From contig REDE01000125.1 of NCBI GenBank assembly GCA_007693635.1, positions 1-62,725 on the forward strand: a DNA stretch of 62,725 nt. Direction: 5' to 3'. Below the pieces are notes generated by a model. That model saw only the letters and a list, made by a program, of their open reading frames with translations, made no database searches and was not told the DNA's origin. The number at the start of each line of letters is the position of its first letter. The first letter of the stretch is position 1. Below, one piece after another: positions 1 to 62,725 of the stretch. The stretch is from Flavobacteriales bacterium. GTDB lineage: Bacteria > Bacteroidota > Bacteroidia > Flavobacteriales > Schleiferiaceae. A program made the translations under genes and the position numbers.

Positions 1-28
1 GCCCTCCGCCCTCCGCTCTCCGCCCGTC
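1..28. repeat. Degenerate 7-bp tandem repeat in a GC-rich left edge
   Basis: The window opens with four consecutive heptamers: GCCCTCC, GCCCTCC, GCTCTCC and GCCCGTC. They begin a GC-rich stretch reaching about position 130, unlike the AT-rich gaps elsewhere. No open frame with a recognisable product covers it, and it matches neither the 147-bp element seen later nor an RNA family I recognise. It may be the tail of an element cut by the window edge. Confidence 0.5.
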
Positions 29-181
29 GGTCGTTTAGCTGATTTAGGTAACGCCCACTACGGGGTCATAGAACCTTCCCTGAGCCCCGAGTCTCTGTCT
101 CATGCAGCTCATCCGTGTTATCATGCCGCATCTTAATAAAATCTAAATTTTGTTAAAACACAGTTAATGCCCTTAGGCTAA

Positions 182-213
182 TTGGAGGTCTCTTATTTGG
201 AATTGTACCTTTG
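182..213 (+). promoter_or_regulatory. Bacteroidota-type promoter for the 235 gene
   Basis: TTG at 182-184 is followed 21 nt later by TACCTTTG at 206-213, a perfect match to the TAnnTTTG -7 element. It would start transcription about 17-20 nt before the ATG at 235. An upstream in-frame TTG at 211 lies inside the -7 element, which supports the ATG. Confidence 0.55.
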
Positions 214-234
214 GTATTATTAAATCTACTTGTT

Positions 235-738
235 ATGCAAAAAAAAGTATTTTGTTTGCTGATTTTTCTTGGCTCGTTTTTAGGTCTCAGTGCTCAAATC
301 TCTAATGAATCAAGTCAAGCAGAACCAATAACTGTGAGTGAAGGTTTTTGGGGTTTGCGATTTAAGCAAGGTGAAAATCGATTAAGCAGTAGTAAGGTTT
401 TAGATATCATGAGAGAGACTAATGATGAAGCATATCGGTTGATGAATAAAGCATTTCTTCATAACGGAATTAGTTGGGGAGCAGCAGTGTTAGGAGGAGG
501 GATGGTTGGTTATGGATTAGCAGTTCGAGATGATAATCCTAATGGCAATGTCTTTCTTGGTATTGGAATAGGTGTGGTTATAGGGGCTTATATTCTCGAT
601 TCTAGCTACAATAAAAAATCACGTAGGGCTGTGGATATCTATAATGCTGGATTACAAACAAGTTCGTTCTTCCAGCGTGAGCCTCAAATAAATTTGGTTT
701 CGACCTCCACAGGCATTGGAATTATTTGGCGATTTTGA
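235..738 (+). CDS. Small exported or membrane protein of unknown function
   Basis: This 167-residue protein is not one I recognise. Residues 1 to about 20 form a signal peptide (lysines, then a Leu/Phe-rich core ending in LSAQ). The middle has two glycine-rich hydrophobic stretches, about residues 75-92 and 101-120, that could be membrane segments or a Gly-zipper. A short polar region and a C-terminal aromatic residue (IIWRF) follow; a terminal Phe is common in outer-membrane proteins but is weak evidence. The ATG start is chosen over the upstream in-frame TTG because it heads the signal peptide and lies downstream of the -7 element. It stands alone, ahead of a helicase gene with its own promoter. 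Confidence 0.7.
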   Translation: MQKKVFCLLIFLGSFLGLSAQISNESSQAEPITVSEGFWGLRFKQGENRLSSSKVLDIMRETNDEAYRLMNKAFLHNGISWGAAVLGGGMVGYGLAVRDDNPNGNVFLGIGIGVVIGAYILDSSYNKKSRRAVDIYNAGLQTSSFFQREPQINLVSTSTGIGIIWRF

Positions 739-762
739 CATTTAACTTGTTGCCGTTCAGTG

Positions 763-770
763 TACCTTTG
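763..770 (+). promoter_or_regulatory. -7 promoter element for the helicase gene
   Basis: TACCTTTG matches TAnnTTTG exactly. No well-spaced TTTG lies at -33 (candidates at 747 and 734 are too near or too far), so the call rests on the -7 box. It predicts a leader of about 117 nt before the ATG at 892. Confidence 0.4.
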
Positions 771-786
771 CGGGCAATCCAAACAC

Positions 787-818
787 AAATAGAAGTCAGA
801 CTTAGTTGACTTCTATTT
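787..818 (+). promoter_or_regulatory. Perfect 11-bp hairpin in the helicase 5' leader
   Basis: AAATAGAAGTC (787-797) and GACTTCTATTT (808-818) are exact inverted repeats with a 10-nt loop. The hairpin lies between the predicted promoter and the start codon, so it would be in the mRNA leader. No U-tract follows, so it is unlikely to be a simple terminator of the preceding gene. An RNA-helicase leader hairpin suggests autoregulation, which is inference. Confidence 0.45.
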
Positions 819-891
819 AGGTTATTTGGGGTTGTTTCTTTTACAATCAACTTTTCGCGTAATTTCAGGGGCGGAACAAACATTTCTTTTG

Positions 892-2214
892 ATGACATCT
901 ATTAAAAATCAGCAGGCAATATTGGAGAAATTGGGTATCGAAGCCCTAAATGCCATGCAGAATGAATCGCTTTTGAAAATTAAGTCGTCATCGGAAGTTG
1001 TGCTGCTATCTCCTACGGGAACTGGTAAGACCTTAGCTTTTTTATTGCCAATCGTTGAGTTGTTAAAAGATGATTTTGTGGGTGTTCAAGCCCTGATTAT
1101 GGTTCCTTCAAGAGAATTGGCTACCCAGATTGAACAGGTGATGCGCGAAATGGGTACGGGTTTTAAAACCAATGCTGTATATGGTGGTAGGCCAATGTCG
1201 CAAGATAAAATCGATCTTAAACACCCACCCTCTGTGCTTATCGGCACTCCCGGTAGAATTGCCGACCATCTTCGTCGAGAAACTTTTTCCGTCGCGGGGA
1301 TTCACACTCTAGTGCTCGATGAATTTGATAAATCTCTTGAGGTGGGCTTTGAAACAGAGATGCGGGAAATTGTCAATGCACTCCCAAAGTTGAAGAAAAA
1401 GATTTTAACCTCGGCCACAAAAAAGATAGAAATACCACCTTTTGTGCGCTTAAAAAATCCGGTGCATCTTAATTTCCTCAAAGAAAAAACCTCTCGATTA
1501 AAATTGAAAACGGTTGAATATACCGAAAAAGACGGATTGGTAACGCTTTTGACTATTTTGAGGCATTTAAATGGTAAGCCGGGTGTGGTGTTTTGTAATT
1601 TCCGAGAGACGGTAGAGGAGGTTAGCGACTTTTTAACCAAACACAGGTTTCCTCATGGCTGTTTTTTTGGTGGAATGGAGCAAATAGAACGCGAGCGCGC
1701 TTTAGTAAAATTCCGCAACGGCACACATCGAGTGCTGCTGGCAACAGATTTGGCTGCTCGTGGTATCGATGTTCCTGAGATACAGTTTGTGGTTCACTAC
1801 GAATTGCCTTCTAAGGCCGATGAGTTTATACATAGAAATGGTCGGACCGCTCGAATGATGAGCGACGGTTCAGCGTACATCATGAAGTGGAGTTACAAAC
1901 CTCTGCCAGAGTTTATGACTGAATTCCGATCTAAATTGATTCCCGTAAGTGAATTATCGAAGACAAAATCGGATGCGATACAGTGGAAAACGCTCTATAT
2001 CACTGGTGGCCGACGTGATAAAATTTCGAAAGGAGACATTGCGGGCTTGTTTATGAAACAAGGTCAACTCGATTCCACCCAATTAGGGATGATAGAGGTG
2101 AAACAGGAGTTCTCGTTTGTGGCTGTGCAAGATGAATGTGTAGATAGTCTTCTGCCTTTGGTGAATAACGTGAAGTTAAAGACCAAAAAGGTACGAGTTT
2201 CAGTTGTGGATTGA
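892..2214 (+). CDS. DEAD-box RNA helicase, DbpA-like
   Basis: This 440-residue ATP-dependent RNA helicase probably acts in rRNA folding or ribosome assembly in the cytoplasm. The motifs appear in order: SPTGTGKT (Walker A, about 40-47), PSRELA, TPGR, DEFD (143-146, a variant of DEAD), SAT (about 174-176), ATDLAARGID and HRNGRTAR. After the two RecA-like lobes, the last 75 or so residues (from about 367) resemble the DbpA C-terminal RNA-binding domain, which in E. coli DbpA recognises 23S rRNA helix 92. The ATG at 892 gives a normal N-terminus; the frame runs open 66 nt further upstream from a TTG. The conserved Q-motif region looks shortened. DbpA-type identity is likely but not proven. Confidence 0.85.
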   Translation: MTSIKNQQAILEKLGIEALNAMQNESLLKIKSSSEVVLLSPTGTGKTLAFLLPIVELLKDDFVGVQALIMVPSRELATQIEQVMREMGTGFKTNAVYGGRPMSQDKIDLKHPPSVLIGTPGRIADHLRRETFSVAGIHTLVLDEFDKSLEVGFETEMREIVNALPKLKKKILTSATKKIEIPPFVRLKNPVHLNFLKEKTSRLKLKTVEYTEKDGLVTLLTILRHLNGKPGVVFCNFRETVEEVSDFLTKHRFPHGCFFGGMEQIERERALVKFRNGTHRVLLATDLAARGIDVPEIQFVVHYELPSKADEFIHRNGRTARMMSDGSAYIMKWSYKPLPEFMTEFRSKLIPVSELSKTKSDAIQWKTLYITGGRRDKISKGDIAGLFMKQGQLDSTQLGMIEVKQEFSFVAVQDECVDSLLPLVNNVKLKTKKVRVSVVD

Positions 2215-2357
2215 TTTAGAAATAACTGAAAATTCTCTTGGATACTCAAGTGCGAGTTTGAATCGCGAGCACTGTCTTTTCTGCTCATTTTATTGAGTAA
2301 ATGTCGGGCGCTTCTGAACTTTGAACAATTGTTTTGTTAAATCATCGTTTAGCGTTT

Positions 2358-3503
2358 ATGTGTCTACCTAAAGTATTGGTTTTACTTATTTTTTGTCATT
2401 CAGCATTTGCTCAATGGACGCAGTTGCCAAATGCTCCAGGAATTGCCAGAGACGATGGGGTTGCTATTGCATTTGGAAACGATATTTACACTGGATTTGG
2501 TCGTGATCAAGGATTTTATGTCCGCAACGACTGGTGGCGTTATTCATTTTCAGACAATCAGTGGTATGATTTGGGTAATACGCCATTTGAGCGCAGGCAA
2601 TATACTATGATAGCAAATGACGAGACGGGTATTGTCGTTCTTGGTGGTTTGCTCAGCGGCGTTCATTTTCGTGATGTATGGAAATATAGTCCAGATTTAA
2701 ATCAATGGAATCGTTTGGCAGACATCCCTCAACCAGTTGCGCAGGGTGTTGCTTTGTCTACCGCAAGTGGGATCGTTTGTGGACTTGGTCGTAATGAAAA
2801 TGGTCTTTCTGATAAACTTTACATTTACAACAACGAGCGTTGGGAATATTTAACATCGTATCCAGGTGGTCCTAGAGATGGGGTTTCCGGCATTTCCATG
2901 GGGAATTTTTTGCTTATTGGCTGGGGTAGAGGAGAGGACCAACAAACTTACAATGATTGGTGGTTGTATAATATGACTCTGAATACTTGGGATTCCGTAG
3001 CTTCGCCAACAGCTCCAGCGCGCTATTGGGCCTCCTCAGTTACATGCGATGCTGGCGGGGGCGTTGTCGGTTTTGGCGTTGATTCTTCGGGCAATTTTTT
3101 AAATGATGTGTGGGCTTATTCTTGGCCTGAAAATACGTGGAAAGAACTAGCTTCTTTGGATTCATTACGTGGTGGTTCTTTGGTTTGTCATGATGCTGAC
3201 ATTCATTTTTTATGGGGCGTTGATGCTGCATTTACAAGACGAAATGAGCATTGGAGTTTGGAGAATATTATAGCTTTTGACTCCCCGATGTTTGTTTATC
3301 CAAATCCGGGTAATGGTCTGTTTCATATAGCTCGTAGATCACAACAGTTAGAAAGGTACAGAATTGTGAATGCTATTGGAGTCATAATGGATGAGTTTAC
3401 TTGCTCATCTCCAAGAAACTGTTCGTTCGAATTAAATATCCCGGGTCTTTATTTTGTCTTTAACCTAAGCTCGTCGAAAGTTTTCAAGTTGATTGTGAAT
3501 TGA
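2358..3503 (+). CDS. Secreted Kelch-repeat protein with T9SS sorting domain
   Basis: This 381-residue protein begins with a signal peptide (about 1-21, ending SAFAQ). Residues 25 to about 300 are Kelch-like beta-propeller blades: repeated units with GG or GLG turns followed by a W-x-Y/W strand, such as DVWKYSPDLNQW and DVWAYSWPENTW. Residues from about 311 (VYPNPGNGLFHI onward) form a type A C-terminal sorting domain, the signal that sends proteins through the type IX secretion system to the cell surface. The cargo function is unknown; Kelch propellers usually bind proteins or sugars. The ATG is preferred to an in-frame TTG at 2334 because it places the signal peptide at the N-terminus. Confidence 0.82.
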   Translation: MCLPKVLVLLIFCHSAFAQWTQLPNAPGIARDDGVAIAFGNDIYTGFGRDQGFYVRNDWWRYSFSDNQWYDLGNTPFERRQYTMIANDETGIVVLGGLLSGVHFRDVWKYSPDLNQWNRLADIPQPVAQGVALSTASGIVCGLGRNENGLSDKLYIYNNERWEYLTSYPGGPRDGVSGISMGNFLLIGWGRGEDQQTYNDWWLYNMTLNTWDSVASPTAPARYWASSVTCDAGGGVVGFGVDSSGNFLNDVWAYSWPENTWKELASLDSLRGGSLVCHDADIHFLWGVDAAFTRRNEHWSLENIIAFDSPMFVYPNPGNGLFHIARRSQQLERYRIVNAIGVIMDEFTCSSPRNCSFELNIPGLYFVFNLSSSKVFKLIVN

Positions 3504-3543
3504 GGTTTTTAATTATTGACACGACAAATATTCCCGAGGCGCT

Positions 3544-3690
3544 GCGCCCGCGATTGCAGCGGAAAGCCCGGAGGCTAAGACGCCAGTGGACGCCAGCGGG
3601 CAAGAGCGACGGAGGAGCTCCTTGCCGGCTGTTGCGGACACGGCGGATTTAGCCGAGGACTTGGAGCGGAAAGCGCGATTAGGCGCCCAA
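3544..3690 (+). repeat. 147-bp GC-rich intergenic element, copy A
   Basis: The reverse complement of 59675-59821 aligns to this segment without gaps over 147 bp with 7 mismatches (about 95% identity). The element can fold: CAGCGGGCAAG (3594-3604) pairs with CTTGCCGGCTG (3621-3631) around a 16-nt loop, and GCTAAGAC (3574-3581) pairs, with one wobble and one mismatch, with GATTTAGC (3646-3653). One pair of differences between the copies is compensatory: C3597-G3628 here is T-A in the other. It lies in the 489-bp gap between the Kelch gene and the LytTR regulator; the rest of that gap is AT-rich, and apart from a candidate promoter I see nothing else in it. It contains no open frame with a recognisable product. 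Confidence 0.85.
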
Positions 3691-3848
3691 AATAAGAATA
3701 GTTAAATGAAAAATCCTTAAGGTGGTTAAAAACGCTTTATGCCGGGTATTTAATTTGCGAGGTGAATGTATTCGTGTACTGAAGTCTGTTATTCGAATCT
3801 GTTGTCAGCTTGTGTCAATCGTCAGTTTTTTTGATTTAGCAATTGGAA

Positions 3849-3882
3849 TTGATTCGTGAGAAATTTATTCGTGATAGATTTG
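3849..3882 (+). promoter_or_regulatory. Candidate promoter of the LytTR/LytS operon
   Basis: TTG (3849-3851), a 23-nt spacer and TAGATTTG (3875-3882) fit the Bacteroidota promoter, although the spacer is at the long end. The predicted leader is about 107 nt. The element lies just downstream of the 147-bp repeat. Confidence 0.4.
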
Positions 3883-3992
3883 TTTTTGTGACTTTATATT
3901 GCGGGCATTATTAAGAGTAGCCATTTACATGCAAAGTGACTTAGGAGGACGGGAAGTGTTTGCTTCGTTATTAAGCTTAGAACATAGCGAAT

Positions 3993-4742
3993 ATGAAAAT
4001 TGTAGTAATTGATGATGAGCCCACAGCTAGATCTTTGATAAAGAATATTGTTCAAAGACTGGAAGATGATTCGGTGAAAGTTTTTGAGGCTGCAAACTTA
4101 CCAGAGGGAGTGGCGTTGATTAAGCGCGTAAAGCCGAAATTGGTTTTACTGGATATCGAGATGCCTATTCAATCGGGAACGGAGATATTTTCATATTTCA
4201 ATAAGGATGAAATTGATTTTGAGCTTGTATTTTGTACTGCTTACAGCGAATATGCTGTCAAAGCTTTTGAAATGAATGCCGTTGACTACATATTAAAACC
4301 CATTCGACCTAGTCGGGTACTGGAGGTTATTGAAAAAGTCAAGAAGCACTATAACCAGCAAGAGATTCAGATTCGTTTGCAGGAGTTGCGGGAAACCTTA
4401 AATTCGCAAAAGTTCCGTAAAATTGGTTTGCCTGTACACGATGGGATTATATTTGTTTCCATTGACTCAATTATTCGACTCGAGGCGGACGGGATGTATA
4501 CGACAGTATTTCAGTCTGATGGCGAATCTATTGTTGTTTCAAAACCCTTAAAATTTTTTTCAAAATTACTCGAGGTTGGAATGCCTTTTTATCGTCCGCA
4601 TCGATCGCATATCATTAATATGCATTTTATAAAGCAGTTCATTAAACGCGACGGTAATTATATACTACTAGACAATGAGCATATTGTGCCTCTTTCCAAG
4701 GATAAGCGCGAAGAGTTTTTGCTTCTTATTGCGGAATTGTAA
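3993..4742 (+). CDS. LytTR-family response regulator
   Basis: This 249-residue protein has a receiver domain (about 1-120) with acidic pocket D7/D8, phosphoacceptor D54 in LLDIEMP and the conserved K in LKPI. A LytTR DNA-binding domain follows (about 145-245), recognised by the run FVSIDSIIRLEADGMYT and by FYRPHRSHIINM. Such regulators dimerise on phosphorylation and bind paired 9-bp half-sites. The stop is one nucleotide before the next gene, which encodes the likely cognate LytS-type kinase, so the two are an operon and a two-component pair. Targets cannot be read from the sequence. The fold assignment is firm. Confidence 0.93.
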   Translation: MKIVVIDDEPTARSLIKNIVQRLEDDSVKVFEAANLPEGVALIKRVKPKLVLLDIEMPIQSGTEIFSYFNKDEIDFELVFCTAYSEYAVKAFEMNAVDYILKPIRPSRVLEVIEKVKKHYNQQEIQIRLQELRETLNSQKFRKIGLPVHDGIIFVSIDSIIRLEADGMYTTVFQSDGESIVVSKPLKFFSKLLEVGMPFYRPHRSHIINMHFIKQFIKRDGNYILLDNEHIVPLSKDKREEFLLLIAEL

Positions 4743-4743
4743 A

Positions 4744-7677
4744 ATGTTGCGCGGAATTACGCTCTTTTTGATATTGATATTTTCTTGGAATATCAATGCA
4801 CAACCAATAAGCTCGTTTTCGTTTAATGCGGAATTTGATTTCCCCTTTCAAACGATTTTTCATATCAGACAAGCACCCAATGGTACCATGTGGTTTGGAA
4901 CAAGTGAGGGGCTTGTTTCCTATAACGGGATTTCTTATCGGAAATATTCCAATCGTCAATACGGGAGTTCTTATACCAATATTTCTTTTGATGTTGAAGG
5001 TCGAGTTTGGTGTGCCAATTTTAGTGGACAACTTTTTTATCTCGAAAATGACTCCCTTCATTTAGCCTATAATTTTACCCATCGACAAGACCTGATTCAT
5101 CATTATTCCGTTGAGGGTTTTCCGGAAATTAAAATCTTGGATGTTATAGAGGGAAAATTATGGTCGTTTAATTTTTATGGCGGTGATTCTTCTGTGTCCT
5201 TAGATTTTAGTTTGGATGATTTTTCATTTTTTGGAGATTATACTACCGATAGACTCAATTTTTTGGCACTGCGATTAAAGTCAAAGAAGCGAATTGATTC
5301 TTGCGAAGTTATTGGTGTTGAGACTAATAAAAATTCGGGTTATAGACAAACAAAGTTGGCGTATCTGCCTAAATTTCAGGGGAAAATTCGGACCGGAAAA
5401 ACAACCGATGGCGATTGGATAGTCGCTAACTTTTTTTCTGTTTCCGAAATTTACCGCATAAATGAAGATTCGGTTGTGCAGCTTTTTTCATCCGATAGTA
5501 TTAATCAATACACGGTGAATCAAATGCTGGTGATCGATAATGAAATTTGGATTCTCACAGATAATGGGGTGTATATATTATCGGCGGAAACGGGAGGGTT
5601 GATAGGTTATGCGCTGCCGGGTATAAAGACTTCAACGGTACATATTAATAAGGACGGATCAATTTGGATTGGCAGCTTGGGCGCAGGCGTTCACATTTTG
5701 TTGAATCGTAATATTGTTAGTGATGTTTTTTCAGTGCCAAATATTAAGCAGTTGGCTTTTGACGGGATTAAATTCCTTTACGCTCAAGATAATTCAGGTT
5801 ACATCTGGCGAGCAAAGGCACCTTTCACCTCTTTTTCTAGGTTTAGTCGCGAGCCGGTAGATCGAGCACCATTGTTTATAGATACTTGCGCTCACAGAAT
5901 GTATGTGGGGCATCAAGATCATTTTGTGAATTTGAAAGATGGGTTAGTTTACAACAGTTTGGAAGAGTCTGAGGTAATTTCTACATTTAAACAAGCGGCT
6001 AGTCTGTGTAATGGTTCTTTCGTGGCAACATCATACAGTTTGTCCTATATCAGTTCAACACGTAAAAATGCGGATCGAGGATTTGTTTTGGAAAAGGTAG
6101 ATTCCTCGAGTATTCGTCGCTTCAGGAGTAATTTCATTGCTTTGCATCACAACAGTTTATACATTGATTATGTAGATGGCTTGATGTATTATTCAAAAAC
6201 GAATACGCCAAAAAAGGTTCGGCACTCTACAAATGAAAATATTCAAACGTCGTTTATCATTGGCGATCGAACCAACGAAGATTTGGTTTGGGTAACAACA
6301 CTTACGCACGAGTTGCTGGCAATAGAAAATGGAGTAATAGTCAAAAATATTTCGTTGTCCGGACTTGGTCGTTTTATTGCGGTCACGGATGAGTACGTAT
6401 TCGTATACATGGAGGAGGGATTGTTTCGTTATTCTAAACAATCGGGACGTATAAGCACACTAGGTATGGAAATGGGCTGGTCGTCTCCTCAGGTATTAAA
6501 CTTTTTTGAACTTCAGGATACACTTTGGACAATATCAGCTGGAGGCATTCAAAAGATAGCCACGAAAGATTTTCCGGGTGAAACCTTTAAGCCTCTACTG
6601 TATTTCACCGATATAAAAGTTCAGGGACAAGCCATTCTCAACGGGGAATCAATTTCAATGTTGGGCAGTTCAAATAGTTTATCGTTCTCCTTAGCGCCGT
6701 TTTCAATTGCGCGAAGTAGGGGGCAAATTTTCCAGTACCGCTTTGTTGGGGAGGATCGCGATTGGGTAAGCGTTAATTCTAAGAATGCGGTGATTCAACT
6801 GCTCAATCTTTCTCCAGGTAAATATTCTGTTGAAGCGAGAGCATGTTTAATCATGGGCAGTTGTTCCGAGTCCGAAGTTTTATCGTTTAGCGTTTTACCA
6901 CCATTTTACTTGCGTTGGTGGTTTTACATCTTAGTGGTCTTATTGGTTTCGGGCGGAATGGGCGCGTTTATATACTTTTATTATCGAGCGAAGAATAAGA
7001 AAAACGAGTTGAATTCCCGATATGAAGCATTCCAAAAGGAAGTGTATAAATCACGCATTGCCGCGCTACGTGCACAAATGAATCCGCATTTTATTTTTAA
7101 TGCATTAAACACCATTCAGGAGTTTATCATTACCAATAAAGGCGATATTGCAAGTGATTATTTAGCTGACTTTGCAGATTTAATGCGGTTGTATTTGGAA
7201 CAAAGCAGCCGTGATGAGGTGAGCTTGCGCGAAGAGGAAGAGCTGTTGCGATTGTACTTGCGATTAGAAAAGATGAGGCTAAACGACGAAATTGATATCG
7301 ATTTTCAAGTCGACGCCGCTTTGGAAAAGGATGAAATAATGATTCCTCCTATGTTGCTGCAGCCGCATATTGAAAACAGTATCAAACACGGGCTGCTTCA
7401 TTCTTGTCGTCCGAAACGACTGAAAATCAATATCACATCTGATTCTGATGGTGTTTTGTGTATAGTAGAAGACAATGGCGTAGGGCGAGAGGCTTCTCAG
7501 CAGATTAATTTTCGCAGAAAACATAAGGCTTTTTCTACTGGTGCCAATTTGAGTAGGGTGAAACTCTTTAACGAAATGTACGGAAAGCGGATTAGTGTAA
7601 ATATCTTTGATTTGAAAGATGAGGATTCTGGAACGGCGATCGGAACCAGGGTTGAGATTCATTTATCAAACGAATGA
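4744..7677 (+). CDS. LytS-type sensor histidine kinase with periplasmic propeller
   Basis: This 977-residue membrane kinase starts with a signal peptide or anchor (1-20, ending INAQ). About 600 residues of two-component-regulator propeller blades follow (for example GTMWFGTSEGLVSYNG and GSIWIGSLGAGVHIL), then a Y_Y_Y-like domain (about 645-720, ending just after LSPGKYSVEARA) and one transmembrane helix (about 722-745). The cytoplasmic part has the His_kinase motif QMNPHFIFNALN, with H782 as phosphoacceptor, and an ATPase domain with ENSIKHG and EDNGVG. The architecture resembles the extracellular half of SusR-like hybrid sensors, but with a separate LytTR partner. The ATG at 4744 is chosen because an earlier in-frame ATG (4675) lies inside the regulator gene and would spoil the signal peptide. 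The ligand is unknown. Confidence 0.9.
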   Translation: MLRGITLFLILIFSWNINAQPISSFSFNAEFDFPFQTIFHIRQAPNGTMWFGTSEGLVSYNGISYRKYSNRQYGSSYTNISFDVEGRVWCANFSGQLFYLENDSLHLAYNFTHRQDLIHHYSVEGFPEIKILDVIEGKLWSFNFYGGDSSVSLDFSLDDFSFFGDYTTDRLNFLALRLKSKKRIDSCEVIGVETNKNSGYRQTKLAYLPKFQGKIRTGKTTDGDWIVANFFSVSEIYRINEDSVVQLFSSDSINQYTVNQMLVIDNEIWILTDNGVYILSAETGGLIGYALPGIKTSTVHINKDGSIWIGSLGAGVHILLNRNIVSDVFSVPNIKQLAFDGIKFLYAQDNSGYIWRAKAPFTSFSRFSREPVDRAPLFIDTCAHRMYVGHQDHFVNLKDGLVYNSLEESEVISTFKQAASLCNGSFVATSYSLSYISSTRKNADRGFVLEKVDSSSIRRFRSNFIALHHNSLYIDYVDGLMYYSKTNTPKKVRHSTNENIQTSFIIGDRTNEDLVWVTTLTHELLAIENGVIVKNISLSGLGRFIAVTDEYVFVYMEEGLFRYSKQSGRISTLGMEMGWSSPQVLNFFELQDTLWTISAGGIQKIATKDFPGETFKPLLYFTDIKVQGQAILNGESISMLGSSNSLSFSLAPFSIARSRGQIFQYRFVGEDRDWVSVNSKNAVIQLLNLSPGKYSVEARACLIMGSCSESEVLSFSVLPPFYLRWWFYILVVLLVSGGMGAFIYFYYRAKNKKNELNSRYEAFQKEVYKSRIAALRAQMNPHFIFNALNTIQEFIITNKGDIASDYLADFADLMRLYLEQSSRDEVSLREEEELLRLYLRLEKMRLNDEIDIDFQVDAALEKDEIMIPPMLLQPHIENSIKHGLLHSCRPKRLKINITSDSDGVLCIVEDNGVGREASQQINFRRKHKAFSTGANLSRVKLFNEMYGKRISVNIFDLKDEDSGTAIGTRVEIHLSNE

Positions 7678-7870
7678 TAGCTTTTAAAAACTATATCTGG
7701 TCTTTGATACATTCAGAGTGATTTTGTCACGCTGGTTTATTTAGTTTTGTCCTCGGATTTAAGTTAGTTTTTTTTGTGGTTATGTTTATTGATTAATTTG
7801 AGCGTTTTTCAATATTCTACTAGTGCGTGGCGCAGGTGGTTTGTGTGTCCCAAAATTTTCTTCCTGTGCC

Positions 7871-7900
7871 AAAACGGAACCTTATGGGTTCCGTTTTTTT
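7871..7900. terminator. Bidirectional terminator between LytS and scoB
   Basis: AAAACGGAACC (7871-7881) pairs with GGTTCCGTTTT (7887-7897) around a 5-nt loop, with a T-run on the plus strand to 7900. It lies between convergent genes and touches the scoB stop codon. The 190 bp between the kinase stop and this hairpin show nothing else. Confidence 0.75.
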
Positions 7901-8555
7901 ATATACGCATTTCGATAACCCCATCGTTTACGATCAATTTTCCTTCGGTGGCATTTCTGACATCTTCGATACTGATTCCCGGGGCTACTTCTCGAAGCTC
8001 AAAACCATGTGGTGTGATGTCTAAGACTGCGAGGTCGGTAACGACTTTTTTCACGCAAGCCACCCCGGTAATGGGTAAGGTGCATTTGGTTAGGAGTTTC
8101 GATTCTCCCGCGCGATTGGTGTGCATCATGGCTACAATTATGTTATCCGCTGAAGCAACTAAATCCATCGCTCCACCCATGCCTTTCACCATTTTACCGG
8201 GAATTTTCCAGTTGGCAATGTCGCCATTTTGAGCAACCTCCATTGCGCCTAAAACGGTCATGTGAACATGCTGACCGCGTATCATTGCGAAACTGGTAGC
8301 GGAATCAAAGTAAGCAGCTCCTGGTAGGGCGGTTATGGTTTGTTTTCCTGCATTGATTAAGTCGGCATCAACATCTTCTTCAAAAGGGAATGGCCCCATA
8401 CCTAAGATGCCATTTTCACTTTGAAATTCTACAGAAATACCTTCGGGTATATAGTTGGCTACCAAGGTAGGGATGCCAATACCGAGGTTGACATAGTAGC
8501 CATCTTTCATTTCCTGGGCAATTCGCCTTGCAATTCCATTTTTGTCTAGTGCCAT
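7899..8555 (-). CDS. scoB: 3-oxoacid CoA-transferase subunit B
   Basis: This 218-residue protein is the beta subunit of a succinyl-CoA:3-ketoacid (acetoacetate) CoA-transferase, which moves CoA between succinate and acetoacetate in ketone-body or acetoacetate use. The catalytic glutamate lies in the SENGILG motif (about residue 47), as in the SCOT family. The N-terminal run RIAQEMKDGYYVNLGIGIPT is typical. Length is normal. The alpha subunit is encoded at 9736-10437 on the same strand, but here a CotH-like gene separates the two, although the pair is usually adjacent or fused. The gap to that gene is 5 bp, so co-transcription is likely. Confidence 0.93.
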   Translation of the reverse strand: MALDKNGIARRIAQEMKDGYYVNLGIGIPTLVANYIPEGISVEFQSENGILGMGPFPFEEDVDADLINAGKQTITALPGAAYFDSATSFAMIRGQHVHMTVLGAMEVAQNGDIANWKIPGKMVKGMGGAMDLVASADNIIVAMMHTNRAGESKLLTKCTLPITGVACVKKVVTDLAVLDITPHGFELREVAPGISIEDVRNATEGKLIVNDGVIEMRI

Positions 8556-8560
8556 AATAT

Positions 8561-9733
8561 TTAGTTTTTATCGCTAAATCCAAAACGCTCGTCGAGCATA
8601 GGTAAGCGAAGTTTAAGGTAATCTTTTATTAGCTGAACTTCCTGTGAAAAAGTCATGTCGTCGAAATACCAGTCAGCGTCGTGCGGCCATCGCTCGGTGT
8701 TTTTCGTTATGTAGGGCTCTACTTGTGCATGTAACTCTTCGATTCTTTGGTGAATATGTTTTTCGCTAAAGATTTGGTTGCGTCGTAATTCGGCATATCT
8801 CATTTGCGTTTTTTCATTAAACCCATCAACATTTAGTTCGGAGAGCCTTCGTAGTAATGGGTTTCTTTTCTCATCGATGAGGCTGCTTAGCATGTTTAGT
8901 TCCCCGTCACCATCTCTCCCAAAACTATGATCATAATCCCAGATGGCCACGCGCAGGGCAGAATCTTTATGAACTCGGTAAAGGTAGAAGTTTTTTAATT
9001 GTCCATCGCTATTGTTACTCAACAACAGCAGTAAATGCCAATCGATGAGGTTGTCGCAATCAAATACTAGGCAGGCTTTGTTCTGGAAATCGCTGTCGTT
9101 ACTCTGAGTTATCCATTCTCCTAAACTATCGACATACGAGGTGTAGTTGAGCTCTTTAAGTGAAGGGTATTTCTGTGAATGTTTATTTTCTTGGTCGAAT
9201 TCTTCCGGAGGAGTCGTGTAGAATAACAAAGGTTCTTTCCACAGTGCAGCTCCTTCATTTTTTTTGATATTCAGTAGTCCCGCGTTAATTCGTTGCATAA
9301 TCACATACAGACCTTTGTAATCTTCATTTTCATACAGTTCGGCAAAGCTGCATTTTGGAGATATGTTTTGTTGATGCATATCGCGGTATAGCTGAAAGCT
9401 AAGGGCGTGTCGCATCAGTGTTTTGTCGATGTAGGAGGCATTTAGAATAAAGCTTTTTGCGGCTGGTAAATTGGCTAGGGAAAAAGGCTCATCTAACTTT
9501 AATGCGTACGAGTGTTTGTGGTATTTACTTGACGATCCGCCTCGGTAGTGCACTTTCGCAGCAAGTATTTGTTCGTCATTTTGGTCAATGATGGCTATCC
9601 TTGCTGGCTGTGGCTCTTTCCACAGAATTGTATCGGCCTGAATGTGTAATGCAGGCAGAATGATTGGTTGATTTTTTTCAGATTCGCAAGCGACTAATGA
9701 AAAAATTCCAACAAGTAGGAGATAGCGAAACAT
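8561..9733 (-). CDS. CotH-like lipoprotein (putative protein or small-molecule kinase)
   Basis: This 390-residue protein begins with a lipoprotein signal (MFRYLLLVGIFSLVAC, lipobox LVAC), so it is probably anchored to a membrane. The rest matches the CotH family: YRGGSSSKYHKHSYALKL near the N-terminus, a DKTLMRHALSFQLYRD segment, YENEDYKGLYVIMQRI and a metal-binding-like WDYDHSFGRDGDG. CotH proteins are atypical kinases known from Bacillus spore coats and pathogen effectors; the substrate here is unknown. Its position is odd: it lies between the two CoA-transferase subunit genes, 2 bp from one and 5 bp from the other, on the same strand. Base composition looks like its neighbours'. Confidence 0.8.
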   Translation of the reverse strand: MFRYLLLVGIFSLVACESEKNQPIILPALHIQADTILWKEPQPARIAIIDQNDEQILAAKVHYRGGSSSKYHKHSYALKLDEPFSLANLPAAKSFILNASYIDKTLMRHALSFQLYRDMHQQNISPKCSFAELYENEDYKGLYVIMQRINAGLLNIKKNEGAALWKEPLLFYTTPPEEFDQENKHSQKYPSLKELNYTSYVDSLGEWITQSNDSDFQNKACLVFDCDNLIDWHLLLLLSNNSDGQLKNFYLYRVHKDSALRVAIWDYDHSFGRDGDGELNMLSSLIDEKRNPLLRRLSELNVDGFNEKTQMRYAELRRNQIFSEKHIHQRIEELHAQVEPYITKNTERWPHDADWYFDDMTFSQEVQLIKDYLKLRLPMLDERFGFSDKN

Positions 9734-9735
9734 CT

Positions 9736-10437
9736 TTAGCTTTTTGAGCGTACGGTCCGGTTTTCAATTCTTTTCTCGTAGCTATTACCTTGAAAAATTC
9801 TTTGGACAAAAATTCCCGGAGTATGAATTTCGTTGGGGTCAAGTTCACCTGCTGGAACGAGTTCTTCAACTTCCGCAACGGTGATTTTTCCGGCCATGGC
9901 CATCATGGGATTGAAATTTCTGGCTGTTCCTTTATAGATTAAATTTCCTGCTTCGTCGCCTTTCCAAGCTTTTACAAAAGCATAATCTGCGGAAAATGCG
10001 TGTTCCAATAAATGCGGTTTTCCGTTGAACCAGCGGACTTCTTTGCCTTCCGCAACTTCCGTCCCGTATCCTGCCGGTGTATAAAAAGCGGGAATCCCTG
10101 CACCCGCCGCACGACATCTTTCGGCCAATGTTCCTTGAGGCACGAGATCGACTTCTAATTCTCCTGAAAGCATGAGCTTTTCAAACAAATCATTTTCCCC
10201 TACGTACGAGGAGATCATTTTTTTTATTTGGCGTGTTTGTAGTAACAAACCTAGTCCGAAATCATCTACCCCGGCATTATTGGAGATGCAGGTAAGGTTG
10301 TTAACTCCGCTATTTTTCAACGCAGTGATGCTGTTTTCGGGAATTCCGCAGAGTCCGAAGCCTCCCAACATTAGCGTCATACCACTTTTTATACCTGCGA
10401 TGGCCTCTTCGGCATTGGCTACAACTTTTCGTATCAT
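9736..10437 (-). CDS. scoA: 3-oxoacid CoA-transferase subunit A
   Basis: This 233-residue alpha subunit of succinyl-CoA:3-ketoacid CoA-transferase carries the family's GGFGLCGIPENSI glycine motif near residues 25-38 and a typical LVPQGTLAERCRAAGAGIPAFYTP stretch (split here: LVPQGTLAERCR, then AAGAGIPAFYTP). Together with scoB it would form the heteromeric enzyme that activates acetoacetate with succinyl-CoA. The CotH-like gene begins 2 bp after this stop codon, so all three genes are probably one transcript. Length is as expected for the family. Confidence 0.93.
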   Translation of the reverse strand: MIRKVVANAEEAIAGIKSGMTLMLGGFGLCGIPENSITALKNSGVNNLTCISNNAGVDDFGLGLLLQTRQIKKMISSYVGENDLFEKLMLSGELEVDLVPQGTLAERCRAAGAGIPAFYTPAGYGTEVAEGKEVRWFNGKPHLLEHAFSADYAFVKAWKGDEAGNLIYKGTARNFNPMMAMAGKITVAEVEELVPAGELDPNEIHTPGIFVQRIFQGNSYEKRIENRTVRSKS

Positions 10438-10479
10438 GCTATTATTTTTTCGTTTTGTAAAAGTACAATCGATTTTTGG

Positions 10480-11697
10480 TCATCGCAACATGTTGAGCGA
10501 TTTGTTGAGCGCGGTTATAAACGCCTCAATATCATCTGACGAATTATAAAAGGCGAAGGAAGCTCTCACCGTACCCGGAATATTGAAGAAGTCCATGATA
10601 GGCTGGGTACAATGGTGTCCGGTGCGCACGGCAACTCCGAATTTATCTAGTAAAGTCCCTAGGTCGTATGGGTGCACGCCTTCTACTAAAAACGAGATAA
10701 CGGCGGCTTTTTCTTTGGCGTTACCATAGATTTTCAGTCCATCTATTTGCAATAATCTACTGGTAGCTTCTTGCAAGAGTGCGTCTTCCAATTGGGCTAC
10801 CTTGTTCATACCGATATTTTGTAGATACTCAATGGCGGCCCCCATCCCAATCATTCCCGCCATATTTGGTGTTCCCGCTTCAAATTTGAAGGGGATATCG
10901 GCATAGGTTGTCTTTTCAAATGTTACGGTATGGATCATCTCGCCGCCACCTTGATAGGGGGGTAATTTTTCTAACCACGTTCTTTTTCCGTAAAGGATTC
11001 CGATACCTGTTGGGGCACATAGTTTATGACCAGAAAAACAGAAGAAGTCGCAGTCGAGATTTTGCACATCCACCTTCATATGCGCGGCTGATTGTGCGCC
11101 ATCGAGTAAGACGGCGGCTTCATGAGCGCGTGCTTTTTTTATGAATTGCTCGATGGGATTGATGGTTCCAAGGGCGTTTGAGACGTGCCCGAGGGCAAGT
11201 ACCGCAGTATGCTCATCGATGAGCGCTAAGCCTTTTTCTACGTCCCATTCGCCCATTTCGTTCAGCGGAATAACCCGAAGTTTAGCTCCGGTTCGTTCGC
11301 ACAGCATTTGCCAGGGAACGATATTGGCGTGATGTTCGGTGTGCGAGATAACAATGTTGTCTTTTTCACTCACGAATTTGGTAATGGATGCGGCGACCAG
11401 ATTTATGGAGTCGGTAGTGCCTTTGGTGAAGATCACCTCTTCACGTTCAGCGGCGTTGATGAACGATTTAACCGCATCTCGGGCATTTTCAGTAGCTTCC
11501 GTGGCAAGCTGACTGAGGAGGTGGTTGCCCCGATGTACGTTGGCGTTAATGGTTTCGTAGTAGTTCTTTACCGCTTCAATTACCACTGCCGGCTTTTGTG
11601 AACTTGCAGCGTTGTCCAAATATACGAGGGGTTTCCCGTGTACTTTTTGACGGAGTATTGGGAAATCATTGCGTATGTCTAAAGAATTCTTAATCAT
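10480..11697 (-). CDS. sufS: Cysteine desulfurase, SufS type
   Basis: This 405-residue PLP enzyme removes sulfur from cysteine for iron-sulfur cluster assembly in the cytoplasm. PLP is held by K225 in FSGHKLCAP, and the persulfide cysteine is C363 in RTGHHCTQP, the group II (SufS/CsdA) arrangement. The N-terminal VYLDNAASSQKP motif is canonical. It lies 42 bp upstream of scoA on the same strand and may share its transcript. No other suf genes are nearby, so the SufE-like partner must be elsewhere. Length is normal. Confidence 0.95.
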   Translation of the reverse strand: MIKNSLDIRNDFPILRQKVHGKPLVYLDNAASSQKPAVVIEAVKNYYETINANVHRGNHLLSQLATEATENARDAVKSFINAAEREEVIFTKGTTDSINLVAASITKFVSEKDNIVISHTEHHANIVPWQMLCERTGAKLRVIPLNEMGEWDVEKGLALIDEHTAVLALGHVSNALGTINPIEQFIKKARAHEAAVLLDGAQSAAHMKVDVQNLDCDFFCFSGHKLCAPTGIGILYGKRTWLEKLPPYQGGGEMIHTVTFEKTTYADIPFKFEAGTPNMAGMIGMGAAIEYLQNIGMNKVAQLEDALLQEATSRLLQIDGLKIYGNAKEKAAVISFLVEGVHPYDLGTLLDKFGVAVRTGHHCTQPIMDFFNIPGTVRASFAFYNSSDDIEAFITALNKSLNMLR

Positions 11698-11751
11698 TGA
11701 AGCCTGTATTTACCGGTACATATAAAACACTACCTCTAATCGGGTAGCTCT

Positions 11752-11784
11752 AAAAAGTAAACACCCGCAGTTGGTCGGGTGTTT
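11752..11784 (-). terminator. Terminator of the psd-cdsA transcript
   Basis: Plus-strand AAACACCCG (11759-11767) and CGGGTGTTT (11776-11784) form a 9-bp stem with an 8-nt loop. On the minus strand the stem is followed by ACTTTTTAG. It lies just downstream of psd and upstream of sufS, so sufS probably starts from its own promoter in this 106-bp gap. Confidence 0.75.
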
Positions 11785-11803
11785 TACTTAATCGGCATTA
11801 ATT

Positions 11804-12460
11804 TTATTTGCGATAGATGATGGTTTCACCACCCTTTACGACATCACCAATTTTCACATTGACGGGAGTGTCGGGGGGTAAGAAAATATCTAAGCGGGAG
11901 CCGAACTTAATGAATCCGCTATCGGCTCCTTGCTGAACTACCATTCCTTCTTTGGGGTACATAACGATTCTTCGCGCTACTGCACCGGCAATCTGACGGT
12001 ATAGAACTGGACCTATGCTCTCGTTTTCAACAACTACGGTAGTACGCTCGTTCAGAGTACTTGATTTTGGATGCCAGGCGACCAAATATTTTCCGGGGTG
12101 GTATTTAGCGAATTTTATTTTTCCGCCAATTGGGTATCGGTTTACGTGAACGTTTAGGGGCGACATGAATATGGAGACTTGCAGTCGTTCTCCTTTAAAA
12201 TATTCGTCTTCAGTAACGTTTTCAATAACGACCACTTTTCCATCTGCTGGCGCAATGACTATATTAGGGTCGGGCTGAATATTGCGTTTAGGATTTCTGA
12301 AAAATTGCAGAACCAGAATGTAGATAATGATTGAAAGAATGATCACGGCGTGGGTCAGCCAGTGTCGACCAACAAATTGATACAGCAAAAAATTTATAAT
12401 TGCCAGTGAGAAGAATGTGGTGGCCAATATTCGGCGACCTTCTGGATGAATACGGATCAT
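11804..12460 (-). CDS. psd: Phosphatidylserine decarboxylase, short form
   Basis: This 218-residue inner-membrane enzyme converts phosphatidylserine to phosphatidylethanolamine. Two hydrophobic segments lie near residues 14-50, followed by the beta-rich catalytic core with APADGKVV and HVNRYPIGG. Self-cleavage should occur at the GS of FIKFGSRLDIFLP (about residues 183-184), giving the pyruvoyl cofactor; this GS form is that of the shorter PSD type seen in Bacteroidota and archaea. The gene overlaps cdsA by 4 bp, which couples two phospholipid-synthesis steps. A terminator follows. Confidence 0.92.
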   Translation of the reverse strand: MIRIHPEGRRILATTFFSLAIINFLLYQFVGRHWLTHAVIILSIIIYILVLQFFRNPKRNIQPDPNIVIAPADGKVVVIENVTEDEYFKGERLQVSIFMSPLNVHVNRYPIGGKIKFAKYHPGKYLVAWHPKSSTLNERTTVVVENESIGPVLYRQIAGAVARRIVMYPKEGMVVQQGADSGFIKFGSRLDIFLPPDTPVNVKIGDVVKGGETIIYRK

Positions 12461-13233
12461 AAATGGTAGATGTTAATGTAGAAAAATAGTGCTATTGGTA
12501 GCGCAAAGATAAAGCTATCGAGCCGATCAAATGCACCCCCATGTCCGGGCATTATTTTTCCTGAATCTTTAACGCCAGCTTTCCGCTTCATGCGCGATTG
12601 GATAAGGTCGCCAAGTGTTGCGGAAATAGCAATCAAACCGGCGGCCATTAGTTTGTGAAGTGTCTCGAAATCACTAAAAAATGGGAATGGCAAAATCATG
12701 ATTAACATTGCTAGAATACTGCCCCCAACGAAGCCTTCCCACGTTTTTTTTGGTGATATCTTAGGGGCCAAAAGACGCTTGCCAAACTTTTTTCCACTTA
12801 GATAGGCGCCGGTGTCGTTAAGCCAAATCGTCATGAATACGAAGAGAAGAAAATATGGTGTGATCCAATCTATTTGCAGGGTATAGACGGCTAGAGCGAA
12901 AGGTTGAATTACATATACGCTTTTGATCCAGGCTTTTCTACTTTGTTTGTTTGCGAGCAGACTATATACGGAAGCCAATCCTGAAAGGCTCAGTGTGTAT
13001 AAAGCAAAATAAGGGAAAATGACACTTAGCCATATTCCTAGCCATACGATCCATAGACTTGCTGGGGGTTTTTTGTATCCGCAGAGGGCGGTTGTTTCCG
13101 AAAAACACATAACACTAAAAATGGCAAAAAGGGCCGGGATAAGAGCGGGTAGAAATACGATTGTCCCAACAACGATTAACACATAAATACCTCCAAATAG
13201 GCCGCGTTTTATCAATTCACCCATATATGACAA
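12457..13233 (-). CDS. cdsA: Phosphatidate cytidylyltransferase
   Basis: This 258-residue integral membrane enzyme makes CDP-diacylglycerol from phosphatidic acid and CTP. Several transmembrane helices are visible, and near the C-terminus is the family signature: SRMKRKAGVKDSG followed by PGHGGAFDRLDS, with the conserved KD, HGG and DRxD. The motif PKISPKKTWEGFVGG (about residues 155-170) is also typical. It overlaps psd by 4 bp, so CDP-DAG and PE synthesis are co-expressed. Upstream, 27 bp away on the same strand, is the LUD-domain gene. Confidence 0.95.
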   Translation of the reverse strand: MSYMGELIKRGLFGGIYVLIVVGTIVFLPALIPALFAIFSVMCFSETTALCGYKKPPASLWIVWLGIWLSVIFPYFALYTLSLSGLASVYSLLANKQSRKAWIKSVYVIQPFALAVYTLQIDWITPYFLLFVFMTIWLNDTGAYLSGKKFGKRLLAPKISPKKTWEGFVGGSILAMLIMILPFPFFSDFETLHKLMAAGLIAISATLGDLIQSRMKRKAGVKDSGKIMPGHGGAFDRLDSFIFALPIALFFYINIYHL

Positions 13234-13260
13234 AGCCTTAAGGTATCGTTGTCTTTATGT

Positions 13261-13878
13261 CTACACATTGCGGTCAACGTAAAGTAAATAGATGTCTTTT
13301 GAGGTTCGCTGTGCCGCGGGGTCGTCCAATCCGCTTTTTAAGGGCCCGTGTATGGTGGTTATTTGCGAAGGCATTTCTCCGCCGCTATACCTTGAACGAA
13401 TTCCCGCAAGCGCTTCATTCAATCGGCGTACAAGTTGGTCACTGTATGCTAGAATGATAAAAACTTCAGGTAGCTCGTGAAGTTTGTTGCCGTGCGTTTG
13501 AATGGCGTCAACCATTACTCCACCATTGTAAGAAACTAAATATTCACAATCTGAGAAAAACAAATCGGCGGTCGCTCCGGAGTCTCTATATGAGAAAATT
13601 CCGATTTTCTCCGATAAGGTGCGCAAATTACTATTGGGACAGTATAGTGCGTTTAAACCAGTTTCTGCTGCAATATGCCCAATATTTTCGAGGGCATCAT
13701 CTACATTTTCACAGTAGATGAATTTTCCTCCTGAGGCAGTGAAGTTTTTAGCGAATTCGAGTTCAGGTGATTCAGGCTCTCGGTCGAGGTGTTTACTTTT
13801 CTGAGATAAACGCTCTGCCCCCGGACTTTTTTGTTCGTCGGAGGACAGATTGAAAATCTTTTTAAAAATACCTTTCAC
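13261..13878 (-). CDS. LUD-domain protein (LutC/YkgG family)
   Basis: This 205-residue protein has a LUD domain in its C-terminal 150 residues, with a glycine-rich YNGGVMVDAIQTHGNKLHELP segment (over a conserved turn) and the closing strand IYLLYVD. In B. subtilis LutC works in lactate use with LutA and LutB, but neither is present here. Stand-alone LUD genes between ftsH and cdsA are common in this phylum as I recall, so the role may differ from lactate oxidation. The N-terminal 45 residues are charged and poorly conserved. The family assignment is fairly sure; the function is not. Confidence 0.75.
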   Translation of the reverse strand: MKGIFKKIFNLSSDEQKSPGAERLSQKSKHLDREPESPELEFAKNFTASGGKFIYCENVDDALENIGHIAAETGLNALYCPNSNLRTLSEKIGIFSYRDSGATADLFFSDCEYLVSYNGGVMVDAIQTHGNKLHELPEVFIILAYSDQLVRRLNEALAGIRSRYSGGEMPSQITTIHGPLKSGLDDPAAQRTSKDIYLLYVDRNV

Positions 13879-13901
13879 CTAAGCGTGTTACTTCTATGTT
13901 C

Positions 13902-15968
13902 TCATTCTTTAGTTTCTGGAGTAGAGGGGGTTTCCAGCTCTTCTTCAGGGGTTTTAGCTTCAGTATCTTCGACTTCTTTTTTGTCGAATGGGCGCACACC
14001 AAAAACTGACTCTAAATCTTGCTTAAAGATAACCTCTTTTTCGAGCAGTAAATCTGCCAATTTAGAAAGTTTTTCCTTGTGGGTTGTTAACAAGTCAACA
14101 GCGCGTTGATATTGCACTTCTATAATATTGCGAACCTCTTCATCTATGATTTGGGCAGTTTTTTCGCTGTAGGGTTTTCCGAAGCCATATTCATTTTGTC
14201 CGCTACTATCGTAATAGGTTATGTTTCCGATTTTGGTATTTAGACCATAAACGGTAACCATACTTGTAGCCTGTTTTGTGACTTTTTCAAGGTCGCTTAG
14301 GGCTCCAGTGGAAATCTTGTTAAAGATGACTTGTTCCGCAGCTCTGCCTCCAAGTGCGGCGCACATTTCGTCTTGGATTTGGTCCACATTGGTAATTTGC
14401 CTTTCCTCGGGCAAGTACCAAGCTGCACCTAGGGATCTTCCTCGCGGCACAATAGTTACCTTTACTAGTGGAGCGGCGTGTTCCAGCATCCAGCTTACGG
14501 TTGCGTGTCCAGCTTCGTGATAGGCAATCACCTTTTTCTCATCCGGTGTGATCAGTTTGCTTTTGCGCTCTAAGCCGGCAACAATGCGGTCTACAGCATC
14601 GAGGAAATCTTGTTTATCTACGGCCTTTTTATCGCGACGTGCGGCGATAAGGGCCGCTTCATTACAAACATTGGCTATATCTGCTCCACTGAAGCCAGGG
14701 GTTTGTTTAGCCAGAAACTTCACGTCTAGACTTTCACTAAGCTTGATTTTTTTCAAGTGAATGTTGAAAATTGCTTCTCTTTCGTTTAAGTCGGGTAAAT
14801 CAATGTAAATGAGTCGGTCAAATCTACCTGCACGCGTAAGTGCTTTGTCCAAGATGTCTGGCCGGTTAGTAGCCGCCAAAATAATTACGTGTTGATCGCT
14901 GTCGAAGCCGTCCATTTCTGTAAGGAGCTGGTTGAGCGTGTTTTCTCTTTCGTCGTTTCCTCCAGAAAAGTTTGATTTTCCACGCGCGCGGCCAATGGCA
15001 TCAATTTCATCGATAAAGATAATTGCCGGACTTTTCTCTTTAGCTTGTTTGAATAAATCGCGAACTCTGGAAGCTCCCACACCTACAAACATTTCGACGA
15101 AGTCACTACCACTCAAAGAGAAAAACGGAACTTGCGATTCGCCAGCAACGGCCTTGGCTAAAAGGGTCTTTCCTGTTCCTGGAGGGCCTGCAAGTAATGC
15201 GCCTCGGGGTATTTTGCCTCCTAGGTTGGTGTATTTTTCTGGATTTTTAAGGAAGTTTACAACCTCTTCAACTTCTTCTTTTGCGCCTTCCATACCGGCA
15301 ACATCCTTGAAGGTTACCTTTACATTTTCGTCTTTTTCAAAAAGTTTGGCTTTCGATTTTCCAATATTGAAAATTTGGCCACCACCGCCAGGTCCACCGG
15401 CACCCATGCTCATTCTGCGCATGATGAAAAGCCATAGTGCCATAATCAGGAAAATGGGGAGTACCCAAGCTAGGATATCACCCCAGTAGTTTCTTTGTTC
15501 TTCGTATTCAATTGGAATGCTTTCACGATCGATTGTAGAATTTCGTTCAAAAAAGCGATCGAGGTCGTCGCGAAATGCGGTATTAGGCATTTCGAATGAG
15601 AAGTGTGGACCAGGATTGATGCCCCCTCCAAAAGCGCGCTCAGCTACCTCTTGATACTTGTCTTTCTCTTGCAGTCGATCCTTTTTGATGTACACCTGTA
15701 TCACCTTTTCGTTGACCACAACCACGCGATCAACGTCGTTGGCTTCCATCATTACGGTGAAGTCACGGAAGGTTGTAGGTCGAGTGCCGCCCTGCATGCT
15801 TCCCAAAATTTGCAGCCCGATGAAAAGCAGAAATAAGGCCCCATAAATCCAGTATAGGTTGAATTTGCGCTTAGGGTCGTTGTCGTTCTGGTTTTTGTTT
15901 TTCCCGGAAAACTGCTTTTTGAGTCGCTCAATTTGCTCTTTTTCCTTATTTGATTTCTCGTTGCTCAT
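13902..15968 (-). CDS. ftsH: ATP-dependent zinc metalloprotease FtsH
   Basis: This 688-residue membrane-bound AAA+ protease degrades misfolded membrane proteins and short-lived regulators. It has a charged N-terminal cytoplasmic tail, a first transmembrane helix, a periplasmic domain and a second helix near residue 165. The AAA module follows, with GPPGTGKT (Walker A), the Walker [10 protein letters not shown] and the second region of homology [17 protein letters not shown]. The M41 domain has HEAGH as zinc-binding motif. The acidic C-terminal tail has many Glu and Thr residues. The ATG at 15968 is preferred to a TTG at 16007, which would start next to the rsfS stop. It follows rsfS by 39 bp, a conserved Bacteroidota order. 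Confidence 0.97.
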
Positions 15969-16007
15969 TGTTGCTTTATTACTGCACGTTAAGGTGCCTA
16001 AGTTCAA

Positions 16008-16373
16008 TTAGTATTTTGTCTCCAGACGCTCTGCGGGCGCGTCTCCCCATAAACTTTCTAAATCGTAGAATGTTCGCGTTTCTCGTTGAAATACATGAAC
16101 AACAATCGATACATAATCCATAAGTACCCACTCTGATTGTTCTTTTCCTTCAACGTGCCAAGGTCTTTCCTGAATCTGCTCTCGGGTTCGTCTTTCAACT
16201 GAATCCGCAATGGCAGAAACATGAGTGTTTGAGGTTCCTTCACAAATGATGAAATAGTCGCAAACTGCGTTTTCTATCTCTGATAAATCCAAGGTTACAA
16301 TTTCCAATCCTTTGGCGTCCATTATTCCTTCTAATACTTCATGAAGAAGCGGGGTGCTGCTGTAGTTTTCCAT
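16008..16373 (-). CDS. rsfS: Ribosome silencing factor
   Basis: This 121-residue protein of the RsfS/Iojap family binds ribosomal protein uL14 on the 50S subunit and blocks subunit joining when nutrients are low. The family core is clear: CDYFIICEGTSNTHVSAIAD, then RPWHVEGKEQSEWVLMDY, then a VVHVF strand followed by RETRTFYDLESLW. Length is normal. It is the first gene of the rsfS-ftsH-LUD-cdsA-psd run on the minus strand and is divergent from birA, from which 81 bp separate it. Confidence 0.95.
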   Translation of the reverse strand: MENYSSTPLLHEVLEGIMDAKGLEIVTLDLSEIENAVCDYFIICEGTSNTHVSAIADSVERRTREQIQERPWHVEGKEQSEWVLMDYVSIVVHVFQRETRTFYDLESLWGDAPAERLETKY

Positions 16374-16386
16374 TCTAAAATTTAGT

Positions 16387-16404
16387 GTGCTAAAAAAATA
16401 GCAC
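16387..16404. promoter_or_regulatory. Inverted repeat in the rsfS/birA divergent promoter region
   Basis: GTGCTA (16387-16392) and TAGCAC (16399-16404) flank a six-A spacer. The position, midway between divergent start codons, fits an operator, but no regulator is known. BirA here lacks a helix-turn-helix domain, so it is not a good candidate for binding it. Confidence 0.3.
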
Positions 16405-16454
16405 TTTGTGTGCGAATCATTTTAATCGACATCGTTCCTTTGTGCTTTCAAACT

Positions 16455-17216
16455 ATGAGTAATTTACCCTGGGGCATCATACATATAGACGAATGCGCAA
16501 GTACGAATGAAGAGGCGCAAAAATACGTCATTTATAACACTTTCAAGCACCCTTTGGTTTTCGTCGCTCAGCATCAAACTTTAGGCCGCGGACAATCGGG
16601 GAGTGTTTGGTATGACGAACCGGGTAAGAATATTTTATGTTCGCTGTTATTACCGACAACGAACCTGACAATTAGGCAGCTTCCGTTGCTGAATATGCTT
16701 TTGAGTTCGGCGCTTGTCAATGCTTTGCAAAGGGTTTTGTCTGCGCCTGTTGCAATGAAATGGCCTAATGATATTCTTTTAAATGGCTATAAAATAGGAG
16801 GTGTGCTAATGGAAACTTCACTGCAAGGGTCCAAAATTCATCACGTGATTTTCGGTTTTGGAATCAATGTCGATTACGCGCCTGAAAAAGTATCTGAGGC
16901 CATGGCTCTCCGTAATTTTATGCCGGATACACCAAAAAATGACGTTCTTTTAACAAAAGTTTTAGAAGTTGTTCGACGGCAATACGACGAAAATGCTGCG
17001 ATTGATCATGCGCACGAGAAATATGAATCCTTGTTAGCGGGTCTTAAACAGTGGGTTTTTTTTCGTCATCAAGGTGTTTTGAAAAAGGCTTTTTTTCACG
17101 GTGTCGACGAGGCTGGGCGAGCTCGGATTCAATGGGAGCATGAATCCGAGATCGTGTTGTACCAGCAAAAAGAAATTTCTTGGGATTACGAATTGAATCG
17201 CAGACTTATTTTTTGA
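16455..17216 (+). CDS. birA: Biotin--[acetyl-CoA-carboxylase] ligase
   Basis: This 253-residue enzyme attaches biotin to the carboxyl-carrier protein of acetyl-CoA carboxylase. The catalytic core is present: STNEEAQK, GRGQSGSVWYDEPGKNI (the biotinyl-AMP loop, variant of GRGRxGRxW), and MKWPNDILLNGYKIGGVLMET. There is no N-terminal winged helix, so unlike E. coli BirA it should not act as a repressor. The ATG at 16455 places the catalytic domain at the N-terminus; a GTG at 16410 would add 15 unlikely residues. The 3' end overlaps the convergent SRPBCC gene by 31 bp. Confidence 0.93.
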   Translation: MSNLPWGIIHIDECASTNEEAQKYVIYNTFKHPLVFVAQHQTLGRGQSGSVWYDEPGKNILCSLLLPTTNLTIRQLPLLNMLLSSALVNALQRVLSAPVAMKWPNDILLNGYKIGGVLMETSLQGSKIHHVIFGFGINVDYAPEKVSEAMALRNFMPDTPKNDVLLTKVLEVVRRQYDENAAIDHAHEKYESLLAGLKQWVFFRHQGVLKKAFFHGVDEAGRARIQWEHESEIVLYQQKEISWDYELNRRLIF

Positions 17217-17584
17217 ATGAGCTTGTCGATAAATGTTTGCAAAGGCTTTTTAATCATCATTTGCATCATGGGATTGAAATCCCCCTCAAAGCTAAACCAT
17301 GCATCGGTGCCATTAGGCGTTTTATCAAGGTGTAAAACCAAATCAAAGTCTAGTTTCGAGCTGGCAGCTGTGAGTACAATGCGCTCGTGCGGTATGCTTT
17401 CTTTGTTCACCAATCGGATATGTGGCACGCCTTTCATTCCAAATACAAACGAGCTATCGTCGAATTCGAAATGCTCAACATCGTCGGGCATAATTTCGCG
17501 GTAATTGTTAAATGACCCGGTTAGAAAATCGTAAACGACTTCCGGACTTACCGAACAGTGTACTTTTTCAGATTCTAGTTGCAT
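17186..17584 (-). CDS. SRPBCC (START-like) domain protein
   Basis: This 132-residue protein has the START/AHSA1-like order: an N-terminal strand and helix (SVSPEVVYDFLTGSFNNY), a central antiparallel sheet, and a long amphipathic C-terminal helix rich in Met and Lys (MMQMMIKKPLQTFIDKLIQKI). Such folds hold hydrophobic ligands, but no substrate can be inferred. Orthologous small proteins occur next to birA in other Bacteroidota as I recall. The ATG at 17584 is preferred over an in-frame upstream start at 17611. The last ten codons lie antisense to the end of birA. Confidence 0.75.
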   Translation of the reverse strand: MQLESEKVHCSVSPEVVYDFLTGSFNNYREIMPDDVEHFEFDDSSFVFGMKGVPHIRLVNKESIPHERIVLTAASSKLDFDLVLHLDKTPNGTDAWFSFEGDFNPMMQMMIKKPLQTFIDKLIQKISLRFNS

Positions 17585-17724
17585 CTTATTTTTTTGAGGC
17601 GCAAGATACATTCATGGATGCAAATATTCGGTGATTGTTTTTTCACAATCATTTATTACAGGCTTGATATCTTTTATGCTGATTGGTTGTTGCGATGTAC
17701 CTTCGTCCTTTATTTAACATAGTC

Positions 17725-18126
17725 ATGAGTAACGAACACTTGAGTATAGCTCAACTTCAGCAGCAAATCGAATCGTATCTTCAACTTGGAAGTACAAATG
17801 TCATTTTCAATTATCAAGACAAAGGGGGTGAGAAGTTGCGTTTGGACGTAATTACCGTTAATCCTCGTCATGAACAAAGTTTTTTGTTTCACAGCGAGTA
17901 CGGATTTGACAAAATTGATGCTCTAAGAAAAGTTTTAGACTACGTTCAAAATTATCGTTCACGAGATAATTCGTATACCATTCAGTGGAGTGTTCGTGGT
18001 GAAAATGAGCTGCATACCAGTTATTTTCGTGCACGAGATATCGTAGAAGCAATTGAAAAGCTGCACTACGGACGAGATGCTAATTCGTTGGTTATTTTCA
18101 GCGTTGTTTTAAATCCAATTTCCTAA
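17725..18126 (+). CDS. Conserved-looking hypothetical protein upstream of coaD
   Basis: I do not recognise this 133-residue soluble protein. It alternates strands and helices: an N-terminal helix (LSIAQLQQQIESYLQ), strands around VIFNYQDKGG and LRLDVITVN, a helix DKIDALRKVLDYVQNY, a strand with YTIQWSVRG, a helix IVEAIEKLHYG and a final strand LVIFSVVLNP. No signal peptide or membrane segment is present. It ends 4 bp before coaD and is probably co-transcribed with it. The ATG at 17725 is preferred over an upstream in-frame start. The codon pattern and secondary structure argue for a real gene. Confidence 0.7.
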   Translation: MSNEHLSIAQLQQQIESYLQLGSTNVIFNYQDKGGEKLRLDVITVNPRHEQSFLFHSEYGFDKIDALRKVLDYVQNYRSRDNSYTIQWSVRGENELHTSYFRARDIVEAIEKLHYGRDANSLVIFSVVLNPIS

Positions 18127-18130
18127 GGAT

Positions 18131-18598
18131 ATGTCGAGTCGAATAGCTGTATTTCCCGGTTCGTTTGATCCAATAACCAAGGGGCATTTTGATATTATTT
18201 CGCGTGCGTTGCCCATTTTCGATAAAATTATTATCGCTGTTGGACACAATGCTGCAAAGTCCTATATGTTCGATTTGGAAAAGCGACTGGCGCTGATTCA
18301 ACACGTTTTTTCTGATGAACCGCGTATTTCGGTGGAGAGTTATCACGGGCTCACTGTTGATTTTTGCGAACAAAAAGGCGCTCAGTTCATTTTACGCGGA
18401 TTGCGTAATCCGGCAGATTTTGAGTTTGAAAAGGCTATTGCACAAACGAATCGTCAACTCAATACATCTATTGAGACAGTCTTTTTGCTCACCGCGGCTA
18501 GATACGCATATATCAGCTCCAGTATTGTGCGCGATGTTTATCGGCACGGCGGTGATTATCGGGATTTGGTTCCTAGTGGCGTTGATTTAGATAAGTAA
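18131..18598 (+). CDS. coaD: Phosphopantetheine adenylyltransferase
   Basis: This 155-residue enzyme carries out the penultimate step of coenzyme A synthesis, making dephospho-CoA from 4'-phosphopantetheine and ATP. The nucleotidyltransferase motif FPGSFDPITKGHFDII with its TxGH (H18) is at the N-terminus, and ISSSIVRDVYRHGGDYRDLVP is the second conserved motif. RGLRNPADFEFE is also canonical. Length is normal. The last 12 bp overlap the convergent NUDIX gene. Confidence 0.97.
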   Translation: MSSRIAVFPGSFDPITKGHFDIISRALPIFDKIIIAVGHNAAKSYMFDLEKRLALIQHVFSDEPRISVESYHGLTVDFCEQKGAQFILRGLRNPADFEFEKAIAQTNRQLNTSIETVFLLTAARYAYISSSIVRDVYRHGGDYRDLVPSGVDLDK

Positions 18599-19177
18599 AT
18601 CGCGAATAATCTGAAAGCTGTTATTGAGCTTCTCTTGTAATTCTGGGCCTTTTGATACCCAGCAGACTTTTTCTATACCCTCCTCAGCTTGGGCAATGAA
18701 TTCCTTTTCGTTGGAATGCATTTTAAACCAGTAGGTTTTCTTTAAAATTGGAGTGCCATTAATCTCGTACGTGTGGAAAGAAATCCGACTATTTTCGTCA
18801 GTGATTCTTAAACTGGAAATGCCACATTCTTCCTCAACCTCCCTCAATGCCGTTGATCGCTCATCTTCGCCGGGCTCCATTTTCCCTTTTGGTAAATCCC
18901 ATTTTCCCAGTCTGTATATCATTAATATTTGACCTGAATTATTTTTCACAACTCCTCCTGCAGCTTCAATGATTAAGAAGTTTGACGAAAAATCTTCAAA
19001 TGCTTCCAGTGGGTCATCGTTGTATATGCTGTAGGTTAGGGGTGTTTTGGCCGATTTAAGTTGCTCATAAAGAGATTCCCACGGAAAGTCATTGTGGTAG
19101 GCTATGGAAGAATTGACTTGTCGGTCAAAGTTTTTATCAAAAATGAGTTTACTGAGATGGATGTTTACTTTGTGCAT
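18587..19177 (-). CDS. NUDIX hydrolase with an N-terminal extension
   Basis: This 196-residue protein contains a perfect Nudix box, GKMEPGEDERSTALREVEEECGI read in two parts (GKMEPGE, then REVEEECGI), near residues 97-119. Nudix enzymes hydrolyse nucleoside diphosphates linked to another group; the substrate is not evident. The first 60 residues (MHKVNIHLSKLIFDKNF onward) lie before the domain and are not recognised. It is divergent from pyrE with only 11 bp between start codons, so its promoter must overlap pyrE, and its 3' end overlaps coaD by 12 bp. Confidence 0.88.
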   Translation of the reverse strand: MHKVNIHLSKLIFDKNFDRQVNSSIAYHNDFPWESLYEQLKSAKTPLTYSIYNDDPLEAFEDFSSNFLIIEAAGGVVKNNSGQILMIYRLGKWDLPKGKMEPGEDERSTALREVEEECGISSLRITDENSRISFHTYEINGTPILKKTYWFKMHSNEKEFIAQAEEGIEKVCWVSKGPELQEKLNNSFQIIRDLLI

Positions 19178-19184
19178 ATTTTTG
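19177..19184 (+). promoter_or_regulatory. -7 element directly before pyrE
   Basis: TATTTTTG matches TAnnTTTG and ends 4 nt before the pyrE ATG. Transcription from it would start at or next to the ATG, giving a leaderless mRNA. No good TTTG is seen at -33, so confidence is low. Confidence 0.35.
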
Positions 19185-19188
19185 CGCT

Positions 19189-19845
19189 ATGGAAAATACA
19201 ATTAACTACAACCGCGAAGATACAGCTAAACAAGTAGCTGCTCATTTATTAAGAATCGAGGCAATCAAACTGCGCCCTAAGGATCCGTTTACTTGGGCAA
19301 GTGGCTGGAAGTCGCCGATTTATTGTGATAACCGTTTGGCTTTATCCTTTCCCAGCGTTCGATCGTTTATTTGTGCGAGAATGGTGGAGGTGATTAAGAA
19401 TGACTTCAAAAACGTTGAGGTTATTGCGGGCGTAGCAACGGGCGCTATTGCTATTGGGGTTTTGGTTGCCGATGCGCTCAATCTCCCATTTGTTTACGTG
19501 CGTCCCGAAGCCAAGTCACACGGCAGAAAAAATCAGATAGAAGGTACGTTTGAGGCAGGAAAGCGGGTTTTGGTTATTGAAGATTTGATCAGTACGGGAA
19601 AGAGCAGCTTGCTTGCTGTGGAGGCTTTGCGAGTAGCTGAAGCAGATATAATTGGAATGTTGGCTATTTTTACTTACGAATTTGACCAAGCAGCGGCCAA
19701 TATGTCTTTAGCAAATTGTCAGCTCACAACGCTTTCTACCTATTCTCACCTAATAGCGGAGGCTGAAAAACAAGGTTATGTATCGGCTGAGGATATGGAT
19801 ACGCTGGCATACTGGCGAAAATCTCCAGATACTTGGCTGGGTTAA
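19189..19845 (+). CDS. pyrE: Orotate phosphoribosyltransferase
   Basis: This 218-residue enzyme joins orotate and PRPP to make orotidine 5'-phosphate in pyrimidine synthesis. The PRPP-binding motif VLVIEDLISTGKSS is clear (about residues 123-136), and FTWASGWKSPIYCDNR and YVRPEAKSHGRKNQIEG are family motifs. Length is normal. It is alone on its strand, with a promoter-like box directly before the ATG. Confidence 0.96.
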   Translation: MENTINYNREDTAKQVAAHLLRIEAIKLRPKDPFTWASGWKSPIYCDNRLALSFPSVRSFICARMVEVIKNDFKNVEVIAGVATGAIAIGVLVADALNLPFVYVRPEAKSHGRKNQIEGTFEAGKRVLVIEDLISTGKSSLLAVEALRVAEADIIGMLAIFTYEFDQAAANMSLANCQLTTLSTYSHLIAEAEKQGYVSAEDMDTLAYWRKSPDTWLG

Positions 19846-19897
19846 TTCGCAAAGTATGGCTCGTTAAATAATTTTTTAGATATGTGGCTCAACTTTA

Positions 19898-19929
19898 TTT
19901 GCGTTTTTTGCGAAGGAGTTGTTAATTTG
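19898..19929 (+). promoter_or_regulatory. Promoter of the 19991 gene
   Basis: TTTG (19898-19901), a 20-nt spacer and TTAATTTG (19922-19929, one mismatch to TAnnTTTG) fit the Bacteroidota promoter. The predicted leader is about 57 nt. Confidence 0.5.
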
Positions 19930-19990
19930 CTAATAACTAAATAATAACTAAATTTTAACAACTGTTTTAGAACAGTGCAAACTACATCTT

Positions 19991-20506
19991 ATGCAAATCA
20001 AATTCGCAAATTTTTGGTCTACTTTGGTATTTGTCATTGCTTTTTCCCTTCCATCGGTTGCTCAGCTAGGGGATGACGAAATCAATTACGACACCCGTGT
20101 TAAAAATGCCTTGGAGGAAGCCGACTTGAAATATTCCATTGCAGATAATGGGAATTTTAAATTGGTTTTTGAGCTTGACAGTAAGCGTACTCAATTGGTA
20201 ATTATCAAATCGGGAACTTTTGAATATGGTGGTATGGAAATTCGTGAGATTATTTCCATCGCGGCCAAGTCGGACAACAAAAAGTTTTTTAAGCGTGATT
20301 TGCTTTTTGATGTTTTGGAACGAAACGAAACTTATAAATTGGGCGCTTGGCAGATTGATGGGGGTGAGGCACCTTACTTTCTTGAGTTTAGCATAAAAAT
20401 TAGCGCGAATGCCAATCCTGATGTTTTGAAACAAGTTTTATTTCTAGCATCTAAAGTCGCCGATGAACTTGAAGAGGAGTTATCTGGTGATGCTGACGAG
20501 TATTAA
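19991..20506 (+). CDS. Exported protein of unknown function
   Basis: This 171-residue protein has a signal peptide (about 1-25, ending PSVAQ). The mature part, about 146 residues, has the alternating helices and strands of a YbjN or type III chaperone-like fold: helix TRVKNALEEADLKYSI, strands FKLVFELD, TQLVIIKSG and IREIISIAAKSD, and a closing helix DVLKQVLFLASKVADELEEEL. That fold suggestion is weak. The last residues are acidic. It has its own promoter and is followed by a strong terminator, so it is a single-gene transcript. Function unknown. Confidence 0.75.
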   Translation: MQIKFANFWSTLVFVIAFSLPSVAQLGDDEINYDTRVKNALEEADLKYSIADNGNFKLVFELDSKRTQLVIIKSGTFEYGGMEIREIISIAAKSDNKKFFKRDLLFDVLERNETYKLGAWQIDGGEAPYFLEFSIKISANANPDVLKQVLFLASKVADELEEELSGDADEY

Positions 20507-20520
20507 TACGATTTGTAAAA

Positions 20521-20567
20521 GTCAAAAAAAACACCCGAAGATTTTTCCTCGGGTGTTTTTTTTTGAC
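20521..20567. terminator. Strong bidirectional terminator
   Basis: A GTCAAAAAAAACACCCGA arm (20521-20538) pairs with its mirror arm ending in GTGTTTTTTTTTGAC (20549-20567). A/T runs on both sides make it work for both the 19991 gene and the convergent aldolase gene. Confidence 0.85.
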
Positions 20568-20582
20568 TAAAATTCTAGTTTC

Positions 20583-21653
20583 TTAAGCGATGCTTACTTC
20601 GTCGTTTAAGTAGACATCTTGAATGGCGTTGAGTAAAGCAATACCTTCGTTCATGTCTTTCTGGAATGCTTTACGACCTGAAATCAAGCCCTGACCTCCA
20701 GCGCGTTTGTTTACAACGGCAGTGGTTACAGCTTCTGCAAGGTCAGAGGCGCCGCGAGATTCTCCTCCTGAGTTGATGAGACCTGCACGTCCCATGTAGC
20801 AGTTGGCGACTTGATAGCGACAAAGATCAATGGGGTTATCGGAACTCAACTGCGAGTACATGCGTTCGTCAATTTTTCCGTATGAACCACCTTTCGAGGC
20901 TACTGCTTTGTAGCCACCGTTATTGGTGGGTAATTTTTGTTTGATGATGTCGGCTTGGATGGTTACTCCTAAATGGTTAGCTTGACCAGTTAGGTCAGCG
21001 GCTGCGTGGTAATCTACACCGTCTACTTTAAATCCGTTGTTGCGGGTGTAGCACCATAGAATAGTAGCCATGCCTAATTCGTGTGCGTATTCAAAAGCTT
21101 CGGCGACTTCAATAATCTGACGATTGGAGTCTTCCGATCCGAAATAGATTGTAGCTCCTACTGCCGCTGCTCCCATATTCCAAGCTTCTTCGATACTTCC
21201 GAAAGAAATTTGCTCAAAAGAATTGGGGTAGGATATAAGTTCGTTATGGTTAATCTTTACGATAAACGGAATCTTGTGAGCGTATTTACGAGCAACAGAG
21301 GCGAGCACACCAAAGGTTGAAGCAACACCGTTACAACCACCCTCAATGGCTAGTTTAACGATATTTTCCGGATCAAAATATATCGGGTTTTTTGCAAATG
21401 AAGCACCTGCTGAATGTTCAATTCCTTGGTCAACAGGTAGGATGGATAGATAACCAGTGTTCGCCAAACGACCATGACCATAAAGCTGTTGTAGGCTTCG
21501 CATGGTTTGAATATTCCGGTTTGTAGGAGCGAAAATTCGATCCACAAAATCTGAACCTGGAAGGTGAATGGAGTTTTTGTCGATGGTTGAACATTTGTGT
21601 TCTAGCAAACTAGCACGTTCGCCTAACAAATCAGCTATTTCAGTGTACGTCAT
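20583..21653 (-). CDS. fbaB: Fructose-bisphosphate aldolase, class I (FbaB/DhnA type)
   Basis: This 356-residue glycolytic and gluconeogenic enzyme splits fructose 1,6-bisphosphate by a Schiff-base mechanism. The archaeal-type class I fold is recognised by [32 protein letters not shown] and [13 protein letters not shown], the last probably holding the Schiff-base lysine. A glycine-rich phosphate site ([14 protein letters not shown]) lies near residue 290. No class II enzyme is encoded nearby. It has a good promoter upstream and a terminator on each side. Confidence 0.93.
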
Positions 21654-21681
21654 GGTTTTGTTTTTATCAGGTTTTCCGAGG

Positions 21682-21711
21682 CAAAAATAGTCCTAACTCA
21701 CGAATTTACAA
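21682..21711 (-). promoter_or_regulatory. Promoter of fbaB
   Basis: On the minus strand TTG (21711-21709), a 19-nt spacer and TATTTTTG (21689-21682) give a full Bacteroidota promoter match. The predicted leader is about 25 nt. Confidence 0.6.
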
Positions 21712-21753
21712 TTTTTATTTGCCGGCTTTTTTATCTAATCCGTTATTTGTTAT

Positions 21754-21788
21754 AAAAAAAGCGACCTAATCTTTCAGGTCGCTTTTTT
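21754..21788 (-). terminator. Terminator of the 21807-23306 gene
   Basis: An A-run plus GCGACCT (21754-21767) pairs with AGGTCGC plus a T-run (21776-21788) around an 8-nt loop. It lies 19 bp beyond the T9SS gene and upstream of the fbaB promoter. Confidence 0.8.
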
Positions 21789-21806
21789 ATTGAAAATCAC
21801 TAGAAT

Positions 21807-23306
21807 TTATTTTCGAATTAAACGGACGTTGTACTTGTTATCGATTCTGAGTATATAAACTCCTGTAGGGAAATCGACGAGTTGAATTTGATTATTCACA
21901 ATTGTACCTGTTTGAACAATCTTTCCATCGCTTGCAAGGATGCTGAAAGGAGTCGAATCTCTCAAATCGGACTCAATGCTAACGTGATTTTCAGCTGGAT
22001 TGGGGAAAACTTTGATGCTTTGTTTATCGAAATTCAAGACTGACGCAATTTGACCGCCGAAGATTTCAAACTTTCTGTATTCATCAAATCCATCTTCAAT
22101 GATCAATTCTATTTCTGTTAGCATCCAGTTGGGGTCGTAGCTGATGTTTCTTTTTTCAGCGTAAACAACATCAAACTGCTGATTGATTTCGTCATACATG
22201 GAGCTTTCATAGAGGGTTTCGTTGTTTTGAGTATCGAAACTCAAACTGTCTTTTTCGAAGGGCATCGTACCGATTCCGGAAGGATCGGCTACTTCACTGA
22301 CAAGTGAAATAATGCGGTTTTGTCCATCTACGAGAATATTGAAGAATGTGGTGTCGTTCAGTGGTGAGCCGGGGCCACTGCCTTCTGCAGCGTAGAGTCG
22401 GTAGTTGTTTCCCGCCTGACTAATCGTGCCTATCTTTTGAAAGTCAATCCACGTGAAAAGGTTGATTTGTATTTTGGCATTTGACGGAATTTCCAAAGAA
22501 GTATTTCCCAAGATTCTTGGTGTGTAGGAGGGAAGGGTGAAACTTACTAAATCGTTGATGATGGGAAAATACCCTAAGTCCCATTCTAAGTCTACGAATT
22601 GAAAAAACGGAGCTACTGATCCCGTGCCCATTGCGTCGACCTCAAGGGTAACAGAACGCTCCTTACCATTTTGGTAAGTCAAGCCCGTAGCGCGTAAACC
22701 CAGTTCCCAGTTTCCTCCAAAATTTGAGTACAGACTTAGTGTGTCTAAAAGGTCATTGCTATTGAAGCGGTACGTTATTGAATCTCCGAAAGAGAAATTG
22801 CCATTGAAGTAGTTTTTTACAGTTTGTATGCGTCCTCCACTGGTATAGGTGATGTCGTAGCGTTCTTGTTCCACCCAATTATTTCCGTCTCGAAGATCTA
22901 AGCGTTCAGTGATTAGCTGATTATTTGAGTTATATACAAGTACTCTACGACTTCTTTGACCGCTGAAATCGTTTGCTACCGGGTTGTAGTCATAAATTCT
23001 TTCTTCGGTAACGCGTAATTCATTGCTAAATCCTGAAAATGAGTAGCCATAAGCTCTTAGTGGTTCATAGGGCATTGCTTGATCAAATTTCTCGTGCTCA
23101 ATAATGGAGTCTATTTGATATTTCAAAGCTTCTGTAACCATTGTAGGCGTGCCTGATGAGTGCTGACCTCGAGCCTGCAGTGGTTGGCTTACCCTTGGTT
23201 TTTCAAATTTGTCAATGATCTGTTGTGCAATATCCAGCCCTCTTTGTGCCATTGTTGAGAAGGAAAAGGAAAGCGCTACAAGTACGAATGTTAGGTGTTT
23301 TTTCAT
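21807..23306 (-). CDS. T9SS-secreted protein of unknown function
   Basis: This 499-residue protein has a signal peptide (1-20, ending STMAQ) and a type A C-terminal sorting domain (about 430-499) starting at VFPNPAENHVSIE and ending in YILRIDNKYNVRLIRK with the basic tail typical of T9SS cargo. The middle is beta-rich, with YD-type repeat hints such as RIYDYNPVANDF, RRVLVYNSNNQL and RYDITYTSGGRI, resembling RHS-like strands; no enzymatic motif is seen. It is probably a cell-surface or released protein. A terminator follows and the preceding 200-bp gap carries divergent promoters. Confidence 0.8.
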   Translation of the reverse strand: MKKHLTFVLVALSFSFSTMAQRGLDIAQQIIDKFEKPRVSQPLQARGQHSSGTPTMVTEALKYQIDSIIEHEKFDQAMPYEPLRAYGYSFSGFSNELRVTEERIYDYNPVANDFSGQRSRRVLVYNSNNQLITERLDLRDGNNWVEQERYDITYTSGGRIQTVKNYFNGNFSFGDSITYRFNSNDLLDTLSLYSNFGGNWELGLRATGLTYQNGKERSVTLEVDAMGTGSVAPFFQFVDLEWDLGYFPIINDLVSFTLPSYTPRILGNTSLEIPSNAKIQINLFTWIDFQKIGTISQAGNNYRLYAAEGSGPGSPLNDTTFFNILVDGQNRIISLVSEVADPSGIGTMPFEKDSLSFDTQNNETLYESSMYDEINQQFDVVYAEKRNISYDPNWMLTEIELIIEDGFDEYRKFEIFGGQIASVLNFDKQSIKVFPNPAENHVSIESDLRDSTPFSILASDGKIVQTGTIVNNQIQLVDFPTGVYILRIDNKYNVRLIRK

Positions 23307-23506
23307 TGTTTGGTTGATTATAAAATGTGCGCAAAATTACGACGGTATTCGAATATTAAATAGGTTTCAAACTTAGATTATTTATTACAGTTTATGCGCG
23401 AAAAAAAGCCAGTCAGCAAAAAAAATGTATTTAACTAGGAGGTTAATATTCGTGGCAGTAGATTTGAATCCGTATTTGAAAACCTGAGATCTTAATAAAT
23501 AATGCT

Positions 23507-24661
23507 ATGTCGAGAATATTAATTGCTGAGGATGAGATAGCCATTCGCAATGTGTTGGTGAATATCCTCAAGGATGAAAACAGCACATTTGTGGTTGATA
23601 CAGCAGAAAATGGTCGTATTGCAGTGGATAAGTTGCGCGAAAATGAGTATGACTTGCTCATTTGTGATATCAAGATGCCGGAGCTTGACGGCGTAGATGT
23701 TTTGGAGCGCATTCCAATGATAAGTCCAGATACCGCAGTAGTAATGATCACCGGTCATGGCGATGTAGAGCTGGCTGTGCATTGCATGCGAATGGGGGCC
23801 TTTGACTTCATTTCTAAACCACCTGATTTGAACCGTCTGCTTACTACTGTCCGCAATGCTCTGGATCGACAGTCGCTAAAGGTGGAAAATAAAATTCTGC
23901 GTAAAAAGGTTAAGAGTGCGTACACAATGATTGGTGTATCTGAAGCTTTAGAGCGCATTCGGAATATGATTGACAAAATCGCACCTACCGATGCTCGAGT
24001 TTTGATTACTGGATCGAATGGAACTGGGAAGGAGTTAGTCGCGCACGCAATTCACTCGCAAAGCGATCGCAGCTCATCACCTTTAATTGAAGTCAATTGT
24101 GCCGCTATTCCCTCTGAGCTAATTGAAAGTGAACTTTTCGGACACAAAAAAGGCGCCTTTACCTCTGCGGTGAAGGATCGAAAAGGGAAATTTGAGTTGG
24201 CCTCTGGCGGCACTCTATTTCTTGATGAGATTGGAGATATGAGTCTATCTGCCCAAGCAAAGGTTCTGCGAGCACTTCAGGAAGGTAAAATCACTCCAGT
24301 TGGCGGTGATAAATCCATTAACGTCGATGTTCGAGTTCTGGCAGCTACCAATAAGGATCTTCGTAAGGAAATTGAAGCGGGACGTTTTAGAGAAGATTTG
24401 TATCATCGATTGGCGGTTATTCTTATTCATGTCCCTTCCCTAGACGATCGGAAGGAGGATATTCCGCTTTTGGTTGAGCATTTTTCTTATCAGCTGCAAG
24501 AAGGAGGTATGGCCCCCAAAAGTTTTTCGAAAACGGCAATTGAAAACTTGCAGTCAAGATCCTGGACGGGTAATATAAGGCAACTTCGCAACGTAGTTGA
24601 GCGACTGATGATTCTTGGTGGGGACGAAATTTCGGCTCAGGATGTCGAGGATTTTGGCTAA
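23507..24661 (+). CDS. Sigma-54-type response regulator lacking a DNA-binding domain
   Basis: This 384-residue NtrC-family protein has a receiver domain (about 1-120; D9/E10 pocket, phosphoacceptor D54 in ICDIKMP) and a full AAA+ sigma-54 activation domain: Walker A ITGSNGTGKE, GAFTSA (about 224-229), Walker B GGTLFLDEIGDM, and the arginine-finger region RFREDLYHRL. It ends at the tail of the AAA lid (NIRQLRNVVERLMIL), with no Fis-type helix-turn-helix; NtrC relatives are usually 440-480 residues. It could act without a specific enhancer, as known for HTH-less activators such as FlgR. The stop codon overlaps the convergent racemase gene by 4 bp. No kinase gene is adjacent. TAGATTTG at 23459-23466 may be its -7 box. 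Confidence 0.88.
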   Translation: MSRILIAEDEIAIRNVLVNILKDENSTFVVDTAENGRIAVDKLRENEYDLLICDIKMPELDGVDVLERIPMISPDTAVVMITGHGDVELAVHCMRMGAFDFISKPPDLNRLLTTVRNALDRQSLKVENKILRKKVKSAYTMIGVSEALERIRNMIDKIAPTDARVLITGSNGTGKELVAHAIHSQSDRSSSPLIEVNCAAIPSELIESELFGHKKGAFTSAVKDRKGKFELASGGTLFLDEIGDMSLSAQAKVLRALQEGKITPVGGDKSINVDVRVLAATNKDLRKEIEAGRFREDLYHRLAVILIHVPSLDDRKEDIPLLVEHFSYQLQEGGMAPKSFSKTAIENLQSRSWTGNIRQLRNVVERLMILGGDEISAQDVEDFG

Positions 24662-25728
24662 ACAATTAACTTTTCTACATACCGCGAATTGAGGAGGCTA
24701 AGGGCTCCCATATATTTTATATGGAAGGTCAGCATGTCACCAACTTTGTAAGATCTCAGACTTTTTCCTAAATCTAAAATGAGCATATCGCTGCTTGCAC
24801 CTATCACCTTTAATTTTTTGTCTTTGGGGGACAAATAATCGGGTGAAATATCTAAAAGCCCTATGTCAACAATCACCCGGAATGAAGTCTTACCGTAGTC
24901 TTCTTCATTGATTGTATATTGTTCTCCAGAAGGATTTTCTTCTAGTTGACCCATAGGAACAATGGGCTTTTCGCTTATTTCTATTATTTCAGCGCAGAGT
25001 TCAAAAACATCTGCGTGCATTCCCTTTATGGTTTTATTATTGAAAAGGTTGTTTCCGAAGAATAAACTTTCACCAATGCGGAAATGATTAATTCCTCGAG
25101 GGAGTCTTCTGCTTAACAATAACGGTAAAACAACGCTAGTGCCTCCAGTAACCCACGGGATTTCAGTATTGAACTTGGCTTCAATCAATTGCTTGTAAAG
25201 ACTTAATTGTATTAGTTTGTCCTCAGAAGGCATTACCCCATGCATGCAGTTTAGATTGCTGCCTATGCCCACCACTTTGATGTTGGGGAGTTCAAAAACC
25301 TGTGCGTAAAAATCGATTAGGTTTTCACCAAGTACGCCCTCGCGCAGATCGCCGAGTTCAATCATTATGATAACTCGGTGGATTTTATTTTGTCTTTGCG
25401 CCTCCTCAGAAAGGAGGGTTAAGGTGTGTAATTCAGTATTGAAACTCACATCGGCAAAGCTTACAACCCTTGGGATACTTCGCTTTGCCGGGGGTTTTAT
25501 GTATACGGTATTTACGCTTGAATCAATTTTTTTGATTGCCTCAAGATTGCTGATTCTCGAATCGCATATCTCTTTTATTCCTAGGTTAACCAAAAGATGA
25601 AGAAGCTCTTTGTTGCCACATAAGAGCTTTGAAACTACTGCCCACTCAATGGCATTCTTGCCGAACAGCTCTTTGAGAAAAAGATAATTGGTTTTTAGTT
25701 TTTTTCGATAAATCTTTAGTTGTGCCAT
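24658..25728 (-). CDS. Alanine/ornithine racemase-family PLP enzyme
   Basis: This 356-residue fold-III PLP protein resembles the ornithine racemase group rather than true alanine racemase. K34 in EWAVVSKLLCGN is at the PLP-lysine position. The family features RVIIMIELGDLREG, VVGIGSNLNCMHGV, TGGTSVVLPLL and FRIGESLFFGN are visible. The second-subunit catalytic tyrosine of alanine racemase is not obvious at its usual place. It lies 10 bp downstream of the true alr gene, last of a four-gene set with an acetyltransferase and an M20 amidohydrolase. Substrate unknown: ornithine, another basic amino acid or an N-acylated amino acid are all possible. Confidence 0.82.
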   Translation of the reverse strand: MAQLKIYRKKLKTNYLFLKELFGKNAIEWAVVSKLLCGNKELLHLLVNLGIKEICDSRISNLEAIKKIDSSVNTVYIKPPAKRSIPRVVSFADVSFNTELHTLTLLSEEAQRQNKIHRVIIMIELGDLREGVLGENLIDFYAQVFELPNIKVVGIGSNLNCMHGVMPSEDKLIQLSLYKQLIEAKFNTEIPWVTGGTSVVLPLLLSRRLPRGINHFRIGESLFFGNNLFNNKTIKGMHADVFELCAEIIEISEKPIVPMGQLEENPSGEQYTINEEDYGKTSFRVIVDIGLLDISPDYLSPKDKKLKVIGASSDMLILDLGKSLRSYKVGDMLTFHIKYMGALSLLNSRYVEKLIV

Positions 25729-25738
25729 TTGGTTTGTC

Positions 25739-26893
25739 TTAATTTACAATGTGTCTGGGTAAATGCTCGGGCAGCCTTGTTAAGAGCTCATAATTTAGTT
25801 GATTGGAAAATTCTCCAAATGAAGCAACCGTGATTTCTTGGTCGTTTTGGTATCCAATAAGCACGGCTTCATCACCAGCTTGAGCCTTGCTAATATCGGA
25901 AATATCTATGGTAGTTCCATTCATGTTTACGGTGCCAATAACAGGAACTCTTTCGCCATGAACTAAAACGCGTCCTTTGTTGCTCAAGCTGCGGAAAAAT
26001 CCGTGTGAATAACCAACAGGCAGCGTTGCTATTCTCATATTTTTGTGCGCCATAAAGCTGTTTCCGTAGCCAATGTATTCCCCAGTCTTTACATTTTTGA
26101 TGTCCATGATTTGTGTTTTCCAAGAAATCACACGTTTCAACGGGCTTGTTTTTAGGCTTTTCGCTCCGCAATATTCGATAAAAATTTCCGGACTAGGCCA
26201 AAATCCGTACTGCATAATACCCACGCGAACTAAATCATAGCGAGTATCGGGGTAGCGTACCAAAGCTGCAGAGCAAGCCAAGTGTTTTAAGTAACCTTTG
26301 AATCCGTTTTCAATTAATAGTTGGTCGGCTTTTTTGAAATTCTGTCTTTGCTTTTTAATGCGCAAATAATTCCCGATACTCTCAGCGCCGGCAAGATGCG
26401 AGCAAAGTCCAACGACTTCGAGGTGCTCGAGATGCGCCTTAACTATTTCCAGAATCCCCGGTAGTTCACTGATGCTAAATCCAGTTCGGTTTAGTCCGGT
26501 TTCAACTTCTATGTGGATTTTAGCTTTTTTATTAAGCTGTTTTGCAATTGATATGGCTTTTTCAAGTCGTTCTTTCGAAAAACAGAAAAACGAGACATCG
26601 TGCGCAATTACCCAGTCAAAATTACTAGGCGCAATTTGCCCCATAATCATAATTCCGCTATTTTTTTTCGATGAATGGTATACTCTGTAGGCCTCATCGT
26701 CGCTAAAAACGGAGAAGTGATTGACTCCACATCGTTCTGCTAGTGGAACAAAGATTTCTATACCGTGTCCGTAGGCATTTCCTTTTACGACAGAGGATAG
26801 TATTGTTTGTTTCTTTCCGAGTAACCTTCTAATAAACGTGTAATTTGCGTTTAGCGCTTTTTCGCTTATTTCTATTTTCGAGGTGCCGTTCAT
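25739..26893 (-). CDS. alr: Alanine racemase
   Basis: This 384-residue PLP enzyme interconverts L- and D-alanine for peptidoglycan. PLP-binding K37 is in SVVKGNAYGHG, and the C-terminal domain has YIGYGNSFMAHKNMRIATLPVGY, read as YIGYGNSF then RIATLPVGYSHG, including the catalytic tyrosine. Y-x-G motifs and MNGTTIDI match the dimer partner site, although the usual VSMDM-type stretch is VNMNG here. It overlaps the M20 gene by 4 bp and is followed 10 bp later by a racemase paralogue. Most Bacteroidota keep alr with mur genes or fused to MurF; here it sits in an amino-acid processing set. Confidence 0.9.
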   Translation of the reverse strand: MNGTSKIEISEKALNANYTFIRRLLGKKQTILSSVVKGNAYGHGIEIFVPLAERCGVNHFSVFSDDEAYRVYHSSKKNSGIMIMGQIAPSNFDWVIAHDVSFFCFSKERLEKAISIAKQLNKKAKIHIEVETGLNRTGFSISELPGILEIVKAHLEHLEVVGLCSHLAGAESIGNYLRIKKQRQNFKKADQLLIENGFKGYLKHLACSAALVRYPDTRYDLVRVGIMQYGFWPSPEIFIEYCGAKSLKTSPLKRVISWKTQIMDIKNVKTGEYIGYGNSFMAHKNMRIATLPVGYSHGFFRSLSNKGRVLVHGERVPVIGTVNMNGTTIDISDISKAQAGDEAVLIGYQNDQEITVASFGEFSNQLNYELLTRLPEHLPRHIVN

Positions 26894-28053
26894 GATGATT
26901 GATTGATTGTTCTTTTGGCAATTTCATAAAACATTTTCACACCTGTGCTTAATATGTCATCGGGGAAATTGTAGGTGGGGTGGTGAAGGACTGGGGTGTC
27001 TGTTCCACTACCTAAGCAAAATAGCCCGCCTTTTCGGTTTTTCAATAGCTCACCCACATCTTCGCTCCAACGCGTTGGGGATTCCATGATGCTGTATTGT
27101 AAATTTAGTGCTTTTGCCGCTTCAATGATATTGTCTACTTCCTTATCAGTATTGTGCACTGCAGCGAAATCTTCGGTTGTTTCAAATTCAATATGTACTC
27201 CATGAACTTTAGCAATAGCCTTGCATTTCTGCTTTAATTCATGAACGAGCTCTTGGAGTCTGTGGTCGGTTTCTGCTCGAATGGTCAAAGCTGCGTTAGC
27301 CCAACCAGGAGTTGTGCCAAATGCGGGTTCTCCCAGTTGAAGGTGCACAAGTGTGGAGACTTCCAGTTGTTTGTTGAGTGTTCGTTCAAATTGCCAAATA
27401 TCTAAATATTGGTTAATTACTGGTAGTGGAGACGTCCCGGCATAGGGTTCGGCGGCATGACTGGAAGCGCCACGAAGTCTCAGCCAAATACCTGTTGAGG
27501 CCATGCACATACTGCCTTTTTTGACCATTATTTCTGATTTAGGGTGCTCGGGCAAATTGTGAAGAGCAAAAACATAGTCCGGATTAAATTCCTCGAAGGT
27601 TTCGTTTTTCAGAACGAGTCGTGCGCCTTCGCCAGTTTCTTCTGCAGGCTGAAATAGCAGTGCTATACAGGCTTCTTTTAACGGTTCGCGTTCAATAAGC
27701 AGACCCAAGCCGCATATCATTGCCATGTGACCGTCGTGGCCGCATTTGTGACTTGTACCAGGATTTTCACTAGCATAGGAGAGCTCACTATTGGCCTCTT
27801 CAATGGGTAAGGCGTCCAGCTCGGCGCGGAAAACAATGCGTTTTTTGTTTGTTTTGTTTTTTTGAATGAGTAAAACCCCAGCTCCTCCAATTCCGGTATG
27901 AATGTCAAACGACGGAAGGTGATTTTCAGCCCACGTACTTATAATCTCTGCAGTTTCTTTTTCTTCATGACTGCGATTAGGGTGTTGGTGAAGTCGATGT
28001 CGCAGTTGGGTGATTTCTTGGAGTTCATTTTCTTTTAAATTCATGGATTCCAT
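26890..28053 (-). CDS. M20 family amidohydrolase (hippurate hydrolase-like)
   Basis: This metallo-amidohydrolase of up to 387 residues belongs to the HipO/IAA-amino acid hydrolase/N-acetyldiaminopimelate deacetylase group. Metal ligands are C104 and H106 in HKCGHDGHMA and E138/E139 in FQPAEETGEGA; RHRLHQHPNRSHEE is the N-terminal signature. The group cleaves N-acyl amino acids. The start may be the ATG at 28053 or the one at 28044, which gives a 4-bp ATGA overlap with the GNAT gene and looks more natural. It overlaps alr by 4 bp. No signal peptide is seen, so it is cytoplasmic. Together the context suggests release of an amino acid from an acyl group and then racemisation. Confidence 0.88.
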   Translation of the reverse strand: MESMNLKENELQEITQLRHRLHQHPNRSHEEKETAEIISTWAENHLPSFDIHTGIGGAGVLLIQKNKTNKKRIVFRAELDALPIEEANSELSYASENPGTSHKCGHDGHMAMICGLGLLIEREPLKEACIALLFQPAEETGEGARLVLKNETFEEFNPDYVFALHNLPEHPKSEIMVKKGSMCMASTGIWLRLRGASSHAAEPYAGTSPLPVINQYLDIWQFERTLNKQLEVSTLVHLQLGEPAFGTTPGWANAALTIRAETDHRLQELVHELKQKCKAIAKVHGVHIEFETTEDFAAVHNTDKEVDNIIEAAKALNLQYSIMESPTRWSEDVGELLKNRKGGLFCLGSGTDTPVLHHPTYNFPDDILSTGVKMFYEIAKRTINQSS

Positions 28054-28481
28054 CTCATTTCCAGGTACTTATTAGTGAATCCAAGTTTTTCATAGAGTTT
28101 ACGCGCCGGATTATCAGGCTCTACGTGTAGTGCAACCCCTCCATTGGCGTTTTTCAACGCCTCGTTCATTAGTAATTTCCCAACGCCTTTGCCTCTTTGA
28201 TTTTTATCAACGGCGATGTAAACCAAGATGTTTGCCGGTATATAACCGTTCATTCCTGTATGGTTAACAATGGTAGCTCCAGCCAGTTTGCCTTCTTCAT
28301 AGGCAATTACAACGTAGCCTCCCAAGCCTTGTCCCTTTCCGAGGGCAAAGTTTAGGCAGGCTGCAATCTGGTGTTTGGGATCGCCGTATTGGTCTAGATT
28401 TTCGAATAAAAAGTTGATGATTTCATCTTCGGAGAATGCCCAATCGGATAGATTCCTAGCGTTGAGAAGTTGTATTTGCAT
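28041..28481 (-). CDS. GNAT family N-acetyltransferase
   Basis: This 146-residue acetyl-CoA-dependent acetyltransferase carries the GNAT motif A, VAVDKNQRGKGVGKLLMNEAL, here read as VAVDKNQRGKGVGKLL (Q/R-x-x-G-x-G), and the C-terminal ARKLYEKLGF motif. Substrate unknown. It is first in a coupled set with the amidohydrolase and two racemases, so an amino acid is a likely acceptor (inference). A promoter-like sequence precedes it, 56 bp after the photolyase gene on the same strand. Confidence 0.88.
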   Translation of the reverse strand: MQIQLLNARNLSDWAFSEDEIINFLFENLDQYGDPKHQIAACLNFALGKGQGLGGYVVIAYEEGKLAGATIVNHTGMNGYIPANILVYIAVDKNQRGKGVGKLLMNEALKNANGGVALHVEPDNPARKLYEKLGFTNKYLEMRWNP

Positions 28482-28501
28482 ATTTGGATTTTCTTAAAAC
28501 C

Positions 28502-28533
28502 GCAAGATACAAAATACGGAAGGCTTAGGCAAA
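28502..28533 (-). promoter_or_regulatory. Candidate internal promoter for the GNAT-racemase set
   Basis: On the minus strand TTTG (28533-28530), a 20-nt spacer and TATCTTGC (28509-28502) partly fit the promoter pattern, the last two bases being off. If real, the four downstream genes can be expressed apart from the photolyase operon. Confidence 0.3.
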
Positions 28534-28537
28534 TTCT

Positions 28538-29833
28538 CTACTCGGTCAGTGCTTTTTTGTAGCGTTCAAGTGCGCGTTCACGAGCAAATTTATGGTCCAC
28601 GATTGGTTTAGGGTAGGCTGAGGTCCCCCATTCACGAATGTGTTTTTTTATGTAGGTGTTGTTAGGGTCAAACTTTTCTGCTTGGGTTGTGGGGTTGAAA
28701 ACCCGGAAATAAGGAGCGGCATCATTACCACATCCCGCTGCCCACTGCCATCCTCCAACATTAGCTGATAAATCGAAATCTAGCAATTTTTCAGCGAAAT
28801 ATCTTTCCCCCCAACGCCAATCAATTAATAGATGCTTCGTGAGAAAGCTGGCGACAACCATTCGTACTCGGTTGTGCATATAGCCTGTTGTGTTGAGTTC
28901 TCGCATACCGGCATCGACTAGTGGATAGCCGGTTTTGCCTTCACACCATGCTTTGAAATGATTTTCGTTGTTGTCCCATTGAATTCTATCGTACTTTGGT
29001 TTAATAGCCCGATTTACACACTCCGGGAAGTGATACAAGGTCATTTGATAAAAGTCACGCCAGATTAATTCGCTGAGATATACTTGGTTTTTATGAATGG
29101 CAGCGCGCACTAAGCTGCGTATGCTAATGGTCCCGAAACGAAGGTGAACACTCAGACGGCTTGTTCCGTTGATCGAAGGTGTGTCTCTGGTTTCGTGATA
29201 GTTATTTAGAATTTGACTTTTTAGTTTGTTGTCTGGGAAATTGGCATGTTCTGACTGTCTAAATCCCATTTCGGTTAGAGATGGGATTTGCATTTTTTCA
29301 AGTTTAGCAAACGAACTGAAGTCTACCTTAAATTCTCGATAGTGATCTTCGGTAAGCAGAGACTCCCAAGCTTTCCTGTAAGGTGTAAATACGGTGTAAG
29401 TCCCCCCATCTTTTTTCACAACCTCCGATTTCTCAAAAATCACTTGGTCTTTATATCCAGTGAATTTCACGTTTTTTGATGACAAAAAATCGTAGACTTC
29501 TTTATCGCGTTTTTTTGCGTATGGCTCATAGTCGCGCACGGCCGATACTGATACAACCGGATAACTTTCGGTAAGATTCTTCCAGATATCTAAGGGTTTG
29601 CCGTATTTGACTACTAGACTGCTTCCATGTTCTTCCAATTTGTTCTTCATGAGTTGCAGTTGCTCGTGGATGAACTGAACTCTCAAATCGTGTTTGTCTT
29701 CAAGCTTATCCAGAATATCTGTATCGAAAATAAATAAGCCAACAATTGGTGTATTTAATTTGGCTGCTTCGTGCAGCGCGCGGTGGTCTTCGAGCCTTAA
29801 ATCGCGTCTAAACCAATGGATATGGATGCTCAC
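28538..29833 (-). CDS. phr: Deoxyribodipyrimidine photolyase / cryptochrome family
   Basis: This 431-residue flavoprotein probably repairs UV-induced cyclobutane pyrimidine dimers using blue light. The antenna domain (HWFRRDLRLEDHRAL) is at the N-terminus; the FAD domain has TSRLSVHLRFGTIS, ELIWRDFYQMTLYHFP, GYPLVDAGMREL, MVVASFLTKHLLIDWRWGE and GGWQWAAGCGNDAAPYFRVFNP (read in parts), which are class I photolyase motifs. It ends a minus-strand run of carotenoid, pterin and flavin genes, so it should be light-induced with them; pterin synthesis genes could supply a folate antenna. Which subclass (CPD class I or a cryptochrome) needs a tree. Confidence 0.92.
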   Translation of the reverse strand: MSIHIHWFRRDLRLEDHRALHEAAKLNTPIVGLFIFDTDILDKLEDKHDLRVQFIHEQLQLMKNKLEEHGSSLVVKYGKPLDIWKNLTESYPVVSVSAVRDYEPYAKKRDKEVYDFLSSKNVKFTGYKDQVIFEKSEVVKKDGGTYTVFTPYRKAWESLLTEDHYREFKVDFSSFAKLEKMQIPSLTEMGFRQSEHANFPDNKLKSQILNNYHETRDTPSINGTSRLSVHLRFGTISIRSLVRAAIHKNQVYLSELIWRDFYQMTLYHFPECVNRAIKPKYDRIQWDNNENHFKAWCEGKTGYPLVDAGMRELNTTGYMHNRVRMVVASFLTKHLLIDWRWGERYFAEKLLDFDLSANVGGWQWAAGCGNDAAPYFRVFNPTTQAEKFDPNNTYIKKHIREWGTSAYPKPIVDHKFARERALERYKKALTE

Positions 29834-29845
29834 GATGATATAAGT

Positions 29846-30463
29846 TTATTGGGGTCTAGCATAGGGCATTTCAGCGACTTTCTTGACGGAGTAGTAGGCA
29901 TCAAGTCCGCTTACAACGGCTGATTCGAGTGTTTCATGGAGGATTTCTCCCCTAGGAGATACAGCTTCTTCTCTGACATAAATGTCCAAAACTTCTCCGA
30001 TTAAAAGTCGTGTTTGATTACTCGAAATTATGAGTTCTTCCCTAAACTCAAGAGCCATTTGCAGCGGGGATTCTTCTACAAATGGTGCTTCAAAATCATT
30101 CCTATATTTCTCATTAAATCCACAAGCTTCAAACTCCGAAACGTTCTCAGGATAATTGGCTGAAGTCATGTGTGCAGCTCCCAAAATATCTTGACTTACA
30201 ATATTCAGCGTATAGATTTTACTTCTGTGAATGTTTTGCAGCGTGTGACGCTCAACGGTGTCTGGGCGAAAGATCATTCCAAGGAGCATGGGATTTGCTC
30301 CAATGTGGACAATAGAGTTAAATATTGCGAGATTTGTTCCCAGAGGTCCTTTGGTTCCAACGAGGAAGGGGCTTCGCATACCCGAGAGGGTGTTGCCGAA
30401 AGTGACGCGAGTAAATCGCTCCATTTCGGCAACATCTTTAGCTGTATATCTAGAAAACGCCAT
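29846..30463 (-). CDS. Flavin reductase-like protein
   Basis: This 205-residue protein has the split-barrel flavin reductase domain: NLAIFNSIVHIGANPMLLGM, then a FRPDTVERHTLQNI segment and later YTLNIVS, with an FMN-binding pattern. Such proteins reduce FMN or bind it. It lies 12 bp before phr and 4 bp after the SDR gene, all on the same strand. A role in keeping flavin reduced for the photolyase or supplying a partner enzyme is inference. The same gene family sits next to photolyase and folE in LitR-controlled clusters of other bacteria as I recall. Confidence 0.82.
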   Translation of the reverse strand: MAFSRYTAKDVAEMERFTRVTFGNTLSGMRSPFLVGTKGPLGTNLAIFNSIVHIGANPMLLGMIFRPDTVERHTLQNIHRSKIYTLNIVSQDILGAAHMTSANYPENVSEFEACGFNEKYRNDFEAPFVEESPLQMALEFREELIISSNQTRLLIGEVLDIYVREEAVSPRGEILHETLESAVVSGLDAYYSVKKVAEMPYARPQ

Positions 30464-30467
30464 GATT

Positions 30468-31157
30468 CTATTTTAGATTTGACATCCCTCCGTCGATATG
30501 CATCGTTTGTCCGGTTATCCAACTCCCTTCTTCGCTGATAAGGAATTTTGCCATAGCCGCTAAATGTTTAGGCGAGCCTACTTTTTTCAGGGGATGTCTT
30601 TCCGCTGCTGCTTCTTTTTTGCGATCATTTCCCAGTAGACCGCTTGCCATTGGGGTGTCGGTAAGAGATGGCGCGATGATATTGAAGCGTACTTTTGGCG
30701 CATACTCAGCGGCCAATGACCGCATAAGACCCTCAACGGCACCTTTGGCAGAAGCAACAGAAGCGTGAAAAGCCATTCCTGTATTAACCGCTACCGTTGA
30801 GAAAGCAACCACCGATGCATTTCCAGACTTGCGTAGAGCTGGCATGGCTTGCTGTAGAACTTTCACTAATCCGTAAAAGTTGATTTCCATATCGGTGCGG
30901 TATGCGTCTAAGGCTAAGCGATCAAAAGGTTTGAGATTGATGCTGCCCGGACAGTATACGAGTGCGTCTAAGGTTTCGGGTAAGGAAAGACTGAAGCCAT
31001 TATCTGTTACGTCGACGGTTTGTATGTGTAGCCCGGCAGGCATGGAAGAAAAGCCATTTCTGTTGGCAACGTATATTTCCGTGTTTTCCTGCTGACTTAA
31101 TAGATGGAGGAGTTCTTCTCCAACTCCCGAGTTTCCTCCGATAATAAGAACGTTCAT
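30468..31157 (-). CDS. SDR-family protein with an altered active site
   Basis: This 229-residue Rossmann-fold protein begins with the cofactor loop IIGGNSGVGEEL (GGxxGxG) and ends with ITGQTMHIDGGMS, as in classical short-chain dehydrogenases. In the YxxxK motif the lysine is K138 but the tyrosine position is V134 (HASVASAKGAVEG), so classical proton transfer is doubtful. As I recall, close relatives with SVAxAKGAVEGL are frequent beside photolyase and folE genes, so the change is conserved rather than a mutation. It could be a degenerate reductase, perhaps acting on a pterin (inference). It lies 41 bp downstream of folE and 4 bp from the flavin reductase gene. Confidence 0.85.
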   Translation of the reverse strand: MNVLIIGGNSGVGEELLHLLSQQENTEIYVANRNGFSSMPAGLHIQTVDVTDNGFSLSLPETLDALVYCPGSINLKPFDRLALDAYRTDMEINFYGLVKVLQQAMPALRKSGNASVVAFSTVAVNTGMAFHASVASAKGAVEGLMRSLAAEYAPKVRFNIIAPSLTDTPMASGLLGNDRKKEAAAERHPLKKVGSPKHLAAMAKFLISEEGSWITGQTMHIDGGMSNLK

Positions 31158-31198
31158 TTTGGTGTTGTTTTAATTAAATAAACCGCGATTTTGCGCAA

Positions 31199-31906
31199 TT
31201 ATTTAGCGTCTACGTGGCGGAAAAATTCTTCGCGATTTTTCACGTCCTCAAATGCGCCGCTGAAATGCGAAGTTACGGTCGATGATTGTCCGTCTTCTAT
31301 TCCGCGGGTAATTACACAGAAGTGTTCTGCTTCAACCACTACGGCCACATCTTGGGTGTTAAGAACCTCTTTAAGCTCTTGTGCAATTTGCTCGGTTAGA
31401 CGTTCTTGTACTTGTGGTCTCTTGGCAAAATATCGGACAATTCGGTTGATTTTGCTCAGTCCGATTACATGGCCATTGCTGATGTATGCAACGTGAACTT
31501 TACCGATGATTGGAACAAGGTGATGTTCGCAATATGAGTGAAGGGTGATGTTTCGCTCCACAAGCATTCGGTTGTAGCCATAACTGTTGGCAAACATTTG
31601 TGCGTTGGGTTTATTCTCCGGATTTAGACCAGAGAATATTTCCTTCACGTACATTTTCGCAACTCGGTATGGTGTGTTTCGAAGACTGTCATCGGTTAAA
31701 TCTAAACCTAAGATGGTAAGGATGTCGGCGACTTTGTCGGCAATTTGATCTATTTTTTCATCATCAGAAAGGTCGAATGCATTTGGCAGCATAGGGGTTT
31801 CGATCTTTCCGTTGAAGATGTGGTCGTCTATTACATCCATCATGTTTGTGTGTCCGTTGAGTCCGTTTTTACTCGCCAACTTCGACGAAATTTCTTGGGG
31901 TTTCAT
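31199..31906 (-). CDS. folE: GTP cyclohydrolase I
   Basis: This 235-residue enzyme turns GTP into 7,8-dihydroneopterin triphosphate, the first step of pterin and folate synthesis. Zinc ligands and catalytic residues are in LHSYCEHHLVPIIGKVHVAYI, and NRIVRYFAKRPQVQERL is the next motif. An N-terminal extension of about 60 residues is poorly conserved. From the ATG at 31906 it overlaps the queD-like gene by 38 bp; an internal ATG at 31843 would remove the overlap and cannot be excluded. With queD and an SDR downstream it makes a pterin-synthesis set. Confidence 0.93.
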   Translation of the reverse strand: MKPQEISSKLASKNGLNGHTNMMDVIDDHIFNGKIETPMLPNAFDLSDDEKIDQIADKVADILTILGLDLTDDSLRNTPYRVAKMYVKEIFSGLNPENKPNAQMFANSYGYNRMLVERNITLHSYCEHHLVPIIGKVHVAYISNGHVIGLSKINRIVRYFAKRPQVQERLTEQIAQELKEVLNTQDVAVVVEAEHFCVITRGIEDGQSSTVTSHFSGAFEDVKNREEFFRHVDAK

Positions 31907-32276
31907 ATAAGGTGACTTTTAGTGTTAATGAATTTGGTATATGTTTGCGAAGTCGCTCCCATATGACCACGGCAATATATTCGGCGGTTGGGTTAAGGTT
32001 TTTGAAATCTTCGGTTTGCAAGTTGAGGTTTTTATGATCATAACGATCTTCCACCTCTTTTTTGATGAGATCTTTTAGCCATTTCATGTCTACGACATAG
32101 CCGGTTTTGGGATCTATTTCGCCACGTACACTTACGATTAATTCGTAGTTGTGTCCGTGATAAAATTCGTTGTTGCACAATCCAAATATTTCCGCGTTTT
32201 CGGCTTCTGATAATTCAGGATTATTCAGACGATGTGCAGCATTAAAATGCGCTTTTCTACTTACTGTAACTAGCAT
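31869..32276 (-). CDS. queD: 6-carboxy/6-pyruvoyl-tetrahydropterin synthase
   Basis: This 135-residue enzyme acts on dihydroneopterin triphosphate. Zinc-binding histidines are in FNAAHRL and FYHGHNYEL, with the catalytic Cys in FGLCNNEFYHGH; the DHKNLN motif is also present. QueD-type enzymes make the queuosine precursor and PTPS-type enzymes make a tetrahydrobiopterin precursor; they are not separable by eye. The neighbour folE supplies the substrate, and no other queuosine genes are seen, so a pterin cofactor is plausible. The ATG at 32276 is preferred over an upstream in-frame start. A 107-bp gap to idi may hold a promoter, but no clear one is visible. Confidence 0.88.
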   Translation of the reverse strand: MLVTVSRKAHFNAAHRLNNPELSEAENAEIFGLCNNEFYHGHNYELIVSVRGEIDPKTGYVVDMKWLKDLIKKEVEDRYDHKNLNLQTEDFKNLNPTAEYIAVVIWERLRKHIPNSLTLKVTLYETPRNFVEVGE

Positions 32277-32383
32277 TTTTTTTAAACTTTGGTTATACAA
32301 ATCGTCGCGAGTTGCACTTGACCTCAAATAATATTCAAGGTTTCTGGTTCGGTTTACTGATCTTACAGACTGTTGGAGTCGGT

Positions 32384-32911
32384 TTATTTTTCGACGGATA
32401 CTTCCTTTAGAAATTGATCAAAAACAATTTTAAACCACTCCGTGTAGTGCGACGGATTTTTGTGGATGTCGTTTTCGATTTCTGAAAGTGACATCCACTT
32501 CCAGTTTTCAACTTCTTCCGGATTTATGACAGGAACGGTATTGTTTTCAACGCGACCGATAAAGACGTGATCGAACTCATGTTCGATTAAGTCGTTGTCG
32601 AACTTCGCTTTGTAAGTAAAAGAAAACGCTGGATTTAAACTGCAGGTAAATCCCATTTCTTCATTGAGACGACGTAGTGATGCTTGGTGTGGTGTTTCTC
32701 CATCTCTTGGGTGTGTACAGCACGTATTTGTCCAAAGCCCACCGCTGTGATACTTGCTGAAAGCTCTTTGTTGAAGCATCAGCTCGTTGTTTTCGTTTAG
32801 TACAAATACACTGATGGCTCTATGAAGTAGACCTTTTTCATGGGCTTCCATTTTCTCCATCAGTCCGAGCGGATTGTCGCGCTCATCGACCAGGATAACG
32901 TATTCAGACAT
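32384..32911 (-). CDS. idi: Isopentenyl-diphosphate isomerase, type I
   Basis: This 175-residue enzyme interconverts IPP and DMAPP, feeding isoprenoid synthesis. Its Nudix-type core has the catalytic cysteine in TNTCCTHPRDGE and the catalytic Glu-containing HYTEWFK segment near the C-terminus; HRAISVFVLNENNELMLQQR is typical. Length is normal. It lies 9 bp downstream of crtB on the same strand and so is co-transcribed with the carotenoid genes, a common arrangement. Confidence 0.95.
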   Translation of the reverse strand: MSEYVILVDERDNPLGLMEKMEAHEKGLLHRAISVFVLNENNELMLQQRAFSKYHSGGLWTNTCCTHPRDGETPHQASLRRLNEEMGFTCSLNPAFSFTYKAKFDNDLIEHEFDHVFIGRVENNTVPVINPEEVENWKWMSLSEIENDIHKNPSHYTEWFKIVFDQFLKEVSVEK

Positions 32912-32920
32912 GTTGTTTAT

Positions 32921-33757
32921 TTAAAGTGCATTAAAACTATGGCGCAGGTAAGAGCTGAGTAGAAGTCGGTATTTTTTACGATTGGGTATTCGGACGCGTT
33001 CTTGCAATATCACGTTTGGCTCTAGACCTTTTATTCTTTGAAACAAGGCGTAGTAGTAAACGTAGGCTACATAAACACCAAATCTCACACCTCTGGGTAA
33101 TTGTTTTATTCCCTCAAAACCTGCTTTGAAATCTATTTCAATATCTCGTTCAATTTCAATTTTGGTCTGGGCATCAAAATTTTTCATGTCAATCCCCGGG
33201 AAATACACTCTACCCAATTGAAAGTAATCGGCGTGCAAGTCACGCAAAAAGTTTATTTTTTGAAACGCGCTTCCCAACTTCATGGCGGAGAACTTTAATT
33301 CTTCATACCGGTCTTTGTCGCCTTCTAAAAATACGCTTAGACACATCAAACCTACCACTTCGGCAGAACCTAAGATGTAATCTTCGTAACCATTCAAATC
33401 GTAGGACTGCTTTGATAAATCCATGCGCATGGATTTCAAAAAAGTTCGTATATTTTCGTGATCGATATTATATGTATTTACCGCCCACTGGAACGATTGA
33501 AGAATGGGATTTAAACTAATTCCTCTATCTATTGCGTCAAAAGTGTCTTTTTCAAATTCATCTAGCAAATTTTCTTTCGGAAACTCATGGAACGTGTCCA
33601 CAATTTCGTCTGCCAATCTTACAAATCCGTAAATCGCGTAAATGCCTTCATGAAACTTTTTGTCTAAACAATATATTCCCAACGAGAATGAGGTAGAATA
33701 TACGTTAGTCACCATTTTCGAGGTCGAAGCAGATACCTTGTTATACAGATGTTGCAT
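32921..33757 (-). CDS. crtB: Phytoene synthase
   Basis: This 278-residue enzyme joins two geranylgeranyl diphosphates into phytoene, the first step of C40 carotenoid synthesis. Both Asp-rich motifs are visible: DEIVD in YGFVRLADEIVDTF and, near residue 170, FLRDLHADYFQLGRVYFP. SFSLGIYCLDKKF fits the N-terminal region. It follows crtI by 23 bp and precedes idi by 9 bp. No lycopene cyclase or hydroxylase lies in the window, so later pathway steps are encoded elsewhere. Confidence 0.95.
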   Translation of the reverse strand: MQHLYNKVSASTSKMVTNVYSTSFSLGIYCLDKKFHEGIYAIYGFVRLADEIVDTFHEFPKENLLDEFEKDTFDAIDRGISLNPILQSFQWAVNTYNIDHENIRTFLKSMRMDLSKQSYDLNGYEDYILGSAEVVGLMCLSVFLEGDKDRYEELKFSAMKLGSAFQKINFLRDLHADYFQLGRVYFPGIDMKNFDAQTKIEIERDIEIDFKAGFEGIKQLPRGVRFGVYVAYVYYYALFQRIKGLEPNVILQERVRIPNRKKYRLLLSSYLRHSFNAL

Positions 33758-33780
33758 AGCTTGATGATATTTGATGAATG

Positions 33781-35289
33781 TTAAACAGTGACAGTCGTGT
33801 TTTGTTTCAAATTCCAGTTAAAATCTTTAACGATTTCATCACCCACCACGATTCCAGAAATTAAGGATGGCGGCACACCTGGACCAGGAACAGTTAGTTG
33901 CCCAGCGTAGTACAGGTTTTTTAGGTGTCTGTTTTTTAATGATGGTTTCAGGATAGCCGTTTGGTCAAGTGTATTAGCCAATCCGTAGGCATTGCCTTTG
34001 AATGCGTGATAATCTTTTTTGAAATCAAGCATTGCATATGATCTTTTCAACACAATATTATTGCGTATGGATTGACCCATGCTTTCTTCAAAGCGATCCA
34101 TAATCATGTTGAAATACTTCTCTCTCATTTCTTCAGTGTCTTCCAAATCTGGAGCAAGTGGAATCAAGAATGTCAATGCTTCTCCTCCTTCAGGGGCGAC
34201 ATGCTTATCTGTTTTTGAGGTGTTGGAAACGTAGTAAAGTGGCGTTTCTGGCCAACGCGGATTAGTGTAAATGGCGTCAGCATGTTCGTCGAATGGCGCA
34301 TCAAAGAAAAGGCAATGGTGCTCCATGTTTTTAACTTTGCAGTTAATTCCAACATAGAAAAGAAGACTTGAAGGAGCCATCTTCCTTCTATCCCAGTAGG
34401 AGGGAGTATAATTTGAAAACTTTTTGGGTAATAGTTTTTGGTCGACGTGGTTATAATCGGCCGACGCAACCACAACATCTGCATCGAATGTGCCTTTATT
34501 TGTATTAACGGCGGAGATGCTTTTATCGTTGAATTCAAAACCAGTGACTTCTGTGTCTAGTTGTATATTGACACCCAGTTCTAAGGCTAATTTTTCCATG
34601 CCTTGGACGACACTATACATACCGCCTTCAGGATACCATGTGCCGAGTTTTAAGTCTGCATAATTCATCAATGAATAAAGTGCGGGTGTGTTGTCTGGTA
34701 CCGCTCCCAAGAATAGAATGGGGAACTCCATCAACTGACGAATATACGGATCTTTGAAGAAGCTACTCACGTGCTTTCTCATGGAGCGAAGGACATGCAT
34801 TCGCACAAGACCTTTAAGGAGTCTCACATCTATAAATTCGGTAATCGATCTTGATGGTTTGTAGACTAAATCATTGATGCCAACTTCATATTTGTATTCA
34901 GCCTCTTTGAGAAATTGGGTTAGTTTGGCAAAGCTGCCTGGTTCACGTCGCTCCATCCATTTGCCTAAACTTTCCAGATTTGCATCAACCGAAACCTTGT
35001 CTCCTTCTGGGAAATAAACTTCGTAACCGGGGTCCAGTCTGTGTAGGGTATAGTAGTCACTTACCTTGCGATCGAATTTCTCAAAAAATCGCTCAAAGAC
35101 ATCGGGCATCCAATACCAACTTGGACCCATATCAAATGTAAACCCTTTTTCTTGGTAAAGTCTGGCTCTGCCGCCAACTTGTTCGTTTTTTTCTAATATG
35201 GTTACGTTTAGCCCTTTATGAGCTAGGTTGATTGCAGTTGAGAGTCCTGAAAACCCTCCTCCAATTACTATGGCTTGTGGTGTTTGCAT
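33781..35289 (-). CDS. crtI: Phytoene desaturase
   Basis: This 502-residue FAD enzyme desaturates phytoene to lycopene. The dinucleotide motif VIGGGFSGLSTAINLAHKG is near the N-terminus with the following ILEKNEQVGGRARLYQEKG, and YYAGQLTVPGPGVPPSLISG closes the protein, as in the CrtI family. Length is normal. It sits between the sigma factor gene (28 bp upstream) and crtB (23 bp downstream) and shares their promoter. Confidence 0.95.
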   Translation of the reverse strand: MQTPQAIVIGGGFSGLSTAINLAHKGLNVTILEKNEQVGGRARLYQEKGFTFDMGPSWYWMPDVFERFFEKFDRKVSDYYTLHRLDPGYEVYFPEGDKVSVDANLESLGKWMERREPGSFAKLTQFLKEAEYKYEVGINDLVYKPSRSITEFIDVRLLKGLVRMHVLRSMRKHVSSFFKDPYIRQLMEFPILFLGAVPDNTPALYSLMNYADLKLGTWYPEGGMYSVVQGMEKLALELGVNIQLDTEVTGFEFNDKSISAVNTNKGTFDADVVVASADYNHVDQKLLPKKFSNYTPSYWDRRKMAPSSLLFYVGINCKVKNMEHHCLFFDAPFDEHADAIYTNPRWPETPLYYVSNTSKTDKHVAPEGGEALTFLIPLAPDLEDTEEMREKYFNMIMDRFEESMGQSIRNNIVLKRSYAMLDFKKDYHAFKGNAYGLANTLDQTAILKPSLKNRHLKNLYYAGQLTVPGPGVPPSLISGIVVGDEIVKDFNWNLKQNTTVTV

Positions 35290-35317
35290 GAGCGTGAAGA
35301 TATAACAAATTTAGGAT

Positions 35318-35824
35318 TTAGAAACGATAGTCTTGTAATCTTTCCATCATTTTTCTTCTTGCCAAAAAGATTCTACTTTTAACGGTTCCTAGTGGAATGT
35401 CTAGAATTTCGGCAATCTCCTCGTATTTGTATCCATTGTAATGCATCATGAACGTATCCAAATACGTTTTATCAACGGATTCTAACTGACGCATTAAGTA
35501 TTGTTGATCAACCAATCGGTCGGTACGAACTTCAGCTTCACTTTGGCGTGAATTGATAAAGTATTTGTTTTCTGTTTCGTCAACAAAAGTGTTTTGGTGT
35601 TTTTTCTTGCGATAGTTATTGATAAAGGTGTTTTTCATGATGGTATATAACCAACCTTTTATGTTGGTTCCATCCTGATACTTTTCTTTGTTTTTAATCG
35701 CCTTGAAAAAGGTTTCCTGCGTTAAATCATCAGCATCGTCCATACTTTTGGTAAGCTTCATGGCCAATTGGTGCAAAAACTGCTGGTGCGTGCTGATCAA
35801 ATTCCCAAACTCTGAAGTTGACAT
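35318..35824 (-). CDS. ECF-type RNA polymerase sigma factor
   Basis: This 168-residue sigma-70-family protein has region 2 (DADDLTQETFFKAIKNK and GWLYTIMKNTFINNYRKKK) and region 4 (YEEIAEILDIPLGTVKSRIFLARRKM), with no extra regions, as in ECF sigmas. No anti-sigma gene with a membrane segment is adjacent, so control may be transcriptional. It is the first gene of the carotenoid operon, 28 bp before crtI. It may drive its own operon or photolyase-type genes in response to light or singlet oxygen, which is inference. The promoter upstream is of the housekeeping type. Confidence 0.92.
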   Translation of the reverse strand: MSTSEFGNLISTHQQFLHQLAMKLTKSMDDADDLTQETFFKAIKNKEKYQDGTNIKGWLYTIMKNTFINNYRKKKHQNTFVDETENKYFINSRQSEAEVRTDRLVDQQYLMRQLESVDKTYLDTFMMHYNGYKYEEIAEILDIPLGTVKSRIFLARRKMMERLQDYRF

Positions 35825-35850
35825 AATGATTTTGTTTAATTAATTCGGGT

Positions 35851-35882
35851 CAAAGGTAAACAAAAAACTCATATCCCCACAA
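35851..35882 (-). promoter_or_regulatory. Promoter of the sigma-crtI-crtB-idi operon
   Basis: On the minus strand TTG (35882-35880), a 21-nt spacer and TACCTTTG (35858-35851) match the housekeeping Bacteroidota promoter. The predicted leader is about 25 nt. GTTTAA and TTAAAC half-sites (about 35887-35915) lie just upstream and might be operator parts. I see no protein-coding gene in 35825-36290. Confidence 0.6.
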
Positions 35883-36097
35883 GTTTTGTTTAAAAAAAAT
35901 GCTAAAATATTAAACGAATATTATTGTATGTGTCGTTGTTTTTTTCTAAGTATTTGTATTTCAGTTTTTTGGTTTTTCGGTTTGGTTTGTTTTGCTTGAA
36001 CGTCAGTGTTTTTTGTTAACCTAGCTTAATTGTTTAACTACTGTGCGATGTGTTATAACGATGTTTTCTGGACTAATTATTTATTTTGACGACTCAC

Positions 36098-36129
36098 TTG
36101 TGTCCCAAAAAAATTTTAATGGGACACGA
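36098..36129. promoter_or_regulatory. Inverted repeat in the sigma/DUF2279 gap
   Basis: GTGTCCC (36100-36106) and GGGACAC (36121-36127) flank a 14-nt A/T loop; one wobble and one T-A pair extend the stem on each side. No long T-run follows on either strand, so it is a weak terminator candidate for the DUF2279 gene or a regulator site upstream of the sigma-crt operon. A second 12-bp palindrome, TGGCTATAGCCA, is at 36169-36180. Confidence 0.4.
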
Positions 36130-36290
36130 ATGTTGATAAGCCTTATTTTTTTGCTTTTGTGGGAGTAGTGGCTATAGCCAGATTTTTATAATTTAAATCT
36201 GGGATTCGTCGTTTGCTACTAGCATTCTCATGCCGAGAAGATTTTTCACTTGCTTTTTTTTGTCTTGCTAACAAGTGAATGCGTAGTGCT

Positions 36291-37229
36291 TTACATGTAT
36301 ATAAAATGAAATTGCCACCCAAATACACTGTTGTACTCAATTGCTGGAGCCGGCATTTTTAGTAAATTAAGAGCTTCAAAGAATCCTTTCAGCCATTTTT
36401 TGGTCGTTGGTATTGCTGCAAAGTCTATATCTGGTGATATAAAAAATTGTCGGTAACGTGCAAATTCAGGTGCTAGTTGTCCGCTTATAAATCTTGGGTT
36501 TTCGAATTCGCCAAGCATACCGCCTGCGCTGTAGCCTAGAGCAATATTTAACCATTTCGGGATGTAGTCGTTTTTCCAAAATCGGTGAATGTTTGTGCTC
36601 AGCCAATAACTTTGTGAATTGTAATCCATAAATAAATTCTCGACAATATTTTCTCCCAGTGCACGTGGTCTTATGGGTGCGTATTCCGAAGGGTAGAAAG
36701 AGAATTTTAATTTTACCGGCTGCTCGTCGAAGAAATACTCTTGAGCAATGAATAATGCGCTACCCGCTGTATTGGCCCAAACGTCTCCCCACGAGAACCC
36801 GTATCCTTCGTACATTCCATCAAATATTTCTATGGGTAATTGCAGCACAAAGCCAAGTGTGCCTCCAAACCATAGGGCTTTATTTTTGCTCACTCCGCTC
36901 CATCTTAAGGCATGGTATCCGACTCGACTTTGGTGATAGGCGACGTAGGCATGGGCCCATTTGTCCATTTGATTCCATCCAGCATTGTCGTTGTAAAAGG
37001 TAAACGGTGCTCGCGGTTGATCTCTATACCAAACTTCCGATAAATAAATCATGCCGCCAACATAAAAGCCACCTATGCTGCTGCTAACCAATGCAAGACG
37101 CGTTTTATTTATCTCCGATATTGAATCTTGACCCATTGATTTCCGTGGAGATAATAGGCAAATGAACACGATGCATAATGCAATACAAGGTGAAAATATC
37201 TTTTGGTATGAATAACTGCGTAGTTGCAT
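36291..37229 (-). CDS. DUF2279 family predicted envelope protein
   Basis: This 312-residue protein has a hydrophobic N-terminal signal (ending KSMGQ) and the DUF2279 pattern: YLSEVWYRDQPRAPFTFYND, NQMDKWAHAYVAYHQ, then YEGYGFSWGDVWANTAGSALF, with conserved His and Asp residues (DKxxH). DUF2279 proteins are widespread in Bacteroidota and have no known function; some resemble VanZ-like or lipid-associated proteins. The ATG at 37229 is chosen rather than an in-frame TTG at 37253. It is divergent from lpd and on the same strand as the crt operon but 467 bp from it. Confidence 0.8.
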   Translation of the reverse strand: MQLRSYSYQKIFSPCIALCIVFICLLSPRKSMGQDSISEINKTRLALVSSSIGGFYVGGMIYLSEVWYRDQPRAPFTFYNDNAGWNQMDKWAHAYVAYHQSRVGYHALRWSGVSKNKALWFGGTLGFVLQLPIEIFDGMYEGYGFSWGDVWANTAGSALFIAQEYFFDEQPVKLKFSFYPSEYAPIRPRALGENIVENLFMDYNSQSYWLSTNIHRFWKNDYIPKWLNIALGYSAGGMLGEFENPRFISGQLAPEFARYRQFFISPDIDFAAIPTTKKWLKGFFEALNLLKMPAPAIEYNSVFGWQFHFIYM

Positions 37230-37432
37230 TTGTAGTTGAATATTGGTGTGCAAGGTACTAATTAATTGCTGTATTTAGTCTGTAGGCAAAATGATGTTCT
37301 TTTTTAGATTGGTAAGCACCCCTATTATTTGATTAAATTCTTGGTGGAAAAAACTACTCCAAATCGACTATATTCTCATTGCCTTATCGTATTTTCGCAG
37401 CCTAAGTTTAAGAATTTCAATTATCCCATATC

Positions 37433-38821
37433 ATGAATTACGATGTTATTATTGTGGGTTCCGGTCCAGGTGGATACGTAGCCGCTATTCGCGCTTCTCA
37501 ACTAGGCTTAAAAACAGCTATTGTTGAAAAAGAAAGTCTAGGTGGCGTATGTTTAAACTGGGGCTGCATACCTACGAAGGCGCTTTTGAAATCAGCGAAT
37601 GTTTTTGAATATATCCAACACGCCAAGGATTACGGAATTAGTGTCTCGGATGCGAAACACGACTTCAATGCGGTAGTGAAGCGTTCTCGTGACGTTGCCA
37701 ACGGAATGAGTGGTGGTGTTCAATTTTTAATGAAAAAGAATAAAATTGACGTCATCAGCGGCACTGGAAAGGTCTTGAAAGGTAAAAAAGTAGCCGTCAC
37801 CAACGAGAAGGGGGAGGTTAAGGAATACAGTGCCAAGCACATAATTATTGCTACCGGTGCGCGTAGTCGTGATCTTCCAAGTATGAAGCAAGATGGAGAA
37901 AAGATAATCGGTTACCGTAAGGCAATGGTTTTGGAAAATCAGCCTAAGAAAATGGTTGTTGTTGGTAGCGGAGCAATTGGTGTAGAGTTTTCATATTTTT
38001 ATAACGCTATGGGTACGAATGTAACCATCGTAGAATATATGGATCGCGTTGTGCCTGTTGAGGATGAAGAAGTAAGCAAGCAGCTTGAACGCAGCTTCAA
38101 AAAAGCAGGAATTAATATAATGACCAGCTCAGAAGTAACCGGAGTGGATACGTCTGGTAGCGGTTGTAAAGTGACAGTTAAAACCAAAAAGGGGACGGAA
38201 ACCATCGAATGTGATGTTGTGCTCTCTGCCGCCGGGGTTGTGGCTAATATCGAAAATATTGGTCTGGAAGAAGTGGGAATCAAAACCGAAAAAGGAAAAA
38301 TCGTTGTCGATGGAATGTACCGAACCAACGTAGACGGGTATTACGCCATTGGTGATTGCACTCCTGGTCAAGCTTTAGCTCACGTAGCATCAGCGGAGGG
38401 TATTATCTGTGTTGAGAATATTGCCGGACACCATCCTCAAGCTTTAGACTATAATAATATTCCTGGGTGTACTTATTGTTCGCCTGAAATCGCCTCTGTC
38501 GGGTATACCGAAAAAGCAGCTAAGGATGCAGGATACGAGATTAAAGTCGGCAAATTCCCTTTCTCGGCAAGTGGCAAGGCTAGTGCAGCCGGACACAAAG
38601 ACGGGTTTGTGAAACTAATTTTCGATGCAAAGTATGGCGAGCTATTAGGCGCGCACATGATCGGAGCCAATGTAACAGAAATGATTGCAGAAGCAGTTGT
38701 TGCGCGTAAATTGGAAACGACAGGAATGGAAATGATTAAAGCTGTTCACCCGCACCCTACGATGAGTGAGGCGGTAATGGAAGCAGCAGCCGCAGCTTAC
38801 GGTGAGGTCATTCACATGTAA
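37433..38821 (+). CDS. lpdA: Dihydrolipoyl dehydrogenase
   Basis: This 462-residue flavoprotein is the E3 component of 2-oxoacid dehydrogenase complexes, reoxidising dihydrolipoamide with NAD+. FAD binding is shown by VIIVGSGPGGYVAAIRASQLG, the redox pair by GGVCLNWGCIPTK (CxxxxC), NAD binding by VVVGSGAIGVEFSYFY and the catalytic His-Glu by HPHPTMSEAVMEA at the C-terminus. Length is normal. It is a single-gene unit with a terminator after it and is not next to E1/E2 genes. Confidence 0.96.
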   Translation: MNYDVIIVGSGPGGYVAAIRASQLGLKTAIVEKESLGGVCLNWGCIPTKALLKSANVFEYIQHAKDYGISVSDAKHDFNAVVKRSRDVANGMSGGVQFLMKKNKIDVISGTGKVLKGKKVAVTNEKGEVKEYSAKHIIIATGARSRDLPSMKQDGEKIIGYRKAMVLENQPKKMVVVGSGAIGVEFSYFYNAMGTNVTIVEYMDRVVPVEDEEVSKQLERSFKKAGINIMTSSEVTGVDTSGSGCKVTVKTKKGTETIECDVVLSAAGVVANIENIGLEEVGIKTEKGKIVVDGMYRTNVDGYYAIGDCTPGQALAHVASAEGIICVENIAGHHPQALDYNNIPGCTYCSPEIASVGYTEKAAKDAGYEIKVGKFPFSASGKASAAGHKDGFVKLIFDAKYGELLGAHMIGANVTEMIAEAVVARKLETTGMEMIKAVHPHPTMSEAVMEAAAAAYGEVIHM

Positions 38822-38872
38822 TCTGATTCGCTTCTGATTAAACGGGTCTTTGTATCTGTTTTCCACATTTTT

Positions 38873-38912
38873 AAAACCCCGATTTGCCATTGTGCGAATC
38901 GGGGTTTTTTTT
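38873..38912 (+). terminator. Terminator of lpdA
   Basis: AAAACCCCGATT (38873-38884) pairs with AATCGGGGTTTT (38897-38908) around a 12-nt loop, followed by more T residues to 38912. Confidence 0.85.
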
Positions 38913-38997
38913 GCGAAATTGATCGACTTGTTCAATATTAGTCTTATTGGTTGCCAAAGACTTTGTTTCAGGCTAAAGTGAAATGTGTTGTTCCTGC

Positions 38998-39037
38998 AAA
39001 AAAAATGGCCAAACGGAATTGAATTCCATCTGGCCAT
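38998..39037 (-). terminator. Terminator of gyrB
   Basis: On the minus strand ATGGCCA (39037-39031) pairs with TGGCCAT (39011-39005), with an inner GGAATT/AATTCC stem, and is followed by a seven-T run. It lies 23 bp beyond the gyrB stop, in the gap to lpdA. Confidence 0.75.
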
Positions 39038-39059
39038 ATGTGTAAATTTCGAAATGACT

Positions 39060-41012
<1,953 letters not shown>

Positions 41013-41198
41013 TCAGCTTTTTTGTTATCCCGACAAAGATACATCCGTTTGTCATTTTTTAGAGAGTGTACCCCTTTAAAAAACGGCCTTTTTTAAACAC
41101 TTTTTTTAACATGTAATAAACGAAAATCAGCTTTTGAGTATATTTTCACCTAAGCATTGTGTAAAGTTATTTCTGCGTTGTTGGATTGAATGCTGATG

Positions 41199-41226
41199 TT
41201 TGGCTGGTTTCGCTATTGTATATTTG
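41199..41226 (+). promoter_or_regulatory. Candidate promoter of the thioredoxin-like gene
   Basis: TATATTTG (41219-41226) matches TAnnTTTG; a TTTG at 41199-41202 is 16 nt upstream, shorter than usual. The predicted leader is about 29 nt, which agrees with the ATG at 41259 and not an upstream in-frame start at 41190. Confidence 0.4.
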
Positions 41227-41258
41227 TATTTCAAAACGAATTTTCTAAATGGACTAAA

Positions 41259-41795
41259 ATGCAATATTTATTCTCACTTTCGCTGGTTTTCGCTTCTTTT
41301 GTTCTTTCCGCTCAAGTCAATTGGATTTCCTTCTCTGATTTAGAAAAAGCGCAACAATCCGACCCTCGTCCGGTAATTGTTGATATGTACACGACTTGGT
41401 GTGGTCCATGTAAAATGATGGATGCGAACACATTTAATCATCCAAAGGTGGCTGCTTACATCAATCGTCACTTCCATGCGGTGAAGTTTAATGCCGAGGG
41501 AAATGAGGAAATCCTATTTGGCGGCCAGCGTATCGTCAACGAACAGTACGATCCTGCTAAACGAGGTAGAAACGCAACCCATCCTTTTGCGGGCAGCTTT
41601 GCCGTTAATGGTCGCTTGGCATATCCAACAACCGCATATTTAAGTCCGGACTTGAAAATGCTCACACAGCCCATCCAAGGTTATCTGACGCCCGATAAAA
41701 TTGAGCCTATTTTAAAATTTTTTGGAAGTAAAGCTTTTGAACGTCAAACTTGGGATCAGTTTAATGAATCATTTGCCCCGGAGTGGATAAATTAA
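41259..41795 (+). CDS. Secreted thioredoxin-like protein
   Basis: This 178-residue protein has a signal peptide (1-19, ending VLSAQ) and a thioredoxin fold with the redox motif TTWCGPCKMMDANTF (WCGPC), close to the thioredoxin_7/DUF255 group. It should act in the periplasm as a disulfide reductase or isomerase. The C-terminal half has an RGRNATHPFAGSFAVNGRLAYPTTAYLS segment (in two parts RGRNATHPFAGS and GRLAYPTTAYLS), with the cis-proline in YPTTAYL. Length is normal. The next gene, 61 bp downstream, is an outer-membrane barrel, possibly co-transcribed. Confidence 0.87.
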   Translation: MQYLFSLSLVFASFVLSAQVNWISFSDLEKAQQSDPRPVIVDMYTTWCGPCKMMDANTFNHPKVAAYINRHFHAVKFNAEGNEEILFGGQRIVNEQYDPAKRGRNATHPFAGSFAVNGRLAYPTTAYLSPDLKMLTQPIQGYLTPDKIEPILKFFGSKAFERQTWDQFNESFAPEWIN

Positions 41796-41856
41796 CGAGA
41801 CGCTGTTTTCGGCTTACACATTTTTTTCACAAATCTAAGCATTCGCAATTATACCG

Positions 41857-42978
41857 ATGCGAAGCGCTATAATCTTGGTTTGTGTTCTGCTGAATATAAG
41901 CATGACAGGCCAGCATCCCATTCTTAAAGCATTCGGTTTTCGGTCGCTCGACGATACGATTGTCCACCGTGATAATGGTTTAGCGATTGTGCCTTTAATA
42001 TATTACACTCCAGATACCCGTTGGGCGGCAGGAGCTTCTTTGGTGTATTACTTTAGTTTTACCGCCCGTGATTCTAGTGAGCAGGATACCAGACTTTCTT
42101 TTATTCAAACTTTAGCGGATTATACGCAGAATCAGCAATTTGATTTTTGGGCGACTTGGAGTTTGTTTAGTCGAAACGAGTCCTACTTGTCTAAAGGCGA
42201 ATTTCGTTTTCGTAATTTTCCCGATCGATTTTATGGTATAGGAAACGCTACAACCGAGGATATGATGGAGCGGTACAGTTACAATTTAGTAAGCTTTAAG
42301 GCTCTACTTATGAAAAAGGTTGCCAGGGGTTGGTTTGTAGGTGGTGATTTTCATCTGACTCGTGAATATCAGTTTGAATTTGAACCCGGAGGCGCATTGG
42401 CTTCTGGGAATATTCTTGGCGCCGAGAACGTAAACGGAGTTGCGGTGGGTGCAGTTGTGAGTAACGATACCCGAGATAATGTAATTAATCCCTATCGGGG
42501 TAGACTTTTAGAAGTTTCCACTTATCAGTATCTACGTCAACTTGGAAGCAGCTTTAACTTTTTGAGTATTCAATCGGTGGCTCAGTGGTACACGCAAGTC
42601 TTTCCCAAGCATATTATAGCGATTCAGTATCGGGGAATCTTCCAGTTTGGAGATATTCCATTTTTGGATTTGGCGATGCTGGGTAACGATGATTTGTTAA
42701 GGGGATACGCGCGTAACCGTTTCCGAGATGCTAATTTTTTAGGAGTTCAGACGGAATATCGATTTCCACTGTATCAGCGATTTGGTGGAGTGGCTTTTGC
42801 CGGACTAGGGGATGTATATAATTCTTCTGCGGATATTTCGTTACAAACGCTTAAGTACAGTCTTGGTGTTGGATTGCGTTTTTTGGTAGATCCGGCTGAG
42901 CGTTTGAATATCCGTTTTGATGTGGGTTTTGGTCGCAACAGCATGGCCTACTACCTCATGGTTACAGAGTCGTTTTAG
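41857..42978 (+). CDS. Omp85/surface-antigen (D15) family beta-barrel protein
   Basis: This 373-residue outer-membrane protein has a short signal peptide (ending SMTGQ) and a 16-strand-like barrel with alternating aromatic strands. The C-terminal half has NVINPYRGRLLEVSTY, LGNDDLLRGYARNRFRD (the L6-loop-like RGY motif) and terminal strand YYLMVTESF ending in Phe. No POTRA domains are visible, so it is a truncated patatin- or D15-like barrel rather than BamA. It may be a passive pore. It ends 3 bp before the convergent regulator gene. Confidence 0.82.
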   Translation: MRSAIILVCVLLNISMTGQHPILKAFGFRSLDDTIVHRDNGLAIVPLIYYTPDTRWAAGASLVYYFSFTARDSSEQDTRLSFIQTLADYTQNQQFDFWATWSLFSRNESYLSKGEFRFRNFPDRFYGIGNATTEDMMERYSYNLVSFKALLMKKVARGWFVGGDFHLTREYQFEFEPGGALASGNILGAENVNGVAVGAVVSNDTRDNVINPYRGRLLEVSTYQYLRQLGSSFNFLSIQSVAQWYTQVFPKHIIAIQYRGIFQFGDIPFLDLAMLGNDDLLRGYARNRFRDANFLGVQTEYRFPLYQRFGGVAFAGLGDVYNSSADISLQTLKYSLGVGLRFLVDPAERLNIRFDVGFGRNSMAYYLMVTESF

Positions 42979-42981
42979 GAA

Positions 42982-43875
42982 TTAGCGAAGGATGGTGTTT
43001 TTGAGGACTTCAATGTTCTGATAATAGCGAAATCTAGTGGGATCTATTTCCGATGAATAATCAACATCTTTAGTTTTATATCCAGTAAAGTGAAACCAGC
43101 AATCTTCACGATCAAAAAGTCGATCTATTTCCTTAAAATACAACTCCTTTTCGTCATCAAAGGGTCTGGTTGTTAAAACTGAAACAAAATTTCTTGCTCC
43201 GGTTGTCTTTAATACAGAAGGTAAATATTGGAACGGAACAGACTGACCTAAGTAAATAACCCTTTTGCCGTTTTTTCTAAGGTAATAGTAGAGGTAAAGC
43301 AGACTCAGTTCGTGAAGCTCTTCATCGGGTAAATACAAAATATAGGCGTCGGAAGCTTTTGCAGAGACCATAATTTGGTCGATGGCTGTGAAAAGTTTTT
43401 GGCGAATTAAATTAGAAATAAAGTGTTCATGGGCCACATTGATAGCTTCGGTTTGCCAAAGTAAACCAACTTCTAAAATAAAATTTCCGATGATGTGTTT
43501 AAAAGCATCTTCTGCCCCCATTTGAAAAATGGCGGTATTGACAACCTTCTCAAACAAATCTTGATCGTAATCGAGCATGGCTACCTTCAGACTATTAATC
43601 TGACTGGTATAATCGCCTTTGTACGACGAAAGCTCAAGAACTTTCTCGTACATTTCTTTTTCCGACATTTGGCCAACTTTGCTAATGCGGATTCCGTTTT
43701 TGACTAGTATAGAGATATTAAGCAGACGTTTTAGGTCGTCGTCTAAGTAGTAACGAATATTTGTATCGGTTCTTTGTGGTTGAATAATGTCGTAGCGTTG
43801 CTCCCATATTCTTATGGTATGCGCTTTAATTCCCGATAGATGCTCGAGGTCTTTTATAGAATACTTAGTTTCCAT
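42982..43875 (-). CDS. MerR-family regulator with cobalamin-binding domain (LitR/CarH type)
   Basis: This 297-residue protein has an N-terminal MerR helix-turn-helix (YSIKDLEHLSGIKAHTIRIWEQRY), a helical B12-binding-2 cap domain and a cobalamin-binding Rossmann domain. The W-x9-EH signature that caps adenosylcobalamin in Thermus CarH is kept (W140, E150, H151), and H188 in EELHELSLLY is at the lower-ligand position, although the usual HELG glycine is serine. CarH/LitR proteins bind DNA as tetramers in the dark and release it when light breaks AdoCbl. It is 7 kb from the carotenoid-photolyase operon, its most likely target. TACTTTTG on the minus strand (43930-43923) is its probable -7 box. Confidence 0.9.
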   Translation of the reverse strand: METKYSIKDLEHLSGIKAHTIRIWEQRYDIIQPQRTDTNIRYYLDDDLKRLLNISILVKNGIRISKVGQMSEKEMYEKVLELSSYKGDYTSQINSLKVAMLDYDQDLFEKVVNTAIFQMGAEDAFKHIIGNFILEVGLLWQTEAINVAHEHFISNLIRQKLFTAIDQIMVSAKASDAYILYLPDEELHELSLLYLYYYLRKNGKRVIYLGQSVPFQYLPSVLKTTGARNFVSVLTTRPFDDEKELYFKEIDRLFDREDCWFHFTGYKTKDVDYSSEIDPTRFRYYQNIEVLKNTILR

Positions 43876-43950
43876 GCTCCATGAATCGCTCTGTAAATTT
43901 ATTTGGTTGTTGGTTTAACACAAAAGTAACAACTTTGGGTGGGTGTTTTG

Positions 43951-43968
43951 TTTAGTAATCTAAACATT
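43951..43968. promoter_or_regulatory. Perfect inverted repeat over the MerR promoter's -33 region
   Basis: TGTTTAG-TAAT-CTAAACA is an 18-bp dyad with 7-bp arms. It lies about 20 bp upstream of the regulator's -7 box and also about 45 bp upstream of a TACTTTTG box (44013-44020) for prfC. It is well placed for autoregulation by the LitR/CarH-like protein; binding is inferred. Confidence 0.5.
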
Positions 43969-44139
43969 TTGTGTGGTTTTTTTTCACATTTTTTATGCCT
44001 TCCTTTTTGAAGTACTTTTGCGCCGCCTTAGAAGGTGTTTTTTTATTCGAAGAAAATGCGGGTAAAGACACTCTACAGGTTTTATGATGCGGCTTAACAA
44101 GACTGGCGTTTTGCTTAAGGCATATAATTAAATACACAA

Positions 44140-45714
44140 ATGGAAAAGGAAATATTACGCCGACGTACTTTTGGAATCATATCGCATCCCGATGCCGGTA
44201 AAACGACTCTAACAGAGAAATTACTGCTTTTTGGTGGGGCGATTCAAGAGGCCGGAGCGGTAAAGTCTAATAAGATTCAGAAGACTGCTACTTCTGATTT
44301 TATGGAGATTGAGAAACAGCGTGGGATATCGGTGGCGACTTCGGTAATGGCCTTTGCGTATAAGGATTACCGAATTAACATTTTGGACACTCCTGGTCAC
44401 CAAGATTTTGCTGAGGATACATACCGGACTCTTACGGCTGTAGATTCCGTTATTTTGGTCGTGGACGTGGCTAAGGGTGTGGAGGCACAAACTGAGAAGT
44501 TGGCGGAGGTTTGTCGGATGCGCGATACGCCAATTATGGTGTTTATCAATAAAATGGATCGTGAAGGGAAAGATGCTTTTGATTTATTAGACGAAATTGA
44601 GAAAAAAATAGGTTTGAGTCTTTCTCCTCTGAGTTGGCCAGTTGGAATGGGGCAGGACTTTCAGGGGGTTTATGACATCTGGTCAAAGAGTTTGAAGTTG
44701 TATCTTGGCGGTAGTAAGCAAAAAATTCAAGAGTCGATCAAGATTACCGACTTGAGTGATTCATCACTGGAGGACATGATTGGTAATAAGGCTGCTAAAA
44801 CCTTGCGCGATGAGATTGAGTTAATCAGTGGCGTTTACGAAGATTTTGATGTTGAGGCATATCGTCAGGGTTTGCTTTCTCCCGTGTTTTTTGGTTCGGC
44901 ATTAAATAATTTTGGTGTTGCAGAATTGCTCGATTGTTTTGTCGAAATAGCTCCATCACCACAGCCTAAAAAGGCGGTTGATCGCTTGGTAAATCCCAAC
45001 GAGAAAAATTTCTCCGCTTTTATATTTAAGATTCATGCCAACATGGATCCCAATCACCGCAATCGTTTGGCTTTTGCGAAAATTGTTTCGGGGTCTTTTG
45101 AACGCAACACAAATTACCTGCATGTTCGCTCTGGGAAAAAAATGAAGTTTTCGGCTCCAATGACTTTTTTCGCGAGTAAAAAAAGTGTTGTTGAAACCGC
45201 TTTTGCCGGAGATATTGTCGGATTACCAGATTCTGGTAATTTTAGAATTGGGGATGCTTTTACGGAGGGTGAGTTGTTGCAATTCAAAGACATACCTTCC
45301 TTTTCTCCTGAGCACTTCCGCTTTATTAATAATGATGATCCGATGAAGGCGAAGCAGTTGAATAAAGGTGTTGATCAGTTGATGGATGAAGGTGTTGCGC
45401 AGTTGTTCACCCTAGAACACAACGGAAGGAAAATCATAGGAACGGTGGGCGCCCTACAATATGAGGTTATACAATATCGCCTCGAGCATGAGTATGGAGC
45501 CAAATGCTCCTATGAAAATTATCCGTGCTATAAAGCATGCTGGATTGAGTCGTCGAACCAGACTCAGTTGGAAGAGTTTAAGCGTCAAAAAGGAAGGTTT
45601 TTAGCTAGAGATAAATTTAATCAGCTGGTTTATATGGCTGATTCCTCGTTTAGCCTACAAATGGCTAAGGATAAATTTCCGGATATTAATTTCCATTTTA
45701 AATCGGAGTTTTAG
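44140..45714 (+). CDS. prfC: Peptide chain release factor 3
   Basis: This 524-residue GTPase removes RF1 or RF2 from ribosomes after termination. The GTPase motifs are SHPDAGKTTLTEK (P-loop), DTPGHQDFAEDT (G3) and NKMDREG (G4), followed by EF-Tu-like domain 2 and the RF3 C-terminal domain (YGAKCSYENYPCYKACWIES). Length is normal. TACTTTTG at 44013-44020 is a likely -7 box, giving a leader of about 115 nt. The upstream gap also contains the MerR operator. Confidence 0.96.
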   Translation: MEKEILRRRTFGIISHPDAGKTTLTEKLLLFGGAIQEAGAVKSNKIQKTATSDFMEIEKQRGISVATSVMAFAYKDYRINILDTPGHQDFAEDTYRTLTAVDSVILVVDVAKGVEAQTEKLAEVCRMRDTPIMVFINKMDREGKDAFDLLDEIEKKIGLSLSPLSWPVGMGQDFQGVYDIWSKSLKLYLGGSKQKIQESIKITDLSDSSLEDMIGNKAAKTLRDEIELISGVYEDFDVEAYRQGLLSPVFFGSALNNFGVAELLDCFVEIAPSPQPKKAVDRLVNPNEKNFSAFIFKIHANMDPNHRNRLAFAKIVSGSFERNTNYLHVRSGKKMKFSAPMTFFASKKSVVETAFAGDIVGLPDSGNFRIGDAFTEGELLQFKDIPSFSPEHFRFINNDDPMKAKQLNKGVDQLMDEGVAQLFTLEHNGRKIIGTVGALQYEVIQYRLEHEYGAKCSYENYPCYKACWIESSNQTQLEEFKRQKGRFLARDKFNQLVYMADSSFSLQMAKDKFPDINFHFKSEF

Positions 45715-45772
45715 GTGAGATTTGCTTTTTTTTGCGGTTTTTTTTGGCCCATAACTTTATGGAATGAATGTT

Positions 45773-45802
45773 TTTGTGTAGACTGATTTACGCGTATTTT
45801 TG
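45773..45802 (+). promoter_or_regulatory. Promoter immediately before the GWxTD gene
   Basis: TTTG (45773-45776), an 18-nt spacer and TATTTTTG (45795-45802) fit the promoter pattern. The ATG at 45807 lies 4 nt downstream, so the transcript should be leaderless or nearly so. Confidence 0.5.
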
Positions 45803-45806
45803 TTGT

Positions 45807-47153
45807 ATGCGTAGAGGTGGTTTATTTCTTATCTTATTACTGCCATTTTTGTTATCAGAATGCGGTTCGCGAAGTCGGGCCGTAAAATCTGTCAATATGG
45901 CTTATCTCTACCAGCAAGATATTTCCGGATTTCGGCCTAACTTCCATCTTTATCGTCCAGCGGATGATAAGTTGCAGGTGTTTTTTGTTTTTCAGGCATC
46001 GGACTTATTGTTTTCGAGAAAGGAAGATTCCAAGGAATTACAGGGTTCAGTGCGATTTACTTATCGGCTTTTAGCTTCTGTAGATGATCGTTTTGCACTG
46101 GATACAGGTAGTGTGTATTACAACGATATTTACAGTCCTAATCAAAATGTTTTTGGTTCATTCAACGTTGACCTTTCAAGACTGCCTGAGCATGCTGATC
46201 GGCCGGTTTTGGTAATCACCAGCGTGGATGTAAATCGAAATTTTTCTGTCGTTAGCTTTGAGAAAATTCAGAATTTAAATCGTAGTCAACAACAAAATTG
46301 GATGCTCTACAAGGAAGGTAAACGCGCTCTCGCCACATTCATTCCCGTTGGTAGTTCGGTATTGGCCAAGCACCGAGATCGTTCGGTTGATTTATGGGTA
46401 GATTATTTTGATAGTGAGCGTTTCAATATTGCAATGCCTCCGTTTTCCGTTAAGGAAACTTTTGATCGAAGTACGATTATCCCAGATTCAACGTTTAGAA
46501 TTTCGGCAGGTGATTCAATAAAACTCACAAGAGCAGGGATGTATCATATCAAATTAGAGGAAACTAGCGCGTATGGTTTGAGTATTTTTTCGGTAGAGGG
46601 CTATTATCCGTTAGTTACTCGACGCAATGAGTTGGTGGGGCCAATGCGTTACATTACAACACGTCGTGAGTATGCTCAGTTGGTAGTAAGTCAGGATCCT
46701 GCGGAAATCAAGAAGGCCGTAGACCGCTTTTGGCTCGAGCGTGGAAAAACTGTTGATCGCGGGCAGTATCTTATTGCCGCTTTTTATGGTCGAATCGAGC
46801 AGTCAAATCAACTTTTTTCTTCTTACAAAGAGGGTTGGAAAACCGATCGGGGTTTGATTTACACAATTTTTGGTCCTCCAAATATTGTTACAAATACGGC
46901 ATCTGGCGAGCGTTGGGTATACGGAGAAGAAAACGCCTATTTGCGCTATGTTTTCAACTTCCAGTATAAAGACAACCCATTTAGTGATAATGATTATGAA
47001 CTTATTCGAGATGAGAATTATCGTTACGGATGGGGCTTGGCCATAGAGGCTTGGCGCTTAGGGAAGGTATATAATGTAAAAGATATTAAACGTGAACAAG
47101 ACGAACGTGAACAACAAATCAGACTCCGACAACAGCCTTTTTTTTGGTACTAG
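45807..47153 (+). CDS. GWxTD domain lipoprotein-like protein
   Basis: This 448-residue envelope protein starts with a lipoprotein-like signal (GLFLILLLPFLLSEC), although Glu before the Cys is unusual for a lipobox. The conserved C-terminal GWxTD domain begins at YKEGWKTDRGLIYTIFGPPN and continues with SGERWVYGEENAYLRYVF. GWxTD proteins are widespread in Bacteroidota and related phyla, and their function is unknown. Its terminal codons contain the start of rlmB, so the genes overlap by at least 47 bp. The ATG at 45807 is preferred over a TTG at 45768. Confidence 0.82.
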   Translation: MRRGGLFLILLLPFLLSECGSRSRAVKSVNMAYLYQQDISGFRPNFHLYRPADDKLQVFFVFQASDLLFSRKEDSKELQGSVRFTYRLLASVDDRFALDTGSVYYNDIYSPNQNVFGSFNVDLSRLPEHADRPVLVITSVDVNRNFSVVSFEKIQNLNRSQQQNWMLYKEGKRALATFIPVGSSVLAKHRDRSVDLWVDYFDSERFNIAMPPFSVKETFDRSTIIPDSTFRISAGDSIKLTRAGMYHIKLEETSAYGLSIFSVEGYYPLVTRRNELVGPMRYITTRREYAQLVVSQDPAEIKKAVDRFWLERGKTVDRGQYLIAAFYGRIEQSNQLFSSYKEGWKTDRGLIYTIFGPPNIVTNTASGERWVYGEENAYLRYVFNFQYKDNPFSDNDYELIRDENYRYGWGLAIEAWRLGKVYNVKDIKREQDEREQQIRLRQQPFFWY

Positions 47154-47874
47154 ACCTGTATTAGAAGCACTTGAAGAGGGCATGCCTCTTGAACGTGTTT
47201 TTTTGGTCAAAGGATCATCAAACGAAATTCATCGTAGAATTGTAAAATTAGCTAAACAGCAAGGGGTGCCAGTTAAACTGGTGCCTTTGGAAAAGCTGCA
47301 GCGACTTACCAGAAAGAATCATCAAGGCGTGGTTGCGTTCAGCTCACCGGTGGAGTTTCATCACCTCGAGACATTATTGCCACAGCTATTTGAGCAAGGT
47401 AAAATGCCATTTATCGTAGTTCTAGATGGTGTTACAGATGTTCGTAATTTTGGCGCTATTGCTCGGTCAGCCGAATGTTTTGGCGTTGATGCAATTCTGA
47501 TTTCAATGCATCACAGTGCGCCTATAAATGGTGAAGCTGTGAAGTCATCTGCCGGAGCTTTGTTGCGCATCCCTGTGTGTAGAACCAATGATCTGGTCCG
47601 ATCACTCAATTTTTTATCGGAAAGTGGCTTACGACTGGTCGGCGCTACCGAAAAAGCTGCTCGAGCATATCATGACGTTGATTATAATTTGCCTTATGCT
47701 CTAGTTATGGGTGCTGAAGATACTGGGCTCAGCGACGAAGTATGGGATCGTTGTGATGCACATATAAAAATCCCTATGGCTGGTCTCACGGCATCGCTTA
47801 ACGTATCTGTCGCTGCGGGAATCATAATTTGTGAAGCAGCTCAGCAGCGCCTTGCTGCCTCCCAAACTTTGTAA
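47092..47874 (+). CDS. rlmB: 23S rRNA (guanosine-2'-O-)-methyltransferase
   Basis: This SpoU-family methyltransferase of up to 260 residues modifies a conserved guanosine in 23S rRNA using SAM. The small N-terminal substrate-binding domain begins at LFFGTRPVLEALEEG; the knotted SAM domain has DGVTDVRNFGAIARSAECFG, VMGAEDTGLS and IPMAGLTASLNVSVAAGI. There is no ATG early enough: the start must be GTG at 47092 or 47107, both inside the GWxTD gene. The overlap suggests coupled translation. It leads into lpxD 11 bp later. Confidence 0.9.
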   Translation: MNKTNVNNKSDSDNSLFFGTRPVLEALEEGMPLERVFLVKGSSNEIHRRIVKLAKQQGVPVKLVPLEKLQRLTRKNHQGVVAFSSPVEFHHLETLLPQLFEQGKMPFIVVLDGVTDVRNFGAIARSAECFGVDAILISMHHSAPINGEAVKSSAGALLRIPVCRTNDLVRSLNFLSESGLRLVGATEKAARAYHDVDYNLPYALVMGAEDTGLSDEVWDRCDAHIKIPMAGLTASLNVSVAAGIIICEAAQQRLAASQTL

Positions 47875-47885
47875 AGAAACTATTT

Positions 47886-48905
47886 ATGGAATTTTCACTA
47901 CAGCAAATTGCGGATATTATATCAGCTGAAATTGAGGGAAATCCAGAGGCTAAAGTCTCTAAACTTGAGAAAATTGAAGAAGCCAGTTCTGCAGGATTGA
48001 GCTTTTTAGCAAACCCCAAGTACGAACGTTTTGTATACGTTACAAAAGCTGCGGGCATCATAGTTTCCAAGGAATTTGTTCCCAAGAATCCAATTCGCTC
48101 TACCCTTTTACGCGTTGAAGATCCCTACGCTTCATTTGCGCAACTTCTCGAATTCTACCAGAGTCACTTATCGCGTATAGATGGCAGGGAAGAGCCACAC
48201 TTTATAGATGATTCCGCCGAAATAGGTGAGGGAACAGCCATAGGAGCGTTTACGTATATCGGTAGAAATGCTCGTATTGGTAAGAACTGTGTTATTCATC
48301 CTCATGTGCAAATTGGCGCTGGTGCGATAATTGGCGACAACTGTACTTTGTGGCCAGGAGTTCGAATTGGACATCTTTGTGAATTAGGTCATGGGTGTGT
48401 AATTCAGCATAACGCGGTTATTGGTAGTGACGGATTTGGGTTTGCGCCCAGTGAAAATGGGTATAAAAAGATTGCCCAAACGGGTAATGTGATTTTAGGA
48501 AATAACGTGGATGTAGGAGCGAATGCCTGTATCGATCGAGCTACCCTTGGTAGTACTCGAATTGGGAACGGCGTTAAGCTCGATAACTTGGTGCAAATTG
48601 CACACAATGTCGAAATAGGCGATCATACTGTTATGGCTGCACAATGCGGTGTAGCCGGAAGTACGAAAATTGGATCCTATTGTATGTTTGGCGGACAAGT
48701 CGGCATCGCTGGACACTTAGAAATAGGTGAGCGTGTAAAGGCCGCTGCACAAACCGGTATTTCTCGTTCACTGCCAAATGACGCTGTTGTGATGGGTGCG
48801 CCAGCCATCGATGCCAAAAGTTTTAATAGATCCTACGCAATTTTTAAGCAATTGCCAGATTTAGCAAGACAGGTCAAATCAATATTAAAAAACCAAAACC
48901 CATAA
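47886..48905 (+). CDS. lpxD: UDP-3-O-acylglucosamine N-acyltransferase
   Basis: This 339-residue enzyme of lipid A synthesis adds the amide-linked acyl chain. It has an N-terminal uridine-binding domain (LSFLANPKYERFVY), then hexapeptide repeats of a left-handed beta-helix (IGEGTAIGAFTYIGRNARIG and others), the catalytic His in DNLVQIAHNVEIGDHT and a C-terminal helix. Order with lpxC-fabZ and lpxA downstream is the usual Bacteroidota lipid A cluster. A second lpxD homologue lies at 52469-53410. Confidence 0.94.
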   Translation: MEFSLQQIADIISAEIEGNPEAKVSKLEKIEEASSAGLSFLANPKYERFVYVTKAAGIIVSKEFVPKNPIRSTLLRVEDPYASFAQLLEFYQSHLSRIDGREEPHFIDDSAEIGEGTAIGAFTYIGRNARIGKNCVIHPHVQIGAGAIIGDNCTLWPGVRIGHLCELGHGCVIQHNAVIGSDGFGFAPSENGYKKIAQTGNVILGNNVDVGANACIDRATLGSTRIGNGVKLDNLVQIAHNVEIGDHTVMAAQCGVAGSTKIGSYCMFGGQVGIAGHLEIGERVKAAAQTGISRSLPNDAVVMGAPAIDAKSFNRSYAIFKQLPDLARQVKSILKNQNP

Positions 48906-48960
48906 TATCATCAGCAATTTTGTAAATTGCGCCATTATTCAATACCATTACTCAGATTTT

Positions 48961-50349
48961 ATGAACGCTAATCAAACAACTTTAAAGCAGGCGATAACTT
49001 TAAAAGGCACCGGACTACACACAGGCAAAAAGGTGAGTCTTGAATTACAACCAGCTGCAGCAGGAACTGGTTATGTTTTTCACCGCTCAGATTTAGATAA
49101 AGACATTCCGGCATCAGCAGCCTTAGTCGTTGATACCTCTAGAGGAACTACCATAAAGAGTGGTGACGCCGAGGTATATACGGTTGAGCATATATTGGCT
49201 TCGTTAGTGGGTATGGGCGTTGACAATTGTCGTATTGTGCTCGACAACGAAGAAGTCCCAATCATGGATGGAAGTGCTAAGCCTTATGTCGACGCAATTC
49301 AAGAGGTTGGGATTGTTGAACTTGATGCTCTACGTGAAGTTTTTGAGATTCGTGAAGTAATTCGTTTTACTGATGGAAATAGCGAAATCATTTGTCTTCC
49401 AGCGGATGATTATAAGGTAAGTGTAATGGTGGATTACGGAACACGCGTACTGAGTTCACAAAATGCAGAACTCCGAAGCTTATCCGAATTTGCCAGTGAA
49501 ATAGCTCCGAGCAGAACATTTAGTTTTTTGCACGAACTTGAGTATTTACTCGATAAAGGCCTTATTAAGGGTGGTGATATTAAAAACGCCATCATTTATG
49601 TTGATAATGATATTTCTGAAGCAACACTTACTAAACTAAAAGGGATTTTTGATCAACCGGATGTTGAAGTCACTCCAAACGGTATTTTAAACAATCTGGA
49701 TCTTCATTTTCCTAATGAGGCTGCCCGTCATAAGTTGTTAGATGTTATTGGTGATATTGCCTTAGCGGGAATGCCTATTAAGGGACATATTATTGCTACC
49801 AGACCTGGGCATCAGATCAATACTGGTTTCGCGCTTGAGCTTCAAAAGCACATGAAACAAGCCTTAAAGGATGTTGCGCCGGCTTACGATTTATCACAAC
49901 CTCCTTTGATGGACGTAGTTGAGATCATGAGCATGTTACCGCATCGTCCACCGTTTTTGTTGGTAGATAAGATTGTTGAAATGACCAGTGATATGGTTGT
50001 TGGAGTGAAAAATGTTACGATGAATGAAGCATTTTTTAACGGACATTTTCCGGGTGCACCTGTCATGCCTGGTGTTTTGCAAGTTGAGGCAATGGCCCAA
50101 GTAGGAGGGATATTAGCACTTTCTACAGTTCCTGATCCCGAAAATTACCTGACGTATTTCTTGCGCATTGACAATGTCAGGTTTAAAAATAAAGTGGTTC
50201 CTGGTGATACCATTGTTTTTAGATTAAAGTTGACCTCACCAATTCGCAGAGGCTTAGTGCAAATGACTGGCGAAGCCTTTGTGGGTAAGAATATGGTTAT
50301 GCAAGCCGACCTAATGGCGCAAATCAAAAAAGAAAAGAACATCGACTAG
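48961..50349 (+). CDS. lpxC-fabZ: Bifunctional UDP-3-O-acyl-GlcNAc deacetylase / 3-hydroxyacyl-ACP dehydratase
   Basis: This 462-residue fusion joins LpxC (about 1-305) to FabZ (about 315-462). LpxC is the committed zinc-dependent step of lipid A synthesis, with TGLHTGKK, VEHILASLVG, PIMDGSAKPYVDAI and the zinc-binding HKLLDVIGD plus GHIIATRPGHQINTG. FabZ dehydrates 3-hydroxyacyl-ACP in fatty acid synthesis and has MLPHRPPFLLVDKI and GHFPGAPVMPGVLQVEAMAQ. Such fusions are characteristic of Bacteroidota, and balance lipid A and fatty acid flux, which compete for 3-hydroxyacyl-ACP. It starts 55 bp after lpxD. Confidence 0.96.
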   Translation: MNANQTTLKQAITLKGTGLHTGKKVSLELQPAAAGTGYVFHRSDLDKDIPASAALVVDTSRGTTIKSGDAEVYTVEHILASLVGMGVDNCRIVLDNEEVPIMDGSAKPYVDAIQEVGIVELDALREVFEIREVIRFTDGNSEIICLPADDYKVSVMVDYGTRVLSSQNAELRSLSEFASEIAPSRTFSFLHELEYLLDKGLIKGGDIKNAIIYVDNDISEATLTKLKGIFDQPDVEVTPNGILNNLDLHFPNEAARHKLLDVIGDIALAGMPIKGHIIATRPGHQINTGFALELQKHMKQALKDVAPAYDLSQPPLMDVVEIMSMLPHRPPFLLVDKIVEMTSDMVVGVKNVTMNEAFFNGHFPGAPVMPGVLQVEAMAQVGGILALSTVPDPENYLTYFLRIDNVRFKNKVVPGDTIVFRLKLTSPIRRGLVQMTGEAFVGKNMVMQADLMAQIKKEKNID

Positions 50350-50374
50350 TTTCGGTCTAATAAAAAAGTAAATA

Positions 50375-51169
50375 ATGAATCAGCCATTAGCATATATTCA
50401 TCCTTCAGCCAAAATAGCCGATACGGTAGTTATCGAGCCCTTTACAACAATTCATAAAAATGTTGAAATTGGCGAAGGGACATGGATTGGATCGAATGTT
50501 ACCATTATGGAAGGCGCTCGAATAGGGAAGAACTGCCGTATTTTCCCGGGAGCTGTTATTTCGGCCATTCCTCAAGATTTGAAGTTTGAAGGAGAAAAAA
50601 GTCTAGCCATAATAGGTGATCGCACGACCATACGCGAGTGTGCGACCATTAATAGAGGGACTAAGGCAAGTGGGAAAACTGTAGTTGGCGAGGATTGTCT
50701 GATTATGGCTTACGCTCATATTGCGCATGATTGCGTTATTGGTAATCATGCGATTATTGTTAATGGAGTTGCCTTGGCTGGTCACGTCGAGATTGGTGAA
50801 TATGCCATTCTTGGAGGGCTTTGTGCCGTTCACCAGTTTATAAAAATTGGCAAACACGCAATGATTGGTGGCGGAAGCTTGGTTCGTAAAGATGTACCTC
50901 CATACGTTAAAGCGGCAAAGGAACCGATATCTTACATGGGCGTTAACTCTCTGGGCCTTCGTAGAAGAGGTATTTCCAATGAGAAAATTGTTGAGCTTCA
51001 GAATATTTACCGTGTGATTTTTCAGAAGCATTACAACACAACCCAGGCTCTTGAAATCATCGAAACTGAGATAGATCCAAGTAATGAGCGTGATGAGATT
51101 ATTGAGTTTCTCAGAAATTCTCAGCGCGGAATTATGAAGGGCTTTAGTCTTTCGAGAAATTTGCATTAA
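50375..51169 (+). CDS. lpxA: Acyl-ACP--UDP-N-acetylglucosamine O-acyltransferase
   Basis: This 264-residue enzyme performs the first step of lipid A synthesis. Hexapeptide repeats form a left-handed helix; the catalytic histidine is in YAHIAHDCVIGNHAII and the acyl-length region in GLCAVHQFIKIGKHAMIGGGS. The C-terminal helical domain follows VNSLGLRRRGISNEKI. Length is normal. It starts 25 bp after the lpxC-fabZ stop and precedes an ABC ATPase by 15 bp. Confidence 0.96.
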   Translation: MNQPLAYIHPSAKIADTVVIEPFTTIHKNVEIGEGTWIGSNVTIMEGARIGKNCRIFPGAVISAIPQDLKFEGEKSLAIIGDRTTIRECATINRGTKASGKTVVGEDCLIMAYAHIAHDCVIGNHAIIVNGVALAGHVEIGEYAILGGLCAVHQFIKIGKHAMIGGGSLVRKDVPPYVKAAKEPISYMGVNSLGLRRRGISNEKIVELQNIYRVIFQKHYNTTQALEIIETEIDPSNERDEIIEFLRNSQRGIMKGFSLSRNLH

Positions 51170-51184
51170 TACCCCTAAAATTAC

Positions 51185-51805
51185 ATGCGTATTCAGGCAA
51201 TTGATTTGGGTAAGAAATTTAAAGGTCAGGTGGTTGTTAAAGGCATACATCTTGACTGGTCCCAGCCTGGTGTGTACGCAATTTTGGGGGGAAACGGTAG
51301 TGGTAAATCAACTACACTAAAAATGCTTGCTGGCTTGCTTTCTCCCTCACGTGGGGAAGTAAAGTATATTGATGATCATGGAAGTGTTGTGCCTCCCGAT
51401 TTACACTATCAGCATATTTCTTTCGCGGGCCCTTATCACGAGCTTATTGAAGAAATGACTTTATTTGAATTTTTGAGTTTTCACAATAAATTTCGTGAAT
51501 TTGGAAAGATCGAGACCCCTCATGAAATCATGAATAAACTCGAGCTAACGGCTCATGCTGATAAGGTGATTTTAGGCTTTTCGTCTGGAATGAAACAGCG
51601 GGTAAAACTGGGTATTGCTCTTTTAGGCAATAGTCCACTAGTCTTTCTCGATGAGCCAACGTCACATTTAGACGCAAAAAGTGTCGTTTGGTATAAGTCC
51701 TTATTGGCGGAAGCTTCGGTAAATAAAAAAGTACTGGTTGCGTCGAATCATAACATAGATGAGTACCCAAATGCGATAGAGCATTTTAATATTAGTTCCT
51801 TATAG
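51185..51805 (+). CDS. ABC transporter ATP-binding protein
   Basis: This 206-residue stand-alone ATPase has Walker A GGNGSGKSTTLKML, the signature FSSGMKQRVKLGIALL and Walker B LVFLDEPTSHLDA, with a typical H-loop (SNHNI) near the C-terminus. It is small and has no partner permease in the window. The gene is embedded in the lipid A cluster, so a role in envelope transport is possible but unsupported. It resembles ABC-2 or CcmA-type ATPases in length. Confidence 0.87.
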   Translation: MRIQAIDLGKKFKGQVVVKGIHLDWSQPGVYAILGGNGSGKSTTLKMLAGLLSPSRGEVKYIDDHGSVVPPDLHYQHISFAGPYHELIEEMTLFEFLSFHNKFREFGKIETPHEIMNKLELTAHADKVILGFSSGMKQRVKLGIALLGNSPLVFLDEPTSHLDAKSVVWYKSLLAEASVNKKVLVASNHNIDEYPNAIEHFNISSL

Positions 51806-51897
51806 TAGCGGTTGGTCTCTTTGCTTTTCAATAAGAAATTCTTCTGATTATCAATCCTGCCGCTTAATTTTGCATCCTAAATTTTTAAAATAAACAC

Positions 51898-52464
51898 ATG
51901 GCAACTACTTCTGAGATTAAAAATGGTTTATGCTTAGAGCATAATGGTGAGCCTTATCAAGTGATTGAATTTTTGCACGTGAAACCTGGGAAAGGTAACG
52001 CTTTTGTACGCACTCGACTGCGCAATTTAGATACTGGTAGAGTTTTGGAACACACCTTTCCTGCTGGAAATAAAATCAATACCATTAACGTAGAGCACCG
52101 AAACTATCAATTTTTATATCAGGATCAGGAGGGTTTTCATTTTATGAATATGGATGATTTTAACCAAATCATCTTGCAGGCTGGATTTATTAACGGTTCC
52201 GAGTTTTTGATCGACGGTATGGAGGTGATTATTTTATTCCATGCCGACGAGGAGCGTCCGCTTTCTTGTATGCTTCCTCCCTCGGTAACTCTTGAAGTTA
52301 CTTATGCAGAGCCCGGCGTTAAGGGTAATACTGCAACTAATGCCACGAAAGAGGCTACCTTAGAAACCGGGGCAAAGGTTCGTGTGCCGTTGTTTATCGA
52401 TCAAGGTGAGCGTATCGTAATTGATACGGCTACAGGGGCTTATAAAGAACGCGCTAAATCATAA
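51898..52464 (+). CDS. efp: Elongation factor P
   Basis: This 188-residue translation factor relieves stalls at polyproline. Domain I has the modification loop PGKGNAFVRTRLRN with K32 at the tip, where lysyl or other modification occurs in some bacteria; domains II and III are complete, ending TGAYKERAKS. TAATTTTG about 30 bp before the ATG (near 51865) may be its -7 box. It lies between the ABC ATPase and a second lpxD in a conserved Bacteroidota order. Confidence 0.96.
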   Translation: MATTSEIKNGLCLEHNGEPYQVIEFLHVKPGKGNAFVRTRLRNLDTGRVLEHTFPAGNKINTINVEHRNYQFLYQDQEGFHFMNMDDFNQIILQAGFINGSEFLIDGMEVIILFHADEERPLSCMLPPSVTLEVTYAEPGVKGNTATNATKEATLETGAKVRVPLFIDQGERIVIDTATGAYKERAKS

Positions 52465-52468
52465 GATC

Positions 52469-53410
52469 ATGAAATTTTCTCGTCCGTACACCATTAAAGA
52501 AATTGCTGAACTTATCGGCTCAGCATTTATTGGCGATCCTTCTTTGGAGGTAACTGGATTAAACGAAATCCATCGGGTGGTGTCCGGCGATATTGTTTTT
52601 TCAGACCACCCAAAATATTACCGAAAGTCTTTGGAGTCAGAGGCTACAGTAGTTTTGATCAATAATAAAGACGTTGATATACCTGAAGGTAAAGGGGTGA
52701 TTGTTTGTGACGAACCGTTTACCGCATTTAATCAATTGATCGAGCACTTTTCGCCGCTCCGTTTGCCTACATCTATGATTGGTTCACAGGCTAGAGTAGG
52801 TGAAGGGACCACGATATACCCAGGCGCTTTTTTGGCTGATGATGTAGTTATCGGAAAGGATTGTCGAATTTATCCTGGGGTAGTGATATTAGCCGGTACT
52901 CGAATAGGGGATCGCGTAATTATTCAACCCAATGCAGTTATTGGTTCTCTAGGCTTTTACTATAAAAAACGTGAAGAACGTTTTGAGCGCTTATTAAGTG
53001 GAGGAGGTGTTCGCATTGAAGATGATGTTGAAATTGGCTCCGCTTGCACAATAGATCGAGGGGTGACTGATTATACAATTATTGGGCGCGGAACAGTGAT
53101 TGATAATCAGGTTCAGATTGGCCACGATACGCAAATTGGAAAAAAGTGTTTGTTTGCCTCTCAAGTGGGAATAGCCGGATGTGTTAATATTGGTGATGAG
53201 GTTACTCTTTGGGGCCAAGTAGGAGTCACCAGTGGTATTACTATCGGTGATAAGGCTGTTGTTTTAGCTCAGTCAGGTATATCAAAGTCTTTGGCAGGTG
53301 GCAAAACCTATTTTGGTTACCCTGCTGAAGAGGCAAGAAAAAAGTACCGTGAAATGGCTTCTATTCGAGTTTTACCAGAGATTATCGAACATTTGCAATT
53401 GGATATGTAG
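52469..53410 (+). CDS. Second LpxD-like UDP-3-O-acylglucosamine N-acyltransferase
   Basis: This 313-residue protein parallels LpxD: N-terminal domain (YTIKEIAELIGSAFIGDP, SDHPKYYRKSL), beta-helix hexapeptides (IGKDCRIYPGVVILAGTRIG) and a His in DNQVQIGHDTQIG matching the catalytic histidine. It lacks the extra C-terminal residues of the 47886 copy. Two LpxD homologues in the same region occur in other Bacteroidota as I recall, and may act on different acyl chains or sugar carriers. The ATG at 52469, 4 bp after efp, is preferred over an upstream in-frame start. Confidence 0.85.
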   Translation: MKFSRPYTIKEIAELIGSAFIGDPSLEVTGLNEIHRVVSGDIVFSDHPKYYRKSLESEATVVLINNKDVDIPEGKGVIVCDEPFTAFNQLIEHFSPLRLPTSMIGSQARVGEGTTIYPGAFLADDVVIGKDCRIYPGVVILAGTRIGDRVIIQPNAVIGSLGFYYKKREERFERLLSGGGVRIEDDVEIGSACTIDRGVTDYTIIGRGTVIDNQVQIGHDTQIGKKCLFASQVGIAGCVNIGDEVTLWGQVGVTSGITIGDKAVVLAQSGISKSLAGGKTYFGYPAEEARKKYREMASIRVLPEIIEHLQLDM

Positions 53411-53460
53411 AAGAACAGGTTTTTTACAACAGCAAGCCTTGTTACTGACTTTATTGAAAT

Positions 53461-53497
53461 AAAAAAGCCGCTTGATTTTATTCAAGCGGCTTTTTTT
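53461..53497. terminator. Bidirectional terminator after the lipid A cluster
   Basis: AAAAAAGCCGCTTGA (53461-53475) pairs with TCAAGCGGCTTTTTTT (53482-53497) around a 6-nt loop. It serves the convergent lpxD-like gene and the PorP/SprF-type gene. Confidence 0.85.
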
Positions 53498-53516
53498 GAT
53501 TGTTACGTTTGGACCA

Positions 53517-54959
53517 TTATTCCATTACCTTAATCCACAAATCGCCATCAAATCGGCCACCAATTTTGTCGGCACGTACTTTTTGGGCTTGTTGATATGT
53601 GTCAAATTTGTATAGGAACACATAGAACATGTTGTTGGAAGGATCACGGAAAATACCAGCATCAAAGCCGCCTTTTATCAAGCTCTCGGCTTTACGTTGC
53701 GCATTTGCTTCAGACCCAAAAACACCAGCGGTTACGTAGAATCCTTTAGATCCTGGTTGGATCTTACTAGCTGCAGATGAGGAAAGTTCATCACTGCCAG
53801 TTTGTGTCTGCTGCTGCTGCTGCTGTTGTGTCTGCTGTTGCTGCTGTTGTTGTTGGCGACGACGCTCCTCGGCAGCACGTTGTACAGCGTCTGGATCTTC
53901 AGTCGATTGTTCGCGAGCTTTTTCGTATTCGCGGCGCAATTCGTCTCTAGCCTCACTTAGTTTGTCTTCAATGGCTTGATTCATTTCGTCGGAACGTCTG
54001 CGATCCATTTGGCGCATGCGCTTAACTTCATTTTCAAGGCGATCTACCTTGGAGTTGCTACCAAATCTCCAAGTTAGCATAAGTTCTTGTGATGTTCCTA
54101 GGTTTGCAGAATAGGCATTCGTAGAGAAATCATATGCATAACCAATGGTAAGCTGGTCATTGATGTGAAAGCCTAGATTACCAGTTACGGCATAGTCAGA
54201 GCGGTACATGGCACCGATGAAACCAATACCTTTTATGTTAAGAACACCACCAGCATCTACCATTACGGGTATCGCTGGGCCTGTCCTAACCATTACTAGC
54301 GGTGACAACACAGCTCTTTCTGCCTGAATGTCGATGTCGTAAGAGACATTAAACATAAAGTGACGAACGGTATTGAATTGGTTTTCTAGGTCTAAACCAG
54401 GTTGATTCAAGAAACGAACGGGACTTCCTAAGAGTTGAGGAATAGCCATGCCCACTTGCAGTCGATCAATACGGAGGTTTATACCAGTATTGATATCAAA
54501 AATACCACGACCACTAAAATCACCGGCTAAATTAGGATCATTAGGGTCTAAGGTACGTATTGCAGTTCTGTTAAGACCTGAGTTTAGAAAGCCTCCCGCA
54601 AGTCCAAAGCTCAGGAAGTTTTTTTCGCTGAGCTGCAAGTGATAAGCATACGCAGCGTAAAATCCATAATTTTGCACTATGCCGGCTTCATCATTGAATC
54701 CGTAAACGCTGTAGCCTACATTATCAGAGCCAATGTTTCCGTTGAGCGCTATGGCTGCGGTTTGTGGTGCACCATCCATTCCAGCCCATTGGCGTCGGTA
54801 AATCGCGGAGACCTCAGTGGCTCCATCAGTGCCACTTTGTGCCGGATTGTAAATGAATGGAGTGAAAAAGTAGTTTGAATAAAGCGGTATTTGCTGAGCT
54901 TGAACACCCGCAAACATCCCACTTAAGATCAAAATTGTCGAAGTTAGTAATTTTCTCAT
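53517..54959 (-). CDS. PorP/SprF-like outer-membrane protein fused to a SPOR domain
   Basis: This 480-residue protein has a signal peptide (1-21, ending GVQAQ) and a PorP/SprF-type barrel (about 22-300): IPLYSNYFFTPFIYNPAQSG, the YRRQWAGMDGAPQT motif and IGYAYDFSTNAYS. After a charged helix (about 300-365) come poly-Gln runs (about 366-393), then a C-terminal SPOR domain (about 405-480; KGFYVTAGVFGSEANAQRKAESL). SPOR domains bind glycan strands of septal peptidoglycan. PorP/SprF proteins usually end near 310-340 residues, so the fusion is notable. It is 54 bp downstream of a protein with the gliding-type sorting domain, its likely T9SS partner. Confidence 0.9.
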   Translation of the reverse strand: MRKLLTSTILILSGMFAGVQAQQIPLYSNYFFTPFIYNPAQSGTDGATEVSAIYRRQWAGMDGAPQTAAIALNGNIGSDNVGYSVYGFNDEAGIVQNYGFYAAYAYHLQLSEKNFLSFGLAGGFLNSGLNRTAIRTLDPNDPNLAGDFSGRGIFDINTGINLRIDRLQVGMAIPQLLGSPVRFLNQPGLDLENQFNTVRHFMFNVSYDIDIQAERAVLSPLVMVRTGPAIPVMVDAGGVLNIKGIGFIGAMYRSDYAVTGNLGFHINDQLTIGYAYDFSTNAYSANLGTSQELMLTWRFGSNSKVDRLENEVKRMRQMDRRRSDEMNQAIEDKLSEARDELRREYEKAREQSTEDPDAVQRAAEERRRQQQQQQQQTQQQQQQQTQTGSDELSSSAASKIQPGSKGFYVTAGVFGSEANAQRKAESLIKGGFDAGIFRDPSNNMFYVFLYKFDTYQQAQKVRADKIGGRFDGDLWIKVME

Positions 54960-55013
54960 TTTGGCAATATGTTGAAAACGAATCCCCTAAAGGGAATTCG
55001 TTAAATTTGAAAT

Positions 55014-57014
55014 TTATTGGACGTTTCTCAAGATAGTTACAGCTCCCTTGTATCGAATTTCACTATTACAATCTAAGATTATATAGTAAACACCATCGGG
55101 AAGTTCAGCACCACCATTGTTGGTTCCTTGCCAGTTGTTTTGGTAGTTTTCTGATCTGAAGACTTCAGCGCCCCAGCGATTGAGAATCGTGAGACTGCAA
55201 TTATCACCTTCCATGACTTCACTTAGATTTAGTGCATCATTAAAGCCATCGCCATTGGGCGTAATCAAATTCGGAACACGATCGGCGATTTGGTGCGGTA
55301 AAAGAGGATCTTCTGGTAAAGGTTGAACAATAACGATCATCGAATCAATATCGGTACAGCCATTTGGACCAACAATTTCAAGATAGTAGGTGACCGTATC
55401 AGGTTTGCTAGACGCTATCGTGAAAGGATTTGCAATGAACGGGTTGCTAAAGAATACGGGTTTGTTGGCCGACCAGAAATAGGCAACTCCACCACTTCCA
55501 TTCAGTTGAACAGTGCTGTCTGGGAAAGTTGTGATGTCTGGACCTGCGTTGGCAACGGGATTAAAGAAAATAGCGGTAATTCCTATTGTTGATTCGCAGG
55601 CGTTAGTTCCGCGTCCAACTACACTATAGTTTCCGGGTTGACTAACCCATATAGCGGGGCCAGTTTGTCCGGTGTTCCATGTATAGGTATTAGCTCCTTG
55701 AGCTACTAATAATAGGGAGTCCCCAGGGCAAAGTCTGATGGTATCGTCAGAAATATTGAAGCTTAAATCTGGTAGAGGTACAATATTCACTCGAAGGGTA
55801 TCCGAAACAAATTCACATGAACCATTCGTGATGACTAGTCTAAAACTTGTAGTATCGGGGATGAGATTTGTACTTACACTGATAAACGGATTGGTTTCGT
55901 TTGGAATATCTGTCCATGAACCAACCGTAAAAAACTGCCACTGATAATCCCAGCCAGCAACAAAATTAACCGCACTGAGAAGTACACTGTCATTTTCACA
56001 AATTGATAAAGAAGCCGATGGACGACCAGGCCAAGGAATAGCGGTTACTGGGGATAATGGAATCGTATCAACAACTACATGGAAAACATCAGAGGTGTCG
56101 ACACAAAAGCCATCGTTAACGACAAGATATACCCTAATATTAGAGTCCACAGCCAGCGTTCTTAGTGTATCTCCAACCAAAGGGAATAAAACTGTTTGAC
56201 CAAGGAGATTGATGCTGTCTGAAAGCCATTGGTACGAATAGGTTACCCCTGGAATGGCGTTTGGTCCGCTTAAAGTCCCTACAGTTCCTTCACAAAAGCG
56301 AATACTATCTGCACTTACGGTGATTCCTGGGCCAGGTGTGCCCACTATGGTTGTAGGGGGAAGATACTTATTGATAAGGACGTCTTCCGTCGATGCTTCA
56401 CATAGACCAAGGGTTAGACGAAGGCGAAAGGTGCCACTTTCTGTCACCACAAGTGTGTCTCTACCAGATCCAGTTTGACCGGGAATCATCACGCCATTTT
56501 CAAACCAGCGATAGGTAAAGCTCTCGCCCAGATTAGGTGCTGGAGCCCGAAGAATCACGGTGTCTCCATCACAAAAGCGCCAATCATTAAATGCGGGACT
56601 AAAGTATCCGTTTTCAATACTAAAGCCTTGATCTGCTGGCGGAAGTTTTCCGATAATGATGTTGTCAACAACATTGCCACTTTGCGCTGGATTAGATCCA
56701 TTAACTCTTAACGAATAAGCACCTTGAGGCAAATTACATGGTATAATTGCTCCTATTTGATATGCTCCAGTGTTAAAAGCAGTCAGTGGGTTGATCTCAA
56801 TAAAGTTTCCCGAGAAAACACCGGCATTATTCGAAATCTCAACTGTGAACTGATTTCCTGGATTTAAAGGCGTGGCTCCTACCAAAAAGTTAACTGTAAT
56901 TGTGTCGCATTGACAGCCTTGTGAGGGGGCAGTGGTCCCAATAATTTGAGCGTGACTCAAAAATGGCAGCAAAAAAGTTGCAATCCACCCCAGTGAGCGT
57001 AAATAGTTTTTCAT
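55014..57014 (-). CDS. T9SS protein with gliding-motility-associated C-terminal domain
   Basis: This 666-residue protein has a signal peptide (1-22, ending SHAQ), several Ig- or PKD-like repeats with strands such as YRWFENGVMIPGQTG, YQWLSDSINLLGQT and TYTWNTGQTGPAIWVS, and a C-terminal CHU_C domain (about 580-666; PNLITPNGDGFNDALNLSE, LTILNRWGAEVFRS). CHU_C is the type B sorting signal that goes with PorP/SprF-type proteins, which explains the downstream gene. It is a surface adhesin-like protein of unknown ligand. CAAATGTA at 57149-57156 (TACATTTG on the minus strand) is a possible -7 box for the two genes. Confidence 0.9.
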   Translation of the reverse strand: MKNYLRSLGWIATFLLPFLSHAQIIGTTAPSQGCQCDTITVNFLVGATPLNPGNQFTVEISNNAGVFSGNFIEINPLTAFNTGAYQIGAIIPCNLPQGAYSLRVNGSNPAQSGNVVDNIIIGKLPPADQGFSIENGYFSPAFNDWRFCDGDTVILRAPAPNLGESFTYRWFENGVMIPGQTGSGRDTLVVTESGTFRLRLTLGLCEASTEDVLINKYLPPTTIVGTPGPGITVSADSIRFCEGTVGTLSGPNAIPGVTYSYQWLSDSINLLGQTVLFPLVGDTLRTLAVDSNIRVYLVVNDGFCVDTSDVFHVVVDTIPLSPVTAIPWPGRPSASLSICENDSVLLSAVNFVAGWDYQWQFFTVGSWTDIPNETNPFISVSTNLIPDTTSFRLVITNGSCEFVSDTLRVNIVPLPDLSFNISDDTIRLCPGDSLLLVAQGANTYTWNTGQTGPAIWVSQPGNYSVVGRGTNACESTIGITAIFFNPVANAGPDITTFPDSTVQLNGSGGVAYFWSANKPVFFSNPFIANPFTIASSKPDTVTYYLEIVGPNGCTDIDSMIVIVQPLPEDPLLPHQIADRVPNLITPNGDGFNDALNLSEVMEGDNCSLTILNRWGAEVFRSENYQNNWQGTNNGGAELPDGVYYIILDCNSEIRYKGAVTILRNVQ

Positions 57015-57281
57015 TTGATTGAATTTAATTGTGTGTGCAATAACAACAAGTTAAGAGGCTTTAAATTTAACGTTCCAAAATTGTTTTCGTGAGTATGTCG
57101 AAATTGTAGATGTTCAAACAGCATTTCAATTTTAATCATACAGAGCGACAAATGTACAACGGAGATCAAAAAAAAATCGTATTTTCGTTTAAATAGCCCA
57201 TAAACAGTGTGTTTTATTTATTTTTCGATTAATTCACTCATGTATTCGAGCGAGTATTACTTTTGACTCAAAACAATTTAT

Positions 57282-57692
57282 ATGGAACGACTTAAGCAGA
57301 TTCTGTTTGATATGCAATCTAAATACGCTGGTTTTGAATGGGTTGGGTTTTATTTTATGAATCATGAGTCAATGGTTCTCGAATTGGGGCCTTACTTAGG
57401 CGAGGCTACGGATCACGTTGTTATTCCATTTGGTAAAGGTATTTGTGGACAAGTTGCGGTATCGGGACAAACCTATCACGCCCCGGATGTGCAGTCTGAG
57501 GATAATTATATAGCTTGCAGTTTGGAGACAAAATCAGAATTGGTTATTCCTATTTTCGATGCTGAAGGAATTCTCGTTGCTCAGCTGGATATTGATTCTC
57601 ATTCTTCGAATACATTTTCTGAGTCTACAGTAGAAGAGCTTGAAAAACTTTGCGAGATGATTGGCCAGAATTGGGAAGCATACACTTCTTAG
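57282..57692 (+). CDS. GAF-domain protein, probable free methionine-R-sulfoxide reductase
   Basis: This 136-residue single GAF domain resembles the fRMsr (MsrC/YebR) family: IPFGKGICGQVAVSGQT, IACSLETKSELVIPIFD and VAQLDIDSHSSNTFSE. C55 and C79 are 24 residues apart, as in the Cys94/Cys118 pair of the E. coli enzyme as I recall. The third cysteine (Cys84 there) is not visible. The reaction would reduce free methionine-R-sulfoxide with thioredoxin. Its N-terminal helix is short. TACTTTTG near 57257 is a likely -7 box. Divergent from the CHU_C gene, it ends 31 bp before a convergent gene. Confidence 0.7.
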   Translation: MERLKQILFDMQSKYAGFEWVGFYFMNHESMVLELGPYLGEATDHVVIPFGKGICGQVAVSGQTYHAPDVQSEDNYIACSLETKSELVIPIFDAEGILVAQLDIDSHSSNTFSESTVEELEKLCEMIGQNWEAYTS

Positions 57693-57723
57693 TGTATTTT
57701 TAAATGATAAGAAAGCTTGCTAA

Positions 57724-58437
57724 CTAGAATTTTGCACTTGATGTAAATAAGGTTACGTAAGATCCAAAAACTAGCATAGGGAACGCTTGATCATTTCTTA
57801 CTGGATGAAGGTAGCTGATATATGCTGATATCAGTGTGTTTCTACTTACAGCTATAGAATTAGTTATGCGAATATCCAGGAAGGTTGCCCCGCGTTCAAT
57901 TATTCCCTGAATATGATTTACACCAAGGCCAAATTCTTGACTTAAGGTTTGGGCTCTATTTCTTTTGTAGCTAAAGCCAAATGCATAACTCATAAAGGAA
58001 GGATTATCTCCAAGCTCTGCATCACCAGATATTAATATGTTTGGAGATAATTCAGCATAATACGACCAGTGATTATTGGGGCCGAAGTCTTCAGTTCCTC
58101 GTAGCAAGAAACCAATATATAATGGTGGTGCAAACATAGTTAGTGGGGTGTAGAAAGATGTTCCTAATCCAAATGCCGAAGAATTTTCTACAAATGTTGG
58201 CAACACTTTTTCTTTGCGTATAATTTGCTCATTTCGTATGGTGAAGGTTTCTCTGCTTACGGTTCTTATTTCATAATATCTGTCGGGGACCATTCTTTTG
58301 ACTTTTCCGCGAATAATGCTTCCATCGGTTAATTCAAACTCGGAAATGACAATTGGGAAAGCATCTGGAGTAAATGGTTGCTGAGCAAAAACGGTTTGTG
58401 TTGTAATTAGGATCAAGGCTAATATTAGATCGCGCAT
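57724..58437 (-). CDS. Outer-membrane-type protein, paralogue 1
   Basis: This 237-residue protein has a signal peptide (1-18, ending VFAQ), then a short domain with LTDGSIIRGKVKRM and YEIRTVSRETFTI, and a beta-barrel-like rest with aromatic strands ending TLFTSSAKF. The short N-terminal motif (xDGxIIRGxxxR then a strand, then TIxN) is shared with the next gene, so the two are tandem paralogues, 3 bp apart. I do not recognise the family. The barrel would be small, perhaps 8-10 strands. Confidence 0.7.
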   Translation of the reverse strand: MRDLILALILITTQTVFAQQPFTPDAFPIVISEFELTDGSIIRGKVKRMVPDRYYEIRTVSRETFTIRNEQIIRKEKVLPTFVENSSAFGLGTSFYTPLTMFAPPLYIGFLLRGTEDFGPNNHWSYYAELSPNILISGDAELGDNPSFMSYAFGFSYKRNRAQTLSQEFGLGVNHIQGIIERGATFLDIRITNSIAVSRNTLISAYISYLHPVRNDQAFPMLVFGSYVTLFTSSAKF

Positions 58438-58440
58438 GAT

Positions 58441-59283
58441 TTAAAAGTTTGAATGGGTATTGTTGAATTGGTTTATCATGCGTAGCATCTGACTAAGTCG
58501 CGTTGAGTATCGACGATACGTAAGTCCAATTGATAAATAACTTGATTTAATGTCTTGCGGAACGAAACAAATATCGGTGATTATTGATAATCCACTTGTG
58601 TGTCCAAGGGCAAATTCAATGTCGTAAGAAGCGTCGATGGTAAAAGGAAAGCTTAGGTCATCTTCGTAAATAAAAAAGCCCGACCCTATTCCTGCGGAAA
58701 TACTGTGAGTTACACGCCCCTCTCGATTGAACCTGTAGCCAGCTTGAATATTGCCAGCTAACATAGCGCTGATTTCGGCATTCTCGTTGCTGAATAATGG
58801 TGTGAATGAGTTGTTATAATTTGCTTGAATAAATACATCTGAATGGAGTTCCCAGCCTAGAAATAGCTTTAAACCTGTGAGTAAATTAATGTTTTCAATA
58901 TTAGTGACAACTCCCGTGAAGCCTAAGCCCTGAAAAAAACTAAAATCTTTTCGCCCTCCAATTTCCCAGCTTAATTCCGCAATGTCATCATTGTCTATGG
59001 TGACAATCTCGTTGTTTCTCGTTTTGATGCTTTGATAGTCCTCTAATACATTTCTTTGTCGATGCCCTCTAATAATCTCCCCATCTAAGGTTCTTATTTC
59101 CGTGATGTAAATGGGGTAGAAATAGTCAATCATTTCTTGATTAATGGAATCTGAAGCGATTTCTTCCCCAGTACTTTGCTTAGACAATAAAAGTTCGTTT
59201 TGTTTGTGCAGCACACTTTGTCCAAATGAATCAAACGCAATGTGAAATATTGCAGTAATGACGAGTATTTTTTTTAGATTCAT
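58441..59283 (-). CDS. Outer-membrane-type protein, paralogue 2
   Basis: This 280-residue protein has a signal peptide (1-22, ending DSFGQ), a longer polar N-terminal segment, the shared LDGEIIRGHRQRN and EIVTIDNDDIAELSW motif, and a barrel-like C-terminal half with AGYRFNREGRVTHS and SIGLTYRRYS. The start at ATG 59283 is preferred to one at 59304. It precedes paralogue 1 by 3 bp, so the pair is an operon. Function unknown; the shared motif may be a small surface-exposed or periplasmic domain. Confidence 0.7.
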   Translation of the reverse strand: MNLKKILVITAIFHIAFDSFGQSVLHKQNELLLSKQSTGEEIASDSINQEMIDYFYPIYITEIRTLDGEIIRGHRQRNVLEDYQSIKTRNNEIVTIDNDDIAELSWEIGGRKDFSFFQGLGFTGVVTNIENINLLTGLKLFLGWELHSDVFIQANYNNSFTPLFSNENAEISAMLAGNIQAGYRFNREGRVTHSISAGIGSGFFIYEDDLSFPFTIDASYDIEFALGHTSGLSIITDICFVPQDIKSSYLSIGLTYRRYSTRLSQMLRMINQFNNTHSNF

Positions 59284-59934
59284 TTGTAGATATTTGAATT
59301 CCAAAAGTAAGCTTTAAATTTGATTTTTGCAAGGGGGTAGCTCAGCCGAAATAAATTGATTGCCACCCAAGCTTTCCGAGTGCTTCCGTATGAACTCCTT
59401 TTTTTGTGTTGGTGAGTCACTATTATGCTTCCAGTTCGGATATTTTGATCGAATTTTAAGTTGTTTTACCCAATGCAATTATTCCCTCGTTTGCAGGAAT
59501 GTGTCGTCATGGATGTTTCATTACTTGGCAGCAGTATTAAGCAATTTTCGATCTGGTCCAAGAATTTTTAGGCATTTCTCACGTCCAAGCGGGAAAATAA
59601 ATTTTCATTGGCTTTCTTTATCTCTCGGTCAAAATCTCAAGCACAATTTGCTGAAGTTAGATGATCAAAAGTTCTTGGGCGCCTAATCGCGCTTTCTGCT
59701 CCAAGTCCTCAGCTAAAACCGCCGTGTCCGCAACAGTGGGCAAGGAGCTCCTCCGTCGCTCTTGCCCACTGGCGTCCACTGGCGTTTTAGCCTCCGGGCT
59801 TTCCGCTGCAATCGCGGGCGCGGGCGGATCGGGTACTCGAGACTATAAGTTTTAACGTTGAAATTCTGTTTATTCTTGAGTCACAATATGTTTTAAGTTA
59901 CTCAATTTTAATGCAATTGAAAATCAGGATTTAT
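59284..59934. other. 651-bp gap, empty apart from repeat copy B
   Basis: Between the paralogue pair and the long T9SS gene no convincing gene is visible on either strand. Open frames of 60-108 codons here have no start context, are rich in Cys and Phe, and do not resemble any known protein. The only structured part is the 147-bp element at 59675-59821, listed separately. The rest is AT-rich; both neighbouring genes are on the minus strand, so the gap must hold the paralogue promoter. Confidence 0.6.
59675..59821 (-). repeat. 147-bp GC-rich intergenic element, copy B (inverted)
   Basis: The reverse complement of this segment aligns without gaps to 3544-3690 (140 of 147 identical). Read on the minus strand it has a perfect 11-bp stem, CAGTGGGCAAG with CTTGCCCACTG (59771-59761 and 59744-59734), where copy A has one G-G mismatch. 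GCTAAAAC and GTTTTAGC also pair perfectly here. It lies in a gap next to T9SS genes, as does copy A. Function is unknown; a conserved structured RNA or a mobile miniature element are both possible. Confidence 0.85.
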
Positions 59935-62247
59935 TTAATTATGAACAATCATTAACTTTGTTTGTGGCATTCTAACCCCACCTTCGGTTATTCTAAGGAT
60001 ATATGTGCCAGAAAGTAGATGTTGGGTTTCCAAAATTAGTTCCGTCTCCCCTTTTATAAATTTTTGTTCCAACACTTTTCTCCCACTTAAATCATAAATA
60101 GATATGGATCCGGATGTACTTAGCGGTGAAGAAAAATCAATAAATACTCGTTGTGAAGTAGGATTGGGATACACCGAAAAACTTAGTTTATCATTAATCC
60201 TTGTATTGAATCGACTAATGTTAAAGTATGAGCAATTGGATAAAGCATCACAGCCATCTCTATAAATGCGAACGGCAAAGAACCCGGAACTATCAACGGG
60301 TAATTCACAGTCACCATTGGATTGGATGGGAACTAAAGCGCCATCCACGCAACGATACCACGAGCAGGAATCAGGCGTGCGTGAAGCTTGCGCAACAAAA
60401 ATGGAATCATTTAACAGTTGAATATGAGGCATTAAGGATCCTGAACTGTATATAGTTAAAGTGACAATACTGTCTCCACAACTTGTTGATTTTTTATAAA
60501 CTTTTGAGTGGTTGCCTGAAAACCTATTTAACCCGTTAAAATAAACCGAGGTTGGGTGGCAAACAGAGGTGTCATTCAGGGGGTAAACGCCATTTTCTCC
60601 GTTACATAAAGAGTACTTCACCAAAAATGAAGATTTGTCCGAAACATTTTGCGAAGGTGGTGATGACAAAAATGTGGTATCACCTCTCAAATCTATATTG
60701 GGCTCTCCTCTGTAGTGTCCAAACAGTATTAAATCATCATCAACGGTAAAGGACTTGACGTAAAAAGCTCTCCCTCTTTCGCCAAAAACTCTACCAAAAA
60801 TTGGGGAAAAAGACGAATCTATCATTATCAAAAACATCGCATTACCAAATGTCACGCCTCCGCCTTGTCCTATTGATGTTTTAGCACTCATAAACAATGT
60901 GCTATCGCTACCGGGAATGACATCAATTGCATGATCCACTAAACCTGTGATCAAAATATTTTGGTTGTCGTCAAGTGAAATGCTTTCTGTTTTATAAAAT
61001 AAGTTTACTGTCGAAGCATTGACACTCGCTGAAGATTTTTCGAAAAATGTTGTACGCTCAATGCCTCCAACGCTCTTGTTGACCTCAGTTACAATGCGCA
61101 CATCTTGGAACCTCCTAAAGGGAAATAAAGTATCTAATCCGAGGGCAAAGTTAATTTCATTTAATACGGTGGTGGTATTGTAATAAAAAGTGCTTAGCAA
61201 TAGGGGGTTGCCGTTTGGTAAAATAACTATGTCATTAGTTTTGAAATGTGTAGCAACGTTGTCAGTAAATAAAATATTAAACCACATCATCTTACCTGCT
61301 GAATTGAGCTTTAAAACAAAAGATACCTCATCGAATACTTCTGCCGTAATATTGATGGGGTCGTTGAGATAATTTGTGTAAGCAACACTAGCTCCATTAA
61401 ACTGTCCGGTTAGAAATACATTGCCATCGTTGTCTATTGCAGAATGAAAATATTTATTGATAAGAGGAAATCTGTTTCTGACAATTTCAGGAAATATCAA
61501 CCAATTTACATCACCAGAATCGCTAATACTTACAGTTGCATAATTTTGAGTTGACACACTTGTATTACCAGCCAAGTAATTGACGGTATCTCCATGAAAA
61601 TATCCTTGATCACCTATGATAAGCATAGATAATGCTACATCTCCCGATGCATTAGCCGTAGGGTCATAAAATGCAATTACACCGCCTGATGCATCAAATG
61701 TTTTGGCATAAATCAGCTGTCCATCGGAACCTAATTTAATGACAAATCCTGAAAGCCAAGAATGGTTAGTGGCCTTTACTCGCCAATCATCTGTAGAAAC
61801 ACCAACATTTAAACTGTCATAGAAATTTCCAGAAATTATGACACTTCCCTTGCCGTCGTAGGTCACACCTTTTACCAAAATTTCATCGGTAGAGTAGAAT
61901 TCCACCATCCAATCTAGCGTGTAATTTGCATCAAACTGAGTAATCAACAAATAATTGAAGTTTGGATTGGACGCTGTGTGTATTAGCGTGGTGTCGATTC
62001 CTATATCAATTTGCTCCCGATAAAAATGCGCAAACGCCAAATTGCCATTTGCTGAATGGCGTGAAACATGAGACTGTTCTACTCCAGTAGATTTATCAAA
62101 CGTATGGAAAAAATCAACGTCAAAAGTCTGTGCTAGCAAATTATTGTTTAATATGTTTAAACAAATTAAAATACCCAGTAGGAAACGACACATAGCCGCA
62201 GAATATCCGGTTGTTGACGATATGTGTGTTTTTTTATCAATGTTCAT
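59935..62247 (-). CDS. Long T9SS-sorted surface protein with propeller-like repeats
   Basis: This protein of up to 770 residues has a signal peptide (core LLGILICLNILNNNLLAQ) and a long beta-rich body with repeated units of the form G-x-V-x-I-x-G-x-F (for example GSVIISGNFYDSLNVG, NVFLTGQFNGASVAY and ILITGLVDHAI), resembling SBBP-type propellers. It ends in a type A sorting domain (about 690-770; SVYPNPTSQRVFIDFSS, GTYILRITEGG). The start may be ATG 62247 or ATG 62193 (MCRFLLG), the latter giving a more usual signal peptide; the promoter position does not decide. It is probably surface-attached or released; ligand unknown. Confidence 0.8.
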   Translation of the reverse strand: MNIDKKTHISSTTGYSAAMCRFLLGILICLNILNNNLLAQTFDVDFFHTFDKSTGVEQSHVSRHSANGNLAFAHFYREQIDIGIDTTLIHTASNPNFNYLLITQFDANYTLDWMVEFYSTDEILVKGVTYDGKGSVIISGNFYDSLNVGVSTDDWRVKATNHSWLSGFVIKLGSDGQLIYAKTFDASGGVIAFYDPTANASGDVALSMLIIGDQGYFHGDTVNYLAGNTSVSTQNYATVSISDSGDVNWLIFPEIVRNRFPLINKYFHSAIDNDGNVFLTGQFNGASVAYTNYLNDPINITAEVFDEVSFVLKLNSAGKMMWFNILFTDNVATHFKTNDIVILPNGNPLLLSTFYYNTTTVLNEINFALGLDTLFPFRRFQDVRIVTEVNKSVGGIERTTFFEKSSASVNASTVNLFYKTESISLDDNQNILITGLVDHAIDVIPGSDSTLFMSAKTSIGQGGGVTFGNAMFLIMIDSSFSPIFGRVFGERGRAFYVKSFTVDDDLILFGHYRGEPNIDLRGDTTFLSSPPSQNVSDKSSFLVKYSLCNGENGVYPLNDTSVCHPTSVYFNGLNRFSGNHSKVYKKSTSCGDSIVTLTIYSSGSLMPHIQLLNDSIFVAQASRTPDSCSWYRCVDGALVPIQSNGDCELPVDSSGFFAVRIYRDGCDALSNCSYFNISRFNTRINDKLSFSVYPNPTSQRVFIDFSSPLSTSGSISIYDLSGRKVLEQKFIKGETELILETQHLLSGTYILRITEGGVRMPQTKLMIVHN

Positions 62248-62306
62248 GTTTCCTAGTTTAAGTTAGTGAGGTCTTAATTATTCAGTTTTTTGTAATCTGT
62301 AGAGGA

Positions 62307-62331
62307 CAAATATATGGTATAACTGCCATAT
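62307..62331 (-). promoter_or_regulatory. -7 box and adjacent inverted repeat for the long T9SS gene
   Basis: On the minus strand TATATTTG (62314-62307) matches TAnnTTTG. Next to it, ATATGG (62312-62317) and CCATAT (62326-62331) form a dyad with an 8-nt spacer that overlaps the box, suggesting an operator. No TTG is seen at -33, so the promoter may need an activator. Confidence 0.35.
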
Positions 62332-62366
62332 AATATGAGGTTGGGTGTTTATAAATAATATTTTAG

Positions 62367-62638
62367 TTATTTACCTGCGTTAAATACGTGTGTAGGGTGT
62401 AGTCGTGGATGTTTTTTTATGGAGGTCGTGATGCTTAAGTTGTGCTTTCGTAGCCTTTGTTGGATGTCATCACAAGTATGTCCGATGTAGTATTTATTGA
62501 TTTTTTCATCTGTGCAAATTATTTTTTCTAGCGGTTTCCCGATAGCTATCGGGAGAACCCCGCTTTTGATCATTCTCCTATATGAGAACTATATTTCATG
62601 TGGGTTTCAGAGAATATGATGTAGAAGAAGCAATTCAT
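62367..62638 (-). pseudogene. Remnants of GIY-YIG endonuclease gene(s)
   Basis: Two fragments on the minus strand resemble GIY-YIG nucleases. The first starts at ATG 62638 with CFFYIIFSETHMKYSSHIGE and stops at 62570. The second, in another frame (62573-62367), contains EKINKYYIGHTCDDIQQRL followed by a degraded tail and no catalytic C-terminal part. The YYIGHT core is typical, but the GIY strand is separated from it by an 18-bp palindrome. Full genes of this family are 80-100 codons, so this is a broken copy or parts of two. Confidence 0.6.
62537..62554. repeat. 18-bp perfect palindrome inside the GIY-YIG remnant
   Basis: TCCCGATAGCTATCGGGA is self-complementary over 18 bp. I recall CCCGATAGCTATCGGG as a frequent palindrome in Bacteroidota genomes, which makes it a dispersed repeat rather than a local operator; this needs counting. 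It lies between the two nuclease fragments. Confidence 0.6.
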
Positions 62639-62684
62639 AGTCTGATTTTTTTTTAAGAAAAGGCTACTTGATCCCTTTCCCGTA

Positions 62685-62725
62685 TGGGAGATACTGGGTT
62701 CGAACCAGTGACCCTCCCGACATGT
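62685..62725 (-). other. tRNA T-arm-like sequence at the right edge
   Basis: Read on the minus strand, ACTGG-TTCGAAC-CCAGT (62709-62693) is a perfect T-arm followed by a 7-nt acceptor-like ATCTCCC (62692-62686) and A (62685), the geometry of a tRNA 3' end. The part before the T-arm does not give a normal anticodon loop: position 33 would be A, not U. GGGAG and CTTCC-like arms (62686-62690 with 62714-62718, GGGAG/CTCCC) also pair directly around the T-arm. So it is either a class II tRNA cut by the edge or a tRNA-mimic; similar sequences accompany GIY-YIG genes in Bacteroidota as I recall. Confidence 0.4.

Follow-up and report, generated by a model that had tools for sequence, protein, structure and literature searches.

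Which DNA does the MerR-type regulator of this locus read? Its gene lies divergently to prfC in the window (the whole stretch of 62,725 nucleotides that was analysed), at some distance from a set of carotenoid (crt) genes headed by a sigma factor gene, referred to below as sigma-crt. The original prediction proposed that the target is a short palindrome at the regulator's own promoter. The protein, its neighbourhood and the promoters of its orthologues were studied together in order to evaluate this proposal.

A regulator resembling CarH

The regulator carries an N-terminal MerR DNA-binding domain (Pfam MerR_1, 2e-15, 57 bits) and a B12-binding_2 domain (8.6e-10), and no Rossmann B12-binding domain was detected in it by Pfam. 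Its score against the NCBIfam CarH equivalog (TransRegCarH) is 88.7 bits, below the cut-off of 400. TtCarH is its best sequence match in the PDB (1.3e-16), and the AlphaFold2 model of the regulator (mean pLDDT 87.6) has TtCarH 5c8d as its best fold match (E = 4e-15), aligning with the cobalamin-domain chains at TMt values mostly between 0.76 and 0.80. Residues W140, E150, H151 and H188, corresponding to the Wx9EH motif and the lower-axial histidine, are invariant in 22 regulators and align with the WH, EH and lower His of TtCarH. Gln141, nearly invariant in the same 22 regulators, aligns with His132 of T. thermophilus, the histidine of the bis-His light state. This position is reported to vary among B12 photoreceptors and to be occupied by Gln in SasPcob (PMC11796333); Gln141 was therefore not treated as excluding membership of the CarH/LitR family. 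The B12 light signature given in the same text consists of GxxW, EH, GxxH and GxxxP (PMC11796333), and three of these four elements are found in the regulator; the GxxH element reads ExxH in the window and mostly lacks the G in the alignment. Judging from its residues and its modelled fold, the regulator looks able to work like CarH, of whose family it would be at most a divergent member.

Of 60 relatives, 52 have a match to the regulator at E ≤ 0.001, in some cases a weak one limited to the MerR domain; at E ≤ 1e-30, matches occur in 71 of the 88 family genomes. The scan of genome contigs made use of the best 80 of 586 confirmed stretches, among which the closest named record is a Cryomorphaceae MAG (75%).

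The crt locus and its gene order

The features of the locus are collected in Table 1. An orthologue of the sigma factor is present at E ≤ 1e-30 in 69 of the 88 family genomes. To judge from their orientation, the genes downstream of crtB are possible members of the crt operon, which would then combine pigment synthesis with photorepair.

About 7.2 kb of other genes, among them lpd and gyrB (named by eye), lie between the regulator and sigma-crt in the window (35825-42981). The regulator and sigma genes adjoin each other in the congener G003 and in all five other family genomes compared with it. In G003 the prfC-regulator neighbourhood is as in the window, and the regulator, sigma, crtI and crtB genes stand together, with 353 bp from regulator to sigma. 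The gap measures about 2 kb in the congeners G001, G002 and G004, and in G001 it holds a sulfate-permease-like frame (by eye).

Table 1 Features of the regulator and sigma-crt loci in the window
Feature	Coordinates	Strand	Basis and remarks
Photolyase/cryptochrome, flavin-reductase-like, SDR and GTP cyclohydrolase I genes	28538..31906	-	Pfam; co-directional, downstream of crtB
Phytoene-synthase-like gene (crtB position)	32921..33757	-	NCBIfam HpnD 92.6 and CrtB 77.7 bits, all below cut-offs
crtI, bifunctional phytoene desaturase	33781..35289	-	NCBIfam CrtID, 743.3 bits, above cut-off 640
ECF-type sigma factor gene heading the crt genes (sigma-crt)	35318..35824	-	Pfam Sigma70_r2 4.3e-18, Sigma70_r4_2 7.2e-13
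Predicted operator site 2 of sigma-crt, TGTTTAC-N16-TTAAACA (13/14)	35833..35862	-	Covers the -7 box; start 54 bp from site 1
-7-like box TACCTTTG of sigma-crt	35851..35858	-	Sequence; inside site 2
Predicted operator site 1 of sigma-crt, CGTTTAA-N16-TTAAACA (13/14)	35887..35916	-	Directly upstream of the -33 region
MerR + B12-binding_2 regulator, CarH fold, 297 aa	42982..43875	-	Pfam, PDB match, model
-7-like box TACTTTTG of the regulator gene	43921..43928	-	Sequence; pattern TAnnTTTG
18-bp dyad TGTTTAG-TAAT-CTAAACA	43949..43966	.	Two inverted half-sites, 11 bp centre to centre; sequence, not conserved
prfC	44140-45714	divergent from regulator	Pfam RF3_C

The palindrome at the regulator promoter

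The palindrome described in the original prediction is present where it was claimed to be: TGTTTAGTAATCTAAACA is an 18-bp dyad with two perfect 7-bp arms and a 4-bp loop (0 mismatches to the proposed form), placed between the regulator gene and the divergent prfC. The Bacteroidota promoter consensus, TTTG/TAnnTTTG, was used to locate the -33 and -7 boxes. Counted from the start of the TACTTTTG box, the dyad occupies positions 38 to 21 bp upstream and covers the -33 region. A second TACTTTTG occurs at 44013-44020 on the plus strand, before prfC, so that two divergent promoter-like boxes flank the dyad. A role as intrinsic terminator was rejected by eye, given the AT-rich arms and the location between divergent starts.

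As a DNA target, the exact dyad fares less well. It was expected to recur in the genome and upstream of orthologous regulators. In the own genome (2.56 Mb) it is the only exact copy, and the single match with one mismatch falls within a coding frame read by eye as rsmD. With up to three mismatches there are eight matches in the window against 4.24 expected, a number reached by 7 of 100 shuffles, and 129 in the whole genome against 237 for the reversed control, i.e. no enrichment. Among 146 distinct regulator upstreams (up to 250 bp each), TGTTTAG-N4-CTAAACA is found within two mismatches only in the window's own, where it has none; no upstream has its best match at one or two mismatches, four have it at three, and the spread of best matches over the 146 equals that of the reversed control. 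Since the dyad occurs in no other of these upstreams within two mismatches, it is, as far as these sequences tell, not the conserved target of the regulator, and it was also rejected as a regulon-wide target on the same counts.

A wide inverted repeat at the sigma-crt promoter

The original prediction had also noticed half-sites upstream of sigma-crt (35887-35915) and set them aside as not forming the same dyad. They are present, and they belong to one of two real 30-bp sites of another arrangement, TGTTTAA-N16-TTAAACA. In the own genome, only two places lie within one mismatch of this element at spacing 16, both of them at sigma-crt, and at spacing 17 there is one other such place (G000:C110:2668-2698). 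At two mismatches the genome counts are not above the reversed control (19 against 41 at spacing 16, 19 against 44 at spacing 17).

The conservation of the element was evaluated on upstream regions of orthologous genes. Several kinds of rows were dropped: sigma hits with an identity below 50% in the family set or below 40% in the named set; hits of the family set that began beyond query residue 8; upstreams shorter than 60 (family) or 80 (named) bases; and repeats identical over the last 60 bases. This left 113 sigma and 146 regulator upstreams, corresponding to 110 and 140 clusters sharing no 50-mer. At least 12 of the 14 positions, at spacings of 15-18, are matched in 111 of the 113 distinct sigma upstreams (40 shuffles: mean 7.1, maximum 12), and the element is perfect in 85 of the 113 against none in the shuffles. 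The promoters that carry it belong to Flavobacteriales and Cytophagales, and the cultured genera in which it is traceable are Algoriphagus, Pontibacter and Marivirga. Spacing 16 is found in 98 and spacing 17 in 34 of the 113 promoters, and spacings 13-15 and 18-20 in zero to three each; two or more sites (at least 11/14) are present in 103. Across the 88 family genomes, the exact element at spacing 16 or 17 occurs 99 times, summed from the listed counts, against three times for the reversed pattern. A TnnACA core is found in the right half of 221 and in the left half of 197 of the 224 sites, and it is the core that CarH reads (PMC9304148). A tandem arrangement of 11-bp direct repeats was rejected: none of the 224 sites has such a repeat at offset -11 on either strand, and three and two have one at +11.

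The regulator target is very probably built from this TnnACA/TGTTTAA half-site, with sigma-crt as a likely target. What stands of the proposal that the dyad is the target is, then, its predicted half-site, and what falls is the exact 18-bp form.

Geometry of the paired sites

The distances between paired sites are discrete. Measured from start to start, the last two sites of the 103 two-site sigma promoters lie 43-46 bp apart in 43 cases, 52-56 bp in 45, 63-65 bp in 13 and at other distances in two, and none of the 103 has a distance of 47-51 or 57-62 bp. The -7 box TAnnTTTG is in range in 73 of them, and in 64 of the 73 its start falls 57-60 bp downstream of that of site 1 (58 bp in 44, as in the window); relative to the start of site 2 it lies at +4, +14 or -6 in 70 of the 72 promoters of the three spacing classes. 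Steps of about 10 bp could mean that the two sites need to lie on one face of the helix, a point that is suggestive only, as the sequences are related: on the tree of 101 sigma proteins the spacing classes require only three changes, and the helical-phase point therefore rests on few events. Separations of about 45, 54 or 64 bp between the two copies suggest a pair of dimers, or a single tetramer, in contact across the promoter on the same DNA face.

Regulator promoters and the reader of the element

A wide site matching at least 12 of 14 positions is present in 48 of the 146 regulator promoters (shuffle mean 4.1, maximum 12), at spacing 16 in 31 and at spacing 17 in 18 of the 146, and absent from 98, including that of the window. 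In a smaller set of 45 regulator upstreams, spacing 16 is found in 22 at 11/14 or better, and in at most 10 in 100 shuffles. The three readable congeners (G001, G003 and G004) have TGTTTAA-N16-TTAAACA at the regulator promoter, with 12, 12 and 13 of 14 matches, starting 58, 58 and 59 bp before the regulator -7 box, which is the place of site 1 at sigma-crt. The regulator upstream of G001 (L003) contains a second wide site (12/14) that starts 10 bp before the -7 box and encloses it, much as at sigma-crt.

The best reading of the window is that its autoregulatory site may have been lost or reshaped, the wide site being gone and the 18-bp dyad standing there instead. The dyad could in that case be due to chance or be the reshaped remnant of the autoregulatory site kept by the congeners. 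We lean slightly towards regarding it as a functionless chance palindrome in AT-rich intergenic DNA: the window contains 51 perfect 7-bp-arm dyads with loops of 3-8 bp, nine of them with a loop of 4 bp, the dyad is not conserved and its lone one-mismatch match in the genome is in a coding frame. Nevertheless, scored as a TGTTTAA/TTAAACA pair the dyad reaches 12/14, so that its arms are the half-site of the conserved predicted operator (6/7 each), and they are found at the right promoter. We consider it rather unlikely that the dyad is a working autoregulatory site, in which two flexibly tethered DNA-binding domains would grip half-sites about one helical turn closer than those of the 30-bp operator. 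Both arms have the TnnACA core and cover the -33 region, and shuffling the intergenic region 1000 times yields a pair this good at spacing 4 only 18 times; yet this figure rises to 66 at spacings 4-6 and to 378 at any spacing from 0 to 30. In the 45 upstreams, spacings 4, 5 and 6 occur 13, 17 and 13 times at 11/14 or better, against maxima of 10, 7 and 10 in 100 shuffles, but this looser excess is gone once the threshold is raised and more upstreams are counted, spacing 4 then being at background (three of 146 at 12/14 or better, against the 31 and 18 at spacings 16 and 17). A comparable short pair, TGTTTAGAACTCAAACA, does accompany the 30-bp site near the regulator promoter of G003, and CarH operators elsewhere are described as plastic (PMC9304148); the exact form of the dyad, for its part, is found in no other regulator upstream.

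The wide sites could also be read by a factor other than the MerR-type regulator, for example the product of the sigma gene or a CRP/FNR protein. Their arrangement is at its most regular in front of the sigma gene and, going by the title of one paper, a CRP/FNR protein of Thermus takes part in light-induced carotenoid control. Several observations make such a reader improbable. In 24 of the 80 named loci the regulator has no sigma gene in its flank; nine of these 24 hold a total of 11 sites at 13/14 or better (control: 1) and 15 hold none. Ten of the 11 lie within about 400 bp before the regulator, and such sites are present in eight of the 24 loci. G021 has a perfect site directly before crtI, which there is next to the regulator gene, with no sigma gene intervening. 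Conversely, the two sigma promoters of the 113 without any site are those of G060 and G032, which have no close regulator: G060 has no match at E ≤ 1e-30, an absence that could reflect incompleteness of this 91% complete genome, and the regulator of G032 is only 38% identical and encoded on another contig than the sigma gene. Finally, the core of the sites equals the CarH core TnnACA. The MerR-type regulator is retained as the predicted reader of the element.

A wider candidate regulon

Further candidate targets were read for the loci that were fetched, which make up a part of the 99 exact sites. The element lies beside a proteorhodopsin gene in G018, G005 (two sites) and G014 (Pfam) and in G074 (by eye). 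A perfect 30/31-bp element is located before proteorhodopsin genes in several relatives (L188, L198, L201 and also L200). Matches of at least 12/14 are found in 18 of 49 distinct rhodopsin upstreams (shuffle mean 2.0, maximum 7) and perfect ones in five, against none in the shuffles. These 49 come from 53 of the 61 listed places (eight were not fetched), three short upstreams and two repeats having been dropped; L200, read from inside the gene owing to a run of N, was counted as siteless.

Other neighbours include a lycopene cyclase gene (G009, Pfam) and genes for fasciclin-domain lipoproteins (G030, G064, G019, G065 and G032 by Pfam; G063, G018 and G067 by eye). Before fasciclin-domain lipoprotein genes, the element repeatedly stands shortly ahead of the start codon (L166, L167, L174, L175, L187, L189 and L194). 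In G019 it lies beside an SDR gene (Pfam), together with a photolyase-like frame (by eye), and beside a gene for a TonB plug protein, and in G032 beside a flavin-reductase gene and a TetR-type gene. DUF4397 is found next to it in G019 (Pfam) and G011 (by eye), and in G022 a DUF4856 gene lies about 200 bp off. The sites L195 (G032) and L199 (G073) have no clear target, and L159 (G060) falls within a coding frame.

In the own genome, the rhodopsin gene was rejected as a target, no site of at least 11/14 being present in the 330 bases before it. The fasciclin gene was rejected as well: its best site, 11/14, lies about 1 kb away inside another frame.

Discussion

We consider it probable, on the evidence of sequences and of a structural model, that a CarH/LitR-type repressor acting on pairs of TGTTTAA-N16/17-TTAAACA controls sigma-crt by light. 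In the dark, the regulator would sit on the two wide inverted repeats of the sigma-crt promoter; with site 1 reaching almost to the -33 box and site 2 lying over the -7 box or the start region, RNA polymerase would be blocked. Light, probably through an adenosyl-B12 chromophore, would release the regulator, and this release would switch on the ECF sigma factor and the carotenoid genes, together with the downstream photolyase and GTP cyclohydrolase genes. From the motif, its copies, their conservation and geometry, the association with the regulator, its modelled CarH fold and its conserved B12-pocket residues, we infer binding, repression, light control and B12 control of the predicted operator.

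Several known systems resemble this arrangement in part. CarH of Thermus thermophilus and Bacillus megaterium shares with the regulator the MerR domain, the B12-domain fold as modelled, the Wx9EH motif and the lower-ligand His, and also a promoter-overlapping operator with a TnnACA core. Its operators consist of three or four tandem 11-bp direct repeats, whereas wide inverted repeats are found here; His132 of the T. thermophilus protein is replaced by Gln; and the first target in the present case is a sigma factor gene ahead of crt. The CarA/CarH operator at Pcrt of Myxococcus xanthus is likewise described as large and promoter-overlapping, and two CarA dimers bind it cooperatively. It was initially interpreted as a pair of inverted repeats, the first ahead of the -35 region and the second over it; later work reads direct repeats. 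Its site sequence differs from that of the window, and the operator measures about 55 bp end to end, compared with 84 bp here. The class II LitR proteins PplR1 and PmlR2 of Pseudomonas also have two sites at one promoter, one over the -35 region and one between start site and start codon, but their consensus, T(G/A)TACA-N12-TGTA(C/T)A, differs from the present element by eye comparison, and their light sensor is a separate LOV protein (PMC9758184). Within the Bacteroidota, the rpoE/merR/crt cluster of Echinicola and the merR/crt cluster of Nonlabens bring the same kinds of genes together, and the available portions of these accounts describe no operator or light control (PMC8683446, PMC11855829). 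By title, abstract or passage, no description of a CarH/LitR operator in Bacteroidota was found in the literature searched, which covers few subscription journals. The paired wide TnnACA inverted repeat is a probable operator in many Bacteroidota.

In a study of light-induced carotenoids in Chryseobacterium, the light switching of Bacteroidota pigment genes is called unknown (PMC7064467). This question becomes testable with a precise predicted operator that a single promoter carries in two copies and that can be followed into cultured genera. The element also provides a marker with which further members of the regulon can be sought, and it may tie proteorhodopsin to the same switch. Tentatively, one could go further and imagine that the Bacteroidota share an ancient light switch, in which a Gln-type B12 MerR photoreceptor, differing in this from the CarH proteins characterised so far, reads pairs of wide TnnACA inverted repeats locked in helical phase around the promoter, one operator serving sigma-crt, lycopene cyclase, cryptochrome-linked genes, fasciclin lipoproteins and, in several lineages, proteorhodopsin. 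If this were true, the pigment and the light-driven pump would be switched together.
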